Origin: Raineyella fluvialis
Lineage (GTDB): Bacteria; Actinomycetota; Actinomycetes; Propionibacteriales; Propionibacteriaceae
Length of the DNA: 64,000 nt
Direction of reading: 5' to 3'
Assembly (NCBI RefSeq): GCF_009646095.1
Contig: NZ_CP045725.1
Coordinates: 2,108,001 to 2,172,000 of the forward strand
Shown here: positions 1 to 64,000 of the stretch, one piece after another
Numbering within the stretch: position 1 is the stretch's first letter
Layout: every line of letters starts with the position of its first letter
Program-made: the position numbers and the translations under genes
Notes under the pieces: generated by a model
The model's database searches: none
Seen by the model: the letters and a program-made list of their open reading frames with translations, nothing else
Told to the model about the DNA's origin: nothing

Positions 1-1312
1 GCAGCGCCGGTCGAGGACCGACCAGGCTCATCTCGCCGCGGAAGACATTGAAGAACTGCGGGAACTCGTCCAGTGAGAAACGACGGATGACGTGACCCAC
101 CCGGGTGATCCGCGGATCCTTCTCCATCTTGAAGAGGACACCGCCGTCGGACTCGTTCTGTGTGCGCAGCTGGGCGAGGAGCTTCTCGGCGTCCACCACC
201 ATCGAGCGGAACTTGAAGCAGCGGAAGAGCCTGCCGTCCTTGCCGACGCGGACCTGCCGGAAGAACACCGGCCCTCCGTCGTGGATCTTGATGGCCAGTG
301 CGACGGCGAGCATGATCGGGGCACTGACGACGATGAGTGCCGACGAGCCGACGATGTCGAACGCCCGCTTGCCCCAGCGCGACGCGGCCTCCGACTGTGG
401 CTGCTCTACGTGGACCAGTGGCAACCCCGCGATGGGGCGGACCTGGAGGCGTTCGGCGGAGACATCGGTCATGGCCGGGACGACGATCAGCTGGGTCCTA
501 CTGTGCTCGAGGTCCCAGGCCAGCCGTCGGAAGTCGCGGCTGCCGGGGAAGGAGCCCTCGGCGCAGATGACCGCCTCGGCCTCGACGGTCCGCACCGCCT
601 CGCCGAGCCGGTCGATGTGACCGATGACCGGGATCCCGCGGGTGGTGTGTGGGGATGGGTCGTCAGGCGGGGTGATCGCGCCGACGATCCGATAGCCCAG
701 CCAGGATTCCCGGCTGATCACGGTGGCGATCTCGTCGATGTGGGGAATGGTGCCGGAGAGGACGACGTCGCTGAGCAGCAGACCCCGTCCCCGGGCCCGC
801 TGGATGAAGCGGCGCAGCGTCAGTCGTCCGACCAGCAGCATCACGACGCCGACGGTGAACTCGAGGACGAAGAAGCCGCGGGACAGCTGACTGTGGGTGA
901 GGTAGAGCACCGCGGCCGCGAGGCCGGCGGTGATGCCGGTGGCGGTCAGGATCGACTGGTACTCCAGCGAACCGGCGCCCATGTTCTTCGTCCGGTAGAG
1001 GCCCCAGGCAGCGAGCAGGATGATCCACAACGGGACCAGCCAGACAGCCATTCCGGTCACCACGGAGGTGACGTCGGCGGCCTCGTCGAAGATCGTCAGT
1101 GAGTTGCGTCCCACGACCCCGATGCCGGTGGCGAGCAGAATGAGCACCAGATCGATCAGAAGGGCGGTCGTGCTGATCAGCCGCGAGCTTCCCCGCCCAC
1201 TGCGGATGCCCGCTGTCCGGACCGATGCGGTCGAGCGGGTGGGGGAGGGCACGCTGCCGATCACTTCGGCACCACCTCTTCCCTCAGTGCCGCTGGTTGC
1301 TTCGATGCTCAT
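1..1312 (-). CDS. Polyprenyl glycosylphosphotransferase (sugar transferase), 3' end beyond window
   Basis: This membrane enzyme would transfer a sugar-1-phosphate from a nucleotide sugar to undecaprenyl phosphate, the first committed step of polysaccharide repeat assembly. About 437 codons are visible. The N-terminal third has several hydrophobic segments (for example LLIDLVLILLATGIGVVG), followed by a CoA-binding-like region. The C-terminal bacterial sugar-transferase domain has GGPVFFRQVRVGKDG, KFRSMVVDAE, RRFSLDEFPQFFNV and GEMSLVGPRPA, which match the family well. The stop lies outside the window. The start is ATG at 1312, preceded on the minus strand by GGGGGAAC as ribosome binding site. 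It is the last visible gene of a leftward group headed by the HprK-like gene. The sugar specificity cannot be read from the sequence. Confidence 0.93.
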   Translation of the reverse strand, partial: MSIEATSGTEGRGGAEVIGSVPSPTRSTASVRTAGIRSGRGSSRLISTTALLIDLVLILLATGIGVVGRNSLTIFDEAADVTSVVTGMAVWLVPLWIILLAAWGLYRTKNMGAGSLEYQSILTATGITAGLAAAVLYLTHSQLSRGFFVLEFTVGVVMLLVGRLTLRRFIQRARGRGLLLSDVVLSGTIPHIDEIATVISRESWLGYRIVGAITPPDDPSPHTTRGIPVIGHIDRLGEAVRTVEAEAVICAEGSFPGSRDFRRLAWDLEHSRTQLIVVPAMTDVSAERLQVRPIAGLPLVHVEQPQSEAASRWGKRAFDIVGSSALIVVSAPIMLAVALAIKIHDGGPVFFRQVRVGKDGRLFRCFKFRSMVVDAEKLLAQLRTQNESDGGVLFKMEKDPRITRVGHVIRRFSLDEFPQFFNVFRGEMSLVGPRPAL

Positions 1313-1455
1313 GTTCCCCCGAAACCTGAACGTGCACGACCTGTGTGCGGGCCTGGGCAGGCGACCCCGAGGACCGCCGTGCCATCCGACTGACCTGCTC
1401 ATTGAAACACCGGGGACTGACATCGCGCCACCCGGTCGATCCGCTGGACGGTTCC

Positions 1456-1473
1456 CGGAGGGTCTTCCCTCCG
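1456..1473 (-). terminator. Short hairpin after the GT4 gene
   Basis: Arms CGGAGGG and CCCTCCG (7 bp) are separated by a 4-base loop, just past the stop of the leftward glycosyltransferase gene. No T-run follows. It may be a weak terminator or attenuator between that gene and the sugar transferase. Confidence 0.35.
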
Positions 1474-1485
1474 CAGCTGCAGCGG

Positions 1486-2649
1486 TCAGCGGCCGACGAG
1501 CGCCGCGACCTCCGCGCGGAGCCTGGCGATGAAGCGCTCTTCACTGAATCCCTCGGCGTGGCGCAGGATCGCGGCGCTGTCCCAGTCCCGGCCGCGGTTC
1601 GCGCTGACCGCCGCCGAGATCTCCCAGGCGGTGGAAGCCTCGAAGAAGGCGCCGTTGACGGCGGGGTCGATCGTGTCGAGGTAGCCGCCGGCGTGGAGGG
1701 CAAGGGTCGGCCGCCCGAAGGCCGCAGCCTCCAGGGGAGTGAGGCCGAAGTCCTCGTAGGAGGGGGCGATGAGGGCGCTGGCATGGGCGTAGGCCCACCG
1801 CAGTTGAGCATCGGTGAGCCCGGACACCATCCGGGCATTGGGCGGGGCCATCGCGCGCAGGTGCCCTTCCATCGGGCCGGCTCCGACGACGACGAGCCGC
1901 TCGTCGGGCAGGGACCGGAACGCCCCCAGCGCCTTGTCCACGTTCTTGTAGGGGAGCAGCCGCGAGACGATCAGGTGGAAGCCGTCCGCCCAGTCGCGCA
2001 GCTCGGAGATCGGTTCCTGTGTCCCGCTGGCGTCGATGCTGTGCGGCGGCGGCACGAGACCCGCTGTCATGCCGTAGGTGTCCGCGACCCGGCGTGCCAC
2101 AACGCGGGAGTTGGCCAGGTAACGATCAGCCCGGTGCGCCGCCCTCCGGTCCCAGGATCGTAGGGGCCGCCCGAGGGCCGCCAGCGCGAGGCGACGCGGC
2201 GAGAACAGGCCCGCATCGCCGAGGTACTCCTCGGTCTGGTAAAGCCAGCGGGCCGGATTGTGGCAGTAGACGAGGCGCCGGCCGGTGGTCGGGAAGGCGT
2301 GCGCCCAGCCACTCGTGGAGACGATGACCACGTCGGCATCGATCCGCACGGACTCCGAGGCCCAAGCGAGCAGCGGGAGTGCACGGCGATGGTCGCGGCG
2401 GAGCAGACCGATCCTGTTGAGGGGGGAGGTCACGATCTCGGCCGAGCGGAAGTCCGGAAACGTAGCATCCGGATCGTAGAGCGTGGTGTGGATCGGGGCC
2501 CCGGGGAAGGCCCGCATCAGAGACAACATGACCCTCTCGGCGCCCCCGCGCTGGGTGAGGTAGTCGTGTGCCAGGGCGATCCGGACGCCGGACAGATCCA
2601 CGGGGGAGAGATCGAGGGTGGCCGAATCGATCGGGCCGGGCCGAGTCAT
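1486..2649 (-). CDS. Glycosyltransferase family 4
   Basis: This is a 387-aa GT-B fold retaining glycosyltransferase. The N-terminal acceptor domain opens with IALAHDYLTQRGGAERVM, typical of WbaZ/mannosyltransferase-like GT4 proteins. The C-terminal donor-binding domain carries YEDFGLTPLEAAAFGRP, the E-x7-E region. The start overlaps the stop of the upstream HprK-like gene by 4 bases (ATGA), so the two are translationally coupled. A role in building the polysaccharide repeat is inferred from context. Donor and acceptor are unknown. Confidence 0.9.
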   Translation of the reverse strand: MTRPGPIDSATLDLSPVDLSGVRIALAHDYLTQRGGAERVMLSLMRAFPGAPIHTTLYDPDATFPDFRSAEIVTSPLNRIGLLRRDHRRALPLLAWASESVRIDADVVIVSTSGWAHAFPTTGRRLVYCHNPARWLYQTEEYLGDAGLFSPRRLALAALGRPLRSWDRRAAHRADRYLANSRVVARRVADTYGMTAGLVPPPHSIDASGTQEPISELRDWADGFHLIVSRLLPYKNVDKALGAFRSLPDERLVVVGAGPMEGHLRAMAPPNARMVSGLTDAQLRWAYAHASALIAPSYEDFGLTPLEAAAFGRPTLALHAGGYLDTIDPAVNGAFFEASTAWEISAAVSANRGRDWDSAAILRHAEGFSEERFIARLRAEVAALVGR

Positions 2650-3899
2650 CGCGAGGCCACCCGCTGCAGAACCCCGGCGCCGAGGAGCGAGTCGATCACC
2701 GCGAGGGTGGCGTCGAGGAGGTTCCCCTCGGGTGGTGCGCCGAAGACCCCGGCCAAGTGGTCTGCCACGTTAGTGGGGGTTCGTAGCTGATGACAGTAGT
2801 CGACCACGGCCCTGCCGATAGCGGTGAGCCGGATCACCGTACGGTCGTACAGGACGAGCATTCCGTCGTCGACCTCCAGCGTGTCGACCGGCTCGACCAG
2901 GACGACGGCATCACGGTCGAGCTCGGAGGTCGGTGGTTGACGGATTTCGGATGGGTCGCGCTCGAGGCGTGCGTGGCGAGTGACCTCCGCGGCGTGGAGG
3001 TCATCCTCGGTCCCTGGCGCGGCGATGTCCTCTCGGGCCAAGGAGATCAGGACCGGCGCCAGAGAATCAGCCTCACGGTAGGTGCAGCGCAGGACCGGAC
3101 CGGTCCGGTTGATCAGGGCCGCGAGTAGTTGCAAGGGGCGGTCCAGGTTGCTGAGGGCGGAGGTCTCGGGGGCCAGACTGGTGATGGCCTCGGCAAGCCC
3201 GAGTTCCTCCACGATCGGGGTCCCTGCGTGTGTGTCCGTACGATCGAGCAGGACGATCCGGCGTAACCAGGGCTCCGCGGGAGCTTCCACCAGCCCCAGT
3301 GCGTCAGGGGAGGTTTCCGCTTTGGCAGCCCCTGGCTCGGTCGCCCGGATCGACAGCGGCTTCGGGTACGGCTTTATCCGTCCGTCCGGGGTGACGCCCA
3401 CGGTTTCGTCGGTCAAGTAGCCCAAGGTCTGGCCGAGGATGCGGGTCAGGGTGGTCTTCCCGGTGCCGCCAGGGGCCACGTACGCCACCGCGGCGCCCGT
3501 CTGCGGATCGGCGCAGGCGCCGGCGTGGAACATCAGCAGCCGACCGGTCTGCGCGGCGATGAAGGCATGGGTGACGGCCTGGGTTGTCTGTTGCAGGAGG
3601 GCGTCGAGTTGTGTCGCCTCGACGTGGGTACCCTCGCCGAGGCGTTCGGCATCTCCGTGTGTGGTGTCGGGGTCGGGTGTCGCCTCGTGCCGGAGCATGA
3701 CCGTGATCGGCTCGATGGTGGCGCTGACCTGCTCTGGAGCGAGACAGCGGGACCAGGCTTCTTCCAAGGCCGTCAACACGGCCGGGGCTTGCTGGCCGTG
3801 GACCTTGACCGAAAGGTTCGATGTCAGCCCGTGCAGCGTCAGCGTCAGCGGTGCCGAAGGGCGTCGACTGACGGTGCCGGAGGACGACAGGGCGGACAT
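2646..3899 (-). CDS. HprK-like P-loop protein with C-terminal PqqD-like domain
   Basis: A 417-aa protein. Residues about 142-151 form a Walker A loop (APGGTGKTTL), within a region resembling the kinase fold of HPr kinase and the HprK-related proteins of some exopolysaccharide systems. The last ~85 residues (from DAVVLVEPVDTLEVDDGMLV on) look like a PqqD winged-helix domain, a fold that binds peptides in RiPP pathways. The start is placed at ATG 3899, because a TAGGCT -10 box lies 7 nt upstream and gives a leaderless transcript; an in-frame ATG at 3926 lies upstream of that promoter. The gene is divergent from the nucleotidyltransferase and coupled to the GT4 gene downstream. The substrate is unknown, and assigning a kinase activity would be inference only. 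Confidence 0.8.
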   Translation of the reverse strand: MSALSSSGTVSRRPSAPLTLTLHGLTSNLSVKVHGQQAPAVLTALEEAWSRCLAPEQVSATIEPITVMLRHEATPDPDTTHGDAERLGEGTHVEATQLDALLQQTTQAVTHAFIAAQTGRLLMFHAGACADPQTGAAVAYVAPGGTGKTTLTRILGQTLGYLTDETVGVTPDGRIKPYPKPLSIRATEPGAAKAETSPDALGLVEAPAEPWLRRIVLLDRTDTHAGTPIVEELGLAEAITSLAPETSALSNLDRPLQLLAALINRTGPVLRCTYREADSLAPVLISLAREDIAAPGTEDDLHAAEVTRHARLERDPSEIRQPPTSELDRDAVVLVEPVDTLEVDDGMLVLYDRTVIRLTAIGRAVVDYCHQLRTPTNVADHLAGVFGAPPEGNLLDATLAVIDSLLGAGVLQRVASR

Positions 3900-3906
3900 G
3901 CTGTGC

Positions 3907-3912
3907 AGCCTA
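3907..3912 (-). promoter_or_regulatory. Leaderless promoter -10 box (TAGGCT) for HprK-like gene
   Basis: On the minus strand TAGGCT is followed by 7 nt and then ATG at 3899, the usual spacing for actinobacterial leaderless mRNAs. It nearly mirrors the plus-strand TAGGCT at 3956, making a compact divergent promoter. No clear -35 is visible. Confidence 0.65.
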
Positions 3913-3955
3913 CCCGGCGGCGGCACCGCCGATCTCGGGCGTGCCCACTGACGGA

Positions 3956-3961
3956 TAGGCT
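3956..3961 (+). promoter_or_regulatory. Leaderless promoter -10 box (TAGGCT) for nucleotidyltransferase
   Basis: TAGGCT, then 6 nt, then ATG at 3968. This predicts transcription starting at that ATG. However, the ATG at 3968 is out of frame with the nucleotidyltransferase reading frame unless one base is added in the C6 run at 3978-3983. Confidence 0.6.
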
Positions 3962-4005
3962 GCCGCTATGACCGACGCCCCCCACAGCCGCCGCTGGCGG
4001 CCGTC

Positions 4006-4845
4006 GTGCAACTCGGTCACGCCGCCGTCCAGCGCGTCGCCGACGTGTCCGGCATCGACGTCCTGCACATCAAGGGATACGCGATCGATCCGTCCCTGAC
4101 GCGGGAAGGAAGGGTTGGCACCGACGTCGATGTCCTGGTGCGGCCCGCTCAGGTGCGCGACTTCCTGCACCGGCTGCTCGAGGCCGGCTGGGAGCGTGTG
4201 ATCGGTTTCCGTGCCGGGTCGCCTTTCGGCCACGCCGCGACTCTGCACCATCCCTTCTGGGGATACGTGGACGTCCACCGGTTCTTTCCGGGAATCGGCC
4301 TCGATCCCGCAAAGGCGTTCGACATCATGTGGTCCTCGCGGCAGGTCCGGCGGATCGCCGGAGTCGACTGCGTCGTGCCCGGCCTCGTGGCTCAGACTGT
4401 GATCCTGGTGCTCAATGCCGCAAGGTCGTGGTCGTCCGGGCCGGCAAATGTCGATGTGCACGCCTCCTGGGGGTGTGCGCATGAGAACCGCCGCGCCGAA
4501 ATCCGGGCCCTGGTGGCTCGGCTCGAGGCCGACGTGGCGTTCGCGGCCGGCCTGGGGACCCTGGAAGACTTTCGCAATCGACGCGAGTATGCGCTGTGGA
4601 GGGTGATCTCCCAGGGGGGCACGCGCCTGGAGGAGTGGCGGGCTCGGATCGCTGCCGCCCCCAGCCGTCGCGAACAGCTCCGGCTCGTCCTGACCGCGCC
4701 GCTGGTCAACGTGGAACACCTCACCGTGCTGTGGGGGCGACGACCCACCCGCTGGGAGATCGTGCGGGAATTCTTCCTGCGTCCGGTCCGCGGTCTTGCC
4801 GAACAGGCGAGGGCCTTGCTCCTTGGTAGGGAGGGCAGACGATGA
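4006..4845 (+). CDS. Nucleotidyltransferase-like protein (NTP_transf_5 type)
   Basis: The open frame starts at GTG 4006 (279 aa). It resembles the uncharacterised nucleotidyltransferases found beside polysaccharide and HprK/PqqD genes. VLHIKGYAIDPSLTREGRVG leads into TDVDVLVRP, whose D40 and D42 fit the metal-binding Asp pair of the polymerase-beta nucleotidyltransferase fold. The true start is probably ATG 3968, because it sits 6 nt after a TAGGCT promoter. One added C in the run 3978-3983 would join it in frame and add MTDAPPQPPLAAV to the N terminus (292 aa). The stop overlaps the next gene by ATGA, so the two are coupled. Substrate is unknown. Confidence 0.75.
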   Translation: MQLGHAAVQRVADVSGIDVLHIKGYAIDPSLTREGRVGTDVDVLVRPAQVRDFLHRLLEAGWERVIGFRAGSPFGHAATLHHPFWGYVDVHRFFPGIGLDPAKAFDIMWSSRQVRRIAGVDCVVPGLVAQTVILVLNAARSWSSGPANVDVHASWGCAHENRRAEIRALVARLEADVAFAAGLGTLEDFRNRREYALWRVISQGGTRLEEWRARIAAAPSRREQLRLVLTAPLVNVEHLTVLWGRRPTRWEIVREFFLRPVRGLAEQARALLLGREGRR

Positions 4846-5147
4846 ATGTCGGCAGCGACGCCAAGGAGAACCCCTCTTGCGAACAACTCGGCTACCGGCT
4901 GGCTGACGGCGTGGGTGCCGTGGAGGTGGACGGAATCTTCTACGTGGCCCCAGTTCCGCAGGGACCGATCCGCATCCTGGCAGGGAGCGCGGCAGTCATC
5001 TGGCGCGAGCTGATCACCGATGGGTCTGCCGGGACACTGGCCGATCGCGTGGCCGGCAGCGTCGGGGTCGACGTCGCAGAGGTACGGGCCTCGGTGAGGA
5101 TGTTCATCGACGAACTGCTCCGTGATGGGTTGCTGACCCGGCGCTGA
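4842..5147 (+). CDS. PqqD-like small protein
   Basis: A 101-aa protein whose middle (VEVDGIFYVAPVPQGPIRIL, then a helical FIDELLRDGLL tail) fits the PqqD winged-helix family. In PQQ and other RiPP pathways this fold recognises the leader peptide; in polysaccharide loci PqqD-like partners of HprK-like proteins have no assigned role. The start ATG overlaps the nucleotidyltransferase stop. It resembles the C-terminal domain of the divergent HprK-like protein, so the two may share a ligand. No precursor-peptide ORF was recognised next to it. The gene ends 17 bp from the convergent tyrosine-kinase gene. Confidence 0.75.
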   Translation: MNVGSDAKENPSCEQLGYRLADGVGAVEVDGIFYVAPVPQGPIRILAGSAAVIWRELITDGSAGTLADRVAGSVGVDVAEVRASVRMFIDELLRDGLLTRR

Positions 5148-5164
5148 GCCGGGCCAGCAGGGGG

Positions 5165-6835
5165 TCATTCGGCGAAGCGGCGTCCCCGGGAGAGGGCCGG
5201 GCTCGGCGCGTCGATGGTCTCGTCCGGGGACGAAGCTGGAGCGGGCGCCGCCAGTGGGGTCCCCTGGGTGACCGGCTCGCTCGTGATGGCAGGCATCGAG
5301 AACTGAGTGTCGTCCGGGTCCTCGGTGAACAAGGAGCTGAGTGCGGTCCGTGCCGCGCGGACGGTCTCCTCGTCCTGCTCGGTACCGGACGGGCTGCCAG
5401 GGATCGCCGCCGACGTGACCGGGACGGCCTCCTCGAGGCTGCCGTGCCGGGAGGCCACGGCCTCGCGCTTGCTCTTGTCCTTCTTGCTGCGCCCGTACGC
5501 GTAGTAGCCGCCGTACCGGCTGGCGGAGTCGTCGTTGGGCATCCGGTTGAGCGCGAACCCGGCGACCTTGGCGTCGACGGTCCTGAGCTGCTTGACCGCC
5601 TGCGCAAGGTCCCGCTTCAACGTGGTGTTGACGCTGATGACCATCAGCATGCCACCCACAAGCCGATCGATCAGAATCGGATCGATCACCGGCAGCACCG
5701 GCGGGCTGTCCACCAGCACGTAGTCGTACGCCTGGAGCAGTTCGGCGAAGAGGGTCTCCATCGCCGTGGATCCGAGGAGTTCACTGGGATTCGGAGGGAT
5801 CGCACCGGAGGGCAGGACGTGGAGACTCGAGTCGCCCCACTTCTGGGCGGCTTCAGCGACCGTGGCGCGACCCAGCAGGACCGTCGTCAGCCCGACGTTG
5901 CCCTCCAGGCCCATCGCTTTGGCGACGGACGGATTGCGCAGGTCGCCGTCCACCAGCACCACATTGGCACCCGAATCCGCGAGCGCGATGGCGAGGTTGA
6001 CCGCCGTCGTCGTCTTGCCCTCACCGGGCATCACCGACGAGATCACGAACGAGTGCTTGCCACCCGTGGTGACGTCGGCGAATTGAAGGTTGGTTCGCAG
6101 GCGCCGATATTCCTCGGCGGCGACACCGTGTGGGTCGCTGCTCATCACCGTCGGACTGGTGCCCTTGGGTAGCAGTCGCAGGGCGCCGAGGATCGGTCGG
6201 TCGGACACTGCGCGAAGATCGAGCTCTGAGCGAACTCGGGTGTCGAGGAAATGCCGGAGCAGGGCCAGGCCGATACCGAGCGCCAGACCTGCCAGCACTC
6301 CGAGCGCGATGTTCTGAAGCAGGTTGGGCGAGACCGGCTGTGACGGGACAGTCGCCGGCGTGATGGTTGTCGCCTTCACCCCTTGGCCTGCGCTGTTGAG
6401 CAGGGGAGCGAACTCCTTGCCGATCGACGCCAACTGCGGGCCCACGGCGTTCGCGGCGTCGGCCGCCACCCTTGGCGATGACGAGGTGGCCGTGATGTCG
6501 AGCATCGGGGAGCCCGTCGCCGCCTTGGCCGTGACATTCAGGGGCGTACTGGGAGCAAGCTTGAGTTGCTGCCGGAGCGGGTCCATCACCACGGGTGAGC
6601 TGACGAGCTGCTCATACGTACCGAGATCGTTGGTCGTCAGGACGTAACCGCCGCCGCCGGTGTTGGTGCCGGTCTTGGCCGTCGCTTCCGCGGAGAAGAA
6701 CACCCGGGTGGTCGCCTCGTAGGTCGGGGTGATTCGGAGCGTGGTCGCCACTGTGGCGGCCACCACCAGGAGCAGGCTGACCAGGACGGTCTTCCAGCGG
6801 GAGCCGAGGATGGCCAGGAACTCTCGGAACTGCAC
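5165..6835 (-). CDS. Polysaccharide co-polymerase / tyrosine autokinase (Wzc/CapAB-like)
   Basis: A single 556-aa protein combining a Wzz-type chain-length domain and a BY-kinase. Two membrane helices (about residues 16-33 and 175-195) flank the extracytoplasmic part. The kinase follows with Walker A SVMPGEGKTTT (about 268-276), Walker A' VVLVDGDLRNP and Walker B YVLVDSPPVLPVID. A tyrosine cluster (RYGGYYAYGR) lies before a Ser/Pro-rich tail and is the likely autophosphorylation site. GTG 6835 is preferred over an upstream ATG (6901) because GGAGAG lies just before it. It would control length and export of the polysaccharide made by this locus. It is divergent from the bifunctional glycosyltransferase. 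Confidence 0.92.
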   Translation of the reverse strand: MQFREFLAILGSRWKTVLVSLLLVVAATVATTLRITPTYEATTRVFFSAEATAKTGTNTGGGGYVLTTNDLGTYEQLVSSPVVMDPLRQQLKLAPSTPLNVTAKAATGSPMLDITATSSSPRVAADAANAVGPQLASIGKEFAPLLNSAGQGVKATTITPATVPSQPVSPNLLQNIALGVLAGLALGIGLALLRHFLDTRVRSELDLRAVSDRPILGALRLLPKGTSPTVMSSDPHGVAAEEYRRLRTNLQFADVTTGGKHSFVISSVMPGEGKTTTAVNLAIALADSGANVVLVDGDLRNPSVAKAMGLEGNVGLTTVLLGRATVAEAAQKWGDSSLHVLPSGAIPPNPSELLGSTAMETLFAELLQAYDYVLVDSPPVLPVIDPILIDRLVGGMLMVISVNTTLKRDLAQAVKQLRTVDAKVAGFALNRMPNDDSASRYGGYYAYGRSKKDKSKREAVASRHGSLEEAVPVTSAAIPGSPSGTEQDEETVRAARTALSSLFTEDPDDTQFSMPAITSEPVTQGTPLAAPAPASSPDETIDAPSPALSRGRRFAE

Positions 6836-6926
6836 TGCTGCTCTCCAGTCATCGGTGGGTTCGGGCGGCGTCTCCGGATTATCTTCACACAGAAGGCACA
6901 AGGTTCGAGATGTGAGTCCCGTCAGT

Positions 6927-6932
6927 TAGGGT
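6927..6932 (+). promoter_or_regulatory. -10 box (TAGGGT) before the bifunctional glycosyltransferase
   Basis: TTAGGGT precedes a short leader that contains GGAGGGGGG as ribosome binding site ahead of GTG 6970. It would drive the rightward operon 6970-13619, whose genes overlap by 4 bases throughout. Confidence 0.5.
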
Positions 6933-6969
6933 GTGCCTGCAAGTCTTCTCGACCGGAGGGGGGTCGGCC

Positions 6970-8925
6970 GTGCGGGTTCTCCGTATTTTCCACAGCGGCG
7001 TGGTCGACGCCTGGCGGGAGCGGGAGCGAGCCCTCGAGCGTGCCGGTGCGGACGTTACCCTGCTGAGTGCTCAGCGGTGGAACGAGGGTGGCTCCGTCGT
7101 CGAACTGCAACCCCGGCCCGGCGAGAAGGTCCGTGCTGTGGCGACGATCGGCAGCCATCCGGCGCTTTTCTTGTACGACCCGAGACCGATCTGGCGGGCC
7201 CTGGCCGAGGACTGGGACGTCCTCGACATCCATGAGGAGCCCTTCGCCCTGGCGACGGCCGAGATCCTGTTGCTGCGGGCGCTGCGGCGCTCTCGGCTCC
7301 CGTACGCGCTCTATTCGGCACAGAACATCAGGAAGCGCTACCCGATCCCGTTCCGCTGGTTGGAACGTCACGCTTTGCGGCATGCGGCCGGTCTGCAGGT
7401 CTGCAACGCGCAGGCCGGGCGGATCTGCGAGGACAAGGGCTTTCCGGGTGTGGCCCGGGTGATTCCGCTGGGATTGGATCCCGCGCACTTCCATCCGGGT
7501 CCCGCCCCGGCACCTCAGAGCGCGGAGAGCGCCATCGTCGGCTATGTCGGCAGACTGGCTGCGCACAAGGGCCTCGACGTCCTGCTCGACGCCGTCGCGG
7601 GGGACGATCGCCTCAGGCTCCGAATCGCGGGGGACGGTCCGGAGGCCGAGGAGTTGCGGGGGCGGGTGTCGGCCGAAGGGCTGGCGGGTCGGGTTGAGTT
7701 CGCCGGCTCGATCGAACAGGTCGACCTGCCTGACTTCTATCGCAGTCTCGATGTCCTCGCGGTGCCCTCCCTCACCACTTCCTCGTGGATGGAGCAGTTC
7801 GGCAGGGTCGCCGTCGAAGCGATGGCTTGTGGTGTCCCGGTCGTCGCGAGCGACAGCGGCGCACTGCCCGAGGTGATCGACGATGCCGGCATCCTCGTCC
7901 CGCCGGGCGATGCTGACGCGCTACGCGAAGCCCTGGTCCGGGTCGGTACTGATCCGAGCCTCGCGGCGAGTCTGCGGCAGCGGGGCCTGGAGCGCGCTGC
8001 CGCTGCGGCGTGGGACCGTGTCGCCGACGAGTTCAAGGCGATGTACCGCGCCATGCGTCACCAGGGTGCCCACCTCGAACGAGACGTGGAGGTCGTATTG
8101 GTCGCCTATCGGTCGCCCGAGCTGGTCAGACGGGCCTTGGAACCGGTGGCGTCGCTGCCGGTCACGGTGGTGGACAATTCCTCCATGCCCCAGATCCGCG
8201 CGGTCTGCGAGGAGCTCGGGTGCCGGTACGTCGACTCCGGTCGGAACGGTGGCTTCGCGTACGGCGTGAACACGGCGCTGCAGAATCGGCAGGTGCCCGG
8301 CGCCGATGTGCTGCTTCTCAACCCTGACGCCCTGGTGTCGGTCGGAGATGTCGAGGAGCTTCACCGTGCCCTGCTGGCGGATCCACATCTGGCCAGCGTC
8401 GGCCCGTCCCAGGTCGACGGGAGTGGTGAGGCATCCAGGGTTTCCTGGCCGTTCCCCTCCCCCCGGGCTACGTGGCTGGAGGCCGTCGGGCTCGGTCGAT
8501 TGGCCGGGAGGGATCGCTACGTGATCGGGTCGGTGCTGATGCTGCGCGCGGAGGCCCTGGCGCAAGTCGGAGGCCTCGACGAGCGCTTCTTCCTCTATGC
8601 AGAGGAGACGGACTGGGCCTACAGGGCGTGCCTCCTGGGCTGGCATCACGCTGAGGTGAAGGGCGTTGTCGCTGAACACCTTGGCTCGGCCACCAGTTCG
8701 GATTCCGCGGCTCGCGACGCCCATTTCCATGCCTCCTTGGAGCGCTACCTGCGCAAACACCACGGTGCGATCGGCTGGCAGTTTGCGCGGCTAGGCCAAG
8801 TGGTGGGTTCCTCTCTCCGCGCGCTCGTCCTGCCGGGAGCCCGCGGCAGTGTTGCCGCTGCCCGGGCGCGCACTTACGTCCATGGGCCCGTCAGACTCGA
8901 GGCCGGCCAAGGGATGAGAGGGTGA
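6970..8925 (+). CDS. Bifunctional glycosyltransferase (GT4 domain + GT2 domain)
   Basis: A 651-aa fusion. Residues 1 to ~365 form a GT4 enzyme (VGYVGRLAAHKGLDVLLDAV; EQFGRVAVEAMACGVPVVAS with the E-x7-E region). Residues ~375-600 form a rhamnosyltransferase-like GT2 domain (VEVVLVAYRSPELVRRAL, VTVVDNSS, NGGFAYGVN, LLLNPDA, and DERFFLYAEETDWAYRA near the catalytic base). GTG 6970 is the start, being preceded by GGAGGGGGG. The domains are joined without a long linker, so two successive sugars may be added by one polypeptide. It is the first gene of an overlapping operon. Confidence 0.9.
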   Translation: MRVLRIFHSGVVDAWRERERALERAGADVTLLSAQRWNEGGSVVELQPRPGEKVRAVATIGSHPALFLYDPRPIWRALAEDWDVLDIHEEPFALATAEILLLRALRRSRLPYALYSAQNIRKRYPIPFRWLERHALRHAAGLQVCNAQAGRICEDKGFPGVARVIPLGLDPAHFHPGPAPAPQSAESAIVGYVGRLAAHKGLDVLLDAVAGDDRLRLRIAGDGPEAEELRGRVSAEGLAGRVEFAGSIEQVDLPDFYRSLDVLAVPSLTTSSWMEQFGRVAVEAMACGVPVVASDSGALPEVIDDAGILVPPGDADALREALVRVGTDPSLAASLRQRGLERAAAAAWDRVADEFKAMYRAMRHQGAHLERDVEVVLVAYRSPELVRRALEPVASLPVTVVDNSSMPQIRAVCEELGCRYVDSGRNGGFAYGVNTALQNRQVPGADVLLLNPDALVSVGDVEELHRALLADPHLASVGPSQVDGSGEASRVSWPFPSPRATWLEAVGLGRLAGRDRYVIGSVLMLRAEALAQVGGLDERFFLYAEETDWAYRACLLGWHHAEVKGVVAEHLGSATSSDSAARDAHFHASLERYLRKHHGAIGWQFARLGQVVGSSLRALVLPGARGSVAAARARTYVHGPVRLEAGQGMRG

Positions 8926-10289
8926 TGGGCGCATTGATGGCGACCGTTTGGGGGCGCCGGGCGGTCTGGCTCATGGGGACGCTGATCGGGGTAGGGCTGG
9001 CGCTGGGAGCCGGTCACTTCATGCCCGGGCGGCCGGCCATCGCTCTTGGCGTCGTGGGAGTCGTGCTGGCGCTGGGGGTTACTGTCGCCGAACCCGCCAT
9101 GATCCCGCTGATGGCGATGCCGTTGTTGCTCGTGGTGAAGCGCGTCGGGGGGACCGGCCTTGACTTGTCCGTGTCCGATGCCGCGTTGGGCGTGGCCACC
9201 GTGACGGCGCTGGTGTTTGCTCCACGCCCCTTCAGCGCGACGTTCCGCAATCTGCTCTGGCTGTCGGCGATCTACCAGTTCGCCATCCTCTTCACCGTCG
9301 TGGCGAATCCGTACGCCTCCGGCGTCGTCGAGTGGGCCCACTCGTGGTTACTCGTGGCCGGAGCCTTGGTCGTCGGGTGGACTGTCGGTCGCAGCGGTCA
9401 TGCCCGGGCCGGCCTGACCCTGGTGGTGCTGACGGCTCTGTTGCTCGCACTCAGCACGATCATGCAGGGTGTAGTGCAGTACTCGCACGGAGAATTCCAC
9501 GAGGTATACACGCGGTGGCCCTACGAGATGCAGAAGAACTTTGTGGGCACGGTGCTGGCGTTCGCTGCTGTCGTCCTTTATGCCCGGCCTAGCTGGATGG
9601 GATGGCGCAAAGGGTGGAGTGTCGCAGTCTTCACGATCCTGATCGTCGCCCTCTTGATGACGCAGTCGCGCCAAGCGATCGTGGGCCTGGCTTTCGGGCT
9701 CTTGGTGATCCTCCTGCGTGGCAATGCACATCGGCGGCGGTCGAAGGCGGTCGTCCTGCTTGCCGTGCCGGCGTTGGTGTTCGTCGCTACCACCGTCCGA
9801 GACCAAGTCCGGAGCGGCAATGGCTTCAACTCAGCCAACCAGCGGATCACGTGGTTCCAGGACACAGTCGCTTACTGGATGACTTCCCCATGGGTCGGTC
9901 ACGGCTTGCGCTACTGGTACCGCCCGGGCGAACCCCGCTTCCAGCCGCCCAACGCTGAGATCGAGATGCTTGCTACTGCGGGCATCGTGGGGTTGATCGG
10001 GTTCCTGGTGCTCATCGCTGCGTGTCTTGCGTTGCTGTGGCGGATCGAACCGGAGTATGGCACACTCGCCGTCGCTGTTGTGCTCGGGAAGGTCGTTCAG
10101 GGGCAGTTCGACTTGTTCTGGTCCGCGGTTCAGGTTTCAATACCGTTCGTCATCGCGGGGATCTGTCTGGGCGCCCTCGAGCTGCACCGACAAGACGGAA
10201 CTCTCCTGTGGCTGCAGCGAGCCACTGACCTCACCGTCCCGGAACGGGTGTCCATGGCACTGCCCGATGGTGGACTGGAGGGCTCGTGA
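8922..10289 (+). CDS. O-antigen ligase / Wzy-like polymerase membrane protein
   Basis: A 455-aa protein with roughly a dozen hydrophobic helices. The large periplasmic loop and following segment (WVGHGLRYWYRPGEPRFQPP, then NAEIEMLATAGIVGLIGFL) match the Wzy_C/O-antigen ligase superfamily, where a conserved His and Arg act in chain transfer. It should polymerise repeats or ligate finished polymer to an acceptor on the outer face of the membrane. It overlaps the preceding gene by GTGA. Because an ABC exporter also lies in the locus, a ligase role is as likely as a polymerase role. Confidence 0.85.
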   Translation: MMGALMATVWGRRAVWLMGTLIGVGLALGAGHFMPGRPAIALGVVGVVLALGVTVAEPAMIPLMAMPLLLVVKRVGGTGLDLSVSDAALGVATVTALVFAPRPFSATFRNLLWLSAIYQFAILFTVVANPYASGVVEWAHSWLLVAGALVVGWTVGRSGHARAGLTLVVLTALLLALSTIMQGVVQYSHGEFHEVYTRWPYEMQKNFVGTVLAFAAVVLYARPSWMGWRKGWSVAVFTILIVALLMTQSRQAIVGLAFGLLVILLRGNAHRRRSKAVVLLAVPALVFVATTVRDQVRSGNGFNSANQRITWFQDTVAYWMTSPWVGHGLRYWYRPGEPRFQPPNAEIEMLATAGIVGLIGFLVLIAACLALLWRIEPEYGTLAVAVVLGKVVQGQFDLFWSAVQVSIPFVIAGICLGALELHRQDGTLLWLQRATDLTVPERVSMALPDGGLEGS

Positions 10290-11452
10290 CGCAGCACAAC
10301 GACGTTCCCCCGCAGATTCTCCCGCGTCGCATCGTCCAGATCGTGCCTAGTGTGGAGCCTGGCAGAGGAGTCGAAGCAGTTGCGTACCATCTCGAACAAG
10401 AATGGCAACGCCTAGGGATTGAGACGGCTCGCTTCACCTTGGTGGAAGCCCACGGACGATGGCTACCCGATCCAGGGCCGGGTGTCGTCGGCAAGATGAC
10501 CCTGGCGGCTCGCGTCTTCTGGTTCACGACAGTCGGCTCTTTTATGGCTGCGCGTTTCCTGGCGCACCAACCTCGAGGAACGGTGTCCGTCTGCCACAAC
10601 GACGTGCTGGTCGGCGACGTCTACGTGAACCATGGCATCGTCGCCGAGGCCATGAGGGCTCGGGGGCACTCTTTGTTGCGCATGGTCCGCAATCCACTTC
10701 ACCTCTTCACCTGGCTGCGCGACGCCCTCCGCTACGGTCTCGGCCTGCACCAGCGGGTCGTCAATCTCACAGGGGTGGAGGACGGGATTCTTCGCCGGAC
10801 GTATCCCCGCGTAAGGCCTCCGTCGGTCGTCATCGGCAACGGAGTGGACACCGACCGATACCAGCCCGACCCAGAGGATCGGGTCGCGTATCGCCGTCGG
10901 CTCGGTCTGGCGGAGGACGATGCCGTGGCGGTGTTTGTCGGCCATGAGTTCGGACGCAAGGGCCTCCCCGTGGTATTGCAGGCTATGGATGGCGAACCTC
11001 ACGACATACTGCATCTGGTGGTGGTCGGGGGCACCCCGGACATGATCACGCAGGCCGCTCGGGACGCCGATCTCCACGGGGTGGGACCACGAGTGCACTT
11101 CGTCGGGGAGCAGCTCGATCCACGCCCGTACCTCCACCTCAGCGACTTCATGGTGTTCCCCAGCGCGTATGAGTCCTATGGACTCGTGGTACTCGAGGCC
11201 ATGGCGTGTGGTCTGCCGGTGGTGGCGACGCGGGTGGGCTGTGTGCCGGAGGTCATCGACGACGGCGTCAACGGGATCGTCGTGGAGCCGTCGGCAGACT
11301 CCGTGAGAGAGGGCATCCGGCGAATGTTGACAGCGGACCTTTCCGGTATGGGCATCCAGGCCAGACGGGCCGCAGAGGACCATTCTTGGTCCCGCATCGC
11401 ACGAGAATATGTCGGCATGTTCGCGGCCGTCCTCAGCGAGAAGGCGCGATGA
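10286..11452 (+). CDS. Glycosyltransferase family 4 (paralogue A)
   Basis: A 388-aa GT-B glycosyltransferase. It shares an unusual N-domain block VSVCHNDVLVGDVYVNHG and the donor-domain block VFVGHEFGRKGLPVVLQAM with the protein at 23961-25088, so the two are paralogues. SYGLVVLEAMACGLPVV carries the E-x7-E region. The GTG start overlaps the upstream stop by 4 bases. Specificity is unknown. The shared HND motif is not one I can assign to a known subfamily. Confidence 0.88.
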   Translation: MTQHNDVPPQILPRRIVQIVPSVEPGRGVEAVAYHLEQEWQRLGIETARFTLVEAHGRWLPDPGPGVVGKMTLAARVFWFTTVGSFMAARFLAHQPRGTVSVCHNDVLVGDVYVNHGIVAEAMRARGHSLLRMVRNPLHLFTWLRDALRYGLGLHQRVVNLTGVEDGILRRTYPRVRPPSVVIGNGVDTDRYQPDPEDRVAYRRRLGLAEDDAVAVFVGHEFGRKGLPVVLQAMDGEPHDILHLVVVGGTPDMITQAARDADLHGVGPRVHFVGEQLDPRPYLHLSDFMVFPSAYESYGLVVLEAMACGLPVVATRVGCVPEVIDDGVNGIVVEPSADSVREGIRRMLTADLSGMGIQARRAAEDHSWSRIAREYVGMFAAVLSEKAR

Positions 11453-12477
11453 AGGGGCTGCGGATACTACATGCCGTACGCTCGGATGGGTTCGCTGGCG
11501 TCGAGCGCCACGTGAGCACCTTGGCGACGGCCCAGAGCGCTGCCGGCCATGAGGTTGCGGTGATCGGTGGAAACGCCGGGGCTATGCGAGCAGCCCTCGC
11601 GGACTCGTCAATCCGATTTCAATCGGCCGCTACGGTGCTGCAGGTTGCCCGATCGATCGACGCCCTTGGTGGCAGTGACATCCTTCACGTTCATATGACC
11701 GCCGCCGAGATCGCTGCCGTTGCCGCCATCCGACGGTGGAACGTACGTGCCGTCACTACCAGGCATTTCGGAGGCACCCGAGGAAGCAGCACGGGAGCAA
11801 GGCTGTTCGCCCCGCTCATCCGGGCGCGCCTGGCCGGACAGATCGCCATCAGTCGCCATGTCGCCCGGCTCGTCGACGGACCGAGTACTGTGGTGCACCC
11901 AGGAGTCACGAGTCGCCAGGACGGTCTGAGGGCGACGGACCGGACCCGGAGCGCCCTGGTCGCGCAGCGTCTCGAACCCGAAAAGAACACTGATGTTGCA
12001 CTCCGTGCCTTTGCCGCCTCCGGCTTGCCGACGCAGGGCTGGAGTCTGGACGTTGCCGGGAGCGGCTCGCAGTTGGCATCCCTCCAAGAATTGGCCCGGC
12101 GACTCGGAGTTGATGACAATGTGCGTTTCCTGGGACACCGCTCAGATGTCGCCTCGCTGATGGACCACGCTGGCATCCTGATCGCCCCGTGTGCCGTGGA
12201 GGGCTTGGGCCTCACAGTCCTAGAGGCCATGGCGGCAGGATTGCCCGTTGTGGCGGCAGCGGCAGGCGGACACCTCGAAACGGTCGCAGGGGCGCCCAGT
12301 GCTGCCCTCTTCACGCCGCACGATGCATCAGAGGCAGGCGAACTCCTCGGGGCACTTGCGCACGATGGTCGTCGTCGCGACGCCTACGCCCGTGAATTGC
12401 AGAGCATCCAGCGCACGTCGTTCACACTCCAAGCACAGGTCCGCGCGACCGACGCCGTCTACCGGAGCGTTCTGTGA
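11449..12477 (+). CDS. Glycosyltransferase family 4
   Basis: A 342-aa GT4 enzyme that begins MKGLRILHAVRSDGFAGVER. The donor domain shows LVAQRLEPEKNTDVALRAF and VEGLGLTVLEAMAAGLPVVA. The start ATG at 11449 overlaps the previous stop (ATGA). The frame is open further upstream but that part only shadows the preceding gene. It is somewhat shorter than typical GT4 proteins (about 370-400 aa) but both half-domains are complete. Confidence 0.87.
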   Translation: MKGLRILHAVRSDGFAGVERHVSTLATAQSAAGHEVAVIGGNAGAMRAALADSSIRFQSAATVLQVARSIDALGGSDILHVHMTAAEIAAVAAIRRWNVRAVTTRHFGGTRGSSTGARLFAPLIRARLAGQIAISRHVARLVDGPSTVVHPGVTSRQDGLRATDRTRSALVAQRLEPEKNTDVALRAFAASGLPTQGWSLDVAGSGSQLASLQELARRLGVDDNVRFLGHRSDVASLMDHAGILIAPCAVEGLGLTVLEAMAAGLPVVAAAAGGHLETVAGAPSAALFTPHDASEAGELLGALAHDGRRRDAYARELQSIQRTSFTLQAQVRATDAVYRSVL

Positions 12478-13619
12478 CAGACCTCGTCGTGTTGTCGCTC
12501 GAGGCCTGGGACGGCGTATGGCGTCGCAACCAACACCTCATCGCAGGACTGCTGAGAGCTGGTCATGTCGGCCGCGTGCTGTTCGTCGAGCCGGCAGCCG
12601 ATCCCCTCTACGCCTTGGTCTCCAGACGTCGGTCGCGGATCGGGAGCGGGCTACGGACCGTCGAGGTCGCTGGTGTCGACCGAGGCAGACTGTCGGCCTA
12701 CCAACCTACGAAAGTGCTGCCTCGCCGACTGGATCCCGGTGTGGATCGCCGGATCGCTCATGCGATTCGTCGGGCCGTAGGGCGCCTGGGCCTGGTGGAT
12801 CCGATCCTGTGGGTGAACGATCCCAGTGGCGCGGCGGTCGTCGAATCTGTTGGGTGGCCCTCGCTGTATGACATCACCGATGATTGGCTGGCGGCCGACC
12901 GGACTCCCGCCGAGCATGCTCGACTGATACGCGACGAGGCGATTCTGATTGAGCGGTGCGCGGAGGTGGTGGTCTGCAGCCGCGCGCTCGAGACCGCTAA
13001 GGGTGGTCTGCGGGACGTCACTCTGATCCCGAATGCTGTTGATGTGGAGGATTATCTTCAGCCCAGACCGCGGCCGGCTGACCTCCCTGGCGGATCGGTC
13101 GCCGTGTACGTCGGCACGGTCCACCGGGACCGTATCGATGTCGAACTCTGCGCTGCCACCGCCGAACTGCTGGGCGACAGGGGCACTCTGGTGCTGGTCG
13201 GGCCCGCACCGCTCGATACGCAGGAAAGGGACACGCTGACTCGGGCCGGCGTTGTCCTTCTGGGGGCGAAGGACCGCACCGAGGTGCCAGCCTATCTCCA
13301 ACACGCCGATGTGCTCGTGGTGCCTCACGTCGTCACGTCCTTCACCGAGAGCTTGGACCCCATCAAGCTGTATGAATACCGAGCAGTAGGCCGCCCGGTC
13401 GTCAGCACCCCCGTGGCGGGCTTCCGTGAGAGTGACGATGCACGGGTCACGATCACAGGAGCTCCTGACTTTCCCGGGGCGGTGCTCCGCGCGATCCCCG
13501 CCACCAGTGTCTTCCCCGAGGGCGCCGACGGCCATGTCGACTCGTGGGATGACCGGATCGACCGGATGCGTCAGGTGATCGAGCGCGTGGCCGCGCGTCG
13601 TACGCGGTCCGCTGATTGA
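12474..13619 (+). CDS. TuaH-like glycosyltransferase
   Basis: A 381-aa protein. The opening LVVLSLEAWDGVWRRNQHLI and the block SLYDITDDWLAADRT are typical of TuaH-like glycosyltransferases from teichuronic acid and other cell-wall polysaccharide loci. The C domain (VAVYVGTVHRDRID, then SLDPIKLYEYRAVGRPVV) is a GT-B donor site. It overlaps the preceding gene by GTGA and is the last gene of the first overlapping operon. Confidence 0.82.
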   Translation: MTDLVVLSLEAWDGVWRRNQHLIAGLLRAGHVGRVLFVEPAADPLYALVSRRRSRIGSGLRTVEVAGVDRGRLSAYQPTKVLPRRLDPGVDRRIAHAIRRAVGRLGLVDPILWVNDPSGAAVVESVGWPSLYDITDDWLAADRTPAEHARLIRDEAILIERCAEVVVCSRALETAKGGLRDVTLIPNAVDVEDYLQPRPRPADLPGGSVAVYVGTVHRDRIDVELCAATAELLGDRGTLVLVGPAPLDTQERDTLTRAGVVLLGAKDRTEVPAYLQHADVLVVPHVVTSFTESLDPIKLYEYRAVGRPVVSTPVAGFRESDDARVTITGAPDFPGAVLRAIPATSVFPEGADGHVDSWDDRIDRMRQVIERVAARRTRSAD

Positions 13620-13646
13620 TGCCGTCAGCCCGAGACTGTCGCCAGT

Positions 13647-13652
13647 TAGGAT
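13647..13652 (+). promoter_or_regulatory. Leaderless -10 box (TAGGAT)
   Basis: TAGGAT is followed by 5 nt and GTG 13658. It gives the next glycosyltransferase its own leaderless start, separated by 38 bp from the previous gene. Confidence 0.55.
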
Positions 13653-13657
13653 GAACC

Positions 13658-14866
13658 GTGCCCGCAGCTGAGGAAGTCCGGTCGGGGGATGCCGGTGACC
13701 GGCAGATCACCCACTTTCCGACGCCTGCTGTCAGTCCGGGGTCGCCGGTCCTCATCGTTATCGAGGACTTGCTCCGGGAGGCCGCCGAGCAGGGCATCCG
13801 GGACGAGGTGCTGATTGAGCCCTGGCGGGGAGAGCGATTCCGACCGGAGTGGATCACCCCCGCCTCCACGCCCCGGGATCTGATGCAAAATCGACTCGTG
13901 GCTACCGCCGACCACATATTCGGCAAGGCAGTGGGCCGGCGCCCCGCAACGGAAGAGTTGTACCGCTCGAGCATGCACGGGGTGGACCTCGAGCGAGTCA
14001 CCGAACTCGTGTTGCACGACGGATCCTTCGCCTTCGGTGGAGCCCGGCTGTTGGGCGCCAGAAGGCGTCATTACGGTCTTTCCTACTATTCCCACATCGC
14101 GCTGAGCAGGTCGCTGGATCGACGCGAACTGCGCGCGATGCTCGACCGCCTCGATCACTGTATCCAGGTCAGCGACTTCATGGCGGAGCGTCTTCGCGAG
14201 CGCGTCGGTTATGACCACCCTGCACTCGTCACTGTGCACAACGGCGTGGATCCGACTCAGTTTTCGCCACGGCCGGACGGGTTGAACCTCGAGCGCCGGA
14301 TCGCGTGGGTGGGGAAGATCGGCGCGAACAAGGGGCCGGACAAGGTCCTCGAGGCGCTCCGCCACTGCGCCGTAACGGACTGGACGATGACGATCGTCGG
14401 CTCCTCGTGGTATGCCGCTGGCGGTGAGCCCTCTCCCTTCGAGCAGCAGCTGCACGCCATGGCCGAACAGTTGGCTGGGACCACCGAGTTCGTCGGCTAC
14501 AAGCCCCGCTCGGAGCTTCCCGGCATCCTGCGGGACCAGCGAATCTTCGTCTTCCCGACCATGCTCGATGAGGCATTCGGCTTGGTACTGCTCGAAGCCA
14601 TGGCGAGTGGTCTGGCGTGCGTCGCCTCCCCGCGAGGCGGAGTGCCCGAGTTTGCCCGGGATGCGGTCATCCTGCTGGATCCGAACGACTCAAGAGAATT
14701 CGGCGGGACGTTGGAATGGCTCCTTACCGACGATGTGGCGGCAAGCGAGCTCGGGCAGAAAGCCCGCGACCGCGCGCTGGAGTACACCACGCAGCGGCAG
14801 TACGCCCGCCTGCGCGAGGTCCTCTTCGGACCGGAGACGGCCCCTCACCCGGCGGAGCGGGCCTAG
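13658..14866 (+). CDS. Glycosyltransferase family 4
   Basis: A 402-aa enzyme. The N domain contains HDGSFAFGGARLLGARRRHY and the donor domain IAWVGKIGANKGPDKVLEAL, followed by FPTMLDEAFGLVLLEAMASG with the E-x7-E residues. GTG 13658 is chosen because the TAGGAT box 5 nt upstream implies a leaderless message. A separate promoter sets it apart from the overlapping genes upstream. Sugar specificity is unknown. Confidence 0.86.
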   Translation: MPAAEEVRSGDAGDRQITHFPTPAVSPGSPVLIVIEDLLREAAEQGIRDEVLIEPWRGERFRPEWITPASTPRDLMQNRLVATADHIFGKAVGRRPATEELYRSSMHGVDLERVTELVLHDGSFAFGGARLLGARRRHYGLSYYSHIALSRSLDRRELRAMLDRLDHCIQVSDFMAERLRERVGYDHPALVTVHNGVDPTQFSPRPDGLNLERRIAWVGKIGANKGPDKVLEALRHCAVTDWTMTIVGSSWYAAGGEPSPFEQQLHAMAEQLAGTTEFVGYKPRSELPGILRDQRIFVFPTMLDEAFGLVLLEAMASGLACVASPRGGVPEFARDAVILLDPNDSREFGGTLEWLLTDDVAASELGQKARDRALEYTTQRQYARLREVLFGPETAPHPAERA

Positions 14867-14920
14867 CAGGAGCCCACCGATCCCCCTGGAACGCGGCAGG
14901 AGGCCGCCGCGCCGCGATGT

Positions 14921-14926
14921 TAGGGT
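14921..14926 (+). promoter_or_regulatory. -10 box (TAGGGT) before the ABC exporter genes
   Basis: TTAGGGT lies about 38 nt before GTG 14964. A short leader with GGGGGA as ribosome binding site would follow. It likely drives the Wzt-Wzm pair. Confidence 0.45.
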
Positions 14927-14963
14927 GACGTCGACGCAGTGTGCCGGACCTGATGGGGGATGA

Positions 14964-16181
14964 GTGGATTCGAGCAAGGCGATCACCGTCTCGGGCCTTT
15001 CTAAGGCGTACCGCATCAGCCGATCCGAGAACCGCCCCACGCGTGCCACGGAAGCTGTCGTCGACCGTCTGCGGCACCCCTTCAGGCGTGAGGAATTCGA
15101 AGTCTTCGAGGCTCTCTCGAATATCGACTTCGAGGTACCCTTCGGGGAGGCCGTCGGCATCATCGGCCGAAACGGGGCAGGCAAGTCAACGCTGCTGAAG
15201 ATCCTCACGCGGATCACAGCACCCACGACCGGCCGGATCGAGCTGGGCGGCCGTGTCGGAAGTCTCCTCGAGGTGGGCACTGGCTTCCACCCCGAGCTGA
15301 CCGGTCGCGAGAACATCTACCTCAACGGCACGCTGCTGGGGATGCGCCGTCATGAGATCCGGCGACGCTTCGATGAGATCGTCGAGTTTTCGGGCGTGTC
15401 CAAGTTCCTCGACACCCCGGTGAAGCGTTATTCGTCCGGCATGTACGTCCGTCTTGCCTTCTCTGTGGCAGCGCATCTCGAGACGGAGATCCTGGCCATC
15501 GACGAGGTTCTAGCGGTGGGCGACGCAGAGTTCAAGAACAAGTCTCTTGCCAAGATGCGTGATGTCGCCAAGGACGGCCGTACGGTCCTTTATGTCAGCC
15601 ACCAGATGGCCACGGTGACTGCTCTGTGCACCAGCGCGCTCTATCTCAGTGCGGGCAGGCTGGAGTACAGCGGTCCGGTCGACGGTGCCCTCGAGCTCTA
15701 CCGGAACAGCTTCGAGTCTTTCGCCGAATCGACCCGCATCGCGCATCGCAGGCCGGGGACCGGGGAACTTCGCGCTGCAGACGTGCGGGTGTCGGAGGCA
15801 TCCTTCACGTCCACCGAGGACAAGGTCGTCGAGGTCGACATACCAGCGAACTGCTCGATGGTGGGGAGCTACTTCGTCTCCTGCCACATCAACGATGCCA
15901 ATGGTGTCGTGATCACGAAGTGTGATTCCCGTCTGGTCGAGATGTGGTTCGATCCGAGTGAGGATCAGCGAATCCGGCTGACCCTCACTGGGCTGTGGTT
16001 AAGGCCCGGGCGCTACACGGTTGACGTCTTCATCTGCAAAATGGGTGTCCTCGATGCCTGGGAGGCGGCCGCAGCATTCGAGGTGCTTCCCGAGCTGCCG
16101 TATCCCGAATCGTTCAACGACGAGGCGGTCAGTGGTGCTCTGGTCTTGTCTGACTTCACTTACGAGAGGGGCGCCTCGTGA
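14964..16181 (+). CDS. wzt: Polysaccharide ABC exporter ATP-binding subunit (Wzt-like)
   Basis: A 405-aa ATPase. Walker A is GRNGAGKST (about residues 68-76), the signature YSSGMYVRLAFS, and Walker B ILAIDEVLAVGD; the 'V-shaped' teichoic/O-antigen exporter subfamily is indicated. The C-terminal ~150 residues form a Wzt_C-like beta domain (SYFVSCHINDANGVV and following), which in O-antigen systems binds the modified chain end. The start is GTG 14964, after GGGGGATGA. It pairs with the permease that overlaps its stop, and would export an undecaprenyl-linked polymer or glycan. The symbol is by analogy. Confidence 0.9.
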   Translation: MDSSKAITVSGLSKAYRISRSENRPTRATEAVVDRLRHPFRREEFEVFEALSNIDFEVPFGEAVGIIGRNGAGKSTLLKILTRITAPTTGRIELGGRVGSLLEVGTGFHPELTGRENIYLNGTLLGMRRHEIRRRFDEIVEFSGVSKFLDTPVKRYSSGMYVRLAFSVAAHLETEILAIDEVLAVGDAEFKNKSLAKMRDVAKDGRTVLYVSHQMATVTALCTSALYLSAGRLEYSGPVDGALELYRNSFESFAESTRIAHRRPGTGELRAADVRVSEASFTSTEDKVVEVDIPANCSMVGSYFVSCHINDANGVVITKCDSRLVEMWFDPSEDQRIRLTLTGLWLRPGRYTVDVFICKMGVLDAWEAAAAFEVLPELPYPESFNDEAVSGALVLSDFTYERGAS

Positions 16182-16993
16182 CGGAGGTCATCACGCCACC
16201 CGGCCGATTCAATCTGCCTCGCTGGCATGAACTGTGGGAGGCACGCGAGGTCGCCTACCGCTTCGGCCAACGGGATGTTGTGCTGCGATATCGGCAGACA
16301 GCGATCGGGGTCGCGTGGGTGCTCCTGCAGCCGTTGGCTTCCGCAGGCATCTTCTCGATCGTCTTCGGCAGCGTCGCCAAGCTTCCGAGTGACGGCGTTC
16401 CCTACTTCCTTTTCAGCTTCGTGAGCATGCTGGCTTGGACGTTGTTCAGTGGACTGGTGAGCCGGGCCTCCAATTCGGTCGTCAGCAACCAGACCCTGGT
16501 GTCAAAGGTCTTCTTCCCGCGGATGCTGGTGCCCCTGTCGACGGTGTTCTCGGTGCTCCTCGACTTCGCTGTGGCACTTGCCCTCGGGATCGTGTTGTTG
16601 CTGATCTATGGAGTGAACCCGGGCTGGCCGATCCTGCTCGTCCCGATCTGGACCCTCCTGGTGCTCGCCTTCGGGATGGGTGTCGGTCTGGCTGCCTCCG
16701 CCCTCATGGTCAAGTACCGCGACGTGGCGTACGTGCTGCCGTGGCTCCTACAAATCGGCCTGTACGCCACACCGGTCGCCTATTCCCTCTCGGCTGTCCC
16801 CGGCCGTTACCACTGGCTGTTCCTCGCGAATCCCATGTCGTGGCTTCTCGAGTGTTTCCGGTGGTCGATGCTCGGAACGCCCGTGCCGCCGGCTTGGCAG
16901 ATCGGTGGCTCCGTGGCGGCGGGACTGGGAGCTCTCGTCTTCGGAGTGCTCGTCTTCCAAAGCCGAGAGCGTGTCTTCGCTGATCTGATCTGA
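16178..16993 (+). CDS. wzm: Polysaccharide ABC exporter permease (Wzm-like, ABC-2 type)
   Basis: A 271-aa protein with six predicted membrane helices. The N-terminal cytosolic block (REVAYRFGQRDVVLRYRQT) and AIGVAWVLLQPLA are characteristic of the TagG/Wzm family. It overlaps the ATPase gene by GTGA, so the two subunits are translated together. It forms the membrane channel of the exporter. The symbol is by analogy. Confidence 0.9.
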   Translation: MTEVITPPGRFNLPRWHELWEAREVAYRFGQRDVVLRYRQTAIGVAWVLLQPLASAGIFSIVFGSVAKLPSDGVPYFLFSFVSMLAWTLFSGLVSRASNSVVSNQTLVSKVFFPRMLVPLSTVFSVLLDFAVALALGIVLLLIYGVNPGWPILLVPIWTLLVLAFGMGVGLAASALMVKYRDVAYVLPWLLQIGLYATPVAYSLSAVPGRYHWLFLANPMSWLLECFRWSMLGTPVPPAWQIGGSVAAGLGALVFGVLVFQSRERVFADLI

Positions 16994-17032
16994 TCAGCCC
17001 TCATGATGTCCGGCGGACCCGACAAGGAAGGC

Positions 17033-17038
17033 TACTCT
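17033..17038 (+). promoter_or_regulatory. Leaderless -10 box (TACTCT)
   Basis: TACTCT, 6 nt, then GTG 17045. The spacing matches the other leaderless starts in the window and decides the start of the next gene. Confidence 0.5.
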
Positions 17039-17044
17039 GTGGCA

Positions 17045-17980
17045 GTGGGAAACAGCCCGGTCGAGTTTGTTATCAATTGCTTTGAGCGAAACATCGACCT
17101 CGTGACCCGGCCTGGTTTCCTGACAGCCGCGGTAGGTCAACACCGGTTCGATTTCGACACCCGCACGCTCCTCGTGAACAACGTCAATGACCGTGATGCC
17201 GCTGCCACTCTTGCGCAGGCCGCGGTGGATCGCGGCGAGGTCGACAGGTTCTTCTTCGTCCAGGATCTTTTCCCGAAGGGTCTGGAGGCGACAGGCTTGC
17301 GGGCTCGCCATTTCGGGCGCTACCTGCATTGGTCCGACTGCTGCGTGGCCGCCTTAGTCCTCCCGGGGCCGGATCTCCTGTGCTACGTCGACGTCGATCT
17401 CACTCTTGCGCAGCCCTTTGACTGGATCTCACCAGCCCTGGAGGTGATGCGGTCCGATCCCCGTGTCGCCGTCGGCAATCCGACCTGGAAGATGCTTGAC
17501 GGTCGATCATCCGCCAGGGACGAGGCCGACGAGGAGGGGACCGGGCATGTCCTGGGCTATGGGTTCAGTGACCAGGTCTTTCTGCTAAGGCGGTCTGTCT
17601 TCACGCGTCGGCTGCTGCCGCGCTGGCTTCCTTTGTGGGTGGCATGCCCGGCGTCCTGTCGGTATCCCGCCGTCCATCGAGGCTTCTTCTTCGAACAGGT
17701 GGTCGACGGCTTCATGCGCCGCCATGGCCTGTTGCGCGTGACGGTCTTGGGCGCGTCGTTCCAACCGATCCCGGTGAGCACCTACCCCGCCCGCACGCTA
17801 TGTGAACGAGTGCGCCGGAAGCGCAATGAGTTGGTCCTCGACGGACTGGCGGCGCTGCGGAGAACCTCCCCGAAACTGGTCAGCAGCCCTTGCCTTCGCG
17901 TCTGGGGACTGCTGGACCCCGTCCGTGTCCCTGAACGGATCGGGAAGTCGGCTCCGCGGATGTCCGAGGTGATTGACTGA
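17045..17980 (+). CDS. Uncharacterised GT-A-like glycosyltransferase
   Basis: 311 aa from GTG 17045; an in-frame ATG at 17003 is possible but lies upstream of the TACTCT promoter. I do not recognise the family with confidence. LLCYVDVDLTLAQPFDW looks like the metal-binding DxD of a GT-A enzyme. GYGFSDQVFLLRRSVF resembles the acceptor-side region where such enzymes report what they act on. The stop overlaps the start of the next gene (TGATG). A glycosyltransferase role is inferred from the DxD-like motif and the locus. Confidence 0.65.
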   Translation: MGNSPVEFVINCFERNIDLVTRPGFLTAAVGQHRFDFDTRTLLVNNVNDRDAAATLAQAAVDRGEVDRFFFVQDLFPKGLEATGLRARHFGRYLHWSDCCVAALVLPGPDLLCYVDVDLTLAQPFDWISPALEVMRSDPRVAVGNPTWKMLDGRSSARDEADEEGTGHVLGYGFSDQVFLLRRSVFTRRLLPRWLPLWVACPASCRYPAVHRGFFFEQVVDGFMRRHGLLRVTVLGASFQPIPVSTYPARTLCERVRRKRNELVLDGLAALRRTSPKLVSSPCLRVWGLLDPVRVPERIGKSAPRMSEVID

Positions 17981-18855
17981 TGACATCCAGGAAAATCGGT
18001 GCTTACGTTCTTGCGGGCGATCCTGTGTGGTTGGCCTCAAGTCTGTCTCGCTACTACGCCGTCCTCGACTCATTGGTGGTCGTTGCCCCGTCCAGTAGAC
18101 GCGGCTGGACGGGACGTCCCATCCCTGTGGACGAGTGCCTTGCCGTCGTGACCGGGGTGGATGTCCGAGGAATCCATCGAGTGGTGTGGGGAGAGTGGCA
18201 GGACCCGGTGAATCCCATGCTTGCCGATACGGCCCAGCGGCAAGCAGGAATCGACGCACTCGGGACTGGCGTTGACTGGATCCTGCAGATCGACAATGAC
18301 GAAGTGCTGCCTGATGTCGAAGCTCTCTTGCGCGCCATCGACGAGGCGGAATCCCGCTCCATCCCTGCGGTGGAGTGGCCGATGCGTATTCTGTTTCGCC
18401 GGACAGGGCCAGGGTCATTCCTCGAGGTCTGTAGTGAGGACGGAGACCCACGGTACGACTATCCCGGTCCGGTCGCTGTGCGGGCGGGCTCGAGGACTGT
18501 GGACGCCCGCCGATGTCAGGGTGCCTTCTTGCGCCCCGTCGTGCGGGGCGACGATCGATCGCTCCAATTGAAGCACCCCAGCACCGACCAAGAGATCCGA
18601 GCTGAAATCCTCGAGCCGGAACAGGCGATCATCCACAACTCCTGGGGGCGTACCCCGGGCGAGATTCGCCGGAAGATCGGCAGCTGGGGCCATGCCGCCG
18701 GCTTCAAGAGTCAGGTCTTCTACTGGCTGCGCTGGTGGCCGGCGCCCCTCATGTGGCGTGTAATGAGAGATTTCCATCCTTTCGCGCGAGGCTTGTGGCC
18801 TCGTCTGCGGCGCAGCGACGATGTCAGGGGACTCCTGATCGAATCAGATCGCTGA
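17980..18855 (+). CDS. Glycosyltransferase family 2-like protein
   Basis: A 291-aa protein. VDWILQIDNDEVLPDVEALL carries a D-x-D-E metal-binding segment of GT2-like enzymes, with N-terminal IGAYVLAGDPVWLASSLSRY. The C-terminal part (GEIRRKIGSWGHAAGFKS) fits the helical region seen in 'glycosyltransferase family 92/2-like' proteins. It shares one base with the previous stop, so the two are coupled. Confidence 0.7.
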   Translation: MTSRKIGAYVLAGDPVWLASSLSRYYAVLDSLVVVAPSSRRGWTGRPIPVDECLAVVTGVDVRGIHRVVWGEWQDPVNPMLADTAQRQAGIDALGTGVDWILQIDNDEVLPDVEALLRAIDEAESRSIPAVEWPMRILFRRTGPGSFLEVCSEDGDPRYDYPGPVAVRAGSRTVDARRCQGAFLRPVVRGDDRSLQLKHPSTDQEIRAEILEPEQAIIHNSWGRTPGEIRRKIGSWGHAAGFKSQVFYWLRWWPAPLMWRVMRDFHPFARGLWPRLRRSDDVRGLLIESDR

Positions 18856-18954
18856 GGACTCCGGGCGCGTTCCATGGTCAGCGGTTCCTAGCGCTGCGGG
18901 ACAAGGGGCGAGCCGCCTGGACTGGTACGTGTCGGACTTCGGGGAGGCAAGGGA

Positions 18955-19857
18955 ATGCCAGGGACTAATTCGGCCGGCGACGACCAGGTTCCGGTCAGCA
19001 TCGTCATACCGTGCTACAACAATGACCCCAGTCATCTTGCGCAGGCGGTGGGATCTGCCTTGGCGCAAGATCATCCTTGCGTCGACGTCGTGGTGGTGGA
19101 TGACGGCTCAACCAGACCGGCGACTATTGAGGCCCTCAACGGGCTTGAGGGTGTGACACTGATCCGACAGTCCAATCGCGGTCCTGCCGCTGCTCGTAAT
19201 AGTGGCATCCGTGCAGCACGGGGATGTGTCGTGATTCCGCTGGATGCTGATGATTGGATCGATCCCCAGTACGCGGGGGAGGCGGCGGTGAAGCTCGCCA
19301 CGGAGGAGGTGACCGTCGCCTATCCGCGGCTGAAGGCGTTCGAGGGGAGCTCGTACGAGTTGGGACTGCGCGGGCAGATACCGTTATTGGATTTCATGCG
19401 CACCAGCGCAATTCCCGTTGCCTCGGCCTTTCGAAAGTCGGACTGGCAACGCTGTGGCGGGTACGACGAGTCCCTCCTCGAAGGCCACGAGGACCATGAA
19501 TTCTGGATCCGCTTGCTGGTCGTGAGCGGCGGTGTGGCGGCTCCGGTGCCGACGTCGGTCTTCCACTATCGCGAACGTCGGGGGTCACGCTCGAAGGAGC
19601 GGCCCTTCGAGGACGATCTGGCGCGTACCCGGCATCGAGTAGTCGCGAACAGCACCCCGGAGACGATGGAGCTGCTCCTGCGGGCGAGCTGGGACTACAT
19701 GGACAAACAGCAGGCGGAACTCACTGGACTCCGACAGGACTGGCTGTACGTGCGGCCACGCCTCGGAGCGGTCCGGCGCTGGCTGCAGCGCATTGTTCGT
19801 CCTGAGGCGCTGCGGGGCCTCAGACGAACCGCTTCGCGTAGCCGAGACGATAGGTGA
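18955..19857 (+). CDS. Glycosyltransferase family 2
   Basis: A 300-aa inverting GT-A enzyme: VSIVIPCYNNDPSHLAQAVG, VVVVDDGSTRP, GPAAARNSGIRAARG and LDADDWIDPQ (the DxD) are in canonical order, and EGHEDHEFWIRL holds the catalytic base region. The ribosome binding site GGGGAGGCAAGGGA lies before ATG 18955. Its 3' end overlaps the convergent acetyltransferase gene by 38 bp. Confidence 0.9.
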   Translation: MPGTNSAGDDQVPVSIVIPCYNNDPSHLAQAVGSALAQDHPCVDVVVVDDGSTRPATIEALNGLEGVTLIRQSNRGPAAARNSGIRAARGCVVIPLDADDWIDPQYAGEAAVKLATEEVTVAYPRLKAFEGSSYELGLRGQIPLLDFMRTSAIPVASAFRKSDWQRCGGYDESLLEGHEDHEFWIRLLVVSGGVAAPVPTSVFHYRERRGSRSKERPFEDDLARTRHRVVANSTPETMELLLRASWDYMDKQQAELTGLRQDWLYVRPRLGAVRRWLQRIVRPEALRGLRRTASRSRDDR

Positions 19858-20413
19858 GTTCGGTGCTCCGGTCGGCGATGCGGCGGGCCGGGTTACCCCC
19901 GACGATGGTGAATGGTGGAACGTCACGAGGAACGACAGCCCCAGCGGCCACCACGGCACCTTCACCGATCGTGACGCCGGGCAGGATGATGGCGTGACTG
20001 GATACCCAGGCGTGGTCTCCGATGGTCACGGGAGCCCCGGTCTCCGCGAAGTCGCTTGATTGAACATCGTGCTCGCGGGTGAAGATCGTGACGTGACTGC
20101 CAAGATTGACGGAGTCACCGATCACCAGCCCGGACCGTCCATCCAGGAAGCAGGAGTCACCAATGGTGCAGTACTCGCCGATCGTGATCGATTCCGGCGC
20201 GTAGAACTCGGCTCGCCAGTGGATGCTGGACGTGGTCGGCAACTTCATGCCCGCCCGTCGGTAGGCCAAGTTGCGGACGCGATGCGACGGCACGTGTCCG
20301 ATGTCCGCCAGGAGTCGCAGTCTCAAGTCTGACCAGACGTCATTACGCCATCTGTTGGCGTTGAGCGCCCACGCCGGGGCAGCCTGCTTCAGCGTTTCTT
20401 TCACCGTTGCCAT
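19820..20413 (-). CDS. Hexapeptide-repeat O-acetyltransferase (WcaF/colanic acid type)
   Basis: A 197-aa left-handed beta-helix acyltransferase that would transfer acetyl from acetyl-CoA to a sugar hydroxyl. Repeats run from APESITIGEYCTIGDSCFLD to TIGEGAVVAAGAVVPRDVP, with the catalytic His probably in IFTREHDVQS. ATG 20413 is favoured over one at 20458 because GAGGGAG sits 6-12 nt upstream. The 3' end overlaps the convergent GT2 gene. It probably decorates the locus polysaccharide. Confidence 0.87.
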   Translation of the reverse strand: MATVKETLKQAAPAWALNANRWRNDVWSDLRLRLLADIGHVPSHRVRNLAYRRAGMKLPTTSSIHWRAEFYAPESITIGEYCTIGDSCFLDGRSGLVIGDSVNLGSHVTIFTREHDVQSSDFAETGAPVTIGDHAWVSSHAIILPGVTIGEGAVVAAGAVVPRDVPPFTIVGGNPARRIADRSTELTYRLGYAKRFV

Positions 20414-20517
20414 CGAGACTCCCTCGGGTTCCTGTCGGCCGCTCCGCTCTGCGGTCACCTGCGCCCTCTGCTCGGCAAACGCAGTCTAGTGGGCAGGCGC
20501 AGCAGACTCGGCATGTT

Positions 20518-21492
20518 TCAGTCGCGTCGGGCAAGCCAACGTGTCACCAGCCTTTCCAGGGCCGCAGGCGCACGACCATACCGCCTGACGACATGTGCCA
20601 ATACCGCCCAGATGATGATGATGCCCTGGTGCTGCGCCAACGTGTACTGACGCTGGCGCAAGGCGGTTGCCACGACGGGGAGCACATGCCTCCGCAGGAA
20701 CCGGGCCCGAGTGGCGAGGGACCATGGACGGCGCACGGCTCCGAACAGCAAACCGTTGCGGGTGTAGTAGAAGGTGCCGAGGTAGGAGTACGTGCCGGTG
20801 AACGACGCGGACACGCGATGGTAGATCACCACCGTGGTCGCGACAACCAACGGGATATTCAGGGCAGCGGCGCGAACGCTCCAGTCGGAGTCCTCGAAGT
20901 TGAGGAAGTAGCGCTCATCGAAGAGGCCGATGCGCCGCCAGGTGTCGGCGCTGGCGGTGACGCAGCAGCCGGCGAGAATCTGGGTCATCCGCAATGCAGG
21001 CCTACCGGTCGGCTCTGCGGAGCTGATCTCCGTCTCGGACAGGTGCCGTGCGAGGCTGGTCGGGGAGTCGATCACCCCACCCGCGAACCACACCTTCTCT
21101 GTCCCGTCCGCGTAGCGGACCTCCGGGCTCACCGCGGCACCGGTACGAGCCACTTTCGCCAAGGACCTGATGACTCCGGGTGGCACGATCGTGTCGTTGT
21201 TCAGCACTGTGATCGTCGAGGCTCCAGCGTCGAGAGCCCACTGGATCCCTCGATTCATTCCGCCGGAGAAACCGAGGTTGGTGGTGGTCTGGAGAGTGGC
21301 GACTTGGGGCCAGCGCTGGGACACCGCCTCGAGCACGCCGTCGAAAGATCCGTTGTCGATGACCAGTACCGACGCCTCGGGTGAACCGGTGACGAGAGAC
21401 TCGACGCAGGCCACGGTATCGTCGCGGCCGAAGTACGACAGTACGACGACCACATCGGCGCCCTCACGGTCAGGCGTCACATCGTCCGGCAC
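20518..21492 (-). CDS. Glycosyltransferase family 2 (rhamnosyltransferase-like)
   Basis: A 324-aa enzyme. ADVVVVLSYFGRDDTVACVE, VLVIDNGSFDG, NLGFSGGMNRGI and ITVLNNDTIVPP define the GT-A core; ERYFLNFEDSDWSVRA is the rhamnosyltransferase-type acceptor region. The tail is amphipathic and may lie on the membrane. GTG 21492 has AAGGGGG upstream. With rml genes in the same locus, dTDP-rhamnose is a reasonable but unproven donor. Confidence 0.88.
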   Translation of the reverse strand: MPDDVTPDREGADVVVVLSYFGRDDTVACVESLVTGSPEASVLVIDNGSFDGVLEAVSQRWPQVATLQTTTNLGFSGGMNRGIQWALDAGASTITVLNNDTIVPPGVIRSLAKVARTGAAVSPEVRYADGTEKVWFAGGVIDSPTSLARHLSETEISSAEPTGRPALRMTQILAGCCVTASADTWRRIGLFDERYFLNFEDSDWSVRAAALNIPLVVATTVVIYHRVSASFTGTYSYLGTFYYTRNGLLFGAVRRPWSLATRARFLRRHVLPVVATALRQRQYTLAQHQGIIIIWAVLAHVVRRYGRAPAALERLVTRWLARRD

Positions 21493-21774
21493 CCTTGACC
21501 CCCTTGTCCTGTCGCGCCGGCAGGGTCGTCGGTGAAGGTATCCTCCTGCGGGCGTCCGTCGGGGATCAGGCTACAGGTTCGGCATGCTTGGGTCCCCCTG
21601 TACGATGGTCCCCTCTCGTTCTCCGGTGACCATGGAGGGCCGAAACGTATTGCGGGCAGGGCACAGGGGATGTAGTGCTTCCAGCTGGGATAAGGTGCCG
21701 GAGGTGGATGCCGTGCCCGCAGGAGGACTCCGGCCTGGGGCCGGCAGCGCCTCGGGTCGACCCTAGGGGGACGC
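21493..21774. other. Divergent intergenic region
   Basis: This 282-bp stretch separates the leftward GT2 gene from the rightward WbsX-like gene. No coding sequence is credible. TAAGGT at 21691-21696 may be a -10 box for the rightward operon. No clear box was found for the leftward gene. Confidence 0.5.
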
Positions 21775-22839
21775 ATGGAGACAACAGCCCGCGCTGTGGC
21801 TTTCTATCTGCCGCAGTATTTCCCGATCCCCGAGAACGATGAGTGGTGGGGGCCGGGATTCACCGAGTGGACCAATGTCGCCCGTGCACGCCGGCTCTTC
21901 CCTGGTCACCAACAGCCGATCCTTCCCGGAGAATTGGGATTCTACGATCTACGGGTCCCGGAGACTCGACAGGCACAAAGTGACCTGGCGAGGGAATACG
22001 GGATCGAGGCATTCGCCTACTGGCACTACTGGTTCGGTCATGGTCGGCGCATCTTGGAGCGGCCCTTCCGGGAGGTGCTGCACTCAGGAGAGCCGAACAT
22101 CTCGTTCTGCCTCGCTTGGGCGAATCAGACGTGGAGCGGTGTCTGGCACGGTGCCCGGGACCGCATTCTGCTGGAGCAGCTGTACCCGGGGCGGGAGGAC
22201 GACCAGGCCCACTTCGACACCATCCTCCCGGCGTTCCGGGACGATCGATACCTTCGCGTGGGGGATCGGCCGGTCTTCTACGTCTTCCGTCCGGAGGACC
22301 TGCCCGATGCTGCGGAGTTCGTCGACCGTTGGCAGGGCATGGCTCGCGCTGCTGGCCTGCCCGGGCTCTATCTCGTGGGCGAGATGAGCAATGCCATGGG
22401 GTTGCCCACCTACACCAGCGGACCGGCGGACGGTTTCGATGCGACCGTCTACATGAGGCTGCCGGCCGCTCAAGATGCTCATTCTCGTTTCCGAATGCGC
22501 GCCATGCGAAAGATTCTGGGCGGTCCTGAGGTATATCCCTACTCCGACTCCGCCGTCGTGGGCACGGTCACCGGTCCTGATATTCAGCCCGTCGTTTATC
22601 CGAATTGGGACAACACCCCACGCTCACGCCGAGGGGGACTTGTGCTCACCGGTGCCACCCCCGACAAGTTCCGCCGCAACGTCGAGGACGCAGTGGACCT
22701 ACTTGCCGGCCGCGTCCACGACGAGCGCCTTCTCTGGATCAAGTCGTGGAACGAATGGGCCGAGGGGAACCACCTGGAGCCCGATCTTGCTCATGGCCGG
22801 GCCTGGCTGGAGGCGTTGCGCGACGGGTTGTCGCGATGA
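21775..22839 (+). CDS. WbsX-like protein (GH99-like domain)
   Basis: A 354-aa protein that matches the WbsX family found in O-antigen and capsule loci: AVAFYLPQYFPIPENDEWWG, GFTEWTNVARARRLFPGHQQ and a second half with WIKSWNEWAEGNHLEPD. The fold is related to GH99 endo-mannosidases/mannanases, although the family is often named a glycosyltransferase. No signal peptide is present, so it is cytoplasmic. It may trim or transfer a lipid-linked glycan. It is coupled to the next gene by ATGA. RBS GGGGGACGC precedes ATG. Confidence 0.88.
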   Translation: METTARAVAFYLPQYFPIPENDEWWGPGFTEWTNVARARRLFPGHQQPILPGELGFYDLRVPETRQAQSDLAREYGIEAFAYWHYWFGHGRRILERPFREVLHSGEPNISFCLAWANQTWSGVWHGARDRILLEQLYPGREDDQAHFDTILPAFRDDRYLRVGDRPVFYVFRPEDLPDAAEFVDRWQGMARAAGLPGLYLVGEMSNAMGLPTYTSGPADGFDATVYMRLPAAQDAHSRFRMRAMRKILGGPEVYPYSDSAVVGTVTGPDIQPVVYPNWDNTPRSRRGGLVLTGATPDKFRRNVEDAVDLLAGRVHDERLLWIKSWNEWAEGNHLEPDLAHGRAWLEALRDGLSR

Positions 22840-23876
22840 GCGAGGGTCCTTTGAGGATCGCCATGATCTCCTACTACCTCCCCAGCGGTAGCAAGATCGG
22901 GGTGGGTTATCAAGTGCACGCCCTCGCCTCCGAACTCGTCCGGCAAGGACACCAGGTCGATGTGTTCAGCAATTGTCCGCCCGTGGACGGCGCGACGTAC
23001 GGACACCATCACATCCCGCTGTCCGGCTCAATGAGGACCTTCCGGTTCGCTCTCGCGTTGCGGAAGGTCGACTTCAGCTCATACGACGTTCTCCACGCAC
23101 ATGGCGACGACTACTGGCTGTGGCGCCGCCGAGTCCCGCGCCATGTCCGCACGCTGCACGGCTCGTGCTTCGAGGAGGCCCTCCATATTAGGGGGGCCCG
23201 GGAGAAGCTGCGGATGGTCGCCCTCGGGTTCAGCGAGGTGCTGGCCAGTCTCGTCGCTGATGTGACCGTGGCCGTGTCTCCTGACACGCTGCGCTGGACT
23301 CCGTGGGTTCGCGGTGTGATCCCGAACGGAGTGGACACCGCGCGATTCCATCCCCGACCCGGGCTGCAATCCGAGGTACCGAGCATCCTGTTCGTGGGGA
23401 CGTGGGGCGGTCGCAAGCGTGGGGCGGAACTCGCACGCATCTTCTCCGAACAGGTACGGCCCGCCGTCCCCAGCGCCGAGTTGTGGATGGTCACCCAAGA
23501 TGCACCGGCCGATGTCGGCCCTGGCATCAAGGTGCTCGGTCGGCTGTCCGACGATGAGCTGGCGGAGGCCTATGCGAAGGCTTGGGTGTTCTGCCTGCCG
23601 TCCTCATACGAGGGGTTTGGCGTCCCGTACGCGGAGGCGATGGCTTCGGGCCTTCCCGTGGTGGCCACTCCCAATGTGGGGGCTCGGTACGTCACTCGTG
23701 GCGGCAGGGATGCTGCACTTACGGAGCTGGAGGATCTCGCCCTACCTCTGGTCGATCTCCTGCAAAATCCGGCCCGACGAGAGGATCTGCAGGGACGCGG
23801 GATCGTACGGGCAGGCGCGTTCTCTTTGGATTTCGTCGCTGCCGAATATGTGCGCCTGTATCGTCCCGTGACATAG
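22836..23876 (+). CDS. Glycosyltransferase family 4
   Basis: A 346-aa GT-B enzyme starting MSEGPLRIAMISYYLPSGSK. The donor domain has SILFVGTWGGRKRGAELARI and PSSYEGFGVPYAEAMASGLP (E-x7-E). The start ATG overlaps the WbsX stop; the open frame upstream only shadows that gene. Specificity is unknown. Confidence 0.88.
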   Translation: MSEGPLRIAMISYYLPSGSKIGVGYQVHALASELVRQGHQVDVFSNCPPVDGATYGHHHIPLSGSMRTFRFALALRKVDFSSYDVLHAHGDDYWLWRRRVPRHVRTLHGSCFEEALHIRGAREKLRMVALGFSEVLASLVADVTVAVSPDTLRWTPWVRGVIPNGVDTARFHPRPGLQSEVPSILFVGTWGGRKRGAELARIFSEQVRPAVPSAELWMVTQDAPADVGPGIKVLGRLSDDELAEAYAKAWVFCLPSSYEGFGVPYAEAMASGLPVVATPNVGARYVTRGGRDAALTELEDLALPLVDLLQNPARREDLQGRGIVRAGAFSLDFVAAEYVRLYRPVT

Positions 23877-23960
23877 CGATAGTAATCAGGGCGGCGGCCG
23901 GCCGGCTGGTTCTCCCGGCGGGTTGGTGGTGAACGGTAGGAGGCAGGGATAACACACATC

Positions 23961-25088
23961 GTGCAATTGGTGCCTTTCATGGGGTCCGGGAGCGGCGTCG
24001 CCGGAGTCGCCTGGAATCTGGATCGGGAGTTCCGAGCGCTGGGCGTCGAGGTCGAGAGCTTCACCTATGAGGATGCCCTGCAGGGGCGCCCCGCACATCG
24101 GATGCCGAAAGGCCGCCTGCGGCATGCTCTCGCGGTGACTGGCCGGATGATGTGGTTCCTCACTGTCGGTACACGTCGTGCGAAGCGGTATCTTGCTGAG
24201 CGGCCGGGTGCGGTGTCGATCTGTCACAACGATTTGCTGGTAGGCGACATCTATGTGAATCACGGGCTGGTTGTTGCTGCCATGCGTGCTCGGGGGCACG
24301 CGCTGTGGCGTATGTTGCGGAATCCAACGCACCCGTTCACGTTCTTCCGTGATCTCTATCGCTACCACAGTCGTGCGCACCGAGTGGTGGTTGCCCTCTC
24401 GAACTCAGAGGTCACCACCCTCAAGGAGACGTTCGGAGGTATCCGACCAAGAGTGGTCGTCATTCCGAACGGTGTGGACTTCGAGCGTTTTCACCTTCCC
24501 AGTGCCGATGAGCGTGCACAAGCGCGTGCGGAATTCCAGCTCGGTCAGGACGACAGGGTGGCGTTGTTCGTCGGGCACGAATTCGAACGCAAGGGCCTTG
24601 ACCTTGCGATCGAGGCGTTGGTGCATGCGCCGACAGTGCTGCTCCTCGTCGTGGGTGGCATTCGCCGCACGATCCTGGACGCTGGGCGGCAGGCGGAGAC
24701 TCTCGGCGTGGCCGACCGCGTCCTGTTCCTCGGGCCGCGGGGTGACGTGCCACACTTGATGGCCGCCAGCGACATGTTCCTCATGCCGAGCTACTACGAA
24801 TCCAGCGGCTTGGTCTACCTCGAGGCGCTGGCCTGCGGGCTTCCGGTCGTCTCGACGCGGGTGGGGATCGTGCCCGAAGTTGTTGTGGACGGTGTCAACG
24901 GTTATCTCGTCGAGCGCGACCCGGCCCTTATCGGGGATCGTCTGGAGGTCTTGGCCGCGGCAGACCTCACACCGTGGCGCGAGCGGGCCCACACGAGCGT
25001 CGAGAGCTACTCGTGGCGCGCGATCGCGCAGCGATACGTGGACTTGGCCGTGGCGATCAGCGAACAGCCACCTGCGGAGCGTGTCTGA
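23961..25088 (+). CDS. Glycosyltransferase family 4 (paralogue B), start uncertain
   Basis: 375 aa from GTG 23961. It is a paralogue of the protein at 10286-11452, sharing VSICHNDLLVGDIYVNHG and ALFVGHEFERKGLDLAIEAL. The paralogue has an IVQIVP block about 16 residues in, whereas here IVQLVP would be split by the GTG start. A strong GGAGG at 23939-23943 is 17 nt from this GTG but 5 nt from an in-frame ATA (23949). Alternatively, one added G at 23946-23948 would join GTG 23929 in frame and give 386 aa, close to the paralogue's 388. The start is therefore unresolved; the body of the gene is clear. Confidence 0.82.
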   Translation: MQLVPFMGSGSGVAGVAWNLDREFRALGVEVESFTYEDALQGRPAHRMPKGRLRHALAVTGRMMWFLTVGTRRAKRYLAERPGAVSICHNDLLVGDIYVNHGLVVAAMRARGHALWRMLRNPTHPFTFFRDLYRYHSRAHRVVVALSNSEVTTLKETFGGIRPRVVVIPNGVDFERFHLPSADERAQARAEFQLGQDDRVALFVGHEFERKGLDLAIEALVHAPTVLLLVVGGIRRTILDAGRQAETLGVADRVLFLGPRGDVPHLMAASDMFLMPSYYESSGLVYLEALACGLPVVSTRVGIVPEVVVDGVNGYLVERDPALIGDRLEVLAAADLTPWRERAHTSVESYSWRAIAQRYVDLAVAISEQPPAERV

Positions 25089-25161
25089 ACCGCCGAGTCC
25101 CGGGTGGGGTTCTTTACGACCGCATCGAAGCCGCGTCTTGCGGATGCGGCAAGCAGAAAGG

Positions 25162-25213
25162 CTTCTCGCGGGTTGGAGGGTCGCATTGAGCGAACTCTCC
25201 AACCCGCGAGAAG
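25162..25213. terminator. Bidirectional terminator, 17-bp perfect stem
   Basis: Arms at 25162-25178 and 25197-25213 are exactly complementary over 17 bp, with an 18-nt loop. The hairpin lies between convergent genes (GT4 and the Tat-exported protein) and ends 4 bp from the latter's stop. No long T-run is present, as is common in high-GC actinobacteria. Confidence 0.75.
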
Positions 25214-25217
25214 GACT

Positions 25218-26949
<1,732 letters not shown>

Positions 26950-26974
26950 CCGGCCGGCCGAGGGAGTGGCGACG

Positions 26975-28369
26975 ATGAGTGGAGTCGGTATCCGCGAGAC
27001 GGCGATCCCAGGACTGCTGGTGGTCGACCTGCAGGTCCATGCAGATGCGCGTGGTTGGTTCAAGGAGAACTGGCAGCGGGAGAAGATGACGGCGCTCGGG
27101 CTCCCGGACTTCGGGCCAGTGCAGAACAACGTGTCGTTCAACCCGCAGGTCGGCGTGACCCGGGGGATCCACGCCGAGCCGTGGGACAAGTTCGTCTCGA
27201 TCGTGACCGGGCGGGTGTTCGGCGCTTGGGTCGACCTCCGCGAGGGTGATTCGTTCGGGACTGTGGCGACGGTCGAACTTGGGCCGGAGACTGCCGTGTT
27301 CGTGCCGCGGGGAGTGGCAAACTCCTACCAGACGCTCGAGCCGGCGACGGCCTACTCGTATCTTGTCAATGACCACTGGAGCCCGCAGGCCCGTGCGTCG
27401 TACACGTACGTCAACCTCGCCGACCCCCGGCTCGGCATCGACTGGCCCATTCCGCTTGCAGACGCCGAGGTCTCCGAGGCCGATCGGCGCCACCCGATGC
27501 TCGCAGACGTGGTCGCGATGCCGCGCCGGCGGACCCTGATCCTGGGGGCGAACGGCCAACTCGGCCGGGCTCTCTCGGTGGTCCTTCCGACTGCGGATGC
27601 GTGGGGGCGCGACCGGTTCGACGTCACTGATCCAGCCGCCTACCAGGCAGTCCGGTGGCAGGACTACGACACCATCATCAACGCTGCCGCCTACACGAAG
27701 GTGGACGCCGCGGAGACCCCGGAGGGCCGTCGCGACGCGTGGGCCGCCAACGTGACAGCTGTCGGACATTTGGTCCGCGTCGCGACGGAACATCGACTCA
27801 CCCTGGTTCACGTGTCGTCCGACTACATCTTCGACGGCACCGCCGAGACCCATGGGGAGGATGAGGCGCCCAGTCCCTTGGGTGTCTATGGCCAGACGAA
27901 GGCAGCGGGCGATGCGCTGGTCGCGACTGTCCCGGGGCACTACATCGTGCGGACCAGTTGGGTGATCGGCGACGGCCCCAACTTCGTCCGCACCATGGCT
28001 GGTCTCGCGGAGAAGGGCGTGAAACCCACAGTGGTTGACGACCAGTACGGCCGGTTGACGTTCACCGATGACCTGGCCGCCGGTATCGTCCACCTCCTCG
28101 CCAGTCGACCCGCCTACGGGGTGTACAACCTCACGGGAGCGGGACCGATCCAGTCCTGGGCCGACGTCGCCGCCGACGTCTACGAACTCTGCGGGCGCTC
28201 CCGTACTGACGTCACGCCGATCTCCACGACCGACTACACCGCGGGCAGACAGACCGCCCTACGACCCGTGCACAGTGCCTTGTCCTTGGACCGAATCGTG
28301 GCAACGGGCTTCACTCCAAAGCCGGTTGCTGATTCATTGTCGGCCTACGTCGGATCGCTCAAGTCGTGA
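26975..28369 (+). CDS. rmlCD: Fused dTDP-4-dehydrorhamnose 3,5-epimerase / reductase (RmlC-RmlD)
   Basis: A 464-aa bifunctional enzyme for the last two steps of dTDP-L-rhamnose synthesis. Residues 1 to ~180 are the RmlC cupin (DARGWFKENWQREKM, QNNVSFNPQVGVTRGIHAEP with the catalytic His). Residues ~188-464 are the RmlD NAD(P)-binding domain (LILGANGQLGRAL, SDYIFDG, PLGVYGQTKAAGD with YxxxK). The fusion occurs in several actinobacteria. RBS GAGGGAG is 6-12 nt before ATG 26975. Its stop overlaps the next start. Confidence 0.95.
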   Translation: MSGVGIRETAIPGLLVVDLQVHADARGWFKENWQREKMTALGLPDFGPVQNNVSFNPQVGVTRGIHAEPWDKFVSIVTGRVFGAWVDLREGDSFGTVATVELGPETAVFVPRGVANSYQTLEPATAYSYLVNDHWSPQARASYTYVNLADPRLGIDWPIPLADAEVSEADRRHPMLADVVAMPRRRTLILGANGQLGRALSVVLPTADAWGRDRFDVTDPAAYQAVRWQDYDTIINAAAYTKVDAAETPEGRRDAWAANVTAVGHLVRVATEHRLTLVHVSSDYIFDGTAETHGEDEAPSPLGVYGQTKAAGDALVATVPGHYIVRTSWVIGDGPNFVRTMAGLAEKGVKPTVVDDQYGRLTFTDDLAAGIVHLLASRPAYGVYNLTGAGPIQSWADVAADVYELCGRSRTDVTPISTTDYTAGRQTALRPVHSALSLDRIVATGFTPKPVADSLSAYVGSLKS

Positions 28370-28953
28370 AGCGGCGGAGCCGCACGTCTGGTGAGCGCAG
28401 AGGCACGTGGTTGCGTCGCAGTCTGATCACCCTGGGAGTCTTCGGGCTGACGCTGGTGCTCTTCTGGCTGGGCCTGTGCATCCGCTACGTTGCCCACCCG
28501 CGGATCGATCCGGTGGGGCACGTCGATGCCATGTATGTCATAGGTCCGGTGGAGACGCGCTGGCCCGAAGCCCTTGCGAGAGGGGACGAGGGGGTGGCGC
28601 CGGTCTTCCTGGCCACCCGCTCGATCGATCCTGCGGGCAGGCCGTTCTTCCCGCCGAACTGCGGGGAACAGCGCGCAGGATATGAGGTGACCTGCGTGAC
28701 CCCCGATCCTTACACCACCAGGGGAGAAGCGGAGGTGCTCGCCGACCAGGTCCGCGAACACGGCTGGACCCACGTGGCGGTCTTCACCAGCACACCGCAC
28801 GTGGCTCGCACCAGAATGCTGATGGAACGGTGTGTCCCAGCGCAGGTGAGCGTATGGGACTACTCGGTCCAACGCTCATGGACGGGGTGGCTCGGGGAGT
28901 TCGTCTACCAGTCGGCTGCCTGGGTCAAGGCGCAGATCATCCGGGACTGCTGA
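28366..28953 (+). CDS. SanA/YdcF-like DUF218 membrane-anchored protein
   Basis: A 195-aa protein with one N-terminal membrane helix (about 18-42, LITLGVFGLTLVLFWLGLCI). The outside part includes DAMYVIGPVETRWPEAL and TTRGEAEVLADQVREHGWTH, then VFTSTPHVARTRML, which matches the DUF218/ElyC layout. Members affect envelope polysaccharide assembly but the reaction is unsettled. It is coupled to rmlCD by GTGA. Its 3' end overlaps the convergent GT-C gene by 78 bp. Confidence 0.75.
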   Translation: MKRRSRTSGERRGTWLRRSLITLGVFGLTLVLFWLGLCIRYVAHPRIDPVGHVDAMYVIGPVETRWPEALARGDEGVAPVFLATRSIDPAGRPFFPPNCGEQRAGYEVTCVTPDPYTTRGEAEVLADQVREHGWTHVAVFTSTPHVARTRMLMERCVPAQVSVWDYSVQRSWTGWLGEFVYQSAAWVKAQIIRDC

Positions 28954-30185
28954 GACAGGTCGCTGCCGGGGATGCCACACCGCCCCGGCAATAATGCTGA
29001 CGCTCGCAGCCACCAGTGTGGATCCGAGGATCGTCAGGTACGTAGGCCACGTCGTGGAAGTCGACTGGAGCGCTGCCGGCGAGAGTCGGAAGACGAGGAC
29101 CCACCAGCTTCCCAGCGTGCCCAGCCCGATCCACGGCACCCACGCCCGAGGGTGCTCCATGGCCCTTGCCATCCACCACCAGAGAGCTGGCAGCGGAAGC
29201 ATCACATACATGAAGTGAGACACCGGCATTGCAAGGATGACGACGAAGACCAGGTTGAACAGCCGAAGCTCTTCGTCGACCCGGCTCAGGAGAGTCACCG
29301 CGGCCAAGCACGCGAGTCCTCCGCCGAGGATCACCCATGTGGTCCACTGCAGGCCGGGTGAGACTGTTATGGGTGGCGCAATCCCACTCTCGGCGAATGC
29401 CATCTTCCCTAGGCCCCACACCGAGTAACTCACCAAGGGCTGGTCAGCACCGGCGAGCGGAGACGTCACCATGGCACGAATGCCGGCGGCGCCCCCCACA
29501 GCGACGGACATCAGGACGGCGATCACTGTCGCCACGGCCCCCGCGGCAAGAACCGGGAGCTTGCGGAGTGCTGACCGGCCGAGCAGCCACGTGAACAGCA
29601 CTGCTGGCCACGTCTTGATGAGTGCAGCCATCCCGAGCGCGGTCCCCGAGGCCACGGCGTGTCTTCTGGAGAGCAGTGCGGCGGTGACGATACAGAGCAG
29701 TACCAGCCATTGCACCTGCGCGCGCCACGCCTCGAGTACTGCTGGCCAGCTGTACAGCAGGGTTACCAGGGACGTCGTCACCAGGAGTCCGAAGGGCAGC
29801 GTTCCAGAAGGCCTGCATGCCCAAGCCCCGATCAGTGCCGCTCCCACGGCAGCCGCCAGGCCCATCGCCAGCCAGATCTGCGCGGCATGATGCACGTTCG
29901 CGAGGGGTGCGATGACCACCGCCACCAACGGGGTGTAGTAGTAGCCACTGATCTCGTAAGGGGAGCCCCCGCGCGCACTGCCCTTGCCGCGGGGAGGAAG
30001 TAGGTGTCGAAGTCGGACTGGTCGCTCGGGATGCCCGATTTGTATCGCGCCAGGACGAGAACACCGCCGACGACGAGCGCGACCAGCCACGCGGCGGCGG
30101 TCGTCACGCCTTTCCAATGAGGCTTCACGTTCTGCCGTCTGAGTAATCGCCGGCCCCTTGAGCGGCCAGTGCTATCTCGTCCCAT
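28876..30185 (-). CDS. GT87/DUF2029-like membrane glycosyltransferase, frameshifted as sequenced
   Basis: An integral membrane protein of the GT-C type, using a polyprenyl-phosphate sugar at the outer face of the membrane. The N-terminal piece starts at ATG 30185 (AGGGGGG upstream) and contains a first helix and the SDFDTYFLPAARAVRAG loop. The rest, from GSPYEISGYYYTPLVAVVIA on, lies in another frame. One extra G in the minus-strand G5 run (29966-29970) would merge them into a 436-aa protein reading AVRAGGSPYEISGYYYTP. The homologue at 36011 reads similarly (ARTALQGGELYRSGPDAF). It is either a disrupted gene or a one-base sequence error. Confidence 0.75.
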
Positions 30186-30327
30186 GTCCCCCCTGCGATC
30201 GTCCCAGAGTCTATGGCGCCTCGACGTGGCGCGCGCGGGCCGCTCGATCGGCGGCGGGGCGGACGCAGTCCGGCTCCTGGCACATCGTCATTGCGGCCGC
30301 GTGGCCTGCATGTGACACACTCTCGGC

Positions 30328-31200
30328 ATGCGCGGAATCATCCTGGCGGGGGGCTCAGGGACGCGGCTCCACCCCATCACTCTCGGTATCAGCAAGCAGT
30401 TGATGCCTGTTTACGACAAGCCGATGATCTACTACCCGTTGTCGACGCTGATCTTCGCGGGCATCCAGAACATTCTGGTGATCACCACCCCGTACGAGGC
30501 CTCGGCCTTCCAGCGGCTGCTCGGTGACGGCTCGCAGTACGGCGTCTCCATCACCTACGCCCAGCAGCCGGAACCGAAGGGGCTCGCTCAGGCCTTCACC
30601 ATCGGCGCCGACTTCATCGGTGGCGACCGGGTTGCCCTCGTGCTGGGGGACAACATCTTCTACGGTCCGGGGCTGGGAACCCGGCTCCAGCGGTTCGACG
30701 CGCTGGACGGAGCTGCGGTCTTTGCCTATTGGGTGGCGGACCCCACGGCCTACGGTGTGGTCGAGTTCGACGAGGAGTGCCGGGCCCTCTCGATCGAGGA
30801 GAAGCCGGCGGAGCCGAAGTCCAACTACGCCGTGCCCGGTCTGTACTTCTATGACAACGAGGTCGTCGGCATGGCCCGGTCGCTGGAGCCCTCGGCCCGG
30901 GGTGAGTATGAGATCACCGATGTGAATCGTCGCTATCTCGAGCAGGGGAGGCTCCAGGTCGAGGTGCTGCCCCGCGGAACCGCTTGGCTCGACACGGGCA
31001 CTTTCGACTCCCTCTTGGACGCGTCCAACTATGTCCACACACTTCAGAAGCGTCAGGGTCTCCAGGTCGGTTGCCCTGAGGAGGCTGCCTGGCGGATGGG
31101 CTTCCTCAGAGATGAGGAATTACAGGAAAGAGCCCTGCGGTTACGAAAGTCGGGCTACGGCGACTACCTGCTCGATCAGCTCCGACGAGGGACGCTCTAG
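30328..31200 (+). CDS. rmlA: Glucose-1-phosphate thymidylyltransferase
   Basis: A 290-aa enzyme that makes dTDP-glucose from glucose-1-phosphate and dTTP, the first rhamnose step. It begins [18 protein letters not shown] with the nucleotide-binding GGSGTRL, and contains [20 protein letters not shown] and VLGDNIFYG. Length is normal. CACACT then 6 nt then ATG resembles a poor leaderless promoter. It is separated from rmlB-rmlCD by two genes. A diverged copy of its 3' end occurs at 32655. Confidence 0.96.
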
Positions 31201-31286
31201 ATCGGTTGCGTGATGGAGAACGGCGCCGATCTGGTTGAGGTCGACGCAACAGGTGAATCCCGCCGTGATTGTGCGAAAGGAGCGTG

Positions 31287-32419
31287 ATGGGACGCCAGGT
31301 CTGGACCGGCCTTGACGGGGTCCGCGCTATCGGGGTGATTGCGGTGGTCCTCTACCACGCCTCCTTGGGATTCAGCGTCAACGGGTATGTCGGGGTGGAT
31401 ATATTCTTTGCCCTCAGCGGATTCCTGATCACCTGGCTCCTGGTCGCTGAGAGAGAGCGGACCGGCCGGGTCAGCATTTCGGACTTTTATGCGCGCCGAG
31501 GCCTTCGACTCCTGCCGGCTCTGATGGTGACGCTCGCCATGGTGAGTTTCCTGTCGATTGCCAGCGAACGCCCGGGCGTGATTCTGAGGGGGGCGCTCGC
31601 CTCCCTCCTATACGTGTCGAACTGGTGGAAGTTCACCGGCCATGACATGCCGCTCCTCGACCACACCTGGACCCTGGCGATCGAAGAGCATTTCTACCTG
31701 ATCTGGCCGCTTCTTGTGTTACTCGGATCATCCAGGAGTCGGGCGAGAAGAGTACCGGCTCTGGTACTCGGGGTCGCCCTGATCGTCGTGATGGTCCTGC
31801 CATGGGCGCCGAGCGTTGCGCTCGTCAAGGGGACGTACCTCAGGGGCGTGTCCATTCTGTTGGGGAGCTTGTTGGCTGTTGGGATGTACTTTCGTCCCCC
31901 AGTCGGACGGACGGCCCGACTCCTGGGCCCGCTTGCCGGGTTGTCCTGCGTTCTGCTGGTAGCCGTGACGGTCACCTGGGTCGCCCTGCCGATTCGATGG
32001 ATGTCAGGAATCACGAGCGTTCCGGCATGGCTGACACTCGTTCTGGTGGCGGCAAGCGTGGCAGCGCCGCAGTCGCGCGTCGTGAGGGCCTGTCCAGCGT
32101 GCCCCTTCGCTGGGTCGGTCGGCGGTCCTACGGGCTCTACCTCTATCACTTCCCCGTGCTCAGTCTGCTGACGCACAATATTGATCTCCCGATTCCGCAT
32201 GCCGCCCGCATGGCGCTCGGCATCGGAATTGCCTTGGTCATCACAGAGGTCTCCTTCAGATACGTCGAAACACCAACACTCCGCCTGAAGGGTCGTTTCA
32301 TGGGGGAAGGTGCGGCTGTCGTTGAATCTCCTGCGAAGGTCTCAGGCATCGGGGCTAATCACCGGACTTCCCCGCCCCCTGAGGCGCCAGTGGCAGAGGT
32401 GACTTCGGTTATCGAATAG
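31287..32419 (+). CDS. Membrane acyltransferase (AT3/OafA family), frameshifted as sequenced
   Basis: An O-acyltransferase with about ten membrane helices: WTGLDGVRAIGVIAVVLYHA, VDIFFALSGFLITWLL, the DFYARRGLRLLPAL motif and HTWTLAIEEHFYLIWPLLV are diagnostic. The first frame ends at 32171 in nonsense. The last 80-110 residues (LSSVPLRWVGRRSYGLYLYH, then TEVSFRYVETPTLRLKGRF) continue in another frame. One more G at 32086-32088 gives SRVVRGLSSVPLRWVG and a 377-aa protein. ATG 31287 has GAAAGGAG upstream. It would acetylate the surface polysaccharide. Confidence 0.78.
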
Positions 32420-32654
32420 CTCGATGTTTCATGCGGCGGGTCTGGTAGTGGTCGGGCTGAGACTCCTCCTCGGCCCACAGTTTCCGATTGTCTGTGTAAC
32501 TGGTGGTTGAAATGAGAGCTGTTACTGAGAGGACCCATCCATGGCTGTGGCCTCACGCTCGCAGCGGTCGGGCGAGTTTGACGATGCTTGGTCCTATCCA
32601 TTTCGGCAGTCAGGTAAGGCCGCCGGTGGTGCGGGCGTCGGTGAACGGGATGCG
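32420..32654. other. Non-coding gap before rmlA remnant
   Basis: No convincing gene was seen in these 235 bp. The composition is less GC-biased than in neighbours. Together with the rmlA remnant downstream it looks like decayed DNA. Confidence 0.4.
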
Positions 32655-32865
32655 TGATGCGGGCACCTTCGACTCGCTGCCGTACCACTCAAGTTACGTC
32701 AGTACGCTTCAGAAGAGGCAGGGACTGCAGGTCGGCAGTCCCGAGAGGGCGGAGTGGCGGATGGGATTCCTGCTGGGCGACCAACTAGGGCAGCGGGCAC
32801 GGGTTCTTCGCAGGTCCCGATGCTGGGACTACTTGTTGCGACGGCTCGAGCGGGGTAGGCACTAG
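32655..32865 (+). pseudogene. Remnant of a second rmlA (3' end only)
   Basis: The translation DAGTFDSLPYHSSYVSTLQK and then RQGLQVGSPERAEWRMGFLL lines up with the C-terminal ~70 residues of RmlA ([20 protein letters not shown]). Only the 3' end is present; everything upstream in frame is unrelated. By eye the two copies agree at roughly three quarters of bases, so this is not a recent duplication but the tail of a diverged rmlA. Confidence 0.8.
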
Positions 32866-34389
32866 ATGCGCCCACGTACTTCCGCATCTCCCGGGTGGAA
32901 CCCTCGCACCACAGGTCGGGCTGCCATATGGTGGGACCCACCTGGACGTGCTTGGGCGACTGTGGCGGTCTGTGCACTCTTGGCTGCTTGCCTGTCACTC
33001 GTGGCGACGTCTCAGGGTCCGGGCATCTCTGTCGACTCCATCTACTACGCCTCCACCGGGCATGCCTTCGCCACCACGGGTCGCTTGACCCAGTTCGATG
33101 GCTCTCCGATGACGATGTGGCCCCCGGGACTCCCGGTCCTTCTGGGGACCCTCGAGCGGCTCGGTCTGGACCCTCAGCTGTGGACGCGCCTCGCCAACGC
33201 CATCTGTGCTGCGGCGACGGTCTTGTTGAGCTATGGACTTGCTCGACTGGTCACGGGCGTTGACCTGCCTGCCGTCCTCATTGGGGCCGTTGTGGCCTCT
33301 TCCGCAGGGACGACTCGAGTCTTCTCGATGATGTTGACCGAGCCGCTATTCACCGTGCTCGCACTAGGTACTCTCGTCATCCTGACGTCCGCGATGCGCG
33401 TGGGCCGTTTGACTCCGCTTGCTGCTGTTGCTGTAGCTGCCTTCGTTTCGTTGGCCACCACGCTGCGCATCAGTGGGGTAGTTCTCATTCCGACGGTGGC
33501 CGTGGTGGCGTTTGTCGTGGGGCATGGCCCTTGGGGGACGGCCGTCCTCCGCGCCGCCGTGCTCAGCGCCACCAGTTCACTCGGTGTGATCGCGATCGCC
33601 TCGCGCAATGTGATGCTGGGCGCAGCGCCGCTGGGTGACCGGCCCACTGGTGGCCAGTCGGTGGTACGAGTCCTGGCTCAAGGAGTCCGCACTCTCGGAC
33701 GCTACATCGTTCCGGTCGAAATGAAGACGACCTTGATCAATGCCGTCACCGTGTCTCTCGGCACGGTGCTTGTGGGCCTGATCGTCTGGAGCCTTGCTCA
33801 CATTGTGAGGTCGCGAGAGTCGGTGGCTCTGCCGGTGGCTCTGTTCACTGCGCTGTGGTGGAGCCTGCTGGTCTACAGTGGCTCCACAACTGTCCTCGAC
33901 TCGTTGGATGATCGGCTAACAGCCCCTGTCTTTGCGGCCACGGCAGTCGTGATCGCTCTGGGGCTTCGACGGGGTGTGCGCGCGCAAGGCCGTTGGATGC
34001 CGAAGACCATGAGGGCCATGTCGGTGGTTCTCGTGGTGACGTCGATATTCGGGGGGCTGGTGGCCAGCTCCCGCTTCAGCATGATCGCGGCTCGCGAAGG
34101 GATCGGGTTCAACGACGTCCACGCCACCCGATCTGCACTCGCACTTTCCCTCGCAGCCCTGCCACCGGACACCCGCATCGCAAGCAATGACCCTTTCCGG
34201 GCATACTGGTTGGCAAGGCGTTCAGGGATTGAGCTCGTGGACCCGGGAAGTCTGCCAGTGGACGGCACCTACCTTGTCTGGTTCACGGAAGTCGGTGGGC
34301 AACGGTCCGACGTAGCCACCTTCGAACCGGGCCGAAGCCTGACCCCAGTGCTCTCTGACGGTCAGGGAACCCTGATCCGGATTGGCTGA
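32866..34389 (+). CDS. GT-C-like integral membrane protein
   Basis: A 507-aa protein with 10 or more hydrophobic helices. The first external loop (PGISVDSIYYASTGHAFATT) carries an acidic residue where GT39/ArnT-like GT-C glycosyltransferases have their catalytic Asp, and WPPGLPVLLGTLERLG resembles the P-P-G-x-P loop of that group. The C-terminal ~130 residues are soluble. ATG 32866 directly follows the stop of the rmlA remnant. Codon use has more A/T-ending codons than the housekeeping genes. Function as a lipid-linked sugar transferase is inferred. Confidence 0.72.
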   Translation: MRPRTSASPGWNPRTTGRAAIWWDPPGRAWATVAVCALLAACLSLVATSQGPGISVDSIYYASTGHAFATTGRLTQFDGSPMTMWPPGLPVLLGTLERLGLDPQLWTRLANAICAAATVLLSYGLARLVTGVDLPAVLIGAVVASSAGTTRVFSMMLTEPLFTVLALGTLVILTSAMRVGRLTPLAAVAVAAFVSLATTLRISGVVLIPTVAVVAFVVGHGPWGTAVLRAAVLSATSSLGVIAIASRNVMLGAAPLGDRPTGGQSVVRVLAQGVRTLGRYIVPVEMKTTLINAVTVSLGTVLVGLIVWSLAHIVRSRESVALPVALFTALWWSLLVYSGSTTVLDSLDDRLTAPVFAATAVVIALGLRRGVRAQGRWMPKTMRAMSVVLVVTSIFGGLVASSRFSMIAAREGIGFNDVHATRSALALSLAALPPDTRIASNDPFRAYWLARRSGIELVDPGSLPVDGTYLVWFTEVGGQRSDVATFEPGRSLTPVLSDGQGTLIRIG

Positions 34390-34490
34390 GTCTGCAGAAG
34401 GCGCCGACCTAAGGCGAGCAAATTCGTGAAGTGCTGCGACGACAGCATCGCACGACATTGTGCGCACCCTGTGGGCCCTATGGTCCGTGT

Positions 34491-34496
34491 TACATT
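34491..34496 (+). promoter_or_regulatory. Leaderless -10 box (TACATT)
   Basis: TACATT, 6 nt, then GTG 34503. It predicts a leaderless message whose first codon is out of frame with the acyltransferase unless one G is added in the G6 run at 34514-34519. Confidence 0.55.
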
Positions 34497-34540
34497 AGCC
34501 CAGTGATTGAGTCGGGGGGCGGCAGCAACGCGAGACGTGG

Positions 34541-35509
34541 ATGGATCTCCTTCGCGGAGCTGTGGTCATTCTCGTCGTCGTCTACCATGCGGCTCACCTT
34601 CAGCTGTTGTCCTCGGGTGACCGCGGCGGCTGGACCGTCGTCTACGCCCTCATGCCGTTTCGAATGCCGACTCTGTTGGTATTGTCCGGGTTGTTGCTGG
34701 AGAATTCGTTGGCCAAGGGGACTGGGCGCTTTGTCATGGGTAAAGTGCGCGGAATCCTCTGGCCGTGGGTGATCTGGATGGCTATAACCTCGATCGTCCT
34801 CCGCGGACTCAATGAGGACCCGATCGGATACATCGCGATCGGGACACACCTGTGGTTCCTTGCGGTGTTGGCCTGCGCATATGCGCTGGCCCTGGTGCTT
34901 CGGTCGGTCCCCAACACTTGGTCCGCGGCGGCCCTCTTTGTTTTGGCTGGCCTCTTGCAGGCGAGCCACGGAATCATCCCGCTGTATCTGTGGTTCGCGG
35001 GGTTCTTCTTTGCTGGTGCCGCTTTGAGTCCGGTTATCGTTCAATGGCAGAGGGCTCAGCCGATCTGGCCGATTGTGCTCTCGGTCATCGGCTTGGTCGG
35101 TGCTGTCCGCCAAGTCGGCCAGCGGACCGTGGTGACTTATTGGCCTGATCAGATAGTAGTCTCCCTTGCCGGGGTGCTTTCCCTCCTCTGGGTCGCACAT
35201 CGGATTCCTCGACTGGCTCCGATTCGTGCGCTGGAATGGGTCGGAAGGAATTCCATCGTCACCTACGTTTCCCACTTTCCCCTTTTGGCCCCCGGTGGCG
35301 TCGTCGCCATGATGGGGCTCGCGGGAATCTCTCCTGCCGCTACTTCTGCGGGGGTGCTTTCGGTGTGCATCGGCTTGACGTACCTGCGCCCATGGACCGA
35401 ATGGCTCTACACCATGCCGCGCTGGCGCCGGCTCCGATGCCGTCGGAGCCTGTCGGGTCAATCGAAGAGAGACTTGCCCGTGTCAAGCGTTGGACATCGC
35501 CAAGCGTGA
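34541..35509 (+). CDS. Membrane acyltransferase (AT3 family), start affected by G6 run
   Basis: 322 aa from ATG 34541. About ten helices; starts MDLLRGAVVILVVVYHAAHL and has GTHLWFLAVLACAYALALVL and WVGRNSIVTYVSHFPLL, typical of AT3 acyltransferases. No ribosome binding site precedes ATG 34541. A leaderless promoter instead points to GTG 34503. With one more G at 34514-34519 the two join as RQQRETWMDLLRGAVV (335 aa). The substrate is probably the same polysaccharide or a sugar intermediate. Confidence 0.8.
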   Translation: MDLLRGAVVILVVVYHAAHLQLLSSGDRGGWTVVYALMPFRMPTLLVLSGLLLENSLAKGTGRFVMGKVRGILWPWVIWMAITSIVLRGLNEDPIGYIAIGTHLWFLAVLACAYALALVLRSVPNTWSAAALFVLAGLLQASHGIIPLYLWFAGFFFAGAALSPVIVQWQRAQPIWPIVLSVIGLVGAVRQVGQRTVVTYWPDQIVVSLAGVLSLLWVAHRIPRLAPIRALEWVGRNSIVTYVSHFPLLAPGGVVAMMGLAGISPAATSAGVLSVCIGLTYLRPWTEWLYTMPRWRRLRCRRSLSGQSKRDLPVSSVGHRQA

Positions 35510-35605
35510 GCGACAAGTTGCCACCTTGCCCTGTGCATGTGAAGGCTCGCCGGTCGGATTGGCGGGGTGCGGTACCGGCGCCCTCGTGAGAAAGGAGATC
35601 AACTC

Positions 35606-35968
35606 ATGTCCCGTGTCGATTCCTGGTTGTGGGCCGTACGCGTCTACAAGACCCGCACGATGGCGAGTGACGCCTGCAAGGGAGGGCATGTCCGGGTCAA
35701 CGGCAAACCGGCCAAGCCGGCCCAGGACGTCAAACCCGGCGACCGCGTTGTCGTCCGCAGCCCGGGCTGGGACCGGGAGTTCGAGGTGGTGGACCCGATC
35801 ACCAAGCGCGTCGGCGCGGCGATCGCGGTGAAGGCGTACGTCGACCACTCGCCCGAACGCCCGGCCTACCTCTCGGCCCCGGTGGCTCGACGGGACCGGG
35901 GCGCCGGCCGTCCGACGAAGAAGGACCGCCGCCAGCTCGACGAGTTGCGCGGACGTCACGACCTCTGA
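35606..35968 (+). CDS. S4-domain RNA-binding protein (Hsp15-like)
   Basis: A 120-aa protein. The S4 fold occupies residues 1-60 (SRVDSWLWAVRVYKTRTMAS, then ACKGGHVRVNGKPAKPAQDV) and is followed by a basic tail (RRDRGAGRPTKKDRRQLDEL). Relatives such as Hsp15/HslR bind stalled 50S-nascent chain complexes. ATG 35606 has AAAGGAGAT upstream. It marks the end of the polysaccharide locus. Confidence 0.88.
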   Translation: MSRVDSWLWAVRVYKTRTMASDACKGGHVRVNGKPAKPAQDVKPGDRVVVRSPGWDREFEVVDPITKRVGAAIAVKAYVDHSPERPAYLSAPVARRDRGAGRPTKKDRRQLDELRGRHDL

Positions 35969-36010
35969 CACCGTTCCGACGCCGCCTCCCGAGGATGACA
36001 GGATGGCCGG

Positions 36011-37269
36011 GTGCACGATCAACCGACGCGTTACCCAGGGTTCTGGCTCGACCGGAGCGCCAAGGTGGCCCTGCCGATCATCGCGGGGCTGGTCTCGTGG
36101 TTCATCCCGCTGGTCTTCACGCACGGCTGGCCGCACGGAGGTATGGCGGACTTCGACATCTACCTGGAGGGTGCGAGGACGGCCCTGCAGGGCGGTGAGC
36201 TCTACCGCAGCGGCCCTGACGCCTTCGTCTACCCGCCGATCGCGGCGGTGCTCTTCCTGCCGTTCATGCTGGGCCCTGTCATCGCCTGGAAGATCCTCTG
36301 GGCCGTGGCCGGCTGGCTCGGCATCATCGCGGTCGTCCACCGCTTCGGCCTGCGGAGCTGGCCGGCGAGCGTCGTCGCCGCAGCGTGCATCGCCACCGCG
36401 ACCCCGGTGACGCTGGGCACCCAGCTCGGCCAGATCGAGCTGATCCTCACCTGCCTGGTCGTGCTCGACCTCGTCGACGGGCCGCACCTGTTCGGCCGCA
36501 GGCTGCTCCCGCTTCCGCAGGGCTGGATGGTCGGGCTGATGACCGCGATCAAGCTCACCCCGGGCCTGTTCATCCTCCACCTGCTCATCAATCGTCGCTG
36601 GAAGCCGGCCATCACCGCGGCCGTGACGGCCGCGGTCCTCACCGCGATCGGGTTCCTCGTCTATCCGCAACTGTCGCTCTTCTATTGGAAGCGCCTGTTG
36701 CTGACCCGCTCGGTAGGCTTCGAGTCCGATCCTGTCTACATCGACAACCAGTCTTTCGAGGGGGCGGCCCTCCGGTTGTTCCGGCTCTCGCACCTCGGTG
36801 CCGAGGTCGGCACGGTGATGTCGGTCCTGACGATCGTGGTCGGCCTCATCGCGGCCTGGTCCCTGGTCCGCCAAGGCCACGAGGCCCCGGCGGTCGCCGT
36901 CATCGGCATCGCCACCGCGCTGGCGTCCCCGGTCTCCTGGACGCACCACTTCGTCTGGATCGTGCCGCTGGCCGTGGCCCTGGCCATGCACCACCCGACC
37001 CGTCCGGTGGGCTTCAGCGGCGCCCTCTTCGTTGTGTGGGTCTGGATAGCGCCGTACCGCGTCCTCAAGGGCGGCGGCATGCTGGAACTCACCTACACCC
37101 ATAAAGAGGCAGTGTTCAGCGCCGTGACGCCCTTCCTCGGCCTACTGCTGCTGATCGCCTCCCTCTTCGCCGGCTTTCGCCAGCGACCGGCCCGCCACCG
37201 CCGCGATCTCCGATCGACGGACCTCCCGCCGACCAGCTCCACGCCGATGAACGTCCCCCGACGGTCTGA
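36011..37269 (+). CDS. GT87/DUF2029-like membrane glycosyltransferase, stop shifted
   Basis: A polytopic protein: ADFDIYLEGARTALQGGELY, PPIAAVLFLPFMLGPVIAW and NQSFEGAALRLF are GT87-type features, as in mycobacterial polyprenyl-phosphomannose-dependent mannosyltransferases. As written the frame runs on to 37663 through a terminator hairpin and antisense to hsp20, which is implausible. One more C in the C5 run 37255-37259 brings a TGA at 37267-37269, giving 419 aa ending just before the hairpin. The GTG start at 36011 follows GGATGGCCGG. It resembles the broken gene at 28876. Confidence 0.82.
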
Positions 37270-37285
37270 CAGCCCCCGCCCACCG

Positions 37286-37325
37286 ACGAGGCCCCTCGGA
37301 CCAAGAACGGTTCGAGGGGCCTCGT
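37286..37325. terminator. Bidirectional terminator, 13-bp stem
   Basis: ACGAGGCCCCTCG (37286-37298) pairs with CGAGGGGCCTCGT (37313-37325) across a 14-nt loop. It lies between the convergent GT87 gene and hsp20. Confidence 0.75.
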
Positions 37326-37344
37326 ACGCCTGGCGGGTGGGGTG

Positions 37345-37773
37345 TCAGCCCTCGACGCTGCCCTCGATGGCGCTGTCGGCCTTGTGGGCCACGGCGATCT
37401 TGCGGGGCTTGGCGGCCTCCGCGACAGGGATGGTCAGGACGAGGACACCGTCGGTGTACTCGGCGTCGATGTTCTCCGCGGCGACGCCCTTGCCCAGGGT
37501 GAGCTGGCGGGCGAACTGGCCGACCGGGCGCTCCCGGGTGAGCCACTGGACGCCCTCGCCTGCCTGCGGCTTGCGCTCAGCGCGAATGGTCAGCTGCGAA
37601 TCGTCGAGGTCGACGTCGATCGTCGCCGGGTCGACGCCCGGCAGGTCGATCTTGACGAAGTAATTGTCGCCCTCGCGGTAGAGATCCATCGGCATGGCGG
37701 TCGACGCGGGCGTACGCAGCGCCTGGGAGAACAGCTGGTCGACGTCACGGAAGGGGTCGAAGGTACGGGCCAT
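37345..37773 (-). CDS. hsp20: Small heat shock protein (Hsp20/alpha-crystallin)
   Basis: A 142-aa cytoplasmic chaperone. The alpha-crystallin domain spans residues ~25-125, with NYFVKIDLPGVDPATIDVDL, TRERPVGQFARQLTLG and YTDGVLVLTIPV. The C-terminal PRKIAV supplies the I-x-I/V-type tail motif. A HAIR-like inverted repeat lies 120 bp upstream, which suggests repression by HspR and induction by heat, as for hsp18/acr2 genes of other actinobacteria. Confidence 0.95.
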   Translation of the reverse strand: MARTFDPFRDVDQLFSQALRTPASTAMPMDLYREGDNYFVKIDLPGVDPATIDVDLDDSQLTIRAERKPQAGEGVQWLTRERPVGQFARQLTLGKGVAAENIDAEYTDGVLVLTIPVAEAAKPRKIAVAHKADSAIEGSVEG

Positions 37774-37892
37774 GATCGTGCTTCTCCTTTGGCAGTGGAA
37801 ACGGACTGAACCGGCTGCCGCCTGCCTGCGCGGCTGCCGTCATGGGCTACAACGTCGCGTCCGGCGACGACTATTCCAGGATCGCCAAAAAA

Positions 37893-37913
37893 GTTGAGTG
37901 AGGTACGCTCAAC
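37893..37913. promoter_or_regulatory. HAIR-like HspR operator
   Basis: TTGAGT, 8 nt, CTCAA reproduces the HAIR consensus (CTTGAGT-N7-ACTCAAG) at all inner positions except one. It lies between divergent hsp20 (minus) and topA (plus). Control of hsp20 is the likelier role; it may also touch topA. Confidence 0.7.
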
Positions 37914-37989
37914 GTGCTGTGATCTCGGCGACAAGCGCTCGTCGTCCGGTCTGCGCCTCGTCCGCGACGGCTGTGCTGGTGCTGTGGGC

Positions 37990-37995
37990 TATGGT
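37990..37995 (+). promoter_or_regulatory. -10 box (TATGGT) for topA
   Basis: TATGGT lies 37 nt before GTG 38033; GGGAGAG in between serves as ribosome binding site. The start upstream at 37898 would begin inside the HAIR element and is unlikely. Confidence 0.45.
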
Positions 37996-38032
37996 GTGCC
38001 CCATCGTTGGACGCGACCGGGGAGAGATAACC

Positions 38033-40855
38033 GTGGCAGGTCAGGAGCTGGGGCACAGCCTGGTGATCGTGGAGTCGCCGACCAAGGCCACCAAGATCCA
38101 GGGCTACCTGGGACCGGGCTACGTCGTGGAGTCCAGCCGTGGCCACATCCGTGACCTGCCGACCGGGGCCGCCGAGGTGCCCGCCAAGTACAAGGGTGAG
38201 AAGTGGGCCCGCACCGGCGTCGACATCGACAACGGCTTCAACCCTCTCTACGTCGTCGCCGCCGACAAGAAGGCCACGCTCCGCGGCCTGAAGGAAGCAC
38301 TGAAGGGCGCCAAGGACGTCTACCTCGCCACTGACGGTGACCGCGAGGGGGAGGCGATCGCCTGGCACCTGCAGCAGGAGCTCAAGCCCAAGGTCCCGGT
38401 CCGCCGGATGGTCTTCCACGAGATCACCGAGGACGCGATCAAGGACGCCGTCACCCACCCGCGCGACATCGACACCGACCTCGTCGACGCCCAGGAGACC
38501 CGCCGGATCCTCGACCGCCTCTACGGCTACGAGGTCTCCCCGGTGCTCTGGAAGAAGGTCATGCCGCGCCTGTCGGCGGGACGGGTCCAGTCCGTCGCCA
38601 CCCGCCTGGTCGTCGACCGTGAGCGCGAGCGGATCGCCTTCGGCTCCGCCGGCTACTGGGACCTCGAGGCCACCCTCGACGCCGGTCCCGACGCCGAACC
38701 CCAGACGTTCCCGGCCCGCCTCACCGCCGTCGACGGGCAGCGGGTCGCCCAGGGTCGCGACTTCGACTCCCGCGGTCGCCTCCAACAGGGCAAGGACCCC
38801 CTCGTCCACCTCGACGAGGCCCGCGCCCGCGCCCTGGTCGCCGGGCTCGAGGGTGTCGCGATGCGGGTCGCCTCGGTCGAGGCCAAGCCGTACGTCCGCC
38901 ATCCGTACGCCCCGTTCCGGACCACCACGCTGCAGCAGGAGGCGGGTCGCAAGCTCGGCTTCACCTCCCAGCGCACCATGTCCGTGGCCCAGGAACTGTA
39001 CGAGGGCGGCTACATCACCTATATGCGTACCGACTCCGTCGAGCTGTCCGGGGAGGCGATCCGTGCGGCCCGGACCCAGGCGACCAAGCTCTATGGCGCC
39101 GACTACGTCCCCTCGAAGCCGCGTGTCTACACCTCCAAGGTGAAGAACGCCCAGGAGGCGCACGAGGCGATCCGTCCGGCCGGGTCCACCTTCCGCACGC
39201 CCCGCGAGACGGGTCTGCACGGCGACCAGTTCCGCCTCTACGAGCTGATCTGGATGCGGACGGTCGCCTCGCAGATGACGGACGCGCGCGGTGAGTCGGT
39301 GGCGATCACGCTGCAATCGAGCGCCACCAGCGGCGAGGCCTGCACCTTCGTCGCCCGGGGCCGCACCATCACCTTCCCCGGCTTCCTCAAGGCGTACGTC
39401 GAGTCGGTCGACGACGGCATGGCCGACGACTCCCAGCGCCGCCTGCCGCAGCTCACCGAGGGGCGATCCGTCGACGTGGCCGCGTTGGAGGCGCAGGGCC
39501 ACGAGACCAAGCCGCCGGCCCGCTACACCGAGCCGTCGCTGGTCGCGAAGCTCGAGGAACTCGAGATCGGCCGCCCGTCGACTTACGCGTCGATCATCCG
39601 CACCATCACGAGCCGCGACTACGTGTTCAAGAAGGGTTCCGCACTGGTGCCCACGTGGTTGGCCTTCGCCGTCACCCGGCTGCTCGAGGAACACTTCGCC
39701 AGGCTGGTGGACTACGACTTCACCGCGGAGATGGAACAGGACCTCGACAAGATCGCGAATGGGGAGATCCGCCGGCTCGACGTGCTGACCGACTTCTACT
39801 GGGGCGGCTCGCAGAGCCTGGACACGCTGGACCACGCCGGCCTGCACGACCTCGTCAACCAGCTCGGTGACATCGATGCGCGGGCACTGTCGACCTTCCC
39901 GATCGGCGACATGGACTCCGGGATCGTGGTGCGCGTCGGGCGTTACGGGACCTACGTCGAGGAGGTCGAGACCGAGAAGCGGGCCAACGTCGCCGACGAC
40001 CTGCCGCCGGACGAACTCACCCTCGAGGTGGCCCGTGACCTGCTGGCGCGCCCGATGGGGGAGGAGCGCGCCCTCGGTCTCGACGCCGAGTCCGGTCACC
40101 CGATCGTCGCGCGGGCCGGACGCTTCGGCCCGTACGTCACCGAGGTGCTGCCGGAGGACGCCCCCAAGGGTGCCAAGCCGCGGACCGCTTCGCTCTTCGC
40201 CTCGATGGACCTGCAGACCGTCGGCCTGGACGACGCCCTCAAGCTGCTGTCCCTGCCACGTACGGTCGGCACCGCCGAGGACGGCACGGTGATCACCGCG
40301 CAGAACGGCCGCTACGGTCCCTACCTCAAGAAGGGCACCGACTCGCGCTCACTCGCCGCCGAGGACCAGATCTTCACCATCACCCTGCCTGAGGCCGAGG
40401 CGATCTACGCCCAGCCCAAGCAGCGGGGCCGCGCCGCCGCGAAGCCGCCGCTCAAGGAGCTCGGGGCCGACCCGGTCTCCGGCAAGCCGATGCTGGTCAA
40501 GGACGGCCGCTTCGGTGCGTACGTCACCGACGGGGAGACCAACGCCACCCTCCGCAAGACCGACGCCGTGGAGACCCTCACCGCGGAGCGGGGCGCCGAA
40601 TTGCTCGCCGAGAAGCGGGCCAAGGGTCCGTCGTCCCCGCGGAAGACCGCGGCGAAGAAGACCACCGCGAAGAAGACCACGGCCACGAAGTCCGCGGCGA
40701 AGAAGACCACGGCGAAGAAGACCACGGCCACGAAGAAGACCACGGCCACGAAGGCCGCGACGAAGAAGGCCGCGACGAAGAAGGCCACCACGAAGAAGGC
40801 TGCGACGAAGTCGGCGGCGAGCGCCGAGGGGCCGGGCGACACGAGCACCGACTGA
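38033..40855 (+). CDS. topA: DNA topoisomerase I
   Basis: A 940-aa type IA topoisomerase that relaxes negative supercoils. The TOPRIM domain is at the start (SLVIVESPTKATKIQGYLG; YLATDGDREGEAIAWHL). The active-site Tyr is about residue 330 in GGYITYMRTDSVELS. The C-terminal topoisomerase repeats (SGIVVRVGRYGTYVEEVE and similar) lack zinc-finger Cys. A Lys/Ala/Thr tail of about 60 residues made of KKTTAKK-type repeats follows, as is usual in actinobacteria. GTG 38033 has GGGAGAG upstream. Confidence 0.97.
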   Translation: MAGQELGHSLVIVESPTKATKIQGYLGPGYVVESSRGHIRDLPTGAAEVPAKYKGEKWARTGVDIDNGFNPLYVVAADKKATLRGLKEALKGAKDVYLATDGDREGEAIAWHLQQELKPKVPVRRMVFHEITEDAIKDAVTHPRDIDTDLVDAQETRRILDRLYGYEVSPVLWKKVMPRLSAGRVQSVATRLVVDRERERIAFGSAGYWDLEATLDAGPDAEPQTFPARLTAVDGQRVAQGRDFDSRGRLQQGKDPLVHLDEARARALVAGLEGVAMRVASVEAKPYVRHPYAPFRTTTLQQEAGRKLGFTSQRTMSVAQELYEGGYITYMRTDSVELSGEAIRAARTQATKLYGADYVPSKPRVYTSKVKNAQEAHEAIRPAGSTFRTPRETGLHGDQFRLYELIWMRTVASQMTDARGESVAITLQSSATSGEACTFVARGRTITFPGFLKAYVESVDDGMADDSQRRLPQLTEGRSVDVAALEAQGHETKPPARYTEPSLVAKLEELEIGRPSTYASIIRTITSRDYVFKKGSALVPTWLAFAVTRLLEEHFARLVDYDFTAEMEQDLDKIANGEIRRLDVLTDFYWGGSQSLDTLDHAGLHDLVNQLGDIDARALSTFPIGDMDSGIVVRVGRYGTYVEEVETEKRANVADDLPPDELTLEVARDLLARPMGEERALGLDAESGHPIVARAGRFGPYVTEVLPEDAPKGAKPRTASLFASMDLQTVGLDDALKLLSLPRTVGTAEDGTVITAQNGRYGPYLKKGTDSRSLAAEDQIFTITLPEAEAIYAQPKQRGRAAAKPPLKELGADPVSGKPMLVKDGRFGAYVTDGETNATLRKTDAVETLTAERGAELLAEKRAKGPSSPRKTAAKKTTAKKTTATKSAAKKTTAKKTTATKKTTATKAATKKAATKKATTKKAATKSAASAEGPGDTSTD

Positions 40856-40928
40856 TCCGGACCCGCACCCGGTGGCCGGACGCGGTGCAATAATGAACGA
40901 TCCCAGCCGAGCCCGAAGGGAAAGCATC

Positions 40929-42401
40929 GTGCGCCACTACGAGATGCGCGACCTGGCCGCCGCGCCGCGCTTCGCTAATCCCGATCTCGACCTGGGTAAT
41001 CCCGCCATGGTGAGCACCCGGCCCGCGCAGTGCGACCTCACCGTGCTCGACACCCCCGACCGGCGCCTGCTCCGGGCCGAGATCGTCCTCGCCCATAGGT
41101 CCACCGAGGGCGAGGGACAGTGGCTGATGGCTGCGCCGTCCTGGGTGCCTCAGCTTCCTGCCGAGCGTCTCGAGGAGATGACCTCGGGTCAGGTGCCCGA
41201 CCACATCCTCACCCTGCTCGCCCCGTTCCTGCGCCACGCCCCGCTCGTCCCGGTCGGCACCCAGCACCGGTCCCGGACCACGTATCTCATCCGGACCACA
41301 GCGCGCGAAACCCTCGGGTCGGTGGTCGACGATGTCTACACCGTCCGGCGCGAGGGCGCCTTGGTCACCCGCTACCGCGAGGTGGACGTCGACACCGGCA
41401 CCATGACGCGGGAGCAGATCGATTGGCTGGACGAGGCCCTGCACAGCGTCGAGGCCGTCCGCGTCGACCGACACCTGTCTCTGCCTGCGCGCTTCCGCGT
41501 GCTGATCGCCGACCACGGGAACGACGAGTCGCAGACCGCACAACAGGTCGACCTGTCGTCGGTGGTCGGCTCGGTGGACATCGATGCCTCGATGGCCCAG
41601 ATCATCTCCCACTTCGTCGGTGAGGGTGTGCGGCAGGTCCTCCTCGCCGACCTCAACGTCCGCTCCGGACGTACGCGCAAGGTCCAGCCCCTGGTCCGGG
41701 GGCTGCGGACCTTCGTCGCCGAGCTGCCGGTCATCGCCCCCGTGCTGCCGCCGGGGCACCTCGACGAGCTCGTGGCCGAGCTCGGCGCGGCCGCTGATCG
41801 GCTCGACGGCGCCTTCGGCGCTGACCAGGACGCGGTGCTCAACGGCGACGACTACCTGGGCATCTACGAGCGCGTCTCGGCGCTGCGCGATCCCACCTTG
41901 ACCGTGGGTGTCGGCAACCATCCCGCCCGGGACGAGATCGGCGAGATGGTCGCCGCCGCCACTGGAGCCATGCTCGTGGCGGGGGGCACCGCCCCCGACG
42001 CGGCGGACGACTCCGGCTGGCACACCGCTGCCCTCGCCGCCGACCGGCTCGTCGCGACGGCGGAGCTCGCCTCGCTGCTGGCGCCCAAGCAGGCTAAGAA
42101 GCTGCGTGACCGGGCGCGGAACATCTACGACGACCTGATCCGCTGTGACAACGAGGAGCTCGAGGCGCTGCGGGCCTCGTTGGGGGGCTCGTCGGTCGAG
42201 GACGCCTTCGGGATCGGTCGCCAGTACGCCACCCTGGCTGAGAGCCGATCCGCCGCCCGAGAGGAGTTCGTCGAGCACTGGCCGAAGGACGCCCGCCACC
42301 TCCGCAAGGCCGGATCCGAGCTGCTGGCCCGGCTGGGTGCCGACGGGACCGCGGAGGGGCACGGCGCGGCCTCGCAGGGCGCGGTGGCCGCCGATGCCTG
42401 A
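40929..42401 (+). CDS. Conserved hypothetical protein between topA and tmk
   Basis: 490 aa from GTG 40929 (AAGGG 9 nt upstream); ATG 40893 is an in-frame alternative without a ribosome binding site. I do not recognise it. The N half (LIRTTARETLGSVVDDVYTV, REGALVTRYREVDVD) vaguely recalls a CYTH-like fold, and the C part (LAPKQAKKLRDRARNIYDDL) is helical and charged like CHAD domains, but the catalytic ExExK of CYTH was not found. The 3' end overlaps tmk by 8 bases. Confidence 0.6.
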   Translation: MRHYEMRDLAAAPRFANPDLDLGNPAMVSTRPAQCDLTVLDTPDRRLLRAEIVLAHRSTEGEGQWLMAAPSWVPQLPAERLEEMTSGQVPDHILTLLAPFLRHAPLVPVGTQHRSRTTYLIRTTARETLGSVVDDVYTVRREGALVTRYREVDVDTGTMTREQIDWLDEALHSVEAVRVDRHLSLPARFRVLIADHGNDESQTAQQVDLSSVVGSVDIDASMAQIISHFVGEGVRQVLLADLNVRSGRTRKVQPLVRGLRTFVAELPVIAPVLPPGHLDELVAELGAAADRLDGAFGADQDAVLNGDDYLGIYERVSALRDPTLTVGVGNHPARDEIGEMVAAATGAMLVAGGTAPDAADDSGWHTAALAADRLVATAELASLLAPKQAKKLRDRARNIYDDLIRCDNEELEALRASLGGSSVEDAFGIGRQYATLAESRSAAREEFVEHWPKDARHLRKAGSELLARLGADGTAEGHGAASQGAVAADA

Positions 42402-43032
42402 GGGGCGGGGCCTCTTCATCGTGTTCGAGGGCGGTGACGGGGTCGGCAAGACCACCCAGGGCGCCCTTCTGGCCCGGCACCTGACCGACCTCGGGCACGA
42501 GGTCGTGATGACCCGCGAGCCGGGTGACACGGCGGCGGGCGCGGTGATCCGCCGACTGCTGCTGGACCCGGCGACCGGTGATCTCGATCCGCGCGCCGAG
42601 GCGCTGTTGTACGCGGCGGACAAGGCCCAGCATCTGGCCGAGGTCGTCCGTCCGGCCCTCGCTCGGGGCGCGATGGTGGTCTGCGACCGCTACCTCGACT
42701 CGATGCTGGCCTACCAGGGTGCCGGACGGGTGCTGGATATGGGTGAGGTCACGGCCATCGCCCACTGGGCCACCGCCGGCCTCCGCGCGGACCTCACGGT
42801 GCTGCTCGACCTGGATCCGGGCGAGGCTGTCGGCCGGATCGCGGACAAGGACCGGCTCGAGGGTGCCGGGGACGACTTCCACCGGCGCGTCCGGGAGCAA
42901 TTCCTCGGCCTGGCCGAGGCCGATCCCGACCGCTACCTGGTCCTCGCCGCCCGGCGGAACCGCACGGCGACGTCGAGGAGCCGGCCCCGTCGACGGTCTG
43001 GCTGCTCTGCGCCCCCACGTCGGATGACGTGA
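42394..43032 (+). CDS. tmk: Thymidylate kinase with abnormal C terminus
   Basis: Phosphorylates dTMP to dTDP. The P-loop (FEGGDGVGKTTQGALLARHL), the TREPGDT segment and DRYLDSMLAYQGAGR are intact, as is the LID-like region. From about residue 188 the normal helix is replaced by an Arg-rich tail (NRTATSRSRPRRRSG), which is an out-of-frame reading of the holB segment that follows. About 15-20 native C-terminal residues appear to be missing. It overlaps the upstream gene by 8 bases. Confidence 0.85.
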   Translation: MPEGRGLFIVFEGGDGVGKTTQGALLARHLTDLGHEVVMTREPGDTAAGAVIRRLLLDPATGDLDPRAEALLYAADKAQHLAEVVRPALARGAMVVCDRYLDSMLAYQGAGRVLDMGEVTAIAHWATAGLRADLTVLLDLDPGEAVGRIADKDRLEGAGDDFHRRVREQFLGLAEADPDRYLVLAARRNRTATSRSRPRRRSGCSAPPRRMT

Positions 43033-43730
43033 TCGCCACGATCCGCTCCCGCACCCGCGCCCTCACCCTCACGACGCCGAAGGTCCGCGAGGTCGCGGCA
43101 CTGTTGGAGCGGCGCGACGGGATCGATCCGGTCACCGCGGACGCCGCGGCCCGGGCCGCTCAGGGCCACATCGGCCGGGCCCGCCATCTCGCCCGCGACG
43201 AGGCGGCCCGGCAGCGACGCCGCGACGTGTTGCGGATCCCGATGCATCTCGGTGGGGTGGGTGCCTGCCTGCGAGCCGCCGCCACCCTCGTCGACGCCGC
43301 CCAGGCGGAGGCCACCGGGCAGACGGCCGAGACCGAGGCCCGGGAGCGGGCCGAGCTCGAGCAGGCCCTCGGTGTCGGCACGAGGGGTGCTCGTCCCAGG
43401 AACATCGCCGCTGCCCTGAAGGAACTCGAGGACGAGCAGAAATTGCGGGTCAAGCGGCTGCAGCGCGACGCCATCGACCGCGCGCTCACGGAGCTCACCA
43501 CCTGGTATCGCGATGTCCTGAGCGTCCAGCTCCGCACCGGGGCAGAGCTGGTCAACGTGGAACTGGCCGACGTGGTCCTCACCGAGGCCTCCCGCGCCAC
43601 CCCGGATCGTACGATCGCCCGGATTGACGCGATCCTGGCCTGCCGTGAAGCCCTGGCCGGGAACGTCGCGCCGCAGCTCGCGGTCGAGTCGATGCTGGTC
43701 AGCCTCGGGGCCGACGACCCGCTGATCTGA
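42972..43730 (+). pseudogene. holB: DNA polymerase III delta' subunit, 5' truncated
   Basis: The frame reading VEEPAPSTVWLLCAPTSDDV and onward to DDPLI is the C-terminal ~250 residues of clamp-loader subunit delta', which should be about 390-400 aa in actinobacteria. The N-terminal ~140-150 residues, with the nucleotide-fold and zinc-binding Cys, are absent. The coding homology starts at 42972, directly after the tmk body. A usable GTG lies at 43029. Because holB is essential in known bacteria, an assembly or sequence deletion is suspected. Confidence 0.85.
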
Positions 43731-43822
43731 TCCTCGGCGACACTCCCGCAGCGGATCCCGGGAGACGCCACGAACAGCGGCAAGAATGGCCCTGAGCATT
43801 CCCTGACATGAGGACGTGAGCC

Positions 43823-44791
43823 GTGACTACTCGTGACCCCGACGAGGCCGACGAGGCCCCCAAGGCCGACGCTGCCGCTGCCGACGTCGATCGTCCCGAG
43901 GAGTTCGGCGGCGGTGACGAGAACGAACCCACCAGGACCCGGATCTCGCGGGCCGACCTGCGACGCTACACCGAGCAGCAGGGCGAGGAAGAGTCCTCCG
44001 CTCGGGCCGCCGGTTCGCCTGAGGCCCGGACAGAGGTCTTCGGGGAGGGGGACGAGCCCGCATCCCAGGAGACGCCGACGGTCGTCCGTCGCGAGCCGCT
44101 GGTGTCGCGCCGGTCCTCCGAGCGTCCCGCCACCCCGGCCGCCGAGGTGCCGGCGCATACCCCGCCCGCCGACACGCCCGCGGCCACGAAGGTGATGGGG
44201 TCCCCGCCGGAACCCACCCCCGACGAGGCAGCTCTGCTCGCGGAACGTCGCGCCGACCGTGAGCGTGCTCTCGGGAAGCGCCGACCCCAGCCGGCCCCCG
44301 CCGAGGTGCCCGCGCCTCCCTCGACGAAACTGGGTCGTACGACGGACCGCTTCCCGGTGGCCCTCGGCATCTTCCTGCTGCGCCTGGCGGCCGCCGCGGT
44401 GCTAGGCGTCCGTGGGGCTCAGCAGTTGATGGACATTCCGGGGACGACAGCGACCGTCGCGGCCACCGCCCTGCCCTACCCGGTGATCTTCGCCTGGGTG
44501 TTGGCCGCCGCCTCGGTGCTCATCGCCGTGGCGCTGGTGCTGGGCCTGGCCGTCCGCGTGGCCGGGGCCGGCGCGGCCGCGATCGGGGCCGGGGCACTCG
44601 TCTTCGTGTACTGGTGGAAGAGCCCGTTCGACCCCGGCATGGCCGGATTCCACGGCGAGACCGAGCTGCTGCTCGCCGCTGTCGGTCTCTTCCTGCTGCT
44701 GACCGGTGGTGGGAGCTGGGGCATCGATGCGGCCGTCCGCAAGGGCCGCCTGACGCGCAGGGCGGACAAGTACAACGCCGAGCTGATCTGA
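43823..44791 (+). CDS. DoxX-like membrane protein with long acidic N-terminal region
   Basis: A 322-aa protein. The first ~170 residues are disordered, rich in Asp, Glu, Pro and Ala, with no recognisable domain. The last ~150 hold four membrane helices (FPVALGIFLLRLAAAAVLGV, LPYPVIFAWVLAAASVLIAV and others) as in the DoxX family. GTG 43823 is used. DoxX proteins are associated with redox control in mycobacteria, but the role here is not known. Confidence 0.78.
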   Translation: MTTRDPDEADEAPKADAAAADVDRPEEFGGGDENEPTRTRISRADLRRYTEQQGEEESSARAAGSPEARTEVFGEGDEPASQETPTVVRREPLVSRRSSERPATPAAEVPAHTPPADTPAATKVMGSPPEPTPDEAALLAERRADRERALGKRRPQPAPAEVPAPPSTKLGRTTDRFPVALGIFLLRLAAAAVLGVRGAQQLMDIPGTTATVAATALPYPVIFAWVLAAASVLIAVALVLGLAVRVAGAGAAAIGAGALVFVYWWKSPFDPGMAGFHGETELLLAAVGLFLLLTGGGSWGIDAAVRKGRLTRRADKYNAELI

Positions 44792-44864
44792 GCGCCGGGG
44801 ATCCGCCTCCCTCCTGACCGCACGGGCGCTGCGGCCGTGCCGAGCCGTGATGGCTGGGAGCGAC

Positions 44865-44870
44865 TAGGCT
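44865..44870 (+). promoter_or_regulatory. Leaderless -10 box (TAGGCT) for ricT
   Basis: TAGGCT, 6 nt, GTG 44877. The same hexamer and spacing occurs before the nucleotidyltransferase at 3956, showing that leaderless promoters of this type are used by housekeeping genes here. Confidence 0.65.
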
Positions 44871-44876
44871 GTCTGC

Positions 44877-45716
44877 GTGCAGCAAGTGATGGCGGTCACG
44901 TTCGAGAAGCACGGTCAGCTCCACTACGTGGACCCGGCCGGGCATCGGGTGAGCGTGGGCGACTTCGTCATGGTCCCCACCGATGAGGGGCCGGAGGTCG
45001 CCCAGTGCATCTGGGCCCCCGAGGGCGTCGTCCAAGGAGACTTCGGCGGACTGCCCGCCTGTCTCGGCCTCGCCACGGAGGCCGATCTCGCCCGTGACCG
45101 GGAGAACCGCAAGTTCCGGTCCCAGGCCCGCATCGTCGTGAACCGCCTGGTCCGGGAGCATGACCTGCCGATGAAGGTCATCGGCCTCGACTACCTCGAT
45201 CGGTCCAAGGAGTTCGATCGCGAGGTGATCGTCTACTTCACCGCGCCCCATCGGGTCGATTTCCGTCAGCTCGTCCGCGACCTGGCCAAGGCTCTCCAGG
45301 CACGGATCGACCTGCGCCAGATCGGAGCTAGGGACGCGACCCGGGTCACCGGGGGTATCGGCAACTGCGGCCGGGACCTGTGCTGCTCCACCCATCTCAG
45401 CCGGTTCGAGCCCGTCAGCATGCGCCTCGCCAAGGACCAGGACCTGCCCTCGAACCCGCTGCGCGTACAGGGCGCCTGCGGACGGCTGATGTGCTGTCTG
45501 AAGTACGAGCACCCGCTCTACCAGGACTTCCTCAAGAAGGCGCCCAAGATCGGCTCGCGGGTGAAGACCCCGGACGGCGAAGGTAAGGTCATCGGCCACT
45601 CCGTCCCGTCGGACTCCGTAGTGGTGCGGGTCGACGGCACCGGTGAGGTCACTCGGTGTCCCCAGGCGGACGTCTGCCCCGCCCGCCGGGCGTTCGACAG
45701 TCGCGGACGGGACTGA
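44877..45716 (+). CDS. ricT: PSP1 domain protein (RicT/YaaT-like)
   Basis: A 279-aa protein. The conserved cysteines in GNCGRDLCCSTHL and ACGRLMCCLKYEHPLY match the PSP1/RicT family, which in Bacillus forms the Ric complex with iron-sulfur clusters acting on RNase Y. RicA and RicF partners were not recognised in the window. GTG 44877 is set by the leaderless promoter. The neighbourhood (tmk, holB) is that seen in many bacteria. Confidence 0.92.
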   Translation: MQQVMAVTFEKHGQLHYVDPAGHRVSVGDFVMVPTDEGPEVAQCIWAPEGVVQGDFGGLPACLGLATEADLARDRENRKFRSQARIVVNRLVREHDLPMKVIGLDYLDRSKEFDREVIVYFTAPHRVDFRQLVRDLAKALQARIDLRQIGARDATRVTGGIGNCGRDLCCSTHLSRFEPVSMRLAKDQDLPSNPLRVQGACGRLMCCLKYEHPLYQDFLKKAPKIGSRVKTPDGEGKVIGHSVPSDSVVVRVDGTGEVTRCPQADVCPARRAFDSRGRD

Positions 45717-45747
45717 TCCGAGCCCGCCGGGCGGCGTTCCCCGTCGA

Positions 45748-45777
45748 TTGGAGCTCCACCAGTGGTGCCGCTATAGT
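45748..45777 (+). promoter_or_regulatory. Promoter of tRNA-Thr
   Basis: TTGGAG (45748-45753), an 18-nt spacer and TATAGT (45772-45777) lie 36 nt before the tRNA. Confidence 0.6.
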
Positions 45778-45813
45778 TATCGCTTGTCCGCGCGGGCTCG
45801 TCCCGGGCGGTCG

Positions 45814-45886
45814 GCCACCTTAGCTCAGTAGGTAGAGCGACGCTCTCGTAAAGCGTAGGTCACCGGTTCGATCCCGGTAGGTGGCT
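45814..45886 (+). tRNA. tRNA-Thr (anticodon CGT)
   Basis: All arms fold: acceptor GCCACCT/AGGTGGC, D arm GCTC/GAGC, anticodon stem ACGCT/AGCGT with loop CTCGTAA, and T arm ACCGG/CCGGT with TTCGATC. The discriminator is T at 45886 and CCA is not encoded. The anticodon CGT reads ACG threonine codons. Confidence 0.96.
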
Positions 45887-45953
45887 CCGCCCGGCCCTCG
45901 CGCGGCCTGCCTGTGTGTCCGACAGAACACCCTGCTAATCGGAATCTTTGTCG

Positions 45954-45959
45954 TACCCT
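45954..45959 (+). promoter_or_regulatory. -10 box (TACCCT) before the deacetylase
   Basis: TACCCT lies 63 nt before ATG 46023. The leader includes CCGAGGGGAC as ribosome binding site. Confidence 0.4.
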
Positions 45960-46022
45960 GATCTCATCCGCGGTCGCTGATGTTCTTCGGCTTGGACGAG
46001 CCCGCGGTCCCGAGGGGACGTC

Positions 46023-47855
46023 ATGAAATCTCGACGTGTCCGAGCGGGTGCGCTGCTGGTGGCAGCCATCCTCGGCTTTTCCTTTGCGCTCTCGGGCTCC
46101 CCGGGCGCCCTGGCAGCACCGACACAGACTCCGGCCACGTCGTCGCCTGCCACCGCCACCCCCAAGCCCACCCCCACCGCGAAGCCCACCGCCAACTCTT
46201 CGTCAGGCGTCACTGCGAACTCGGACGCCGCTCCCCAGCCGATGATCGCCCCTGACGTCGTGACCGCGGCGCTCACGCCCGGCGAAGAGGCGATCGCCGC
46301 CAAAGCGGCCTCCTCGGTCTCCGTCCTGGGAGCGCCGACCTCCTCGGTCACCTGTGGGCTGGTCGACGGCGGCTGTATGCAGACGTTCGAGCACGCCACG
46401 ATCTACTGGTCCCCGGCCAGCGGAGCGCACTGGACGCGTGGCGCGATCCGGGACAAGTGGCGCAGTACCGGAGCCCAGGACGGGTTCCTCGGCTATCCGG
46501 TCAGTGATGAGTTCTGCGGCCTGGTCCAGAGCGGCTGCGGCCAGCACTTCCAGCACGGTGAGATCTACTGGACGCCGTCGATCGGCGCGCACTGGTTGCG
46601 GGGCTCGATCGTCGAGTCCTGGCGTCGCCAGGGTTGGGAGAACGGCTTCCTCGGCTACCCGTTGAGCGATGAGTTCTGTGGGCTGCGGGAGAGCGGGTGC
46701 GGTCAGCACTTCCAGCACGGTGAGATCTATTGGTCACCCGGGACGGGGGCGCACTGGTTGCGGGGCTCGATCGTGGAGTCGTGGCGTCGCCAGGGCTGGG
46801 AGAACGCGTTCCTCGGCTACCCGTTGAGCGATGAGTTCTGTGGGCTGCGGGAGAGCGGGTGTGGCCAGCACTTCCAGCACGGCGAGATCTACTGGTCACC
46901 CGGGACGGGGGCGCACTGGTTGCGGGGCGCGATCGTCGAGTCCTGGCGCGGGCAGAACTGGGAGAACGGGTCCCTCGGCTACCCGTTGACCGATGAGTTC
47001 TGCGGCCTCGTCAACAGTGGGTGCGGTCAGCACTTCCAGCACGGCGAGATCTACTGGTCACCCGGGACGGGGGCGCACTGGTTGCGCGGCTCGATCGTCG
47101 AATACTGGCGCGACGCGGGCTGGGAGAACGGGCGCTACGGCTACCCGACCTCCGACGAGATCTGCCGGATCATGGCCGGTGGGGTCCGGCACTGCGAGCA
47201 GACCTTCCCGCGCCTGGTGATCAACTTCCGCAGTGATACGGGTGTCATCGACTGCGGCCGGATGAAGTGCATCGCCCTGAGCTTCGACGACGGCCCCAGC
47301 TCGAACACCAGCCGTCTTGTCGACATCCTCGACGGGAACAACGTGAATGCCACGTTCTTCAACGTGGGGCAGAACGTGGGGGTCTACCCCTCAACCGTGC
47401 GCCGCTCGTACGGGAACGGCAACGAGATCATGAATCACACCTGGGACCACCCCGATCTCACCACGCTCAGTTCGACAGGCGTGTCCTCCGAGCTCTCGCG
47501 GACGTCCGACGTCATCGGCTCGACGGTCGGCCGCCGCCCGACGCTGATGCGACCGCCGTACGGGGCCTACAACTCCACCGTCACGAGCGTCGCCGGTCAG
47601 CAGGGGATGGCCGTGATCCTGTGGAACATCGACACGCGCGACTGGGAATCCCGCAACACGTCGGCCGTGATCACTGCGGCGACCGGGCCTGCCTCCTCCG
47701 GGAGCATCATCCTGATGCATGACCTCTACCCGACGACGGTGGACGCGGTGCCGTCGATCATCAGCAACCTGAAGTCGAGGGGATACGTCCTGGTGACGGT
47801 CCAGGACGTGATCGGCGATCCGCAGCCGGGACGCGTGTACAGCCGGCGTCCCTGA
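46023..47855 (+). CDS. Secreted LGFP-repeat polysaccharide deacetylase
   Basis: A 610-aa exported protein. A Sec signal (LLVAAILGFSFALSGSPGAL) is followed by a Thr/Pro/Ala linker. Five or six LGFP repeats of 54 residues come next (LGYPVSDEFC, LGYPLSDEFC, LGYPLTDEFC), a module thought to anchor proteins to the cell wall. The C-terminal NodB domain shows SFDDGPSS (catalytic Asp and metal-binding Asp), HTWDHPDL (metal His pair) and RPPYGAYN. It would remove N- or O-acetyl groups from peptidoglycan or another surface glycan. Confidence 0.93.
   Translation: MKSRRVRAGALLVAAILGFSFALSGSPGALAAPTQTPATSSPATATPKPTPTAKPTANSSSGVTANSDAAPQPMIAPDVVTAALTPGEEAIAAKAASSVSVLGAPTSSVTCGLVDGGCMQTFEHATIYWSPASGAHWTRGAIRDKWRSTGAQDGFLGYPVSDEFCGLVQSGCGQHFQHGEIYWTPSIGAHWLRGSIVESWRRQGWENGFLGYPLSDEFCGLRESGCGQHFQHGEIYWSPGTGAHWLRGSIVESWRRQGWENAFLGYPLSDEFCGLRESGCGQHFQHGEIYWSPGTGAHWLRGAIVESWRGQNWENGSLGYPLTDEFCGLVNSGCGQHFQHGEIYWSPGTGAHWLRGSIVEYWRDAGWENGRYGYPTSDEICRIMAGGVRHCEQTFPRLVINFRSDTGVIDCGRMKCIALSFDDGPSSNTSRLVDILDGNNVNATFFNVGQNVGVYPSTVRRSYGNGNEIMNHTWDHPDLTTLSSTGVSSELSRTSDVIGSTVGRRPTLMRPPYGAYNSTVTSVAGQQGMAVILWNIDTRDWESRNTSAVITAATGPASSGSIILMHDLYPTTVDAVPSIISNLKSRGYVLVTVQDVIGDPQPGRVYSRRP
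46491..47138 (+). repeat. Four tandem 162-bp units encoding LGFP repeats
   Basis: The sequence GGCTA(T/C)CCG recurs at 46491, 46653, 46815, 46977 and 47139, an exact 162-bp period (54 codons). The units centred on 46653 and 46815 are nearly identical at the DNA level, so copy number could change by recombination. Confidence 0.88.
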
Positions 47856-47870
47856 CCACCGAAGAACACC

Positions 47871-47913
47871 GGAGGCCCGGTCCTCGCTCGGGGGTAGCGA
47901 GGACCGGGCCTCC
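47871..47913. terminator. Bidirectional terminator, 18-bp perfect stem
   Basis: Arms at 47871-47888 and 47896-47913 are fully complementary over 18 bp with a 7-nt loop. It lies between the convergent deacetylase and Rpf-like genes. Confidence 0.85.
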
Positions 47914-47935
47914 GGCCGTTCTGAGGGGGCGTCGC

Positions 47936-48718
<783 letters not shown>

Positions 48719-48786
48719 GGCGAAGATCACGGAAAGATAAAGGCAAGATCTCGAATTCATAACGTTCATGGTGTCGATGGAACCCG

Positions 48787-48823
48787 AGGAACCCCGGCGG
48801 AACGCCGATCCGCCGGGGTTCCT
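48787..48823. terminator. Terminator, 14-bp stem
   Basis: AGGAACCCCGGCGG pairs with CCGCCGGGGTTCCT across a 9-nt loop, 10 bp past the stop of the yqeY-like gene on the minus strand. Confidence 0.75.
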
Positions 48824-48833
48824 GTGAGATGCG

Positions 48834-49304
48834 TCACTTGTTCGCCAGGCGGCCCTTGACCAGCCCCGCGACCGCCCCACCGTCGAAGCGGCCGGCGATC
48901 CGGGCGTTGACGGCCTTCATGATGGTCCCCATCTGCTTCATCGTCGGGGCCTCGCCGGTCTCGGCCTCGATCGCCGCGAACTCCGCGTCGATCAGCGCCT
49001 CCACCTCGGCGGAGGTCATTGGCTGGGGGAGGTAGGCCTGCAGGATCTCGGCCTCGGCCAGTTCCTTCTCCACGAGGTCCTGACGCCCGCCCTGGGTGTA
49101 CGTCTCCGCGGAATCGCGGCGCTGGCGGACCTCCTTGGTCAGCAGGCGCTGCTCCTCCTCGGCGGTCAGTTCGTGGGCCGTGCCCTCCACCTCGGCGTTG
49201 GCGATGGCGGCCAGTGCCATCCGGATCGTGCCCAGCCGCTGCTGGTCATGGGCCTTCATCGCGACCTTCATATCGGCGCGCAGCCGGTCCTTGAGTTCTG
49301 CCAT
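48834..49304 (-). CDS. GatB/YqeY domain protein
   Basis: A 156-aa protein that matches the YqeY family throughout (LKDRLRADMKVAMKAHDQQR, AEAEILQAYLPQPMT, MKQMGTIMKAVNARIAGRFD). The family resembles the tRNA-binding tail of GatB, but its function is not defined. It has its own terminator downstream. Confidence 0.92.
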   Translation of the reverse strand: MAELKDRLRADMKVAMKAHDQQRLGTIRMALAAIANAEVEGTAHELTAEEEQRLLTKEVRQRRDSAETYTQGGRQDLVEKELAEAEILQAYLPQPMTSAEVEALIDAEFAAIEAETGEAPTMKQMGTIMKAVNARIAGRFDGGAVAGLVKGRLANK

Positions 49305-49445
49305 CAGGTGCTTCTTCCTTCGTCGGCTCCGGTGTACCCCTCATCCTGTCACGCACGACTGCGCGCGAACGGGAGCGTCGGGGTGGTGCGTTATCGTGGG
49401 GCGAGCAGTCGGTGCAACAGTGACCGACGGACACCTGGAGGCGTT

Positions 49446-50660
49446 GTGAAAGTTCTGGTCCTCGGCGGCGACGGATTCTGCGGTTGGCCGACCGCCCTGC
49501 ACCTGTCCGACAGGGGTGACGAGGTCGTCATCGTCGACAACCTGTCGCGGCGGGCGATCGACCAGGAGCTGGGTGCCGAGTCGTTGACCCCGATCGCCTC
49601 GGTGGATGAGCGGCTGTCCGCGTGGCTCGAGGTGTCCGGCAAGCAGATCCGGTTCCGCAATGTCGACCTCGCCCAGGACTATGACGGCGTGCTGGCCCTG
49701 CTCGCGTCCGAGCGGCCCGACGCGGTGGTCCACTTCGCCGAGCAGCGGTCGGCCCCGTACTCCATGAAGGACTCCGGCCACAAGCGCTACACGGTCGACA
49801 ACAACGTCAACGCGACCCACAACCTGCTCGCCGCGGTCGTCGAGTCCGGTCTGGACATCCACGTGGTGCACCTCGGCACGATGGGCGTGTACGGCTATGG
49901 CACTGCCGGGATGGAGATCCCCGAGGGCTACCTCGACATCGAGATCCCCCGCAAGGATGGCGGCGAGCCGGTCCAGCAGCAGATCCTCTACCCGACCAAT
50001 CCGGGCTCGGTCTACCACATGACCAAGACGCTGGACCAGCTGCTCTTCGCCTACTACGTGAAGAACGACCGGCTGCGCGTCACCGACCTGCACCAGGGCA
50101 TCGTCTGGGGCACCAACACCCCCGAGACCACGCTCGACGAGCGGCTGGTCAACCGCTTCGACTACGACGGTGACTACGGCACCGTGCTCAACCGCTTCCT
50201 CATGCAGGCCGCCGTCGGCTACCCGCTGACCGTGCACGGCACCGGCGGGCAGACCCGTGCCTTCATCCACATCGTCGACACCACCAAGTGCGTCGCGATG
50301 GCCCTCGACAACCCGCCGCAGCGGGGCGAGCGGGTGAAGATCCTCAACCAGCAGGCCGAGACCCTGCGGGTCCGCGACCTGGCGAAGAAGATCGCCGAGA
50401 TGACCGGTGCCGAGCTGGCCCTCGTCCCGGATCCACGCAAGGAGGACCAGGAGAACGACCTGCTCGTCGCGCACGACACCTTCCTGTCGTACGGCTGGCA
50501 GCCGATCACCCTCGACGACGGCCTGATGATGGAGGTCACCGAGATCGCCCGCAAGTACGGGGAACGGTGCGACATCACCAAGATTCCGGCCCGCTCGCTG
50601 TGGACGAAGGAGCAGAAGGCCGGCGTGCCGGAGGGCTACGAGGAGCCGGTCCGGGCCTGA
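49446..50660 (+). CDS. sqdB: UDP-sulfoquinovose synthase (SqdB-like)
   Basis: A 404-aa extended SDR enzyme that would combine UDP-glucose and sulfite into UDP-sulfoquinovose. VLVLGGDGFCGWPTALHLSD is the signature of the SQD1/SqdB family, and SVYHMTKTLDQLLFAYYVK contains the catalytic YxxxK; WGTNTPET matches the substrate region. GTG 49446 has GGAGG upstream; the frame upstream of it covers the yqeY start and is not used. The following gene is an SqdX-like transferase, which strengthens the assignment. Confidence 0.88.
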   Translation: MKVLVLGGDGFCGWPTALHLSDRGDEVVIVDNLSRRAIDQELGAESLTPIASVDERLSAWLEVSGKQIRFRNVDLAQDYDGVLALLASERPDAVVHFAEQRSAPYSMKDSGHKRYTVDNNVNATHNLLAAVVESGLDIHVVHLGTMGVYGYGTAGMEIPEGYLDIEIPRKDGGEPVQQQILYPTNPGSVYHMTKTLDQLLFAYYVKNDRLRVTDLHQGIVWGTNTPETTLDERLVNRFDYDGDYGTVLNRFLMQAAVGYPLTVHGTGGQTRAFIHIVDTTKCVAMALDNPPQRGERVKILNQQAETLRVRDLAKKIAEMTGAELALVPDPRKEDQENDLLVAHDTFLSYGWQPITLDDGLMMEVTEIARKYGERCDITKIPARSLWTKEQKAGVPEGYEEPVRA

Positions 50661-50679
50661 CCCGGCGGTCCGAGGCACC

Positions 50680-51831
50680 GTGCGCATCGCCATCTTCTCC
50701 GAGGTCTTCCTGCCGAAGATCGACGGTGTGGTCACCCGACTCGTCCGGACGGTCGAACAGCTGAAGGCGCTCGACCAGGAGGTCGTCATCTTCTCGCCGG
50801 GCACCGACCTGGATGAGTTCTGCGGCTACCCGGTCGTGCGCGTCCGCTCGACGCGGCTGCGCCCGTGGTACCCCGAGATCCACATCGGCCTGCCGACCCC
50901 TCGGATCGCCCGGACCCTGGAGGAGTTCACCCCGGACGTCGTCCATGCGGTCAATCCGGTGGCCTTGGCGGCGTACGGGGTGTTGTCCGGCAAGCGGCGC
51001 AACATCCCGTTGCTGGCGTCCTTCCACACCGACCTGCCGAAGTACACCGAGGCGATGGATCTCGGCTTCCTGCAGAACTTCGCCAAGAGCTACATCAGTG
51101 GTCTGCACAACCTGGCCGACATGAACCTCTGTACGTCCCCGCAGATGGTGGAGGCGGCCCGGGCGATCGGCATTCGGCGGGTCAGGCTGTGGCCGAAGGC
51201 CGTCGACACGGTGATGTACCACCCGGACAAGCGCAACGCGCAGATGCGGGCCCGGCTCACCGACGGACACCCCGAGCAGCCCCTCGTGGTCTACGTGGGG
51301 CGCATCGCGGTGGAGAAGAAGCTCGACGTGCTGCGGAGCGCCCTCGAGCGGATGCCGGGCGTCCGCCTCGCCGTCGTCGGCTCGGGTCCCGCCAGGGACC
51401 AGCTCGAGAAGGACTTCGCCGGCACTCCCACCGTCTTCACCGGATACATGAGCGGCGACGAGCTGGCGGCGGCGTACGCCTCGGCCGATGTCTTCGCCTT
51501 CCCGTCGACCACCGAGACGCTCGGCCTGGTGGCCCTGGAATCGATGGCCAGTGGCGTCCCGGTCGTCGGGGCACGCGCCGGTGGCATCCCGGACGTGATC
51601 GCCGACGGGGAGAACGGCTTCCTGTTCACGCCGGGCGACCACGTGGAGCTCGCCGACCAGGTGATGCTGCTGCTGAGCGACGTCGACCTGCGCCGCCGCT
51701 TCTCAGCCGCCGGGCGTGCGGAGACCGAGAAGTGGGGCTGGCGTGCCGCGACCGAGCGGCTGCTGGACTACTACCAGCACGCCCAGGAGGTCCACTGGCG
51801 GGCCTGGCGGAACCGCCAGTACACCACCTGA
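50680..51831 (+). CDS. sqdX: SqdX/SQD2-like sulfoquinovosyltransferase
   Basis: A 383-aa GT4 enzyme. FSEVFLPKIDGVVTRLVRTV, the SFHTDLPKYTEAMD loop and FAFPSTTETLGLVALESMAS (E-x7-E) match SqdX/SQD2, which move sulfoquinovose to diacylglycerol to make SQDG. Related alpha-mannosyltransferases have the same motifs, so the assignment rests on adjacency to sqdB (19-bp gap). GTG 50680 is used. The stop lies in a 33-bp repeat. Confidence 0.8.
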   Translation: MRIAIFSEVFLPKIDGVVTRLVRTVEQLKALDQEVVIFSPGTDLDEFCGYPVVRVRSTRLRPWYPEIHIGLPTPRIARTLEEFTPDVVHAVNPVALAAYGVLSGKRRNIPLLASFHTDLPKYTEAMDLGFLQNFAKSYISGLHNLADMNLCTSPQMVEAARAIGIRRVRLWPKAVDTVMYHPDKRNAQMRARLTDGHPEQPLVVYVGRIAVEKKLDVLRSALERMPGVRLAVVGSGPARDQLEKDFAGTPTVFTGYMSGDELAAAYASADVFAFPSTTETLGLVALESMASGVPVVGARAGGIPDVIADGENGFLFTPGDHVELADQVMLLLSDVDLRRRFSAAGRAETEKWGWRAATERLLDYYQHAQEVHWRAWRNRQYTT

Positions 51832-51922
51832 GGCGTCAGCCGAAGGTCCAGGACCTCCACCGAGGCGTCAGCCGAAGGTCCAGGACCGCCACCTGAGGCG
51901 TCAGCCGAAGGTCCAGGACCGC
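51826..51922. repeat. Three tandem ~33-bp repeats at a convergent gene junction
   Basis: GAGGCGTCAGCCGAAGGTCC recurs at 51830, 51862 and 51895 (32- and 33-bp spacing). The third copy is the 3' end and stop of the ygiD-like gene; the first covers the sqdX stop. The unit thus looks like a triplication of the dioxygenase gene's 3' end. Confidence 0.85.
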
Positions 51923-52677
51923 TTCGACAGGCCGATCCAGGAGCCCTCGATCTCGGTGGCGCCCTTCTCGTCGCCCGACGCGCTGACGGCGCCGAGGATC
52001 GCGTGGATGGGGGCCCAGTGCTCGGTGCGCGGGTGCGCGATCCGGGCCTCGGGGGCCTTCGTGGCGAAGTCCAGGATCGCGTCGATGTCACCCTTCGTGA
52101 CGACGTCGGCGGCCCAGGCGTCGAACTCGGCGAGCTGGGGGAGCGGCGGGGAGTCGACGTACTGCGTCATCGCCCGCAGGTTGTGCGTGGTGAAGCCCGA
52201 GCCGACGATGAGCACCCCGTCGTCGCGCAGCGGTGCGAGCTGCTGGCCGAGGGCGAACAGGGACCGGGGGTCCAGGGTTGGCAGCGACAGCTGCAGGACC
52301 GGGACGTCGGCTTCCGGGTACATCTCGACCAGCGGAACGTACGCTCCGTGGTCGAGGCCGCGGGACTGGTCGACCTGGACTGTCGTCGACGAGGCGAGGA
52401 GGCCGCCGACGGTCTCGGCGAGGGCCGGGGCTGTGGGGGCGTCGTACGTCACCTGGTAGTACTTCTCCGGGAAGCCCCAGAAGTCGTAGATCAACGGTGC
52501 GCCGACCGTCGAGGACACCGTGACCGGCGCCTCCTCCCAGTGGGCCGAGATCATCAGGATCGCCTGCGGGCGCGGCAGTTTGCGGGCCCACGCCTTCAGT
52601 TGTCGGGGCCAGACGGGGTCATCGGCGAGGGGCGGGGCGCCGTGGCTGAGGAAGAGGGCGGGCATGCGATCGGTCAT
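51901..52677 (-). CDS. ygiD: Extradiol dioxygenase (YgiD/DODA-like)
   Basis: A 258-aa LigB-family dioxygenase that would open catechol-type rings, such as DOPA in the 4,5 position. Metal-site His are visible in LFLSHGAPPL, MISAHWEEAPV, SRGLDHGAYVPL and RTEHWAPIHA. The ATG at 52677 has a leaderless promoter (TACCCT, 6 nt) with a plausible -35. The physiological substrate is not known for bacterial members. Confidence 0.88.
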   Translation of the reverse strand: MTDRMPALFLSHGAPPLADDPVWPRQLKAWARKLPRPQAILMISAHWEEAPVTVSSTVGAPLIYDFWGFPEKYYQVTYDAPTAPALAETVGGLLASSTTVQVDQSRGLDHGAYVPLVEMYPEADVPVLQLSLPTLDPRSLFALGQQLAPLRDDGVLIVGSGFTTHNLRAMTQYVDSPPLPQLAEFDAWAADVVTKGDIDAILDFATKAPEARIAHPRTEHWAPIHAILGAVSASGDEKGATEIEGSWIGLSKRSWTFG

Positions 52678-52683
52678 GTCTCG

Positions 52684-52712
52684 AGGGTAGCGATTGGTTC
52701 AACATTCAACAA
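52684..52712 (-). promoter_or_regulatory. Leaderless promoter of ygiD
   Basis: On the minus strand TTGTTG (52707-52712), a 17-nt spacer, TACCCT (52684-52689), 6 nt, then ATG 52677. Both boxes fit a sigma-A-type promoter. Confidence 0.65.
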
Positions 52713-52753
52713 GATCCTGTGCCGTCGGTCCGCTCACCCGTCACGACCCCGAG

Positions 52754-53269
52754 TCAGTCCACCCGAGCCTGGGTGAGCCGGGCCTTCTCGAGGTCGTGCC
52801 AACTGCCGTCGAACTCCAGGCGGACGATCGTGGCGGTCGGGAAATGGTGGGCGATGGCCGACTTCGCCCCGCGGTCCGAGTCCGCCGGGTCGATCAGGTC
52901 CGAGGCGAGAGCGGGGATCCCGGGCGCATGCCCGACGACGAGCAACGTCCGTACGCCCTCGTCGACGGTGCGGAGCTCGGAGAGGATCCGGTCGGCCCCC
53001 GCGTTGTAGAGGTCCCACAGGTACGTCGCCGGTGCGTCGACGCCCAGGCCCTCGAGGGTCTCGCGGGTGCGTACGGCTTCCGAGCAGAGGGCGAGGTCGA
53101 TCCCGTCGCCATGCTTGCCCAGCCAGCGGCCGACGGCGTGCGCCTGTCTCCTGCCGGTGTCGGTCAGGCGGCGCTTGTCGTCGGTCTCCCCGGCGCGCAG
53201 CACTTCGGCCTTCGCGTGGCGCAACAGATAGAGGACGTGCGCGGGGACCGCGGCGTGGCGCTTCTCCAT
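52754..53269 (-). CDS. SixA-like histidine phosphatase
   Basis: A 171-aa phosphatase. LYLLRHAKAE carries the catalytic RH motif, CSEAVRTRETLEGLG the second Arg and Glu region, and LLVVGHAPGIPALA the second His. The short length and RHAKAE form point to SixA, which acts on phosphohistidine of signalling proteins. The target is unknown. Confidence 0.88.
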   Translation of the reverse strand: MEKRHAAVPAHVLYLLRHAKAEVLRAGETDDKRRLTDTGRRQAHAVGRWLGKHGDGIDLALCSEAVRTRETLEGLGVDAPATYLWDLYNAGADRILSELRTVDEGVRTLLVVGHAPGIPALASDLIDPADSDRGAKSAIAHHFPTATIVRLEFDGSWHDLEKARLTQARVD

Positions 53270-53278
53270 GCGGTCAGC

Positions 53279-54322
53279 CTACTGGGCGGTGTCGCTGCCG
53301 AGAGGCTTCACGGCGACCAGGACATCGCGCTGGATCGAGGCGTCCACCCGGTGCTCGAAGCCGAGCCAGGGCCCGTCGTTCTTGACCACCAAGCCGGTCT
53401 CCTCGACCATCGCGACGAGGTCGCCGCGGCTGAGTCCGTGGGTGTTCCAGGACAGGCCGAGGGCCCCGCCGTCCCTGAGCTGGTGGGCCCAGACGCCGAG
53501 GGAGCCCTTGAGCAGGCCGGCCGGTGAGCGGTCCCGCTTGCCGGTGGTGCCGACGACGTCGGAGCGCGAGCCGTGGACGACGCCGTACGGGGCGTCGGTC
53601 ACGATGGCTTCGAACCGCCGCTTCCCCCACAGCTTGGCGGAGGAACGGGTGTCGCCGGTGAAGACGCCCATGGTGAGATCGCGGTCGTCGAGGTGGACCG
53701 TCGCCTCGAACTTGCGCCCCAGGCTCTTGCCCTCGCGGCGGACCGGGACCGTGTCGGCCTTGTGCTTGAGCCGCTTGCGACGCAAATAGGTCTTGAGGAA
53801 CGCGGCCATCTGCTCGACGGCCTTCTCGTCGACCTCCACCCCGGCGGCGTTGAGGCCGGCCGTCCAGGCAGTCGTCAGCGTCGTGCCCCGTCCGCTCAGC
53901 GGATCCAGCACCGTGGCTCGCTCGTTCAGGGGGCACTCGACGGCCGCCAGGGTGACATTGAGGAGCAGCCGGGTGAACTGCTCGTTCGTCTTGCCGGGGT
54001 ACTTCGGGATGGTCACCAGATCGTCCTCGAAGACGTCCGGGTCGGCCACCTCGATCGGGCGCAGCAGCCCGTCGGGGCGCTCCTCGAAGAGTGCCAGGAA
54101 GGTCGACTGCCGGGCGATCAGCCGCAGGGCCTGCGTACGTTCCTCGTCGCTGCCCTCCAGCGAGTCCGTCTCGAACCCCAGGTAGTCGATCCCCGCGAGC
54201 GTCCGTGCCGCCACCTCACCTGCGCCCGGGGCGCAGATCGCCAGCTCCGATGAGGCCATCGTCGCCGCCTGCGCGGCATAGACACGGTTGGCACCGGGAT
54301 GGGCGAGCATGAGGAGACGCAT
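53279..54322 (-). CDS. TRM11-like SAM-dependent methyltransferase
   Basis: A 347-aa protein. The SAM-binding motif ATVLDPLSGRGTTLTTAWTA (residues ~130-150) and the catalytic TDAPYGVVHG (a D-x-P-Y/NPPY type) fit TRM11-like N2-guanosine RNA methyltransferases or related N6-adenine methyltransferases. The N-terminal ~120 residues lack an obvious THUMP domain. ATG 54322 is chosen (MRLLMLAHPGANRVYAAQAA); the open frame extends upstream over the divergent promoter. Substrate is uncertain. Confidence 0.8.
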   Translation of the reverse strand: MRLLMLAHPGANRVYAAQAATMASSELAICAPGAGEVAARTLAGIDYLGFETDSLEGSDEERTQALRLIARQSTFLALFEERPDGLLRPIEVADPDVFEDDLVTIPKYPGKTNEQFTRLLLNVTLAAVECPLNERATVLDPLSGRGTTLTTAWTAGLNAAGVEVDEKAVEQMAAFLKTYLRRKRLKHKADTVPVRREGKSLGRKFEATVHLDDRDLTMGVFTGDTRSSAKLWGKRRFEAIVTDAPYGVVHGSRSDVVGTTGKRDRSPAGLLKGSLGVWAHQLRDGGALGLSWNTHGLSRGDLVAMVEETGLVVKNDGPWLGFEHRVDASIQRDVLVAVKPLGSDTAQ

Positions 54323-54374
54323 GGAGGGATCATCCCACGCCGCCCGCACCTCCCGGCGGTCCGTCGAGCGGGAG

Positions 54375-54380
54375 TACGCT
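54375..54380 (+). promoter_or_regulatory. -10 box (TACGCT) upstream of the universal stress gene
   Basis: TACGCT, 5 nt, then GTG 54386 in frame with the stress protein. Either a leaderless extension of 39 residues or a leader ahead of ATG 54503, which has AAAGGGG before it. Confidence 0.45.
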
Positions 54381-54502
54381 GCACCGTGGGCGATGGATCC
54401 CGCCCGGGCTCTGATCGGGCCCGAACCGCCGAGTCGGCTGATGGTTCCTGTCCAGCATCCATGAATGCGGGCGGGCCCGTGCTGCCCGCTGAAAGGGGTC
54501 CG

Positions 54503-55045
54503 ATGCCACACGACGTCCCCCAACCCCACCCCACCCGGATCACGCCCTTCACGGACCATCCGATCGTTGTCGGGATCGTGCCCGGCCAGCCCGACCTGGT
54601 CGCGCTCACCGCGATCTCCCTCGCCCGGGCCAGTGGTGCCACCCTGTACTTCGCGTACGTCGACCCGGAGCGCTCGACGGTTGAGGAGTTCGCCGACGGG
54701 ACCGTCCGGCACACTCCGCTGGACCCGGACGCGGCGGGTGACACCTGGCGCCGGACCGAGGAGGAGCTGAAGGAGGCCGCAGGCGGGTTGATGGCTCAGG
54801 CTGACGACGTGGCCTGGGAGTTCCGCTACCTGGCCGGCCGTCCCGACCGGGCGCTGACCCACCTGGCCCGTGCCATCGATGCGGCCACCTTCGTGGTGGG
54901 GGCGCAGACCGCTGGTCTGCAGGGCCGGGTGCGGGAGCTGCTGGAGGGCTCGGTGTCGTTCCACCTCACCCACCACCAGCACCGACCCGTCCTGATCGTG
55001 CCGCTGCAGGTGGTGGACTGGTACCAGCCGGTGGTGCGCGGATGA
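54503..55045 (+). CDS. Universal stress protein (UspA family)
   Basis: A 180-aa protein. IVVGIVPGQPDLVALTAISL begins the Usp fold, and VVGAQTAGLQGRVRELLEGS plus VSFHLTHHQHRPVLIVPLQ match the ATP-binding loop region (G-x-G-type) of the family. ATG 54503 follows AAAGGGG. It is coupled by ATGA to the first FluC gene. Confidence 0.88.
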   Translation: MPHDVPQPHPTRITPFTDHPIVVGIVPGQPDLVALTAISLARASGATLYFAYVDPERSTVEEFADGTVRHTPLDPDAAGDTWRRTEEELKEAAGGLMAQADDVAWEFRYLAGRPDRALTHLARAIDAATFVVGAQTAGLQGRVRELLEGSVSFHLTHHQHRPVLIVPLQVVDWYQPVVRG

Positions 55046-55503
55046 GTGGTGGTCACACCCTGCCCGCTCACCTGCGGCCGCGCCTGGTCGGACTGGTCGC
55101 CGCCGGCGGCGTGCTCGGAACCGCCGTCCGGCAGGCGCTCTCCCTGGTGGTGCCATCGGTCGGAGGCTTCCCGGTGGCGATCTTCCTGATCAACCTGACC
55201 GGCGCCTTCCTGCTGGGGCTGCTGCTCCAGGCCTTGGCCCTGTCCGGGCCGGATGAGGGCTGGCGCCGCGACCTGAGGCTCGGCGTCGGCACCGGTGTTC
55301 TCGGCGGCTACACCACGTACAGCAGTCTGGCGGTCGCTACCGGCGGTCTGCTCGGTCACGGGCAATGGGTGGTGGGCCTCGGCTACGGGCTGGGCAGCGT
55401 GCTGGTCGGCGCGTTCACCGCTGGGCTCGGCATCGTGCTCGCCGAACGGATCATGAGCGCCCGTCGATCCACCTCCCGATCCGTGCGGGGAGGGACGCGA
55501 TGA
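55042..55503 (+). CDS. crcB1: Fluoride channel subunit FluC/CrcB 1
   Basis: A 153-aa protein with four membrane helices. FLINLTGAFLLGLLLQAL has the conserved Asn and GVLGGYTTYSSLAVATG the TTYSS turn of fluoride channels. It overlaps the neighbouring genes on both sides by 4 bases. Paired genes form a two-subunit channel in several Gram-positive bacteria. Confidence 0.93.
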   Translation: MSGGHTLPAHLRPRLVGLVAAGGVLGTAVRQALSLVVPSVGGFPVAIFLINLTGAFLLGLLLQALALSGPDEGWRRDLRLGVGTGVLGGYTTYSSLAVATGGLLGHGQWVVGLGYGLGSVLVGAFTAGLGIVLAERIMSARRSTSRSVRGGTR

Positions 55504-55877
55504 GCCCGCTGGTCTTCCTCGCTGTCTGTCTCGCCGGGGGAGTGGGCGCGGCCCTGCGGTTCGTCGCCGACGGGTGGATCCGGTCCCTGGTGTCGATGCG
55601 CTTCCCGTTCGCGACCACCGTCATCAACGTCACCGGCTCGTTCGTGCTCGGCCTGGTCACCGGGGCGGCCGGGGCCCACGCGGTGCCCGCGGTCTGGTCC
55701 GCGGTGCTCGGGGCCGGCCTGCTCGGCGGCTACACCACGTTCAGCACCGCCAGTGTGGAGGCCGTCCGGCTCCTGCTGGCCCGCGACCTCGGGCTGGCGC
55801 TGCGGACCGGCTTCGGCATGCTGGCGGCCGGCGTGCTGGCTGCGCTCCTGGGACTGTGGCTGGGGGCACTGGCCTGA
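55500..55877 (+). CDS. crcB2: Fluoride channel subunit FluC/CrcB 2
   Basis: A 125-aa protein with four helices, VINVTGSFVLGLVTG and GLLGGYTTFSTASVEAVRLL as FluC signatures. It is translated with crcB1 (ATGA). It ends 19 bp from the convergent rbsD; no hairpin separates them. Confidence 0.93.
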   Translation: MSPLVFLAVCLAGGVGAALRFVADGWIRSLVSMRFPFATTVINVTGSFVLGLVTGAAGAHAVPAVWSAVLGAGLLGGYTTFSTASVEAVRLLLARDLGLALRTGFGMLAAGVLAALLGLWLGALA

Positions 55878-55896
55878 CCTGAGGGAGGCGGACGAC

Positions 55897-56289
55897 TCAG
55901 AAGGGCACCGAGCAGGTCAGGACGACGTTGGCGTAGGGGGTGTCTTCCCCCGTCCTGATGATCAGCGACGCCTCGGGTAGCCGTCGCTTGAGGTCCTCAT
56001 GGGGGAGGTACTCGAGGTCCGCGACACCGGTGGCCAGTTCACGCACCCAGGTCTCGACGACGGAGTCCCGCGCCTCGCCGGCGATCAACGCCCCTTCGAT
56101 GACGATCTCGTCCAGGACCGCCCGCAGCACCTCGGTGAACTTCGGCACTCCGCGTACGAGTGTCAGGTCGACGACCACTGCCCCGGCGGGCAAGGGGAGG
56201 CCACAGTCCGCGATGACCACCTGCTGGGTGTGGCCCAGCCGGGCGAGGCCGGCGGCCAGGGCCGGGTTGAGGATGCCCTGCTTCTTCAT
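55897..56289 (-). CDS. rbsD: D-ribose pyranase
   Basis: A 130-aa protein that interconverts ribose pyranose and furanose forms for the kinase. MKKQGILNPALAAGLARLGH has the catalytic His at its end, and IADCGLPLPAGAVVVDLTLV and GEDTPYANVVLTCSVPF complete the family pattern. It is the last gene of the ribose operon. Confidence 0.96.
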   Translation of the reverse strand: MKKQGILNPALAAGLARLGHTQQVVIADCGLPLPAGAVVVDLTLVRGVPKFTEVLRAVLDEIVIEGALIAGEARDSVVETWVRELATGVADLEYLPHEDLKRRLPEASLIIRTGEDTPYANVVLTCSVPF

Positions 56290-56292
56290 GGG

Positions 56293-57192
56293 TCACTCCG
56301 GGAGTTCGTCGAGGCTGCGCGGGTAGGAGGGCTGGGCGCCGTGGTGGCGGACGGAGGCGGCGGCGAATCTGACCGCGAATCGGGCCGCCTCGACAAGGTC
56401 GTCGCCCCGGTCGAGCCGAGCCGCCAACGCTCCGACGTAGGCGTCTCCGGCTCCCACGGTGTCCACGACGTGGACGTGCGGTGAAGGGACCTGGGTCGTG
56501 CCGCCGCTGGTCACGACGATGCAGCCGTCCGCTCCCACCGTCACCACGACACTGGGAACCCCCGCGCGGTGCAGGCGTTCCGCCAGGACCTGGGGTGCTT
56601 CCTCACCGGCGGATGCACCGGTCAGGATCTCGAGGGCGGCCGCGGCTTCGATCTCGTTGACGACCAGTGGGTCCGCCCGCCGCAGCACATCGGCTGCGAC
56701 CGGGACGGCCGGCGCCAGATTCACGACCAGCCGACCGGCCGCTGCCCGGGCCACGGCCGCCACGGCTTCCACGGGCAACTCGCCCTGGACCACGACCAGG
56801 TCGGCCGTCGCGTACGCGGGAGCCGCCTCGGCGACGGCGTCGGCATCCATGGATCCGTTCGCGCCCGCCACCACGACGATGGAGTTCTCGCCATCGGCAT
56901 CGGTCGTCACCACCGCGAGCCCGGTCGGTAGTTCATCGACGCGCACCGCGCTCAGGTCCACGCCGGCGTCACGCAACAGGCGCAGCGCCACCTGGCCCTG
57001 TGCGTCGTCACCGATCGCACCGACCATGACGACATCCGCGCCCGCCAGCCGGGCGGCCAGGGCCTGATTGGCCCCCTTGCCGCCCGGCTGGGTGTCACTG
57101 GAGATCCCCAGCACCGTCTCACCGGGCCGCGGCAGGTCTGCCACCCGGAGCAGGAGATCGGCGTTGAGGGATCCGACGACGGCAACGGTCAC
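56293..57192 (-). CDS. rbsK: Ribokinase
   Basis: A 299-aa PfkB-family kinase that makes ribose-5-phosphate. GGKGANQALAARLAGADVVM and DTVGAGDAYVGALAARLDRG hold the two family signatures, the latter with the catalytic Asp. The GTG start overlaps the rbsB stop (GTGA). Confidence 0.96.
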   Translation of the reverse strand: MTVAVVGSLNADLLLRVADLPRPGETVLGISSDTQPGGKGANQALAARLAGADVVMVGAIGDDAQGQVALRLLRDAGVDLSAVRVDELPTGLAVVTTDADGENSIVVVAGANGSMDADAVAEAAPAYATADLVVVQGELPVEAVAAVARAAAGRLVVNLAPAVPVAADVLRRADPLVVNEIEAAAALEILTGASAGEEAPQVLAERLHRAGVPSVVVTVGADGCIVVTSGGTTQVPSPHVHVVDTVGAGDAYVGALAARLDRGDDLVEAARFAVRFAAASVRHHGAQPSYPRSLDELPE

Positions 57193-58148
57193 TTCTGGTA
57201 TCCGCTCACGTTGTCCTTGGTCACCGTCTTCACCGGCACCGGAATGCTCTTCTGGGCCGTGCCGCCAACCGCGTTGATGGCCTGGTCCACGGCCAGCTTC
57301 CCGAGCTCGGCGGGCTGCTGAGCGATGTCGGCGGCCATCGTGCCGTCCGACACGGCCTTGATCCCGTCCGGGGTGCCGTCGAAGCCGACCACCATCACGG
57401 ACTTGCCCGCCTTGTCACCGAGGGCCTTGATGGCGCCCAGTGCCATCTCGTCGTTCTCGGCGAAGATCGCCGTGGCCTCGGGGTGGGCCTGCAGCAGGTT
57501 GGTCGCGACGTTGAGCCCTTGGGTACGGTCGAAGTTCGCCGTCTGGGTGGCGACGATCGAGAGGTTGGGGTACTTCTTCAGCGTCTCGCTGAACCCCTTG
57601 CCGCGGTCGATGGATGCCGACGTGCCGGGGGTGCCCTGGAGCCAGATCACCTTGCCCGTGCTGTGCGTGGCCTGGGCCAGAGCGTCGGCGGCCTGACCGC
57701 CACCGGCGACGTTGTCGGAGGCGATGAACGAGGCCACGTCGACGCCCTCGACGCCGCGGTCGACCGCGACGACCGGGACTTTCGCCCCGATGAGCGCCTT
57801 GACGCCGCCCGCCACGGCCTTCGAGTCGACCGGGTTGACGATGACTGCCTTGGCGCCCGAGGTCTGGGCGTTGCTGAGCTGGTTGAGCTGGGTCGAGGCG
57901 TCGTTCTGGGCGTCCGAGACGAGCAGGTCGACCCCCTTGGCCTTCGCCTCGGCCTGGGCGCCGTCGCGCAGCGACACGAAGAAGGGGTTGTTCATGGTCG
58001 AGATCGCCATCGCGATCTTCGTGCCGGAGGAGCTGGCCGAGCCGCTGGCGCTCGGACTGCCGTTACCGGAGCAGCCGGCGACGAGGACGACGCTGAGGCC
58101 GGTGGCCGCCAGCAGGGCGAGCCCGCGGCGGGTGAGGTTGATGGACAT
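57189..58148 (-). CDS. rbsB: Ribose ABC transporter substrate-binding lipoprotein
   Basis: A 319-aa lipoprotein. The signal ends in VVLVAGC, a lipobox whose Cys would be acylated, followed by a Ser/Gly linker. The binding-protein fold starts IAMAISTMNNPFFVSLRDGA and includes VVAVDRGVEG and FAENDEMALGAIKALGD. AGGGAAG lies before ATG 58148; the frame upstream of this covers the rbsC end. Confidence 0.95.
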   Translation of the reverse strand: MSINLTRRGLALLAATGLSVVLVAGCSGNGSPSASGSASSSGTKIAMAISTMNNPFFVSLRDGAQAEAKAKGVDLLVSDAQNDASTQLNQLSNAQTSGAKAVIVNPVDSKAVAGGVKALIGAKVPVVAVDRGVEGVDVASFIASDNVAGGGQAADALAQATHSTGKVIWLQGTPGTSASIDRGKGFSETLKKYPNLSIVATQTANFDRTQGLNVATNLLQAHPEATAIFAENDEMALGAIKALGDKAGKSVMVVGFDGTPDGIKAVSDGTMAADIAQQPAELGKLAVDQAINAVGGTAQKSIPVPVKTVTKDNVSGYQK

Positions 58149-58219
58149 GTCTTCCCTTTCTCTTCCTTGAGAATCGGTGGGGTACTGCGTTGCTGGGGGA
58201 GCTGGGGACGTGAGCGGGG

Positions 58220-59205
58220 TCAGTGCGAAGGCTCGTGGCGGCGCAGGACATCGAGTGCCACCGCGATGGCGATGACGAGCCCGATGACGACCTGTTGCCA
58301 GAAGGACGAGACGTTGAGGATGTTCAGACCGTTGCGGATGACCGCCAGGAGGAGGGCCCCACCACGGTCCCGGAGATCCGGCCGACGCCACCTGCCAGCG
58401 ACGCGCCGCCGATGACGACGGACGCGATGGCGTCGAGCTCGTAGCCGGTAGCTGCCTGGGGCGCCGCGGTGAAGAGGCGTCCGGCCAGGACCAGGCCGGC
58501 CATGGAGGTGAACAGCCCGGACAGTGCGAAGACCAGCACCTGGACGCCCCTGACCGGGATGCCTGACAGGCGGGCGGCCTCGAAGTTGCCGCCGACGGCG
58601 TACATGGAGCGGCCGACGGCCGTGTTGTTGAGGATGAACGAGGCGATCAGCCCCATCACCACCATCACGACGATCGGCATCGGGACCGGCCCCACCGACC
58701 CGCCGAGGAAGTTCACCGCATCAGGGGTGGCGATCGGCTGTCCGCCCGAGATCACCAGCGTCAGGCCGCGGGCGACCGAGAGCATCGCCAGGGTCGCGAT
58801 GAAGCTGGGCAGGTGGAGGAAGGCGTTCGCCAGACCGTTGACCGTCCCGAACAGCGTTCCGACGAGGAGCCCGAGGATCAACGCCACGGCGCCCGGAAGG
58901 CCCATCTGCGTGAACGCGTACGCGGAAACCATTCCGGCGATGGCGGCGACACTGCCCACGGACAGGTCGATACCCGCCGCCACGATGACGAAGGTCATGC
59001 CGAACGCCATGATCGCGACAGTGGCTGCCTGGATGCCGATGTTCAGGATGTTCGCCGCACTCAGGAAAGCGGGTGTCGCGAGCGCGAGGGCGCCGCACAG
59101 GATGACGAGACCGACCAGGGCGCCGTTGTTCGCCAGGAAGGACCGCACCAGATGGCCCGCGGAGGGCCTGGCCCGGCGTACTGCCGCATTCTCGTTGACG
59201 CTCAT
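58220..59205 (-). CDS. rbsC: Ribose ABC transporter permease, frameshifted as sequenced
   Basis: A membrane permease with about ten helices. AAGIDLSVGSVAAIAGMVSA and SIASVVIGGASLAGGVG-type segments are typical RbsC. The reading from ATG 59205 ends prematurely at 58324 after GRISGTVVGP. Adding one base in the C4 run at 58357-58360 (plus strand) restores GTVVGALLLAVIRNG and a 328-aa protein ending RRHEPSH at 58220. An intact rbsC is expected, since all other operon genes are complete. Confidence 0.85.
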
Positions 59206-59220
59206 GCGTTCACTCCTCGC

Positions 59221-60720
59221 TCACGCGCCGATTTCGGCGTTGTTGACGTTCTTCACGGCGAGTGTCATCACCGCGTCCTGGGTGGCTTCGGCTGCGGGCA
59301 TCTCGCCGGTGATCTGCCCTTCCGACATCACGAGGATGCGGTCGGACATGCCGAGCACTTCGGGCAACTCCGACGAGGCCATCAGCACCGCTCCGCCGCC
59401 CTCCACCACCGCATTGATCAGTTCGTAGATCTCGACCTTCGCGCCGACATCGACGCCGCGCGTGGGTTCGTCGAGCAACAGGACCTTCGATCCGGCGAGC
59501 ACCCACCGCCCGAAGACGACCTTCTGCTGGTTGCCGCCGGACAGGTCGCGGACCCGTTGGTCGATACTGTGCATCCGGATCCGGAGCCGCTCGGAGACGG
59601 ATCGGGCCCGTGCCCGCTGACCGCGGCGATCCGGGATGCCCAGATGCGCCGAACTGAAGAGGGTGGCCAGGCCCAGGTTCTCCCAGATCGAGCCGCCGAG
59701 GACGAGCCCCTGCTGCTTACGGTCCTCCGGAACGTGGCCCAACCCTGCGGCGATGCTGTTGGCCACCCGGCCCCGCTTCAGCCGGCGTCCGGCCACCCGG
59801 ACACTGCCGGCGTCGTACCTGTCGACGCCCGCCAATGCGCGGATGACCTCGGTCCGGCCGGCGCCCATCAGGCCGGCGAGGCCCACCACCTCACCGGCAT
59901 GCACCGTGAAGCTGATGTCGGAGAACTTGCCAGCGCTCGACAGCCCCTCCACCTGGAGGAGCTCCTCCCCGAGCTGGGCCTGCCGAGGTGGGAACTGCTG
60001 GTCGATCGGGCGCCCGACCATGAGCTTCACCAGCTCCGGCTCCGGGGTGTCCGGAGGGACCTGGGCGACCAGGTGCCCGTCCCGCAGGACCGAAACGACG
60101 TCGCCGACCAGCGGGATCTCATCCAGGTGGTGGCTGATGAAGGCCATCGCCACGCCACGTTCCTTGAGCCGGTGCATGATCGTGAAGAGCTGCTCGATCT
60201 CCCTGCCCGTCAGGGCGGCGGTCGGCTCGTCCAGGATGAGCACGCGGCTGTTCACGGACAGCGCCTTGGCGATCTCGACGAGTTGCTGCTGGGCGATGCC
60301 CAGTCTGCCGACGGGCGTGTCGACGTCGAGGGGCAGGCCGACGGCGTCGAGAGCCTCGCGAGCGATGGAACGGGCCCTGGGCCGCGACAGGACGCCGAGG
60401 TGGGTCGGGAAGCGTCCGAGGACGACATTCTCGGCGATGGACAGGCTGGGTACGAGGTTCAGTTCCTGGTGGATCGTGGCGATGCCCAGCGCTTCCGCCG
60501 CCCGCGGGTCGGAGATGTGCACCGGTTCGCCGTCGACGAGGATCCGGCCGGAGTCCGGTCGGTGGATGCCGGCGACCATCTTGATCAGCGTCGACTTCCC
60601 CGCGCCGTTCTCGCCCAGGAGGACATGTACCTTGCCCGGCTCGATGGTCAGCGACACGTCCTCGATGACGCGTACGGGGCCGAACGACTTGGACACGTGG
60701 TCGAGTTGGACGGTCGTCAT
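59221..60720 (-). CDS. rbsA: Ribose ABC transporter ATP-binding protein
   Basis: A 499-aa duplicated ATPase. The first half has Walker A LLGENGAGKSTLIKM and VLILDEPTAALT. The second half has the degenerate GLMGAGRTEVIRAL, RDLSGGNQQKVVFGRWV and LLLDEPTRGVD, as is normal for RbsA. ATG 60720 overlaps the rbsR stop; the frame upstream shadows rbsR. Confidence 0.96.
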   Translation of the reverse strand: MTTVQLDHVSKSFGPVRVIEDVSLTIEPGKVHVLLGENGAGKSTLIKMVAGIHRPDSGRILVDGEPVHISDPRAAEALGIATIHQELNLVPSLSIAENVVLGRFPTHLGVLSRPRARSIAREALDAVGLPLDVDTPVGRLGIAQQQLVEIAKALSVNSRVLILDEPTAALTGREIEQLFTIMHRLKERGVAMAFISHHLDEIPLVGDVVSVLRDGHLVAQVPPDTPEPELVKLMVGRPIDQQFPPRQAQLGEELLQVEGLSSAGKFSDISFTVHAGEVVGLAGLMGAGRTEVIRALAGVDRYDAGSVRVAGRRLKRGRVANSIAAGLGHVPEDRKQQGLVLGGSIWENLGLATLFSSAHLGIPDRRGQRARARSVSERLRIRMHSIDQRVRDLSGGNQQKVVFGRWVLAGSKVLLLDEPTRGVDVGAKVEIYELINAVVEGGGAVLMASSELPEVLGMSDRILVMSEGQITGEMPAAEATQDAVMTLAVKNVNNAEIGA

Positions 60721-61727
60721 GGCCGAGTCCTTCTGTTCGGTCGTCCGGTGGAGTCGCGAACGATGAGTGAGGTGGGGAGTGTGACGTGCGGGTGCGAGAG
60801 CTCCTGACCCGACAGCAGCGCCACGAGGAGGTCGACCACTGCCTCTCCCATCCCGTCCACGTCCTGACGGATGGCCGTGAGGGCGGGGGAAACGACCCGG
60901 AAGACGGGAAAGTCGTCGAACGACGCCACGCTGATGTCGCCGGGTGCTCGGAAGTCGGGGCCGGACCAGAGGTCGAGGCACTCCATCGTGTGCGGACCGT
61001 ACGCGAACACCACTGCCGTGCAGCCGTCCTCGACGAGCCGCCGAAAGGCTTCACGGGGCCCTGCGGCGTCGGCTCCGCGTTCGATGCGCACGCCCTCGGA
61101 GAAGTACTGCGGCGCGGCCGAGGCGAAATAGTCATGTCGCTCGCGGCCGGTCGAGGTTCCCAGGGGGCCGGCCACCAGTCCGCACCGGGTGTGTCCGAGT
61201 CCGGCCAGGTGGGCGAACGCGGCCCCCAGCCCCATCGCACTGTCGCTGACCGCGTAGGGAATGTCGAAGCCGTCGGCGATGCGGTCGACGAAGACGAGAG
61301 GCAGTTGGGCCGCCACGAGCGTTCGGAGGGCGGCGGACTGAGGGTTCTGCGGTGCCAGGATGAGGCCGTCGACGCGCTGCTGGGTCACGTGTTGCAGGAA
61401 GAGGTCCTGCGTCGATTCGTCCTCCGAGGCGTTGCCCAGGATCATCGCGTAGCCGCTCGAGGCCAACCGCGTCTGGATCGTGTGTGCCAGGTAGGCGAAG
61501 TGTGGGTTCCGGATGTCACTGACGAGGAGGCCGACCACGCCGGTCCTCGACATCCGCAACGACCGCGCCACGCCATTGGGGGAGTAGCCCATGTCGGCGG
61601 CCGCCTTGCGTACGGCCGATCGTGCCCGCTCCGACGTCTGGTCCGAGCCCGTCAGCACGCGGGAAGCGGTGGCAGGAGAGACTCCCGCCTTCGCGGCGAC
61701 GTCCCGGATGGTGACGGTGCGTGGCAC
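60717..61727 (-). CDS. rbsR: LacI-family repressor of the ribose operon
   Basis: A 336-aa regulator. The N-terminal helix-turn-helix is TIRDVAAKAGVSPATASRVL. The sugar-binding domain follows (VVGLLVSDIRNPHFAYLAHT, CTAVVFAYGPHTMECLDL). GTG 61727 has AAGGAGC upstream. It is the first gene of the operon, so it controls itself as well as rbsACBKD. Ribose or a derivative is the likely inducer. Confidence 0.93.
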   Translation of the reverse strand: MPRTVTIRDVAAKAGVSPATASRVLTGSDQTSERARSAVRKAAADMGYSPNGVARSLRMSRTGVVGLLVSDIRNPHFAYLAHTIQTRLASSGYAMILGNASEDESTQDLFLQHVTQQRVDGLILAPQNPQSAALRTLVAAQLPLVFVDRIADGFDIPYAVSDSAMGLGAAFAHLAGLGHTRCGLVAGPLGTSTGRERHDYFASAAPQYFSEGVRIERGADAAGPREAFRRLVEDGCTAVVFAYGPHTMECLDLWSGPDFRAPGDISVASFDDFPVFRVVSPALTAIRQDVDGMGEAVVDLLVALLSGQELSHPHVTLPTSLIVRDSTGRPNRRTRP

Positions 61728-61750
61728 TCCAAGCTCCTTTGCGTGGATGT

Positions 61751-61772
61751 AAACGATTCCATGGATTCGTTT
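61751..61772. promoter_or_regulatory. LacI-type operator of the ribose operon
   Basis: AAACGATTCCA followed by TGGATTCGTTT form a 22-bp near-perfect palindrome with a central CATG and one mismatch per arm. It lies 24 bp upstream of the rbsR start codon, suited to repression and auto-control. Confidence 0.82.
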
Positions 61773-61974
61773 CCATGAGTCTGCACCTCGGGGCCGGATG
61801 TGTCAACGGGGTCCCGCGGAGGCGCAGGACGTCGTTCCTCGCCCGGGACGCAGATCCGCCGCACTCCCGTCCGTTCGGCGCCAATGAGGCGGGAGCGGAC
61901 GACAATGCGGCGGATGAAGTCTTACCGGGATGGGCTCGTGCGATCAGGCCTCAGGTCGTGAGGCCTCGGCCCGG

Positions 61975-62538
61975 TCAGTAGTGGTTGACCTGCAGCTGCT
62001 CGTAGTCGGTGCCCTTGGCGCGATCCATCGAGGCGCGGATCTCGGCCTCGGCGTCGTCGCGCGAGGCCCAGGTCGCACCTTCGACCGACTTGCCGGGCTC
62101 GAGGTCCTTGTAGACCGTGAAGAAGTGCTCGATCTCCAGGAGCTGGAACTCCGGGATGTCCTCGAGGTCCTGCAGGTGGTCACGACGGTGGTCGGCGACC
62201 GGCACGCACAGCACCTTGTCGTCGCCGCCGGCCTCGTCACGCATGCGGAACATGCCGATCGCGCGGCACTTGATCAGGCAGCCCGGGAAGGTCGGCTCGG
62301 GGACCAGCACCATCGCGTCCAGCGGGTCGCCGTCCTGGCCCAGCGTGGTCTCGATGAAGCCGTAGTCGGAGGGGTACTGCGTCGCAGTGAAGAGCGTGCG
62401 GTCGAGGACGATCCGGCCCGTGTGGTGGTCCATCTCGTACTTGTTCTTGGTGCCCTTGGGGATCTCGATGGTCACGTAGAACTCCAGCCCACTGGGCTGC
62501 GTCGCCGAACCACCCGACACTCGGTAATCGTCAGTCAC
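61975..62538 (-). CDS. ppa: Inorganic pyrophosphatase
   Basis: A 187-aa family I enzyme that hydrolyses pyrophosphate. [20 protein letters not shown] and [14 protein letters not shown] carry the conserved acidic metal site. Length is normal. GTG 62538 is the start, with GAGAG upstream. It is divergent from dacB. Confidence 0.95.
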
Positions 62539-62621
62539 CTTTGGCTCTCTCTATCATTTGTCCGGACCGGTCACGGGCGAGACTACCGAACCGACTGGCG
62601 GGGTGTGAGGAGTGTGCTGCA

Positions 62622-64000
62622 ATGCGTCGACCGACAGGCCACCGCGTCGTTCTCGCCGTGGGGTCCCTTGTCTGCGCCCTCGCCCTCGCCGCGGTGGCGA
62701 CCGAGGCGGGTGCCGGCGCCTGGATCGAGGAGCGTACGGGGGCCGCTCCGACCCTGAGCGGGGCACGCCAGGCCGACATGCGGACGGCCACCGACGTCAC
62801 CCTCCCGGTGGGTCACACCGTCGTCCCCGGCGCGGTGACGGGCGGAGCAGTGCCCGACGCCGCCAAGCTGGCGGCGACGATCGGCGCCGTCCCCCTGGAC
62901 GGGCTGCAAGGGGGACGTTTCGGCATCGTGGTCGACCCGGCCAGCGGGCGGGTGCTCTATGACCAGGGCGCGGGACAGACCGTGTTACCGGCCTCCAGCC
63001 TGAAGCTCCTGACGGTCACGGCCGCGCTCGACCTGCTCGGCCCGGACCACGTGTTCACGACCCGGGCGGTGGTGACCGATCCCGGCACCGTCGTACTCGT
63101 CGGAGGTGGTGACCCGTACCTCTCGTCGGGGTCGGTCGCGACCGCTCATCCGGAACGCGCCAGCCTCGAGGTCCTCGCCGACCGGACCGCCGCCGCCTTG
63201 AAGTCCGGCGGTTCCACCAGCGTCTCGCTGCGCTGGGACGCGTCCCTCTTCGGCCCCCCACAGTGGCATCCGGACTGGCCGACCCTCTACGCCGACCAGG
63301 TCACCCCGGTCACCGCCCTGGTGGTGAACGAGGGACGGCTCTCGGGTGTCAGCCCCGGACCACGGACCCAGAATCCGTCCGCGGAGGCGGCGAAGGCCTT
63401 CGCCCAGGCGCTGACGGCCAGGGGGATCACGGTCAAGGACCAGTCCGCCCTGACCGGTTCCGTCCCGTCCGGGGCGGGTGAGCTCGGCCGGGTCGAGTCG
63501 ATGCCGCTGTCCTCGATCGTGGAGTCCCTGCTGAACACGTCCGACAACGACGCCGCGGAGATGGTCGCCCGCCAGGTCGGCATCGCCGCCGGCACCGGCG
63601 CGACCTTCCAGGGGGCCACGACGGCGGTGGAACAGGTCCTGCGCCGGCGCGGCCTGTGGGATTCGGGGGCCGTCCTGAGGGACGGCTCGGGGCTGTCGCG
63701 GAACAACCGGGTGACGCCGCGGATGCTCGCCGGCGCCGTCGCCCTGGCGACGGGGGACGCGGACACGCGGTTCCGGCCCCTCCTCGAGGGACTCCCGGTG
63801 GCGGGGGCCACCGGCACCCTCACGGCACGCTTCGGCCGCAGTGGCAGCGAGGCCGGCCGTGGCCTGGTCCGGGCCAAGACCGGCACCCTGAGCGGTACGA
63901 GTGCGCTGGCCGGCTATGCCGTCACCACCTCCGGGGGGTCGTCGTGTACTCGTTCGTGGTGAACGATGCCTCCAACGACGACACGGCCAGGGCCTGGCTC
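62622..64000 (+). CDS. dacB: D-Ala-D-Ala carboxypeptidase/endopeptidase (PBP4, DacB-like), runs off window
   Basis: An exported penicillin-binding protein. A signal anchor (VVLAVGSLVCALALAAVATE) is followed by the SxxK motif in LPASSLKLLT, SxN in TSDNDAAEMV and KTG in RAKTGTL, in the right order. The reading from ATG 62622 ends at 63962 in a nonsense tail. One added G at 63933-63938 restores SGGVVVYSFVVNDAS and keeps the frame open to the window end. An ATG at 62541 is unlikely because it overlaps the divergent ppa start. Confidence 0.88.

Follow-up and report, generated by a model that had tools for sequence, protein, structure and literature searches.

What do a kinase and a nucleotidyltransferase modify when they are encoded divergently, each in the company of a PqqD-type domain, beside a gene for polysaccharide assembly? 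The question is raised by the genes listed below, found in the window, i.e. the whole stretch of 64,000 nucleotides analysed here. The sequence-only reading of the locus had proposed a peptide, a carrier or a sugar-lipid as the substrate, which proved too open; a survey of related loci gave Tat-type secreted proteins, designated T, with one shared N-terminal signal. The kinase (K), the nucleotidyltransferase (N), the PqqD domains and these tagged exported proteins look like parts of an undescribed surface-protein modification system. No account of such a system was found in open-licence papers on HprK with PqqD, on RRE with HPr kinase, or on Tat signals with exopolysaccharide and PqqD.

2..1264, minus strand: context, Bac_transf/CoA_binding_3 initiating sugar transferase (family match), truncated by the window edge
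1486..2649, minus strand: context, GT4 glycosyltransferase (family match)
2646..3899, minus strand: K-q, HprK/PEPCK-fold kinase with a C-terminal PqqD-fold domain (open reading frame, HprK_rel_A, homologue conservation, AlphaFold2, Foldseek)
about 2661-2906, minus strand: PqqD-fold tail, within K-q
4006..4845, plus strand: N, nucleotidyltransferase-fold protein, NTP_transf_5-like, GTG start (PF14907 homologues, conservation, AlphaFold2, Foldseek)
4842..5147, plus strand: Q, lone PqqD-like protein, often adjoining N (PF05402 above gathering)
5165..6835, minus strand: Wzc-type polysaccharide co-polymerase/tyrosine autokinase (TIGR01007, 169 bits, cut-off 108)

Identification of the kinase, the nucleotidyltransferase and the PqqD domains

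K-q, N and Q were confirmed as real genes as placed. The reading frame of K-q is open further, up to a GTG at 3926, K and N are transcribed divergently, and N and Q share 4 bases where they meet.

K of the window matched HprK_rel_A (TIGR04352) at 20.6 bits (E 2e-4) and did not reach the curated cut-off of 200; the bit score is known for this protein only, and 35 homologues were compared by E value. Thirty-two of these matched the model at E<=0.01, the best at 6.3e-13, and 10 matched the ScmC model at the same threshold. Thirteen columns were invariant across the 35 homologues, including H125, G147, K148, T150, D164, E165, K180, P181, K193 and R220. The AlphaFold2 model of K-q had a pLDDT of 90.2, and all 50 Foldseek matches listed for its kinase part were PEPCKs (best E 2.5e-6), an enzyme with which HprK presumably shares its fold. 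A search of PDB sequences gave mostly P-loop matches. K thus combines a P-loop, an acidic pair and a PEPCK-like fold, as in the HPrK/PEPCK superfamily. The tail scored 17.3 bits against PqqD (PF05402), below the gathering threshold of 23.4; nevertheless, its order in the AlphaFold2 model is strand-strand-strand-helix-helix-helix, which we take to be the PqqD topology.

N of the window scored 23.3 bits against NTP_transf_5 (PF14907), under the gathering threshold of 31.2, and 32 of 33 homologues matched this family at E<=0.01 (best E 2.4e-17). The motifs KG, DxD and a third Asp correspond to K23, G24, D40, D42 and D89. The model of N (pLDDT 93.1) has a nucleotidyltransferase fold, in which the DxD and third Asp typical of such enzymes are present. 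A PDB sequence search with N returned nothing useful, and Foldseek gave eight matches at E<=0.001, all of the nucleotidyltransferase type, including LnuA, ANT(2'')-Ia and MenT1. This likeness to nucleotidyl-transferring enzymes is a point against the mechanism preferred below. PF14907 proteins were present also in genomes negative for both K and T (G037, G040, G055).

Q reached 30.0 bits against PqqD (gathering 23.4) and matched lasso_PqqD_Strm at E 6e-4, and 45 of the 57 homologues of q and Q matched PqqD at E<=0.01. The catalytic-type motifs are intact in both K and N. The identities given in the sequence-only reading, an HprK-like kinase with a PqqD tail, an NTP_transf_5 protein and a lone PqqD-like protein, were all borne out, and the tail of K did not model as another fold, the outcome that this reading had named as refuting.

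Recurrence of the locus and its neighbours

Fifty-two actinobacterial K loci were fetched, some of them from one strain (e.g. L114/L116, L119/L147, L143/L144, L115/L160) and some ordered Wzc-K-q-N-Q. K, N and Q co-occurred recurrently in several actinobacterial families, i.e. beyond close relatives, which the earlier reading had set as the test of its proposal.

A Wzc cluster was present in 36/53 loci (window included), more than any other neighbour except K and q, and LMW-PTP genes in 16 of the 53. The three Demequina K proteins read, judged by eye, carry an LMW-PTP-like N-terminal domain. In the window's genus, four orthologous Wzc copies share the C-terminal sequence GRRFA[DE], which follows a variable linker. 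It is conceivable from these observations that the module serves polysaccharide assembly, acting on Wzc, its cytoplasmic tail or a lipid-linked sugar, and that T are unmodified proteins of the exopolysaccharide matrix needing the polymer. We regard this as unlikely. Full-length Wzc homologues occur also in K-negative relatives (e.g. G008, G032, G026, G017; E<1e-90), and polysaccharide assembly leaves unexplained both the 27-residue Ser-ending leader shared by 55 clusters of T and the joint absence of N and T from certain K-positive genomes, described below. The Wzc tail as sole substrate was rejected, since the GRRFA[DE] end was confined to the four orthologues among 24 Wzc ends read (30 loci sampled, of which 6 yielded none) and in G001 and G003, of the window's genus, a second Wzc copy linked to N ends in RRGI instead. 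The labelled genes of nine of 10 Demequina loci included none from the glycosyltransferase clusters, a point against the link to polysaccharide in our preferred reading.

The conserved small peptide that the sequence-only reading had suggested seeking by a gene-neighbour survey did not turn up: none was recurrent in the 45 largest neighbour clusters of called genes of at least 35 aa, and a small-peptide precursor was rejected on this ground. A RiPP-like pathway tailoring such a peptide, of the kind known from phosphorylated lasso clusters or from the SynChlorMet cassette, is accordingly very improbable. It would fit the weak ScmC matches of K, the lasso_PqqD_Strm match of Q and the union of an HprK-like kinase, a nucleotidyltransferase and B1 in lasso clusters, but no lasso precursor, B2 protease or cyclase was noticed on reading the gene lists. 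Known lasso kinases, moreover, target a C-terminal Ser; this type of acceptor was rejected for T, whose last residue showed no conservation among 88 proteins.

A shared N-terminal signal ending in Ser

The best match to the T profile in the window's genome (E 3.4e-16) lies in the window itself.

25218..25772, minus strand: T, candidate client, Tat-type secreted protein with the shared signal
25620-25700, minus strand: T signal, from RR to Ser, within T
25620..25622, minus strand: Ser codon closing the conserved signal (+26 from the first Arg), the putative acceptor

A text pattern gave 118 rows, of which a filter removed 23, and seven of the remaining 95 (frame-shadow ORFs and a transporter) were discarded by eye, leaving 88 proteins; T of L132 duplicates that of L026 and was counted once. 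Three of the filtered-out rows (one each in L121, L149 and L199) resemble true T and fit the spacing, with S, S and T at +26. The T proteins share one ungapped 27-residue signal, RR-x7-W-x2-P-x8-P-A-x-A-x-S, of which RR, W and the first Pro had been fixed in advance by the text patterns used. The residue at +26 was S in 79, T in five, G in three and N in one of the 88, and with a pattern ending at the first Pro, Ser was still found in 31/35 rows (one protein counted twice). All 44 profile matches read from eight relatives, excluding the window's own T and a weak G001 match (7e-4), had RR, W at +9, P at +12, P at +21 and A at +24 without gaps; at +26, 40 of them had S and four had T. The same spacing holds in three profile matches that the text pattern missed, of which L189 has two and L203 one. 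Ser preceded RR in 68/88 proteins, and the RR seen in all 44 profile matches is a putative twin-arginine motif. Among the 88, position +26 carried 3.7 bits of information, +27 only 1.2, and those beyond less than 1; conservation of the leader stops at the Ser. As a control, Ser was found at +2 in 3/50 other putative signal peptides, a noisy set including some non-signal proteins.

The leader's hydrophobic region includes the conserved W and P, and PqqD folds serve as leader-peptide binders in RiPP systems. These two points would suit PqqD domains acting as leader chaperones in Tat quality control, which hold T until folded while K and N regulate the process and leave no permanent mark. There is a small chance that this is so, but conservation extends beyond A-x-A to the Ser, for which leader binding alone gives no obvious reason.

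The mature parts of the 88 proteins fell into 55 clusters, and the candidate clients are roughly 100-600 aa long. Neither a C-terminal TM-like stretch nor LPXTG with a membrane tail was seen in any of the 88. When 18 were scanned against NCBIfam, six matched choice_anch_G (choice-of-anchor G) and none matched another model above cut-off; in a scan of 10 against Pfam, L181 alone matched, through RCC1 repeats. The six choice_anch_G proteins have no LPXTG. Elsewhere, LPXTG was found in 20 and the T signal in none of 27 choice_anch_G ORFs read, from a survey of 30 loci (three without a readable ORF) in which 16/23 genomes came from one family; five ORFs broke off short of the C-terminus, and two complete ones had no LPXTG, though for one of these, L227, the wrong strand had probably been read. 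We count this apparent swap of anchoring signals in favour of the mechanism preferred below.

Co-occurrence of T with K and N

In the 57 genomes around the window (its own included), T was detected at E<=0.001 in 9/9 K-positive and 0/48 K-negative genomes, not counting matches at E 0.004-0.01, which were seen in G036, in G039 and, as a second match, in G000. A 396-genome sample of the phylum had T (E<=1e-5) in exactly three genomes, the same three in which both K and N matched at E<1e-40, weak K matches (E 1e-18 to 1e-5; 25/28 genomes) being taken as other HprK-like or P-loop proteins; the match in G307 (4e-4) was a transporter-like ORF. The family of G141 (89 genomes) carried T in 44 of 49 K-positive genomes and in none of the 40 others, with K counted at E<1e-30 only (4/53 genomes dropped, all without T). 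Every genome of this family with a strong N had T (42/42; N at E<1e-30 only, G466 dropped). Fisher's tests, in which relatedness is ignored, gave 4e-20 for K and T, 2e-23 for N and T, and 1e-5 for N and T among K-positive genomes.

Of the five T-less K-positive genomes, four had no PF14907 match and one, G466, had a divergent match. In the stretches read from such genomes, K-q stood without N, Wzc or T, indicating that K can act without T. Conversely, T and K were present and N was not found in G454 and G523, the latter differing from its congener G486. T and K were also linked physically: 45 T genes lay in 24/52 K loci, 39 of them at no more than about 3 kb from K, and all 10 Demequina K loci included T; no T was counted near K in the other 28.

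These associations might merely reflect passenger co-inheritance, T being a lineage-specific Tat signal spread with the genomes. Many positives do come from few families, the Fisher tests take genomes as independent, and the profile used to find T was built from T proteins encoded beside K, so that diverged tags in K-negative genomes may escape it. Against this, presence was patchy and consistent within genera: K and T vary together in g30, and K, N and T in g286, while g38 and g304 include K-positive members lacking both N and T whose congeners carry all three (g302 disagrees, N being out of step). As T also adjoins K in nearly half of the loci, we see little likelihood in simple co-inheritance. 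Judged from sequence comparison, T is a strong candidate client of K and N.

A possible mechanism

In the reading that we prefer, to which we give about even chances, K-q and N-Q form a two-enzyme cytoplasmic system that modifies the otherwise unrelated, Tat-exported T surface proteins and thereby anchors them. The PqqD domains would bind the leader RR...W..P...P-A-x-A-x-S, and K, with ATP as donor, would phosphorylate its closing Ser (rarely Thr), which would become mature residue 2 if cleavage falls after A-x-A. N may then place a sugar or a nucleotide on the Ser phosphate. By analogy with pseudomycoidin, the modification is probably phosphorylation followed by sugar or nucleotide addition, before export. 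The folded, modified T would leave by the Tat route, and the added group would fix it to the surface, with the exopolysaccharide handled by the adjoining Wzc as a plausible site of attachment; we infer that it provides an N-terminal surface anchor. A more specific version is tentative and rather doubtful: a new N-terminal anchoring system in which the Ser of the 27-residue Tat-type tag is phosphorylated and glycosylated in the cytoplasm, and T is covalently joined via the phosphosugar to exopolysaccharide once it has been exported and its signal cleaved.

If the proposal is true, Actinomycetota have a tag-based surface-protein system, with the tag N-terminal inside a Tat-type signal and a soluble machine of kinase, nucleotidyltransferase and peptide-binding domains. 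The Tat route would be used because ATP and activated sugars exist only before export. It would assign a class of substrates to the orphan HprK-like, PqqD and NTP_transf_5 proteins found in polysaccharide loci and tie RiPP-type chemistry to protein sorting, with the modified residue predicted in advance.

Comparison with known systems

B1 of lasso clusters is presumably a PqqD-type leader binder, and PsmN of pseudomycoidin is, we assume, a PF14907 member. Paeninodin/pseudomycoidin tailoring resembles the present case in an HprK-like kinase acting on Ser and a nucleotidyltransferase-like partner adding hexose, to which the PqqD-type B1 may be added. The sequence-only reading had called the nucleotidyltransferase family one of no known substrate and the chemistry undescribed, which has to be qualified: according to PMC8498205 and PMC9266682, HprK-like PsmK phosphorylates Ser and nucleotidyltransferase-like PsmN puts one or two hexoses on the phosphate, although PsmN may conceivably transfer a nucleotidyl group instead (PMC9266682). 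Unlike in lasso tailoring, the putative clients here are exported proteins, no lasso precursor was seen in the gene lists, and the candidate Ser ends an N-terminal signal, whereas the lasso Ser is C-terminal.

The HprK_rel_A family has a PqqD-like partner and an EPS-locus setting. It is the best named match of the kinase and shares the partner and the polysaccharide setting, but the window's K reaches roughly a tenth of the curated cut-off score, and a T-type client is not described in the sources consulted. The SynChlorMet cassette includes ScmC, which K resembles weakly (10/35, as above). Like LPXTG/sortase, the system would serve surface proteins, and the choice_anch_G domain is seen with either signal; unlike there, the 88 T have no LPXTG plus membrane tail. 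The PEP-CTERM/exosortase system (PMC1569441) is similar in placing one tag on many diverse proteins, in a dedicated co-occurring machine and in its EPS association; here, too, one tag is shared by many unrelated proteins, which accompany the candidate machine of K and N. The T tag differs in being N-terminal and Tat-like, with a C-terminal membrane segment in 0/88, and in place of the membrane transpeptidase-like exosortase, the putative machine here consists of a kinase, a nucleotidyltransferase and PqqD domains.

Genes of the module and their distribution

K-q (an HprK/PEPCK-fold kinase, K, with a PqqD-fold tail, q), N (a nucleotidyltransferase-fold protein) and Q (a lone PqqD) are arranged as follows.

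Genes of the window module
G000:C1:2108001-2172000: the window, within the 3.65 Mb genome
2646-3899, minus strand: K-q, kinase with a PqqD-topology tail
4006-4845, plus strand: N, nucleotidyltransferase fold
4842-5147, plus strand: Q, lone PqqD-like protein
5165-6835, minus strand: Wzc-type tyrosine kinase, beside K-q/N/Q

Near these lie also genes for a GT4 glycosyltransferase and for an initiating sugar transferase. The sequence-only reading had described a P-loop HprK-like protein with a PqqD-type tail facing a nucleotidyltransferase and a lone PqqD; all three were located where it had placed them, and their identities were backed by family matches of the homologue sets and by AlphaFold2 models. 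The family scores of the single window proteins were weak. The K-q model (pLDDT 90.2) adopted a PEPCK/HprK-type fold with a tail of PqqD topology, and the N model (pLDDT 93.1) that of a nucleotidyltransferase, with LnuA, MenT1 and ANT(2'')-Ia as its nearest structures. Catalytic-type residues of both enzymes were kept among homologues. As to its start, N is not in frame with the ATG at 3968, past a six-C run, which leaves the GTG at 4006; a close homologue (L024) has an in-frame ATG at 10882. In the window's genus, four orthologous Wzc copies (window 5165-5185; L037-L039) share the terminus GRRFA[DE], preceded by a linker that cannot be aligned, and RRGI is the terminus of the second, N-linked copies of G001 and G003. 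Another Wzc homologue of the window's genome (G000:C1:1451013-1452343) was seen as two overlapping pieces.

Among the window's genome and its relatives, K was detected in 9 and N in 8 of 57 genomes. The K-positive genome outside these eight, G043, carries a more distant NTP_transf_5 protein (381 aa, L250:4658-8727, G043:C9) near two genes of T, the Tat-type secreted proteins sharing one N-terminal signal, and dTDP-sugar genes, with K on a different contig. K and N lie about 118 kb apart on the chromosome of G001 and 240 kb in G002, so that their joint presence is not mere linkage. In named genomes, 61 loci were recovered, 52 of them actinobacterial (L111-L162), with titles including Propioniciclava, Phycicoccus, Knoellia, Nocardioides and Demequina. 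In these 52 and the window, homologue clusters covered K (48 loci), q (42), Wzc (36), N (28) and LMW-PTP (16); Q was split into two clusters (23 and 8 loci). Among the loci that were read, K and N were usually each accompanied by a separate PqqD domain, either fused to the enzyme or encoded by the following ORF. The Demequina loci are compact, as in L159 (Wzc-K-q-N-Q-T-T), and nine Demequina K proteins measured 462-487 aa. Three of them read by eye (L159, L152, L158; genes near 9130-10800) have an LMW-PTP-like N-terminal domain, for example VDATNTGRSAAGERLL, without the usual catalytic Cys; this is possibly a pseudophosphatase fused to the kinase.

Co-occurrence of T with K and N

T was first noticed as secreted proteins adjoining K with a common N-terminal signal. 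A profile of 34 signal residues, built from 23 K-adjacent proteins, was searched in three genome sets; because of this training set, diverged tags elsewhere could be missed. In the set around the window, T (E<=0.001) was present in all 9 K-positive genomes and absent from the 48 others; copy numbers reached 14 per genome, and many copies were distant from K and N. In a phylum sample of 396 genomes, T (E<=1e-5) occurred in G000, G141 and G362, the only three in which K and N reached E<1e-40. In the family of G141 (89 genomes), K was present in 49 (E<1e-30), T in 44 and N in 42 (E<1e-30), the N genomes being a subset of the T genomes and these of the K genomes. K without T was seen in G466, G481, G520, G522 and G525, and T without detected N in G454 and G523. 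Within genera, K and T vary together in g30, and all three in g286; K-positive members of g38 and g304 lack both N and T, their congeners having all three; g302 (G486, G523) is discordant for N, and G466 of g283 has K and a divergent N with no T. Fisher tests, which ignore the relatedness of the genomes, gave 4e-20 (K,T), 2e-18 (K,N) and 2e-23 (N,T). Inside the 52 K loci, 45 T genes were spread over 24 loci, including all ten from Demequina, with none counted in the other 28; by our count, 39 of the 45 were no further than about 3 kb from K. T proteins are very probably the clients of K and N.

The T signal and its serine

All 44 profile hits from eight relatives aligned ungapped, with RR at 0/1, counted from the first Arg, W at +9, P at +12 and +21, and A at +24; position +26 was Ser in 40 and Thr in 4. 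In a pattern-based set of 88 T, +26 was S in 79, T in 5, G in 3 and N in 1, and the information content dropped from 3.7 bits there to 1.2 (+27) and less than 1 beyond. The text patterns themselves required RR, W and the first P; the first pattern stopped at that P, Ser not included, and Ser was found in 31 of its 35 rows. The mature parts of the 88 formed 55 clusters (BLAST, E 1e-5), and one representative of each gave Ser in 46 and Thr in 5 at +26, all 55 having Ser/Thr there or Ser one residue further. A rough control set from these loci, which includes non-exported proteins, held 50 further putative signal peptides, and 3 of them had Ser at +2. One T of G046 (L181) has RCC1-like repeats as its mature domain, and the C-terminal end of the window's T (25218-25330) no longer aligns with a G003 relative beyond about residue 123 from RR, possibly through a frame change.

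In RiPP pathways, leader peptides are bound by PqqD domains, which makes q and Q probable holders of the T leader. With export by Tat, ATP-dependent steps could take place ahead of translocation. For pseudomycoidin, two reviews describe phosphorylation of a Ser by an HprK-like kinase and the placing of one or two hexoses on the phosphorylated Ser by a nucleotidyltransferase-like protein, with nucleotidyl transfer not excluded (PMC8498205, PMC9266682). By analogy, K would phosphorylate the T Ser and N would then cap the phosphate; we give modification of this Ser an even chance.

Possible anchoring of T

Six T of G001, G003, G012 and G025 contain a choice-of-anchor G domain (113-142 bits, cut-off 45). 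None of the 88 T had a C-terminal TM-like stretch; a loose LPXTG pattern matched six of them, all without a following membrane segment, and was absent from the six choice-of-anchor G proteins. In the class, the domain occurred in 23 of 216 genomes, 16 of them from one family; one of the 23, G034, had neither K nor T. Thirty loci gave 27 ORFs, of which 20 had LPXTG near the C-terminus, 5 were cut short and 2 lacked LPXTG (one probably misread); none carried the T signal. That this one domain comes with LPXTG in some proteins and with the T signal in others suggests that the T signal serves anchoring. That T is anchored in the exopolysaccharide is a tentative reading, which we hold somewhat improbable.

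K or N outside the full system

Some genomes have K without N and T, and no module partner of K-q was seen in the stretches read; in L251-L254 and L257 (G481, G520, G522, G525, G466), K-q stands without N, Wzc or T across the 19 kb read, and a further role of K is therefore possible. PF14907 also matched in G037, G040 and G055, all without K and T, and is by itself not diagnostic of the system. In other Actinomycetota (G114:C33, G164:C82, G081:C117), weak K-like and N-like matches are no more than about 1-4 kb apart, and the profile detected no T there; such diverged forms of the module may have different clients.

Comparison with known systems

No description of the K/N/PqqD/T combination was found in the open-licence papers searched. 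The PEP-CTERM/exosortase system follows the same logic, but differs in tag position, tag type and machine (PMC1569441). K, N and PqqD are parts from known families; the element that we regard as new is that this machine, of putative function, is paired with an N-terminal tag.
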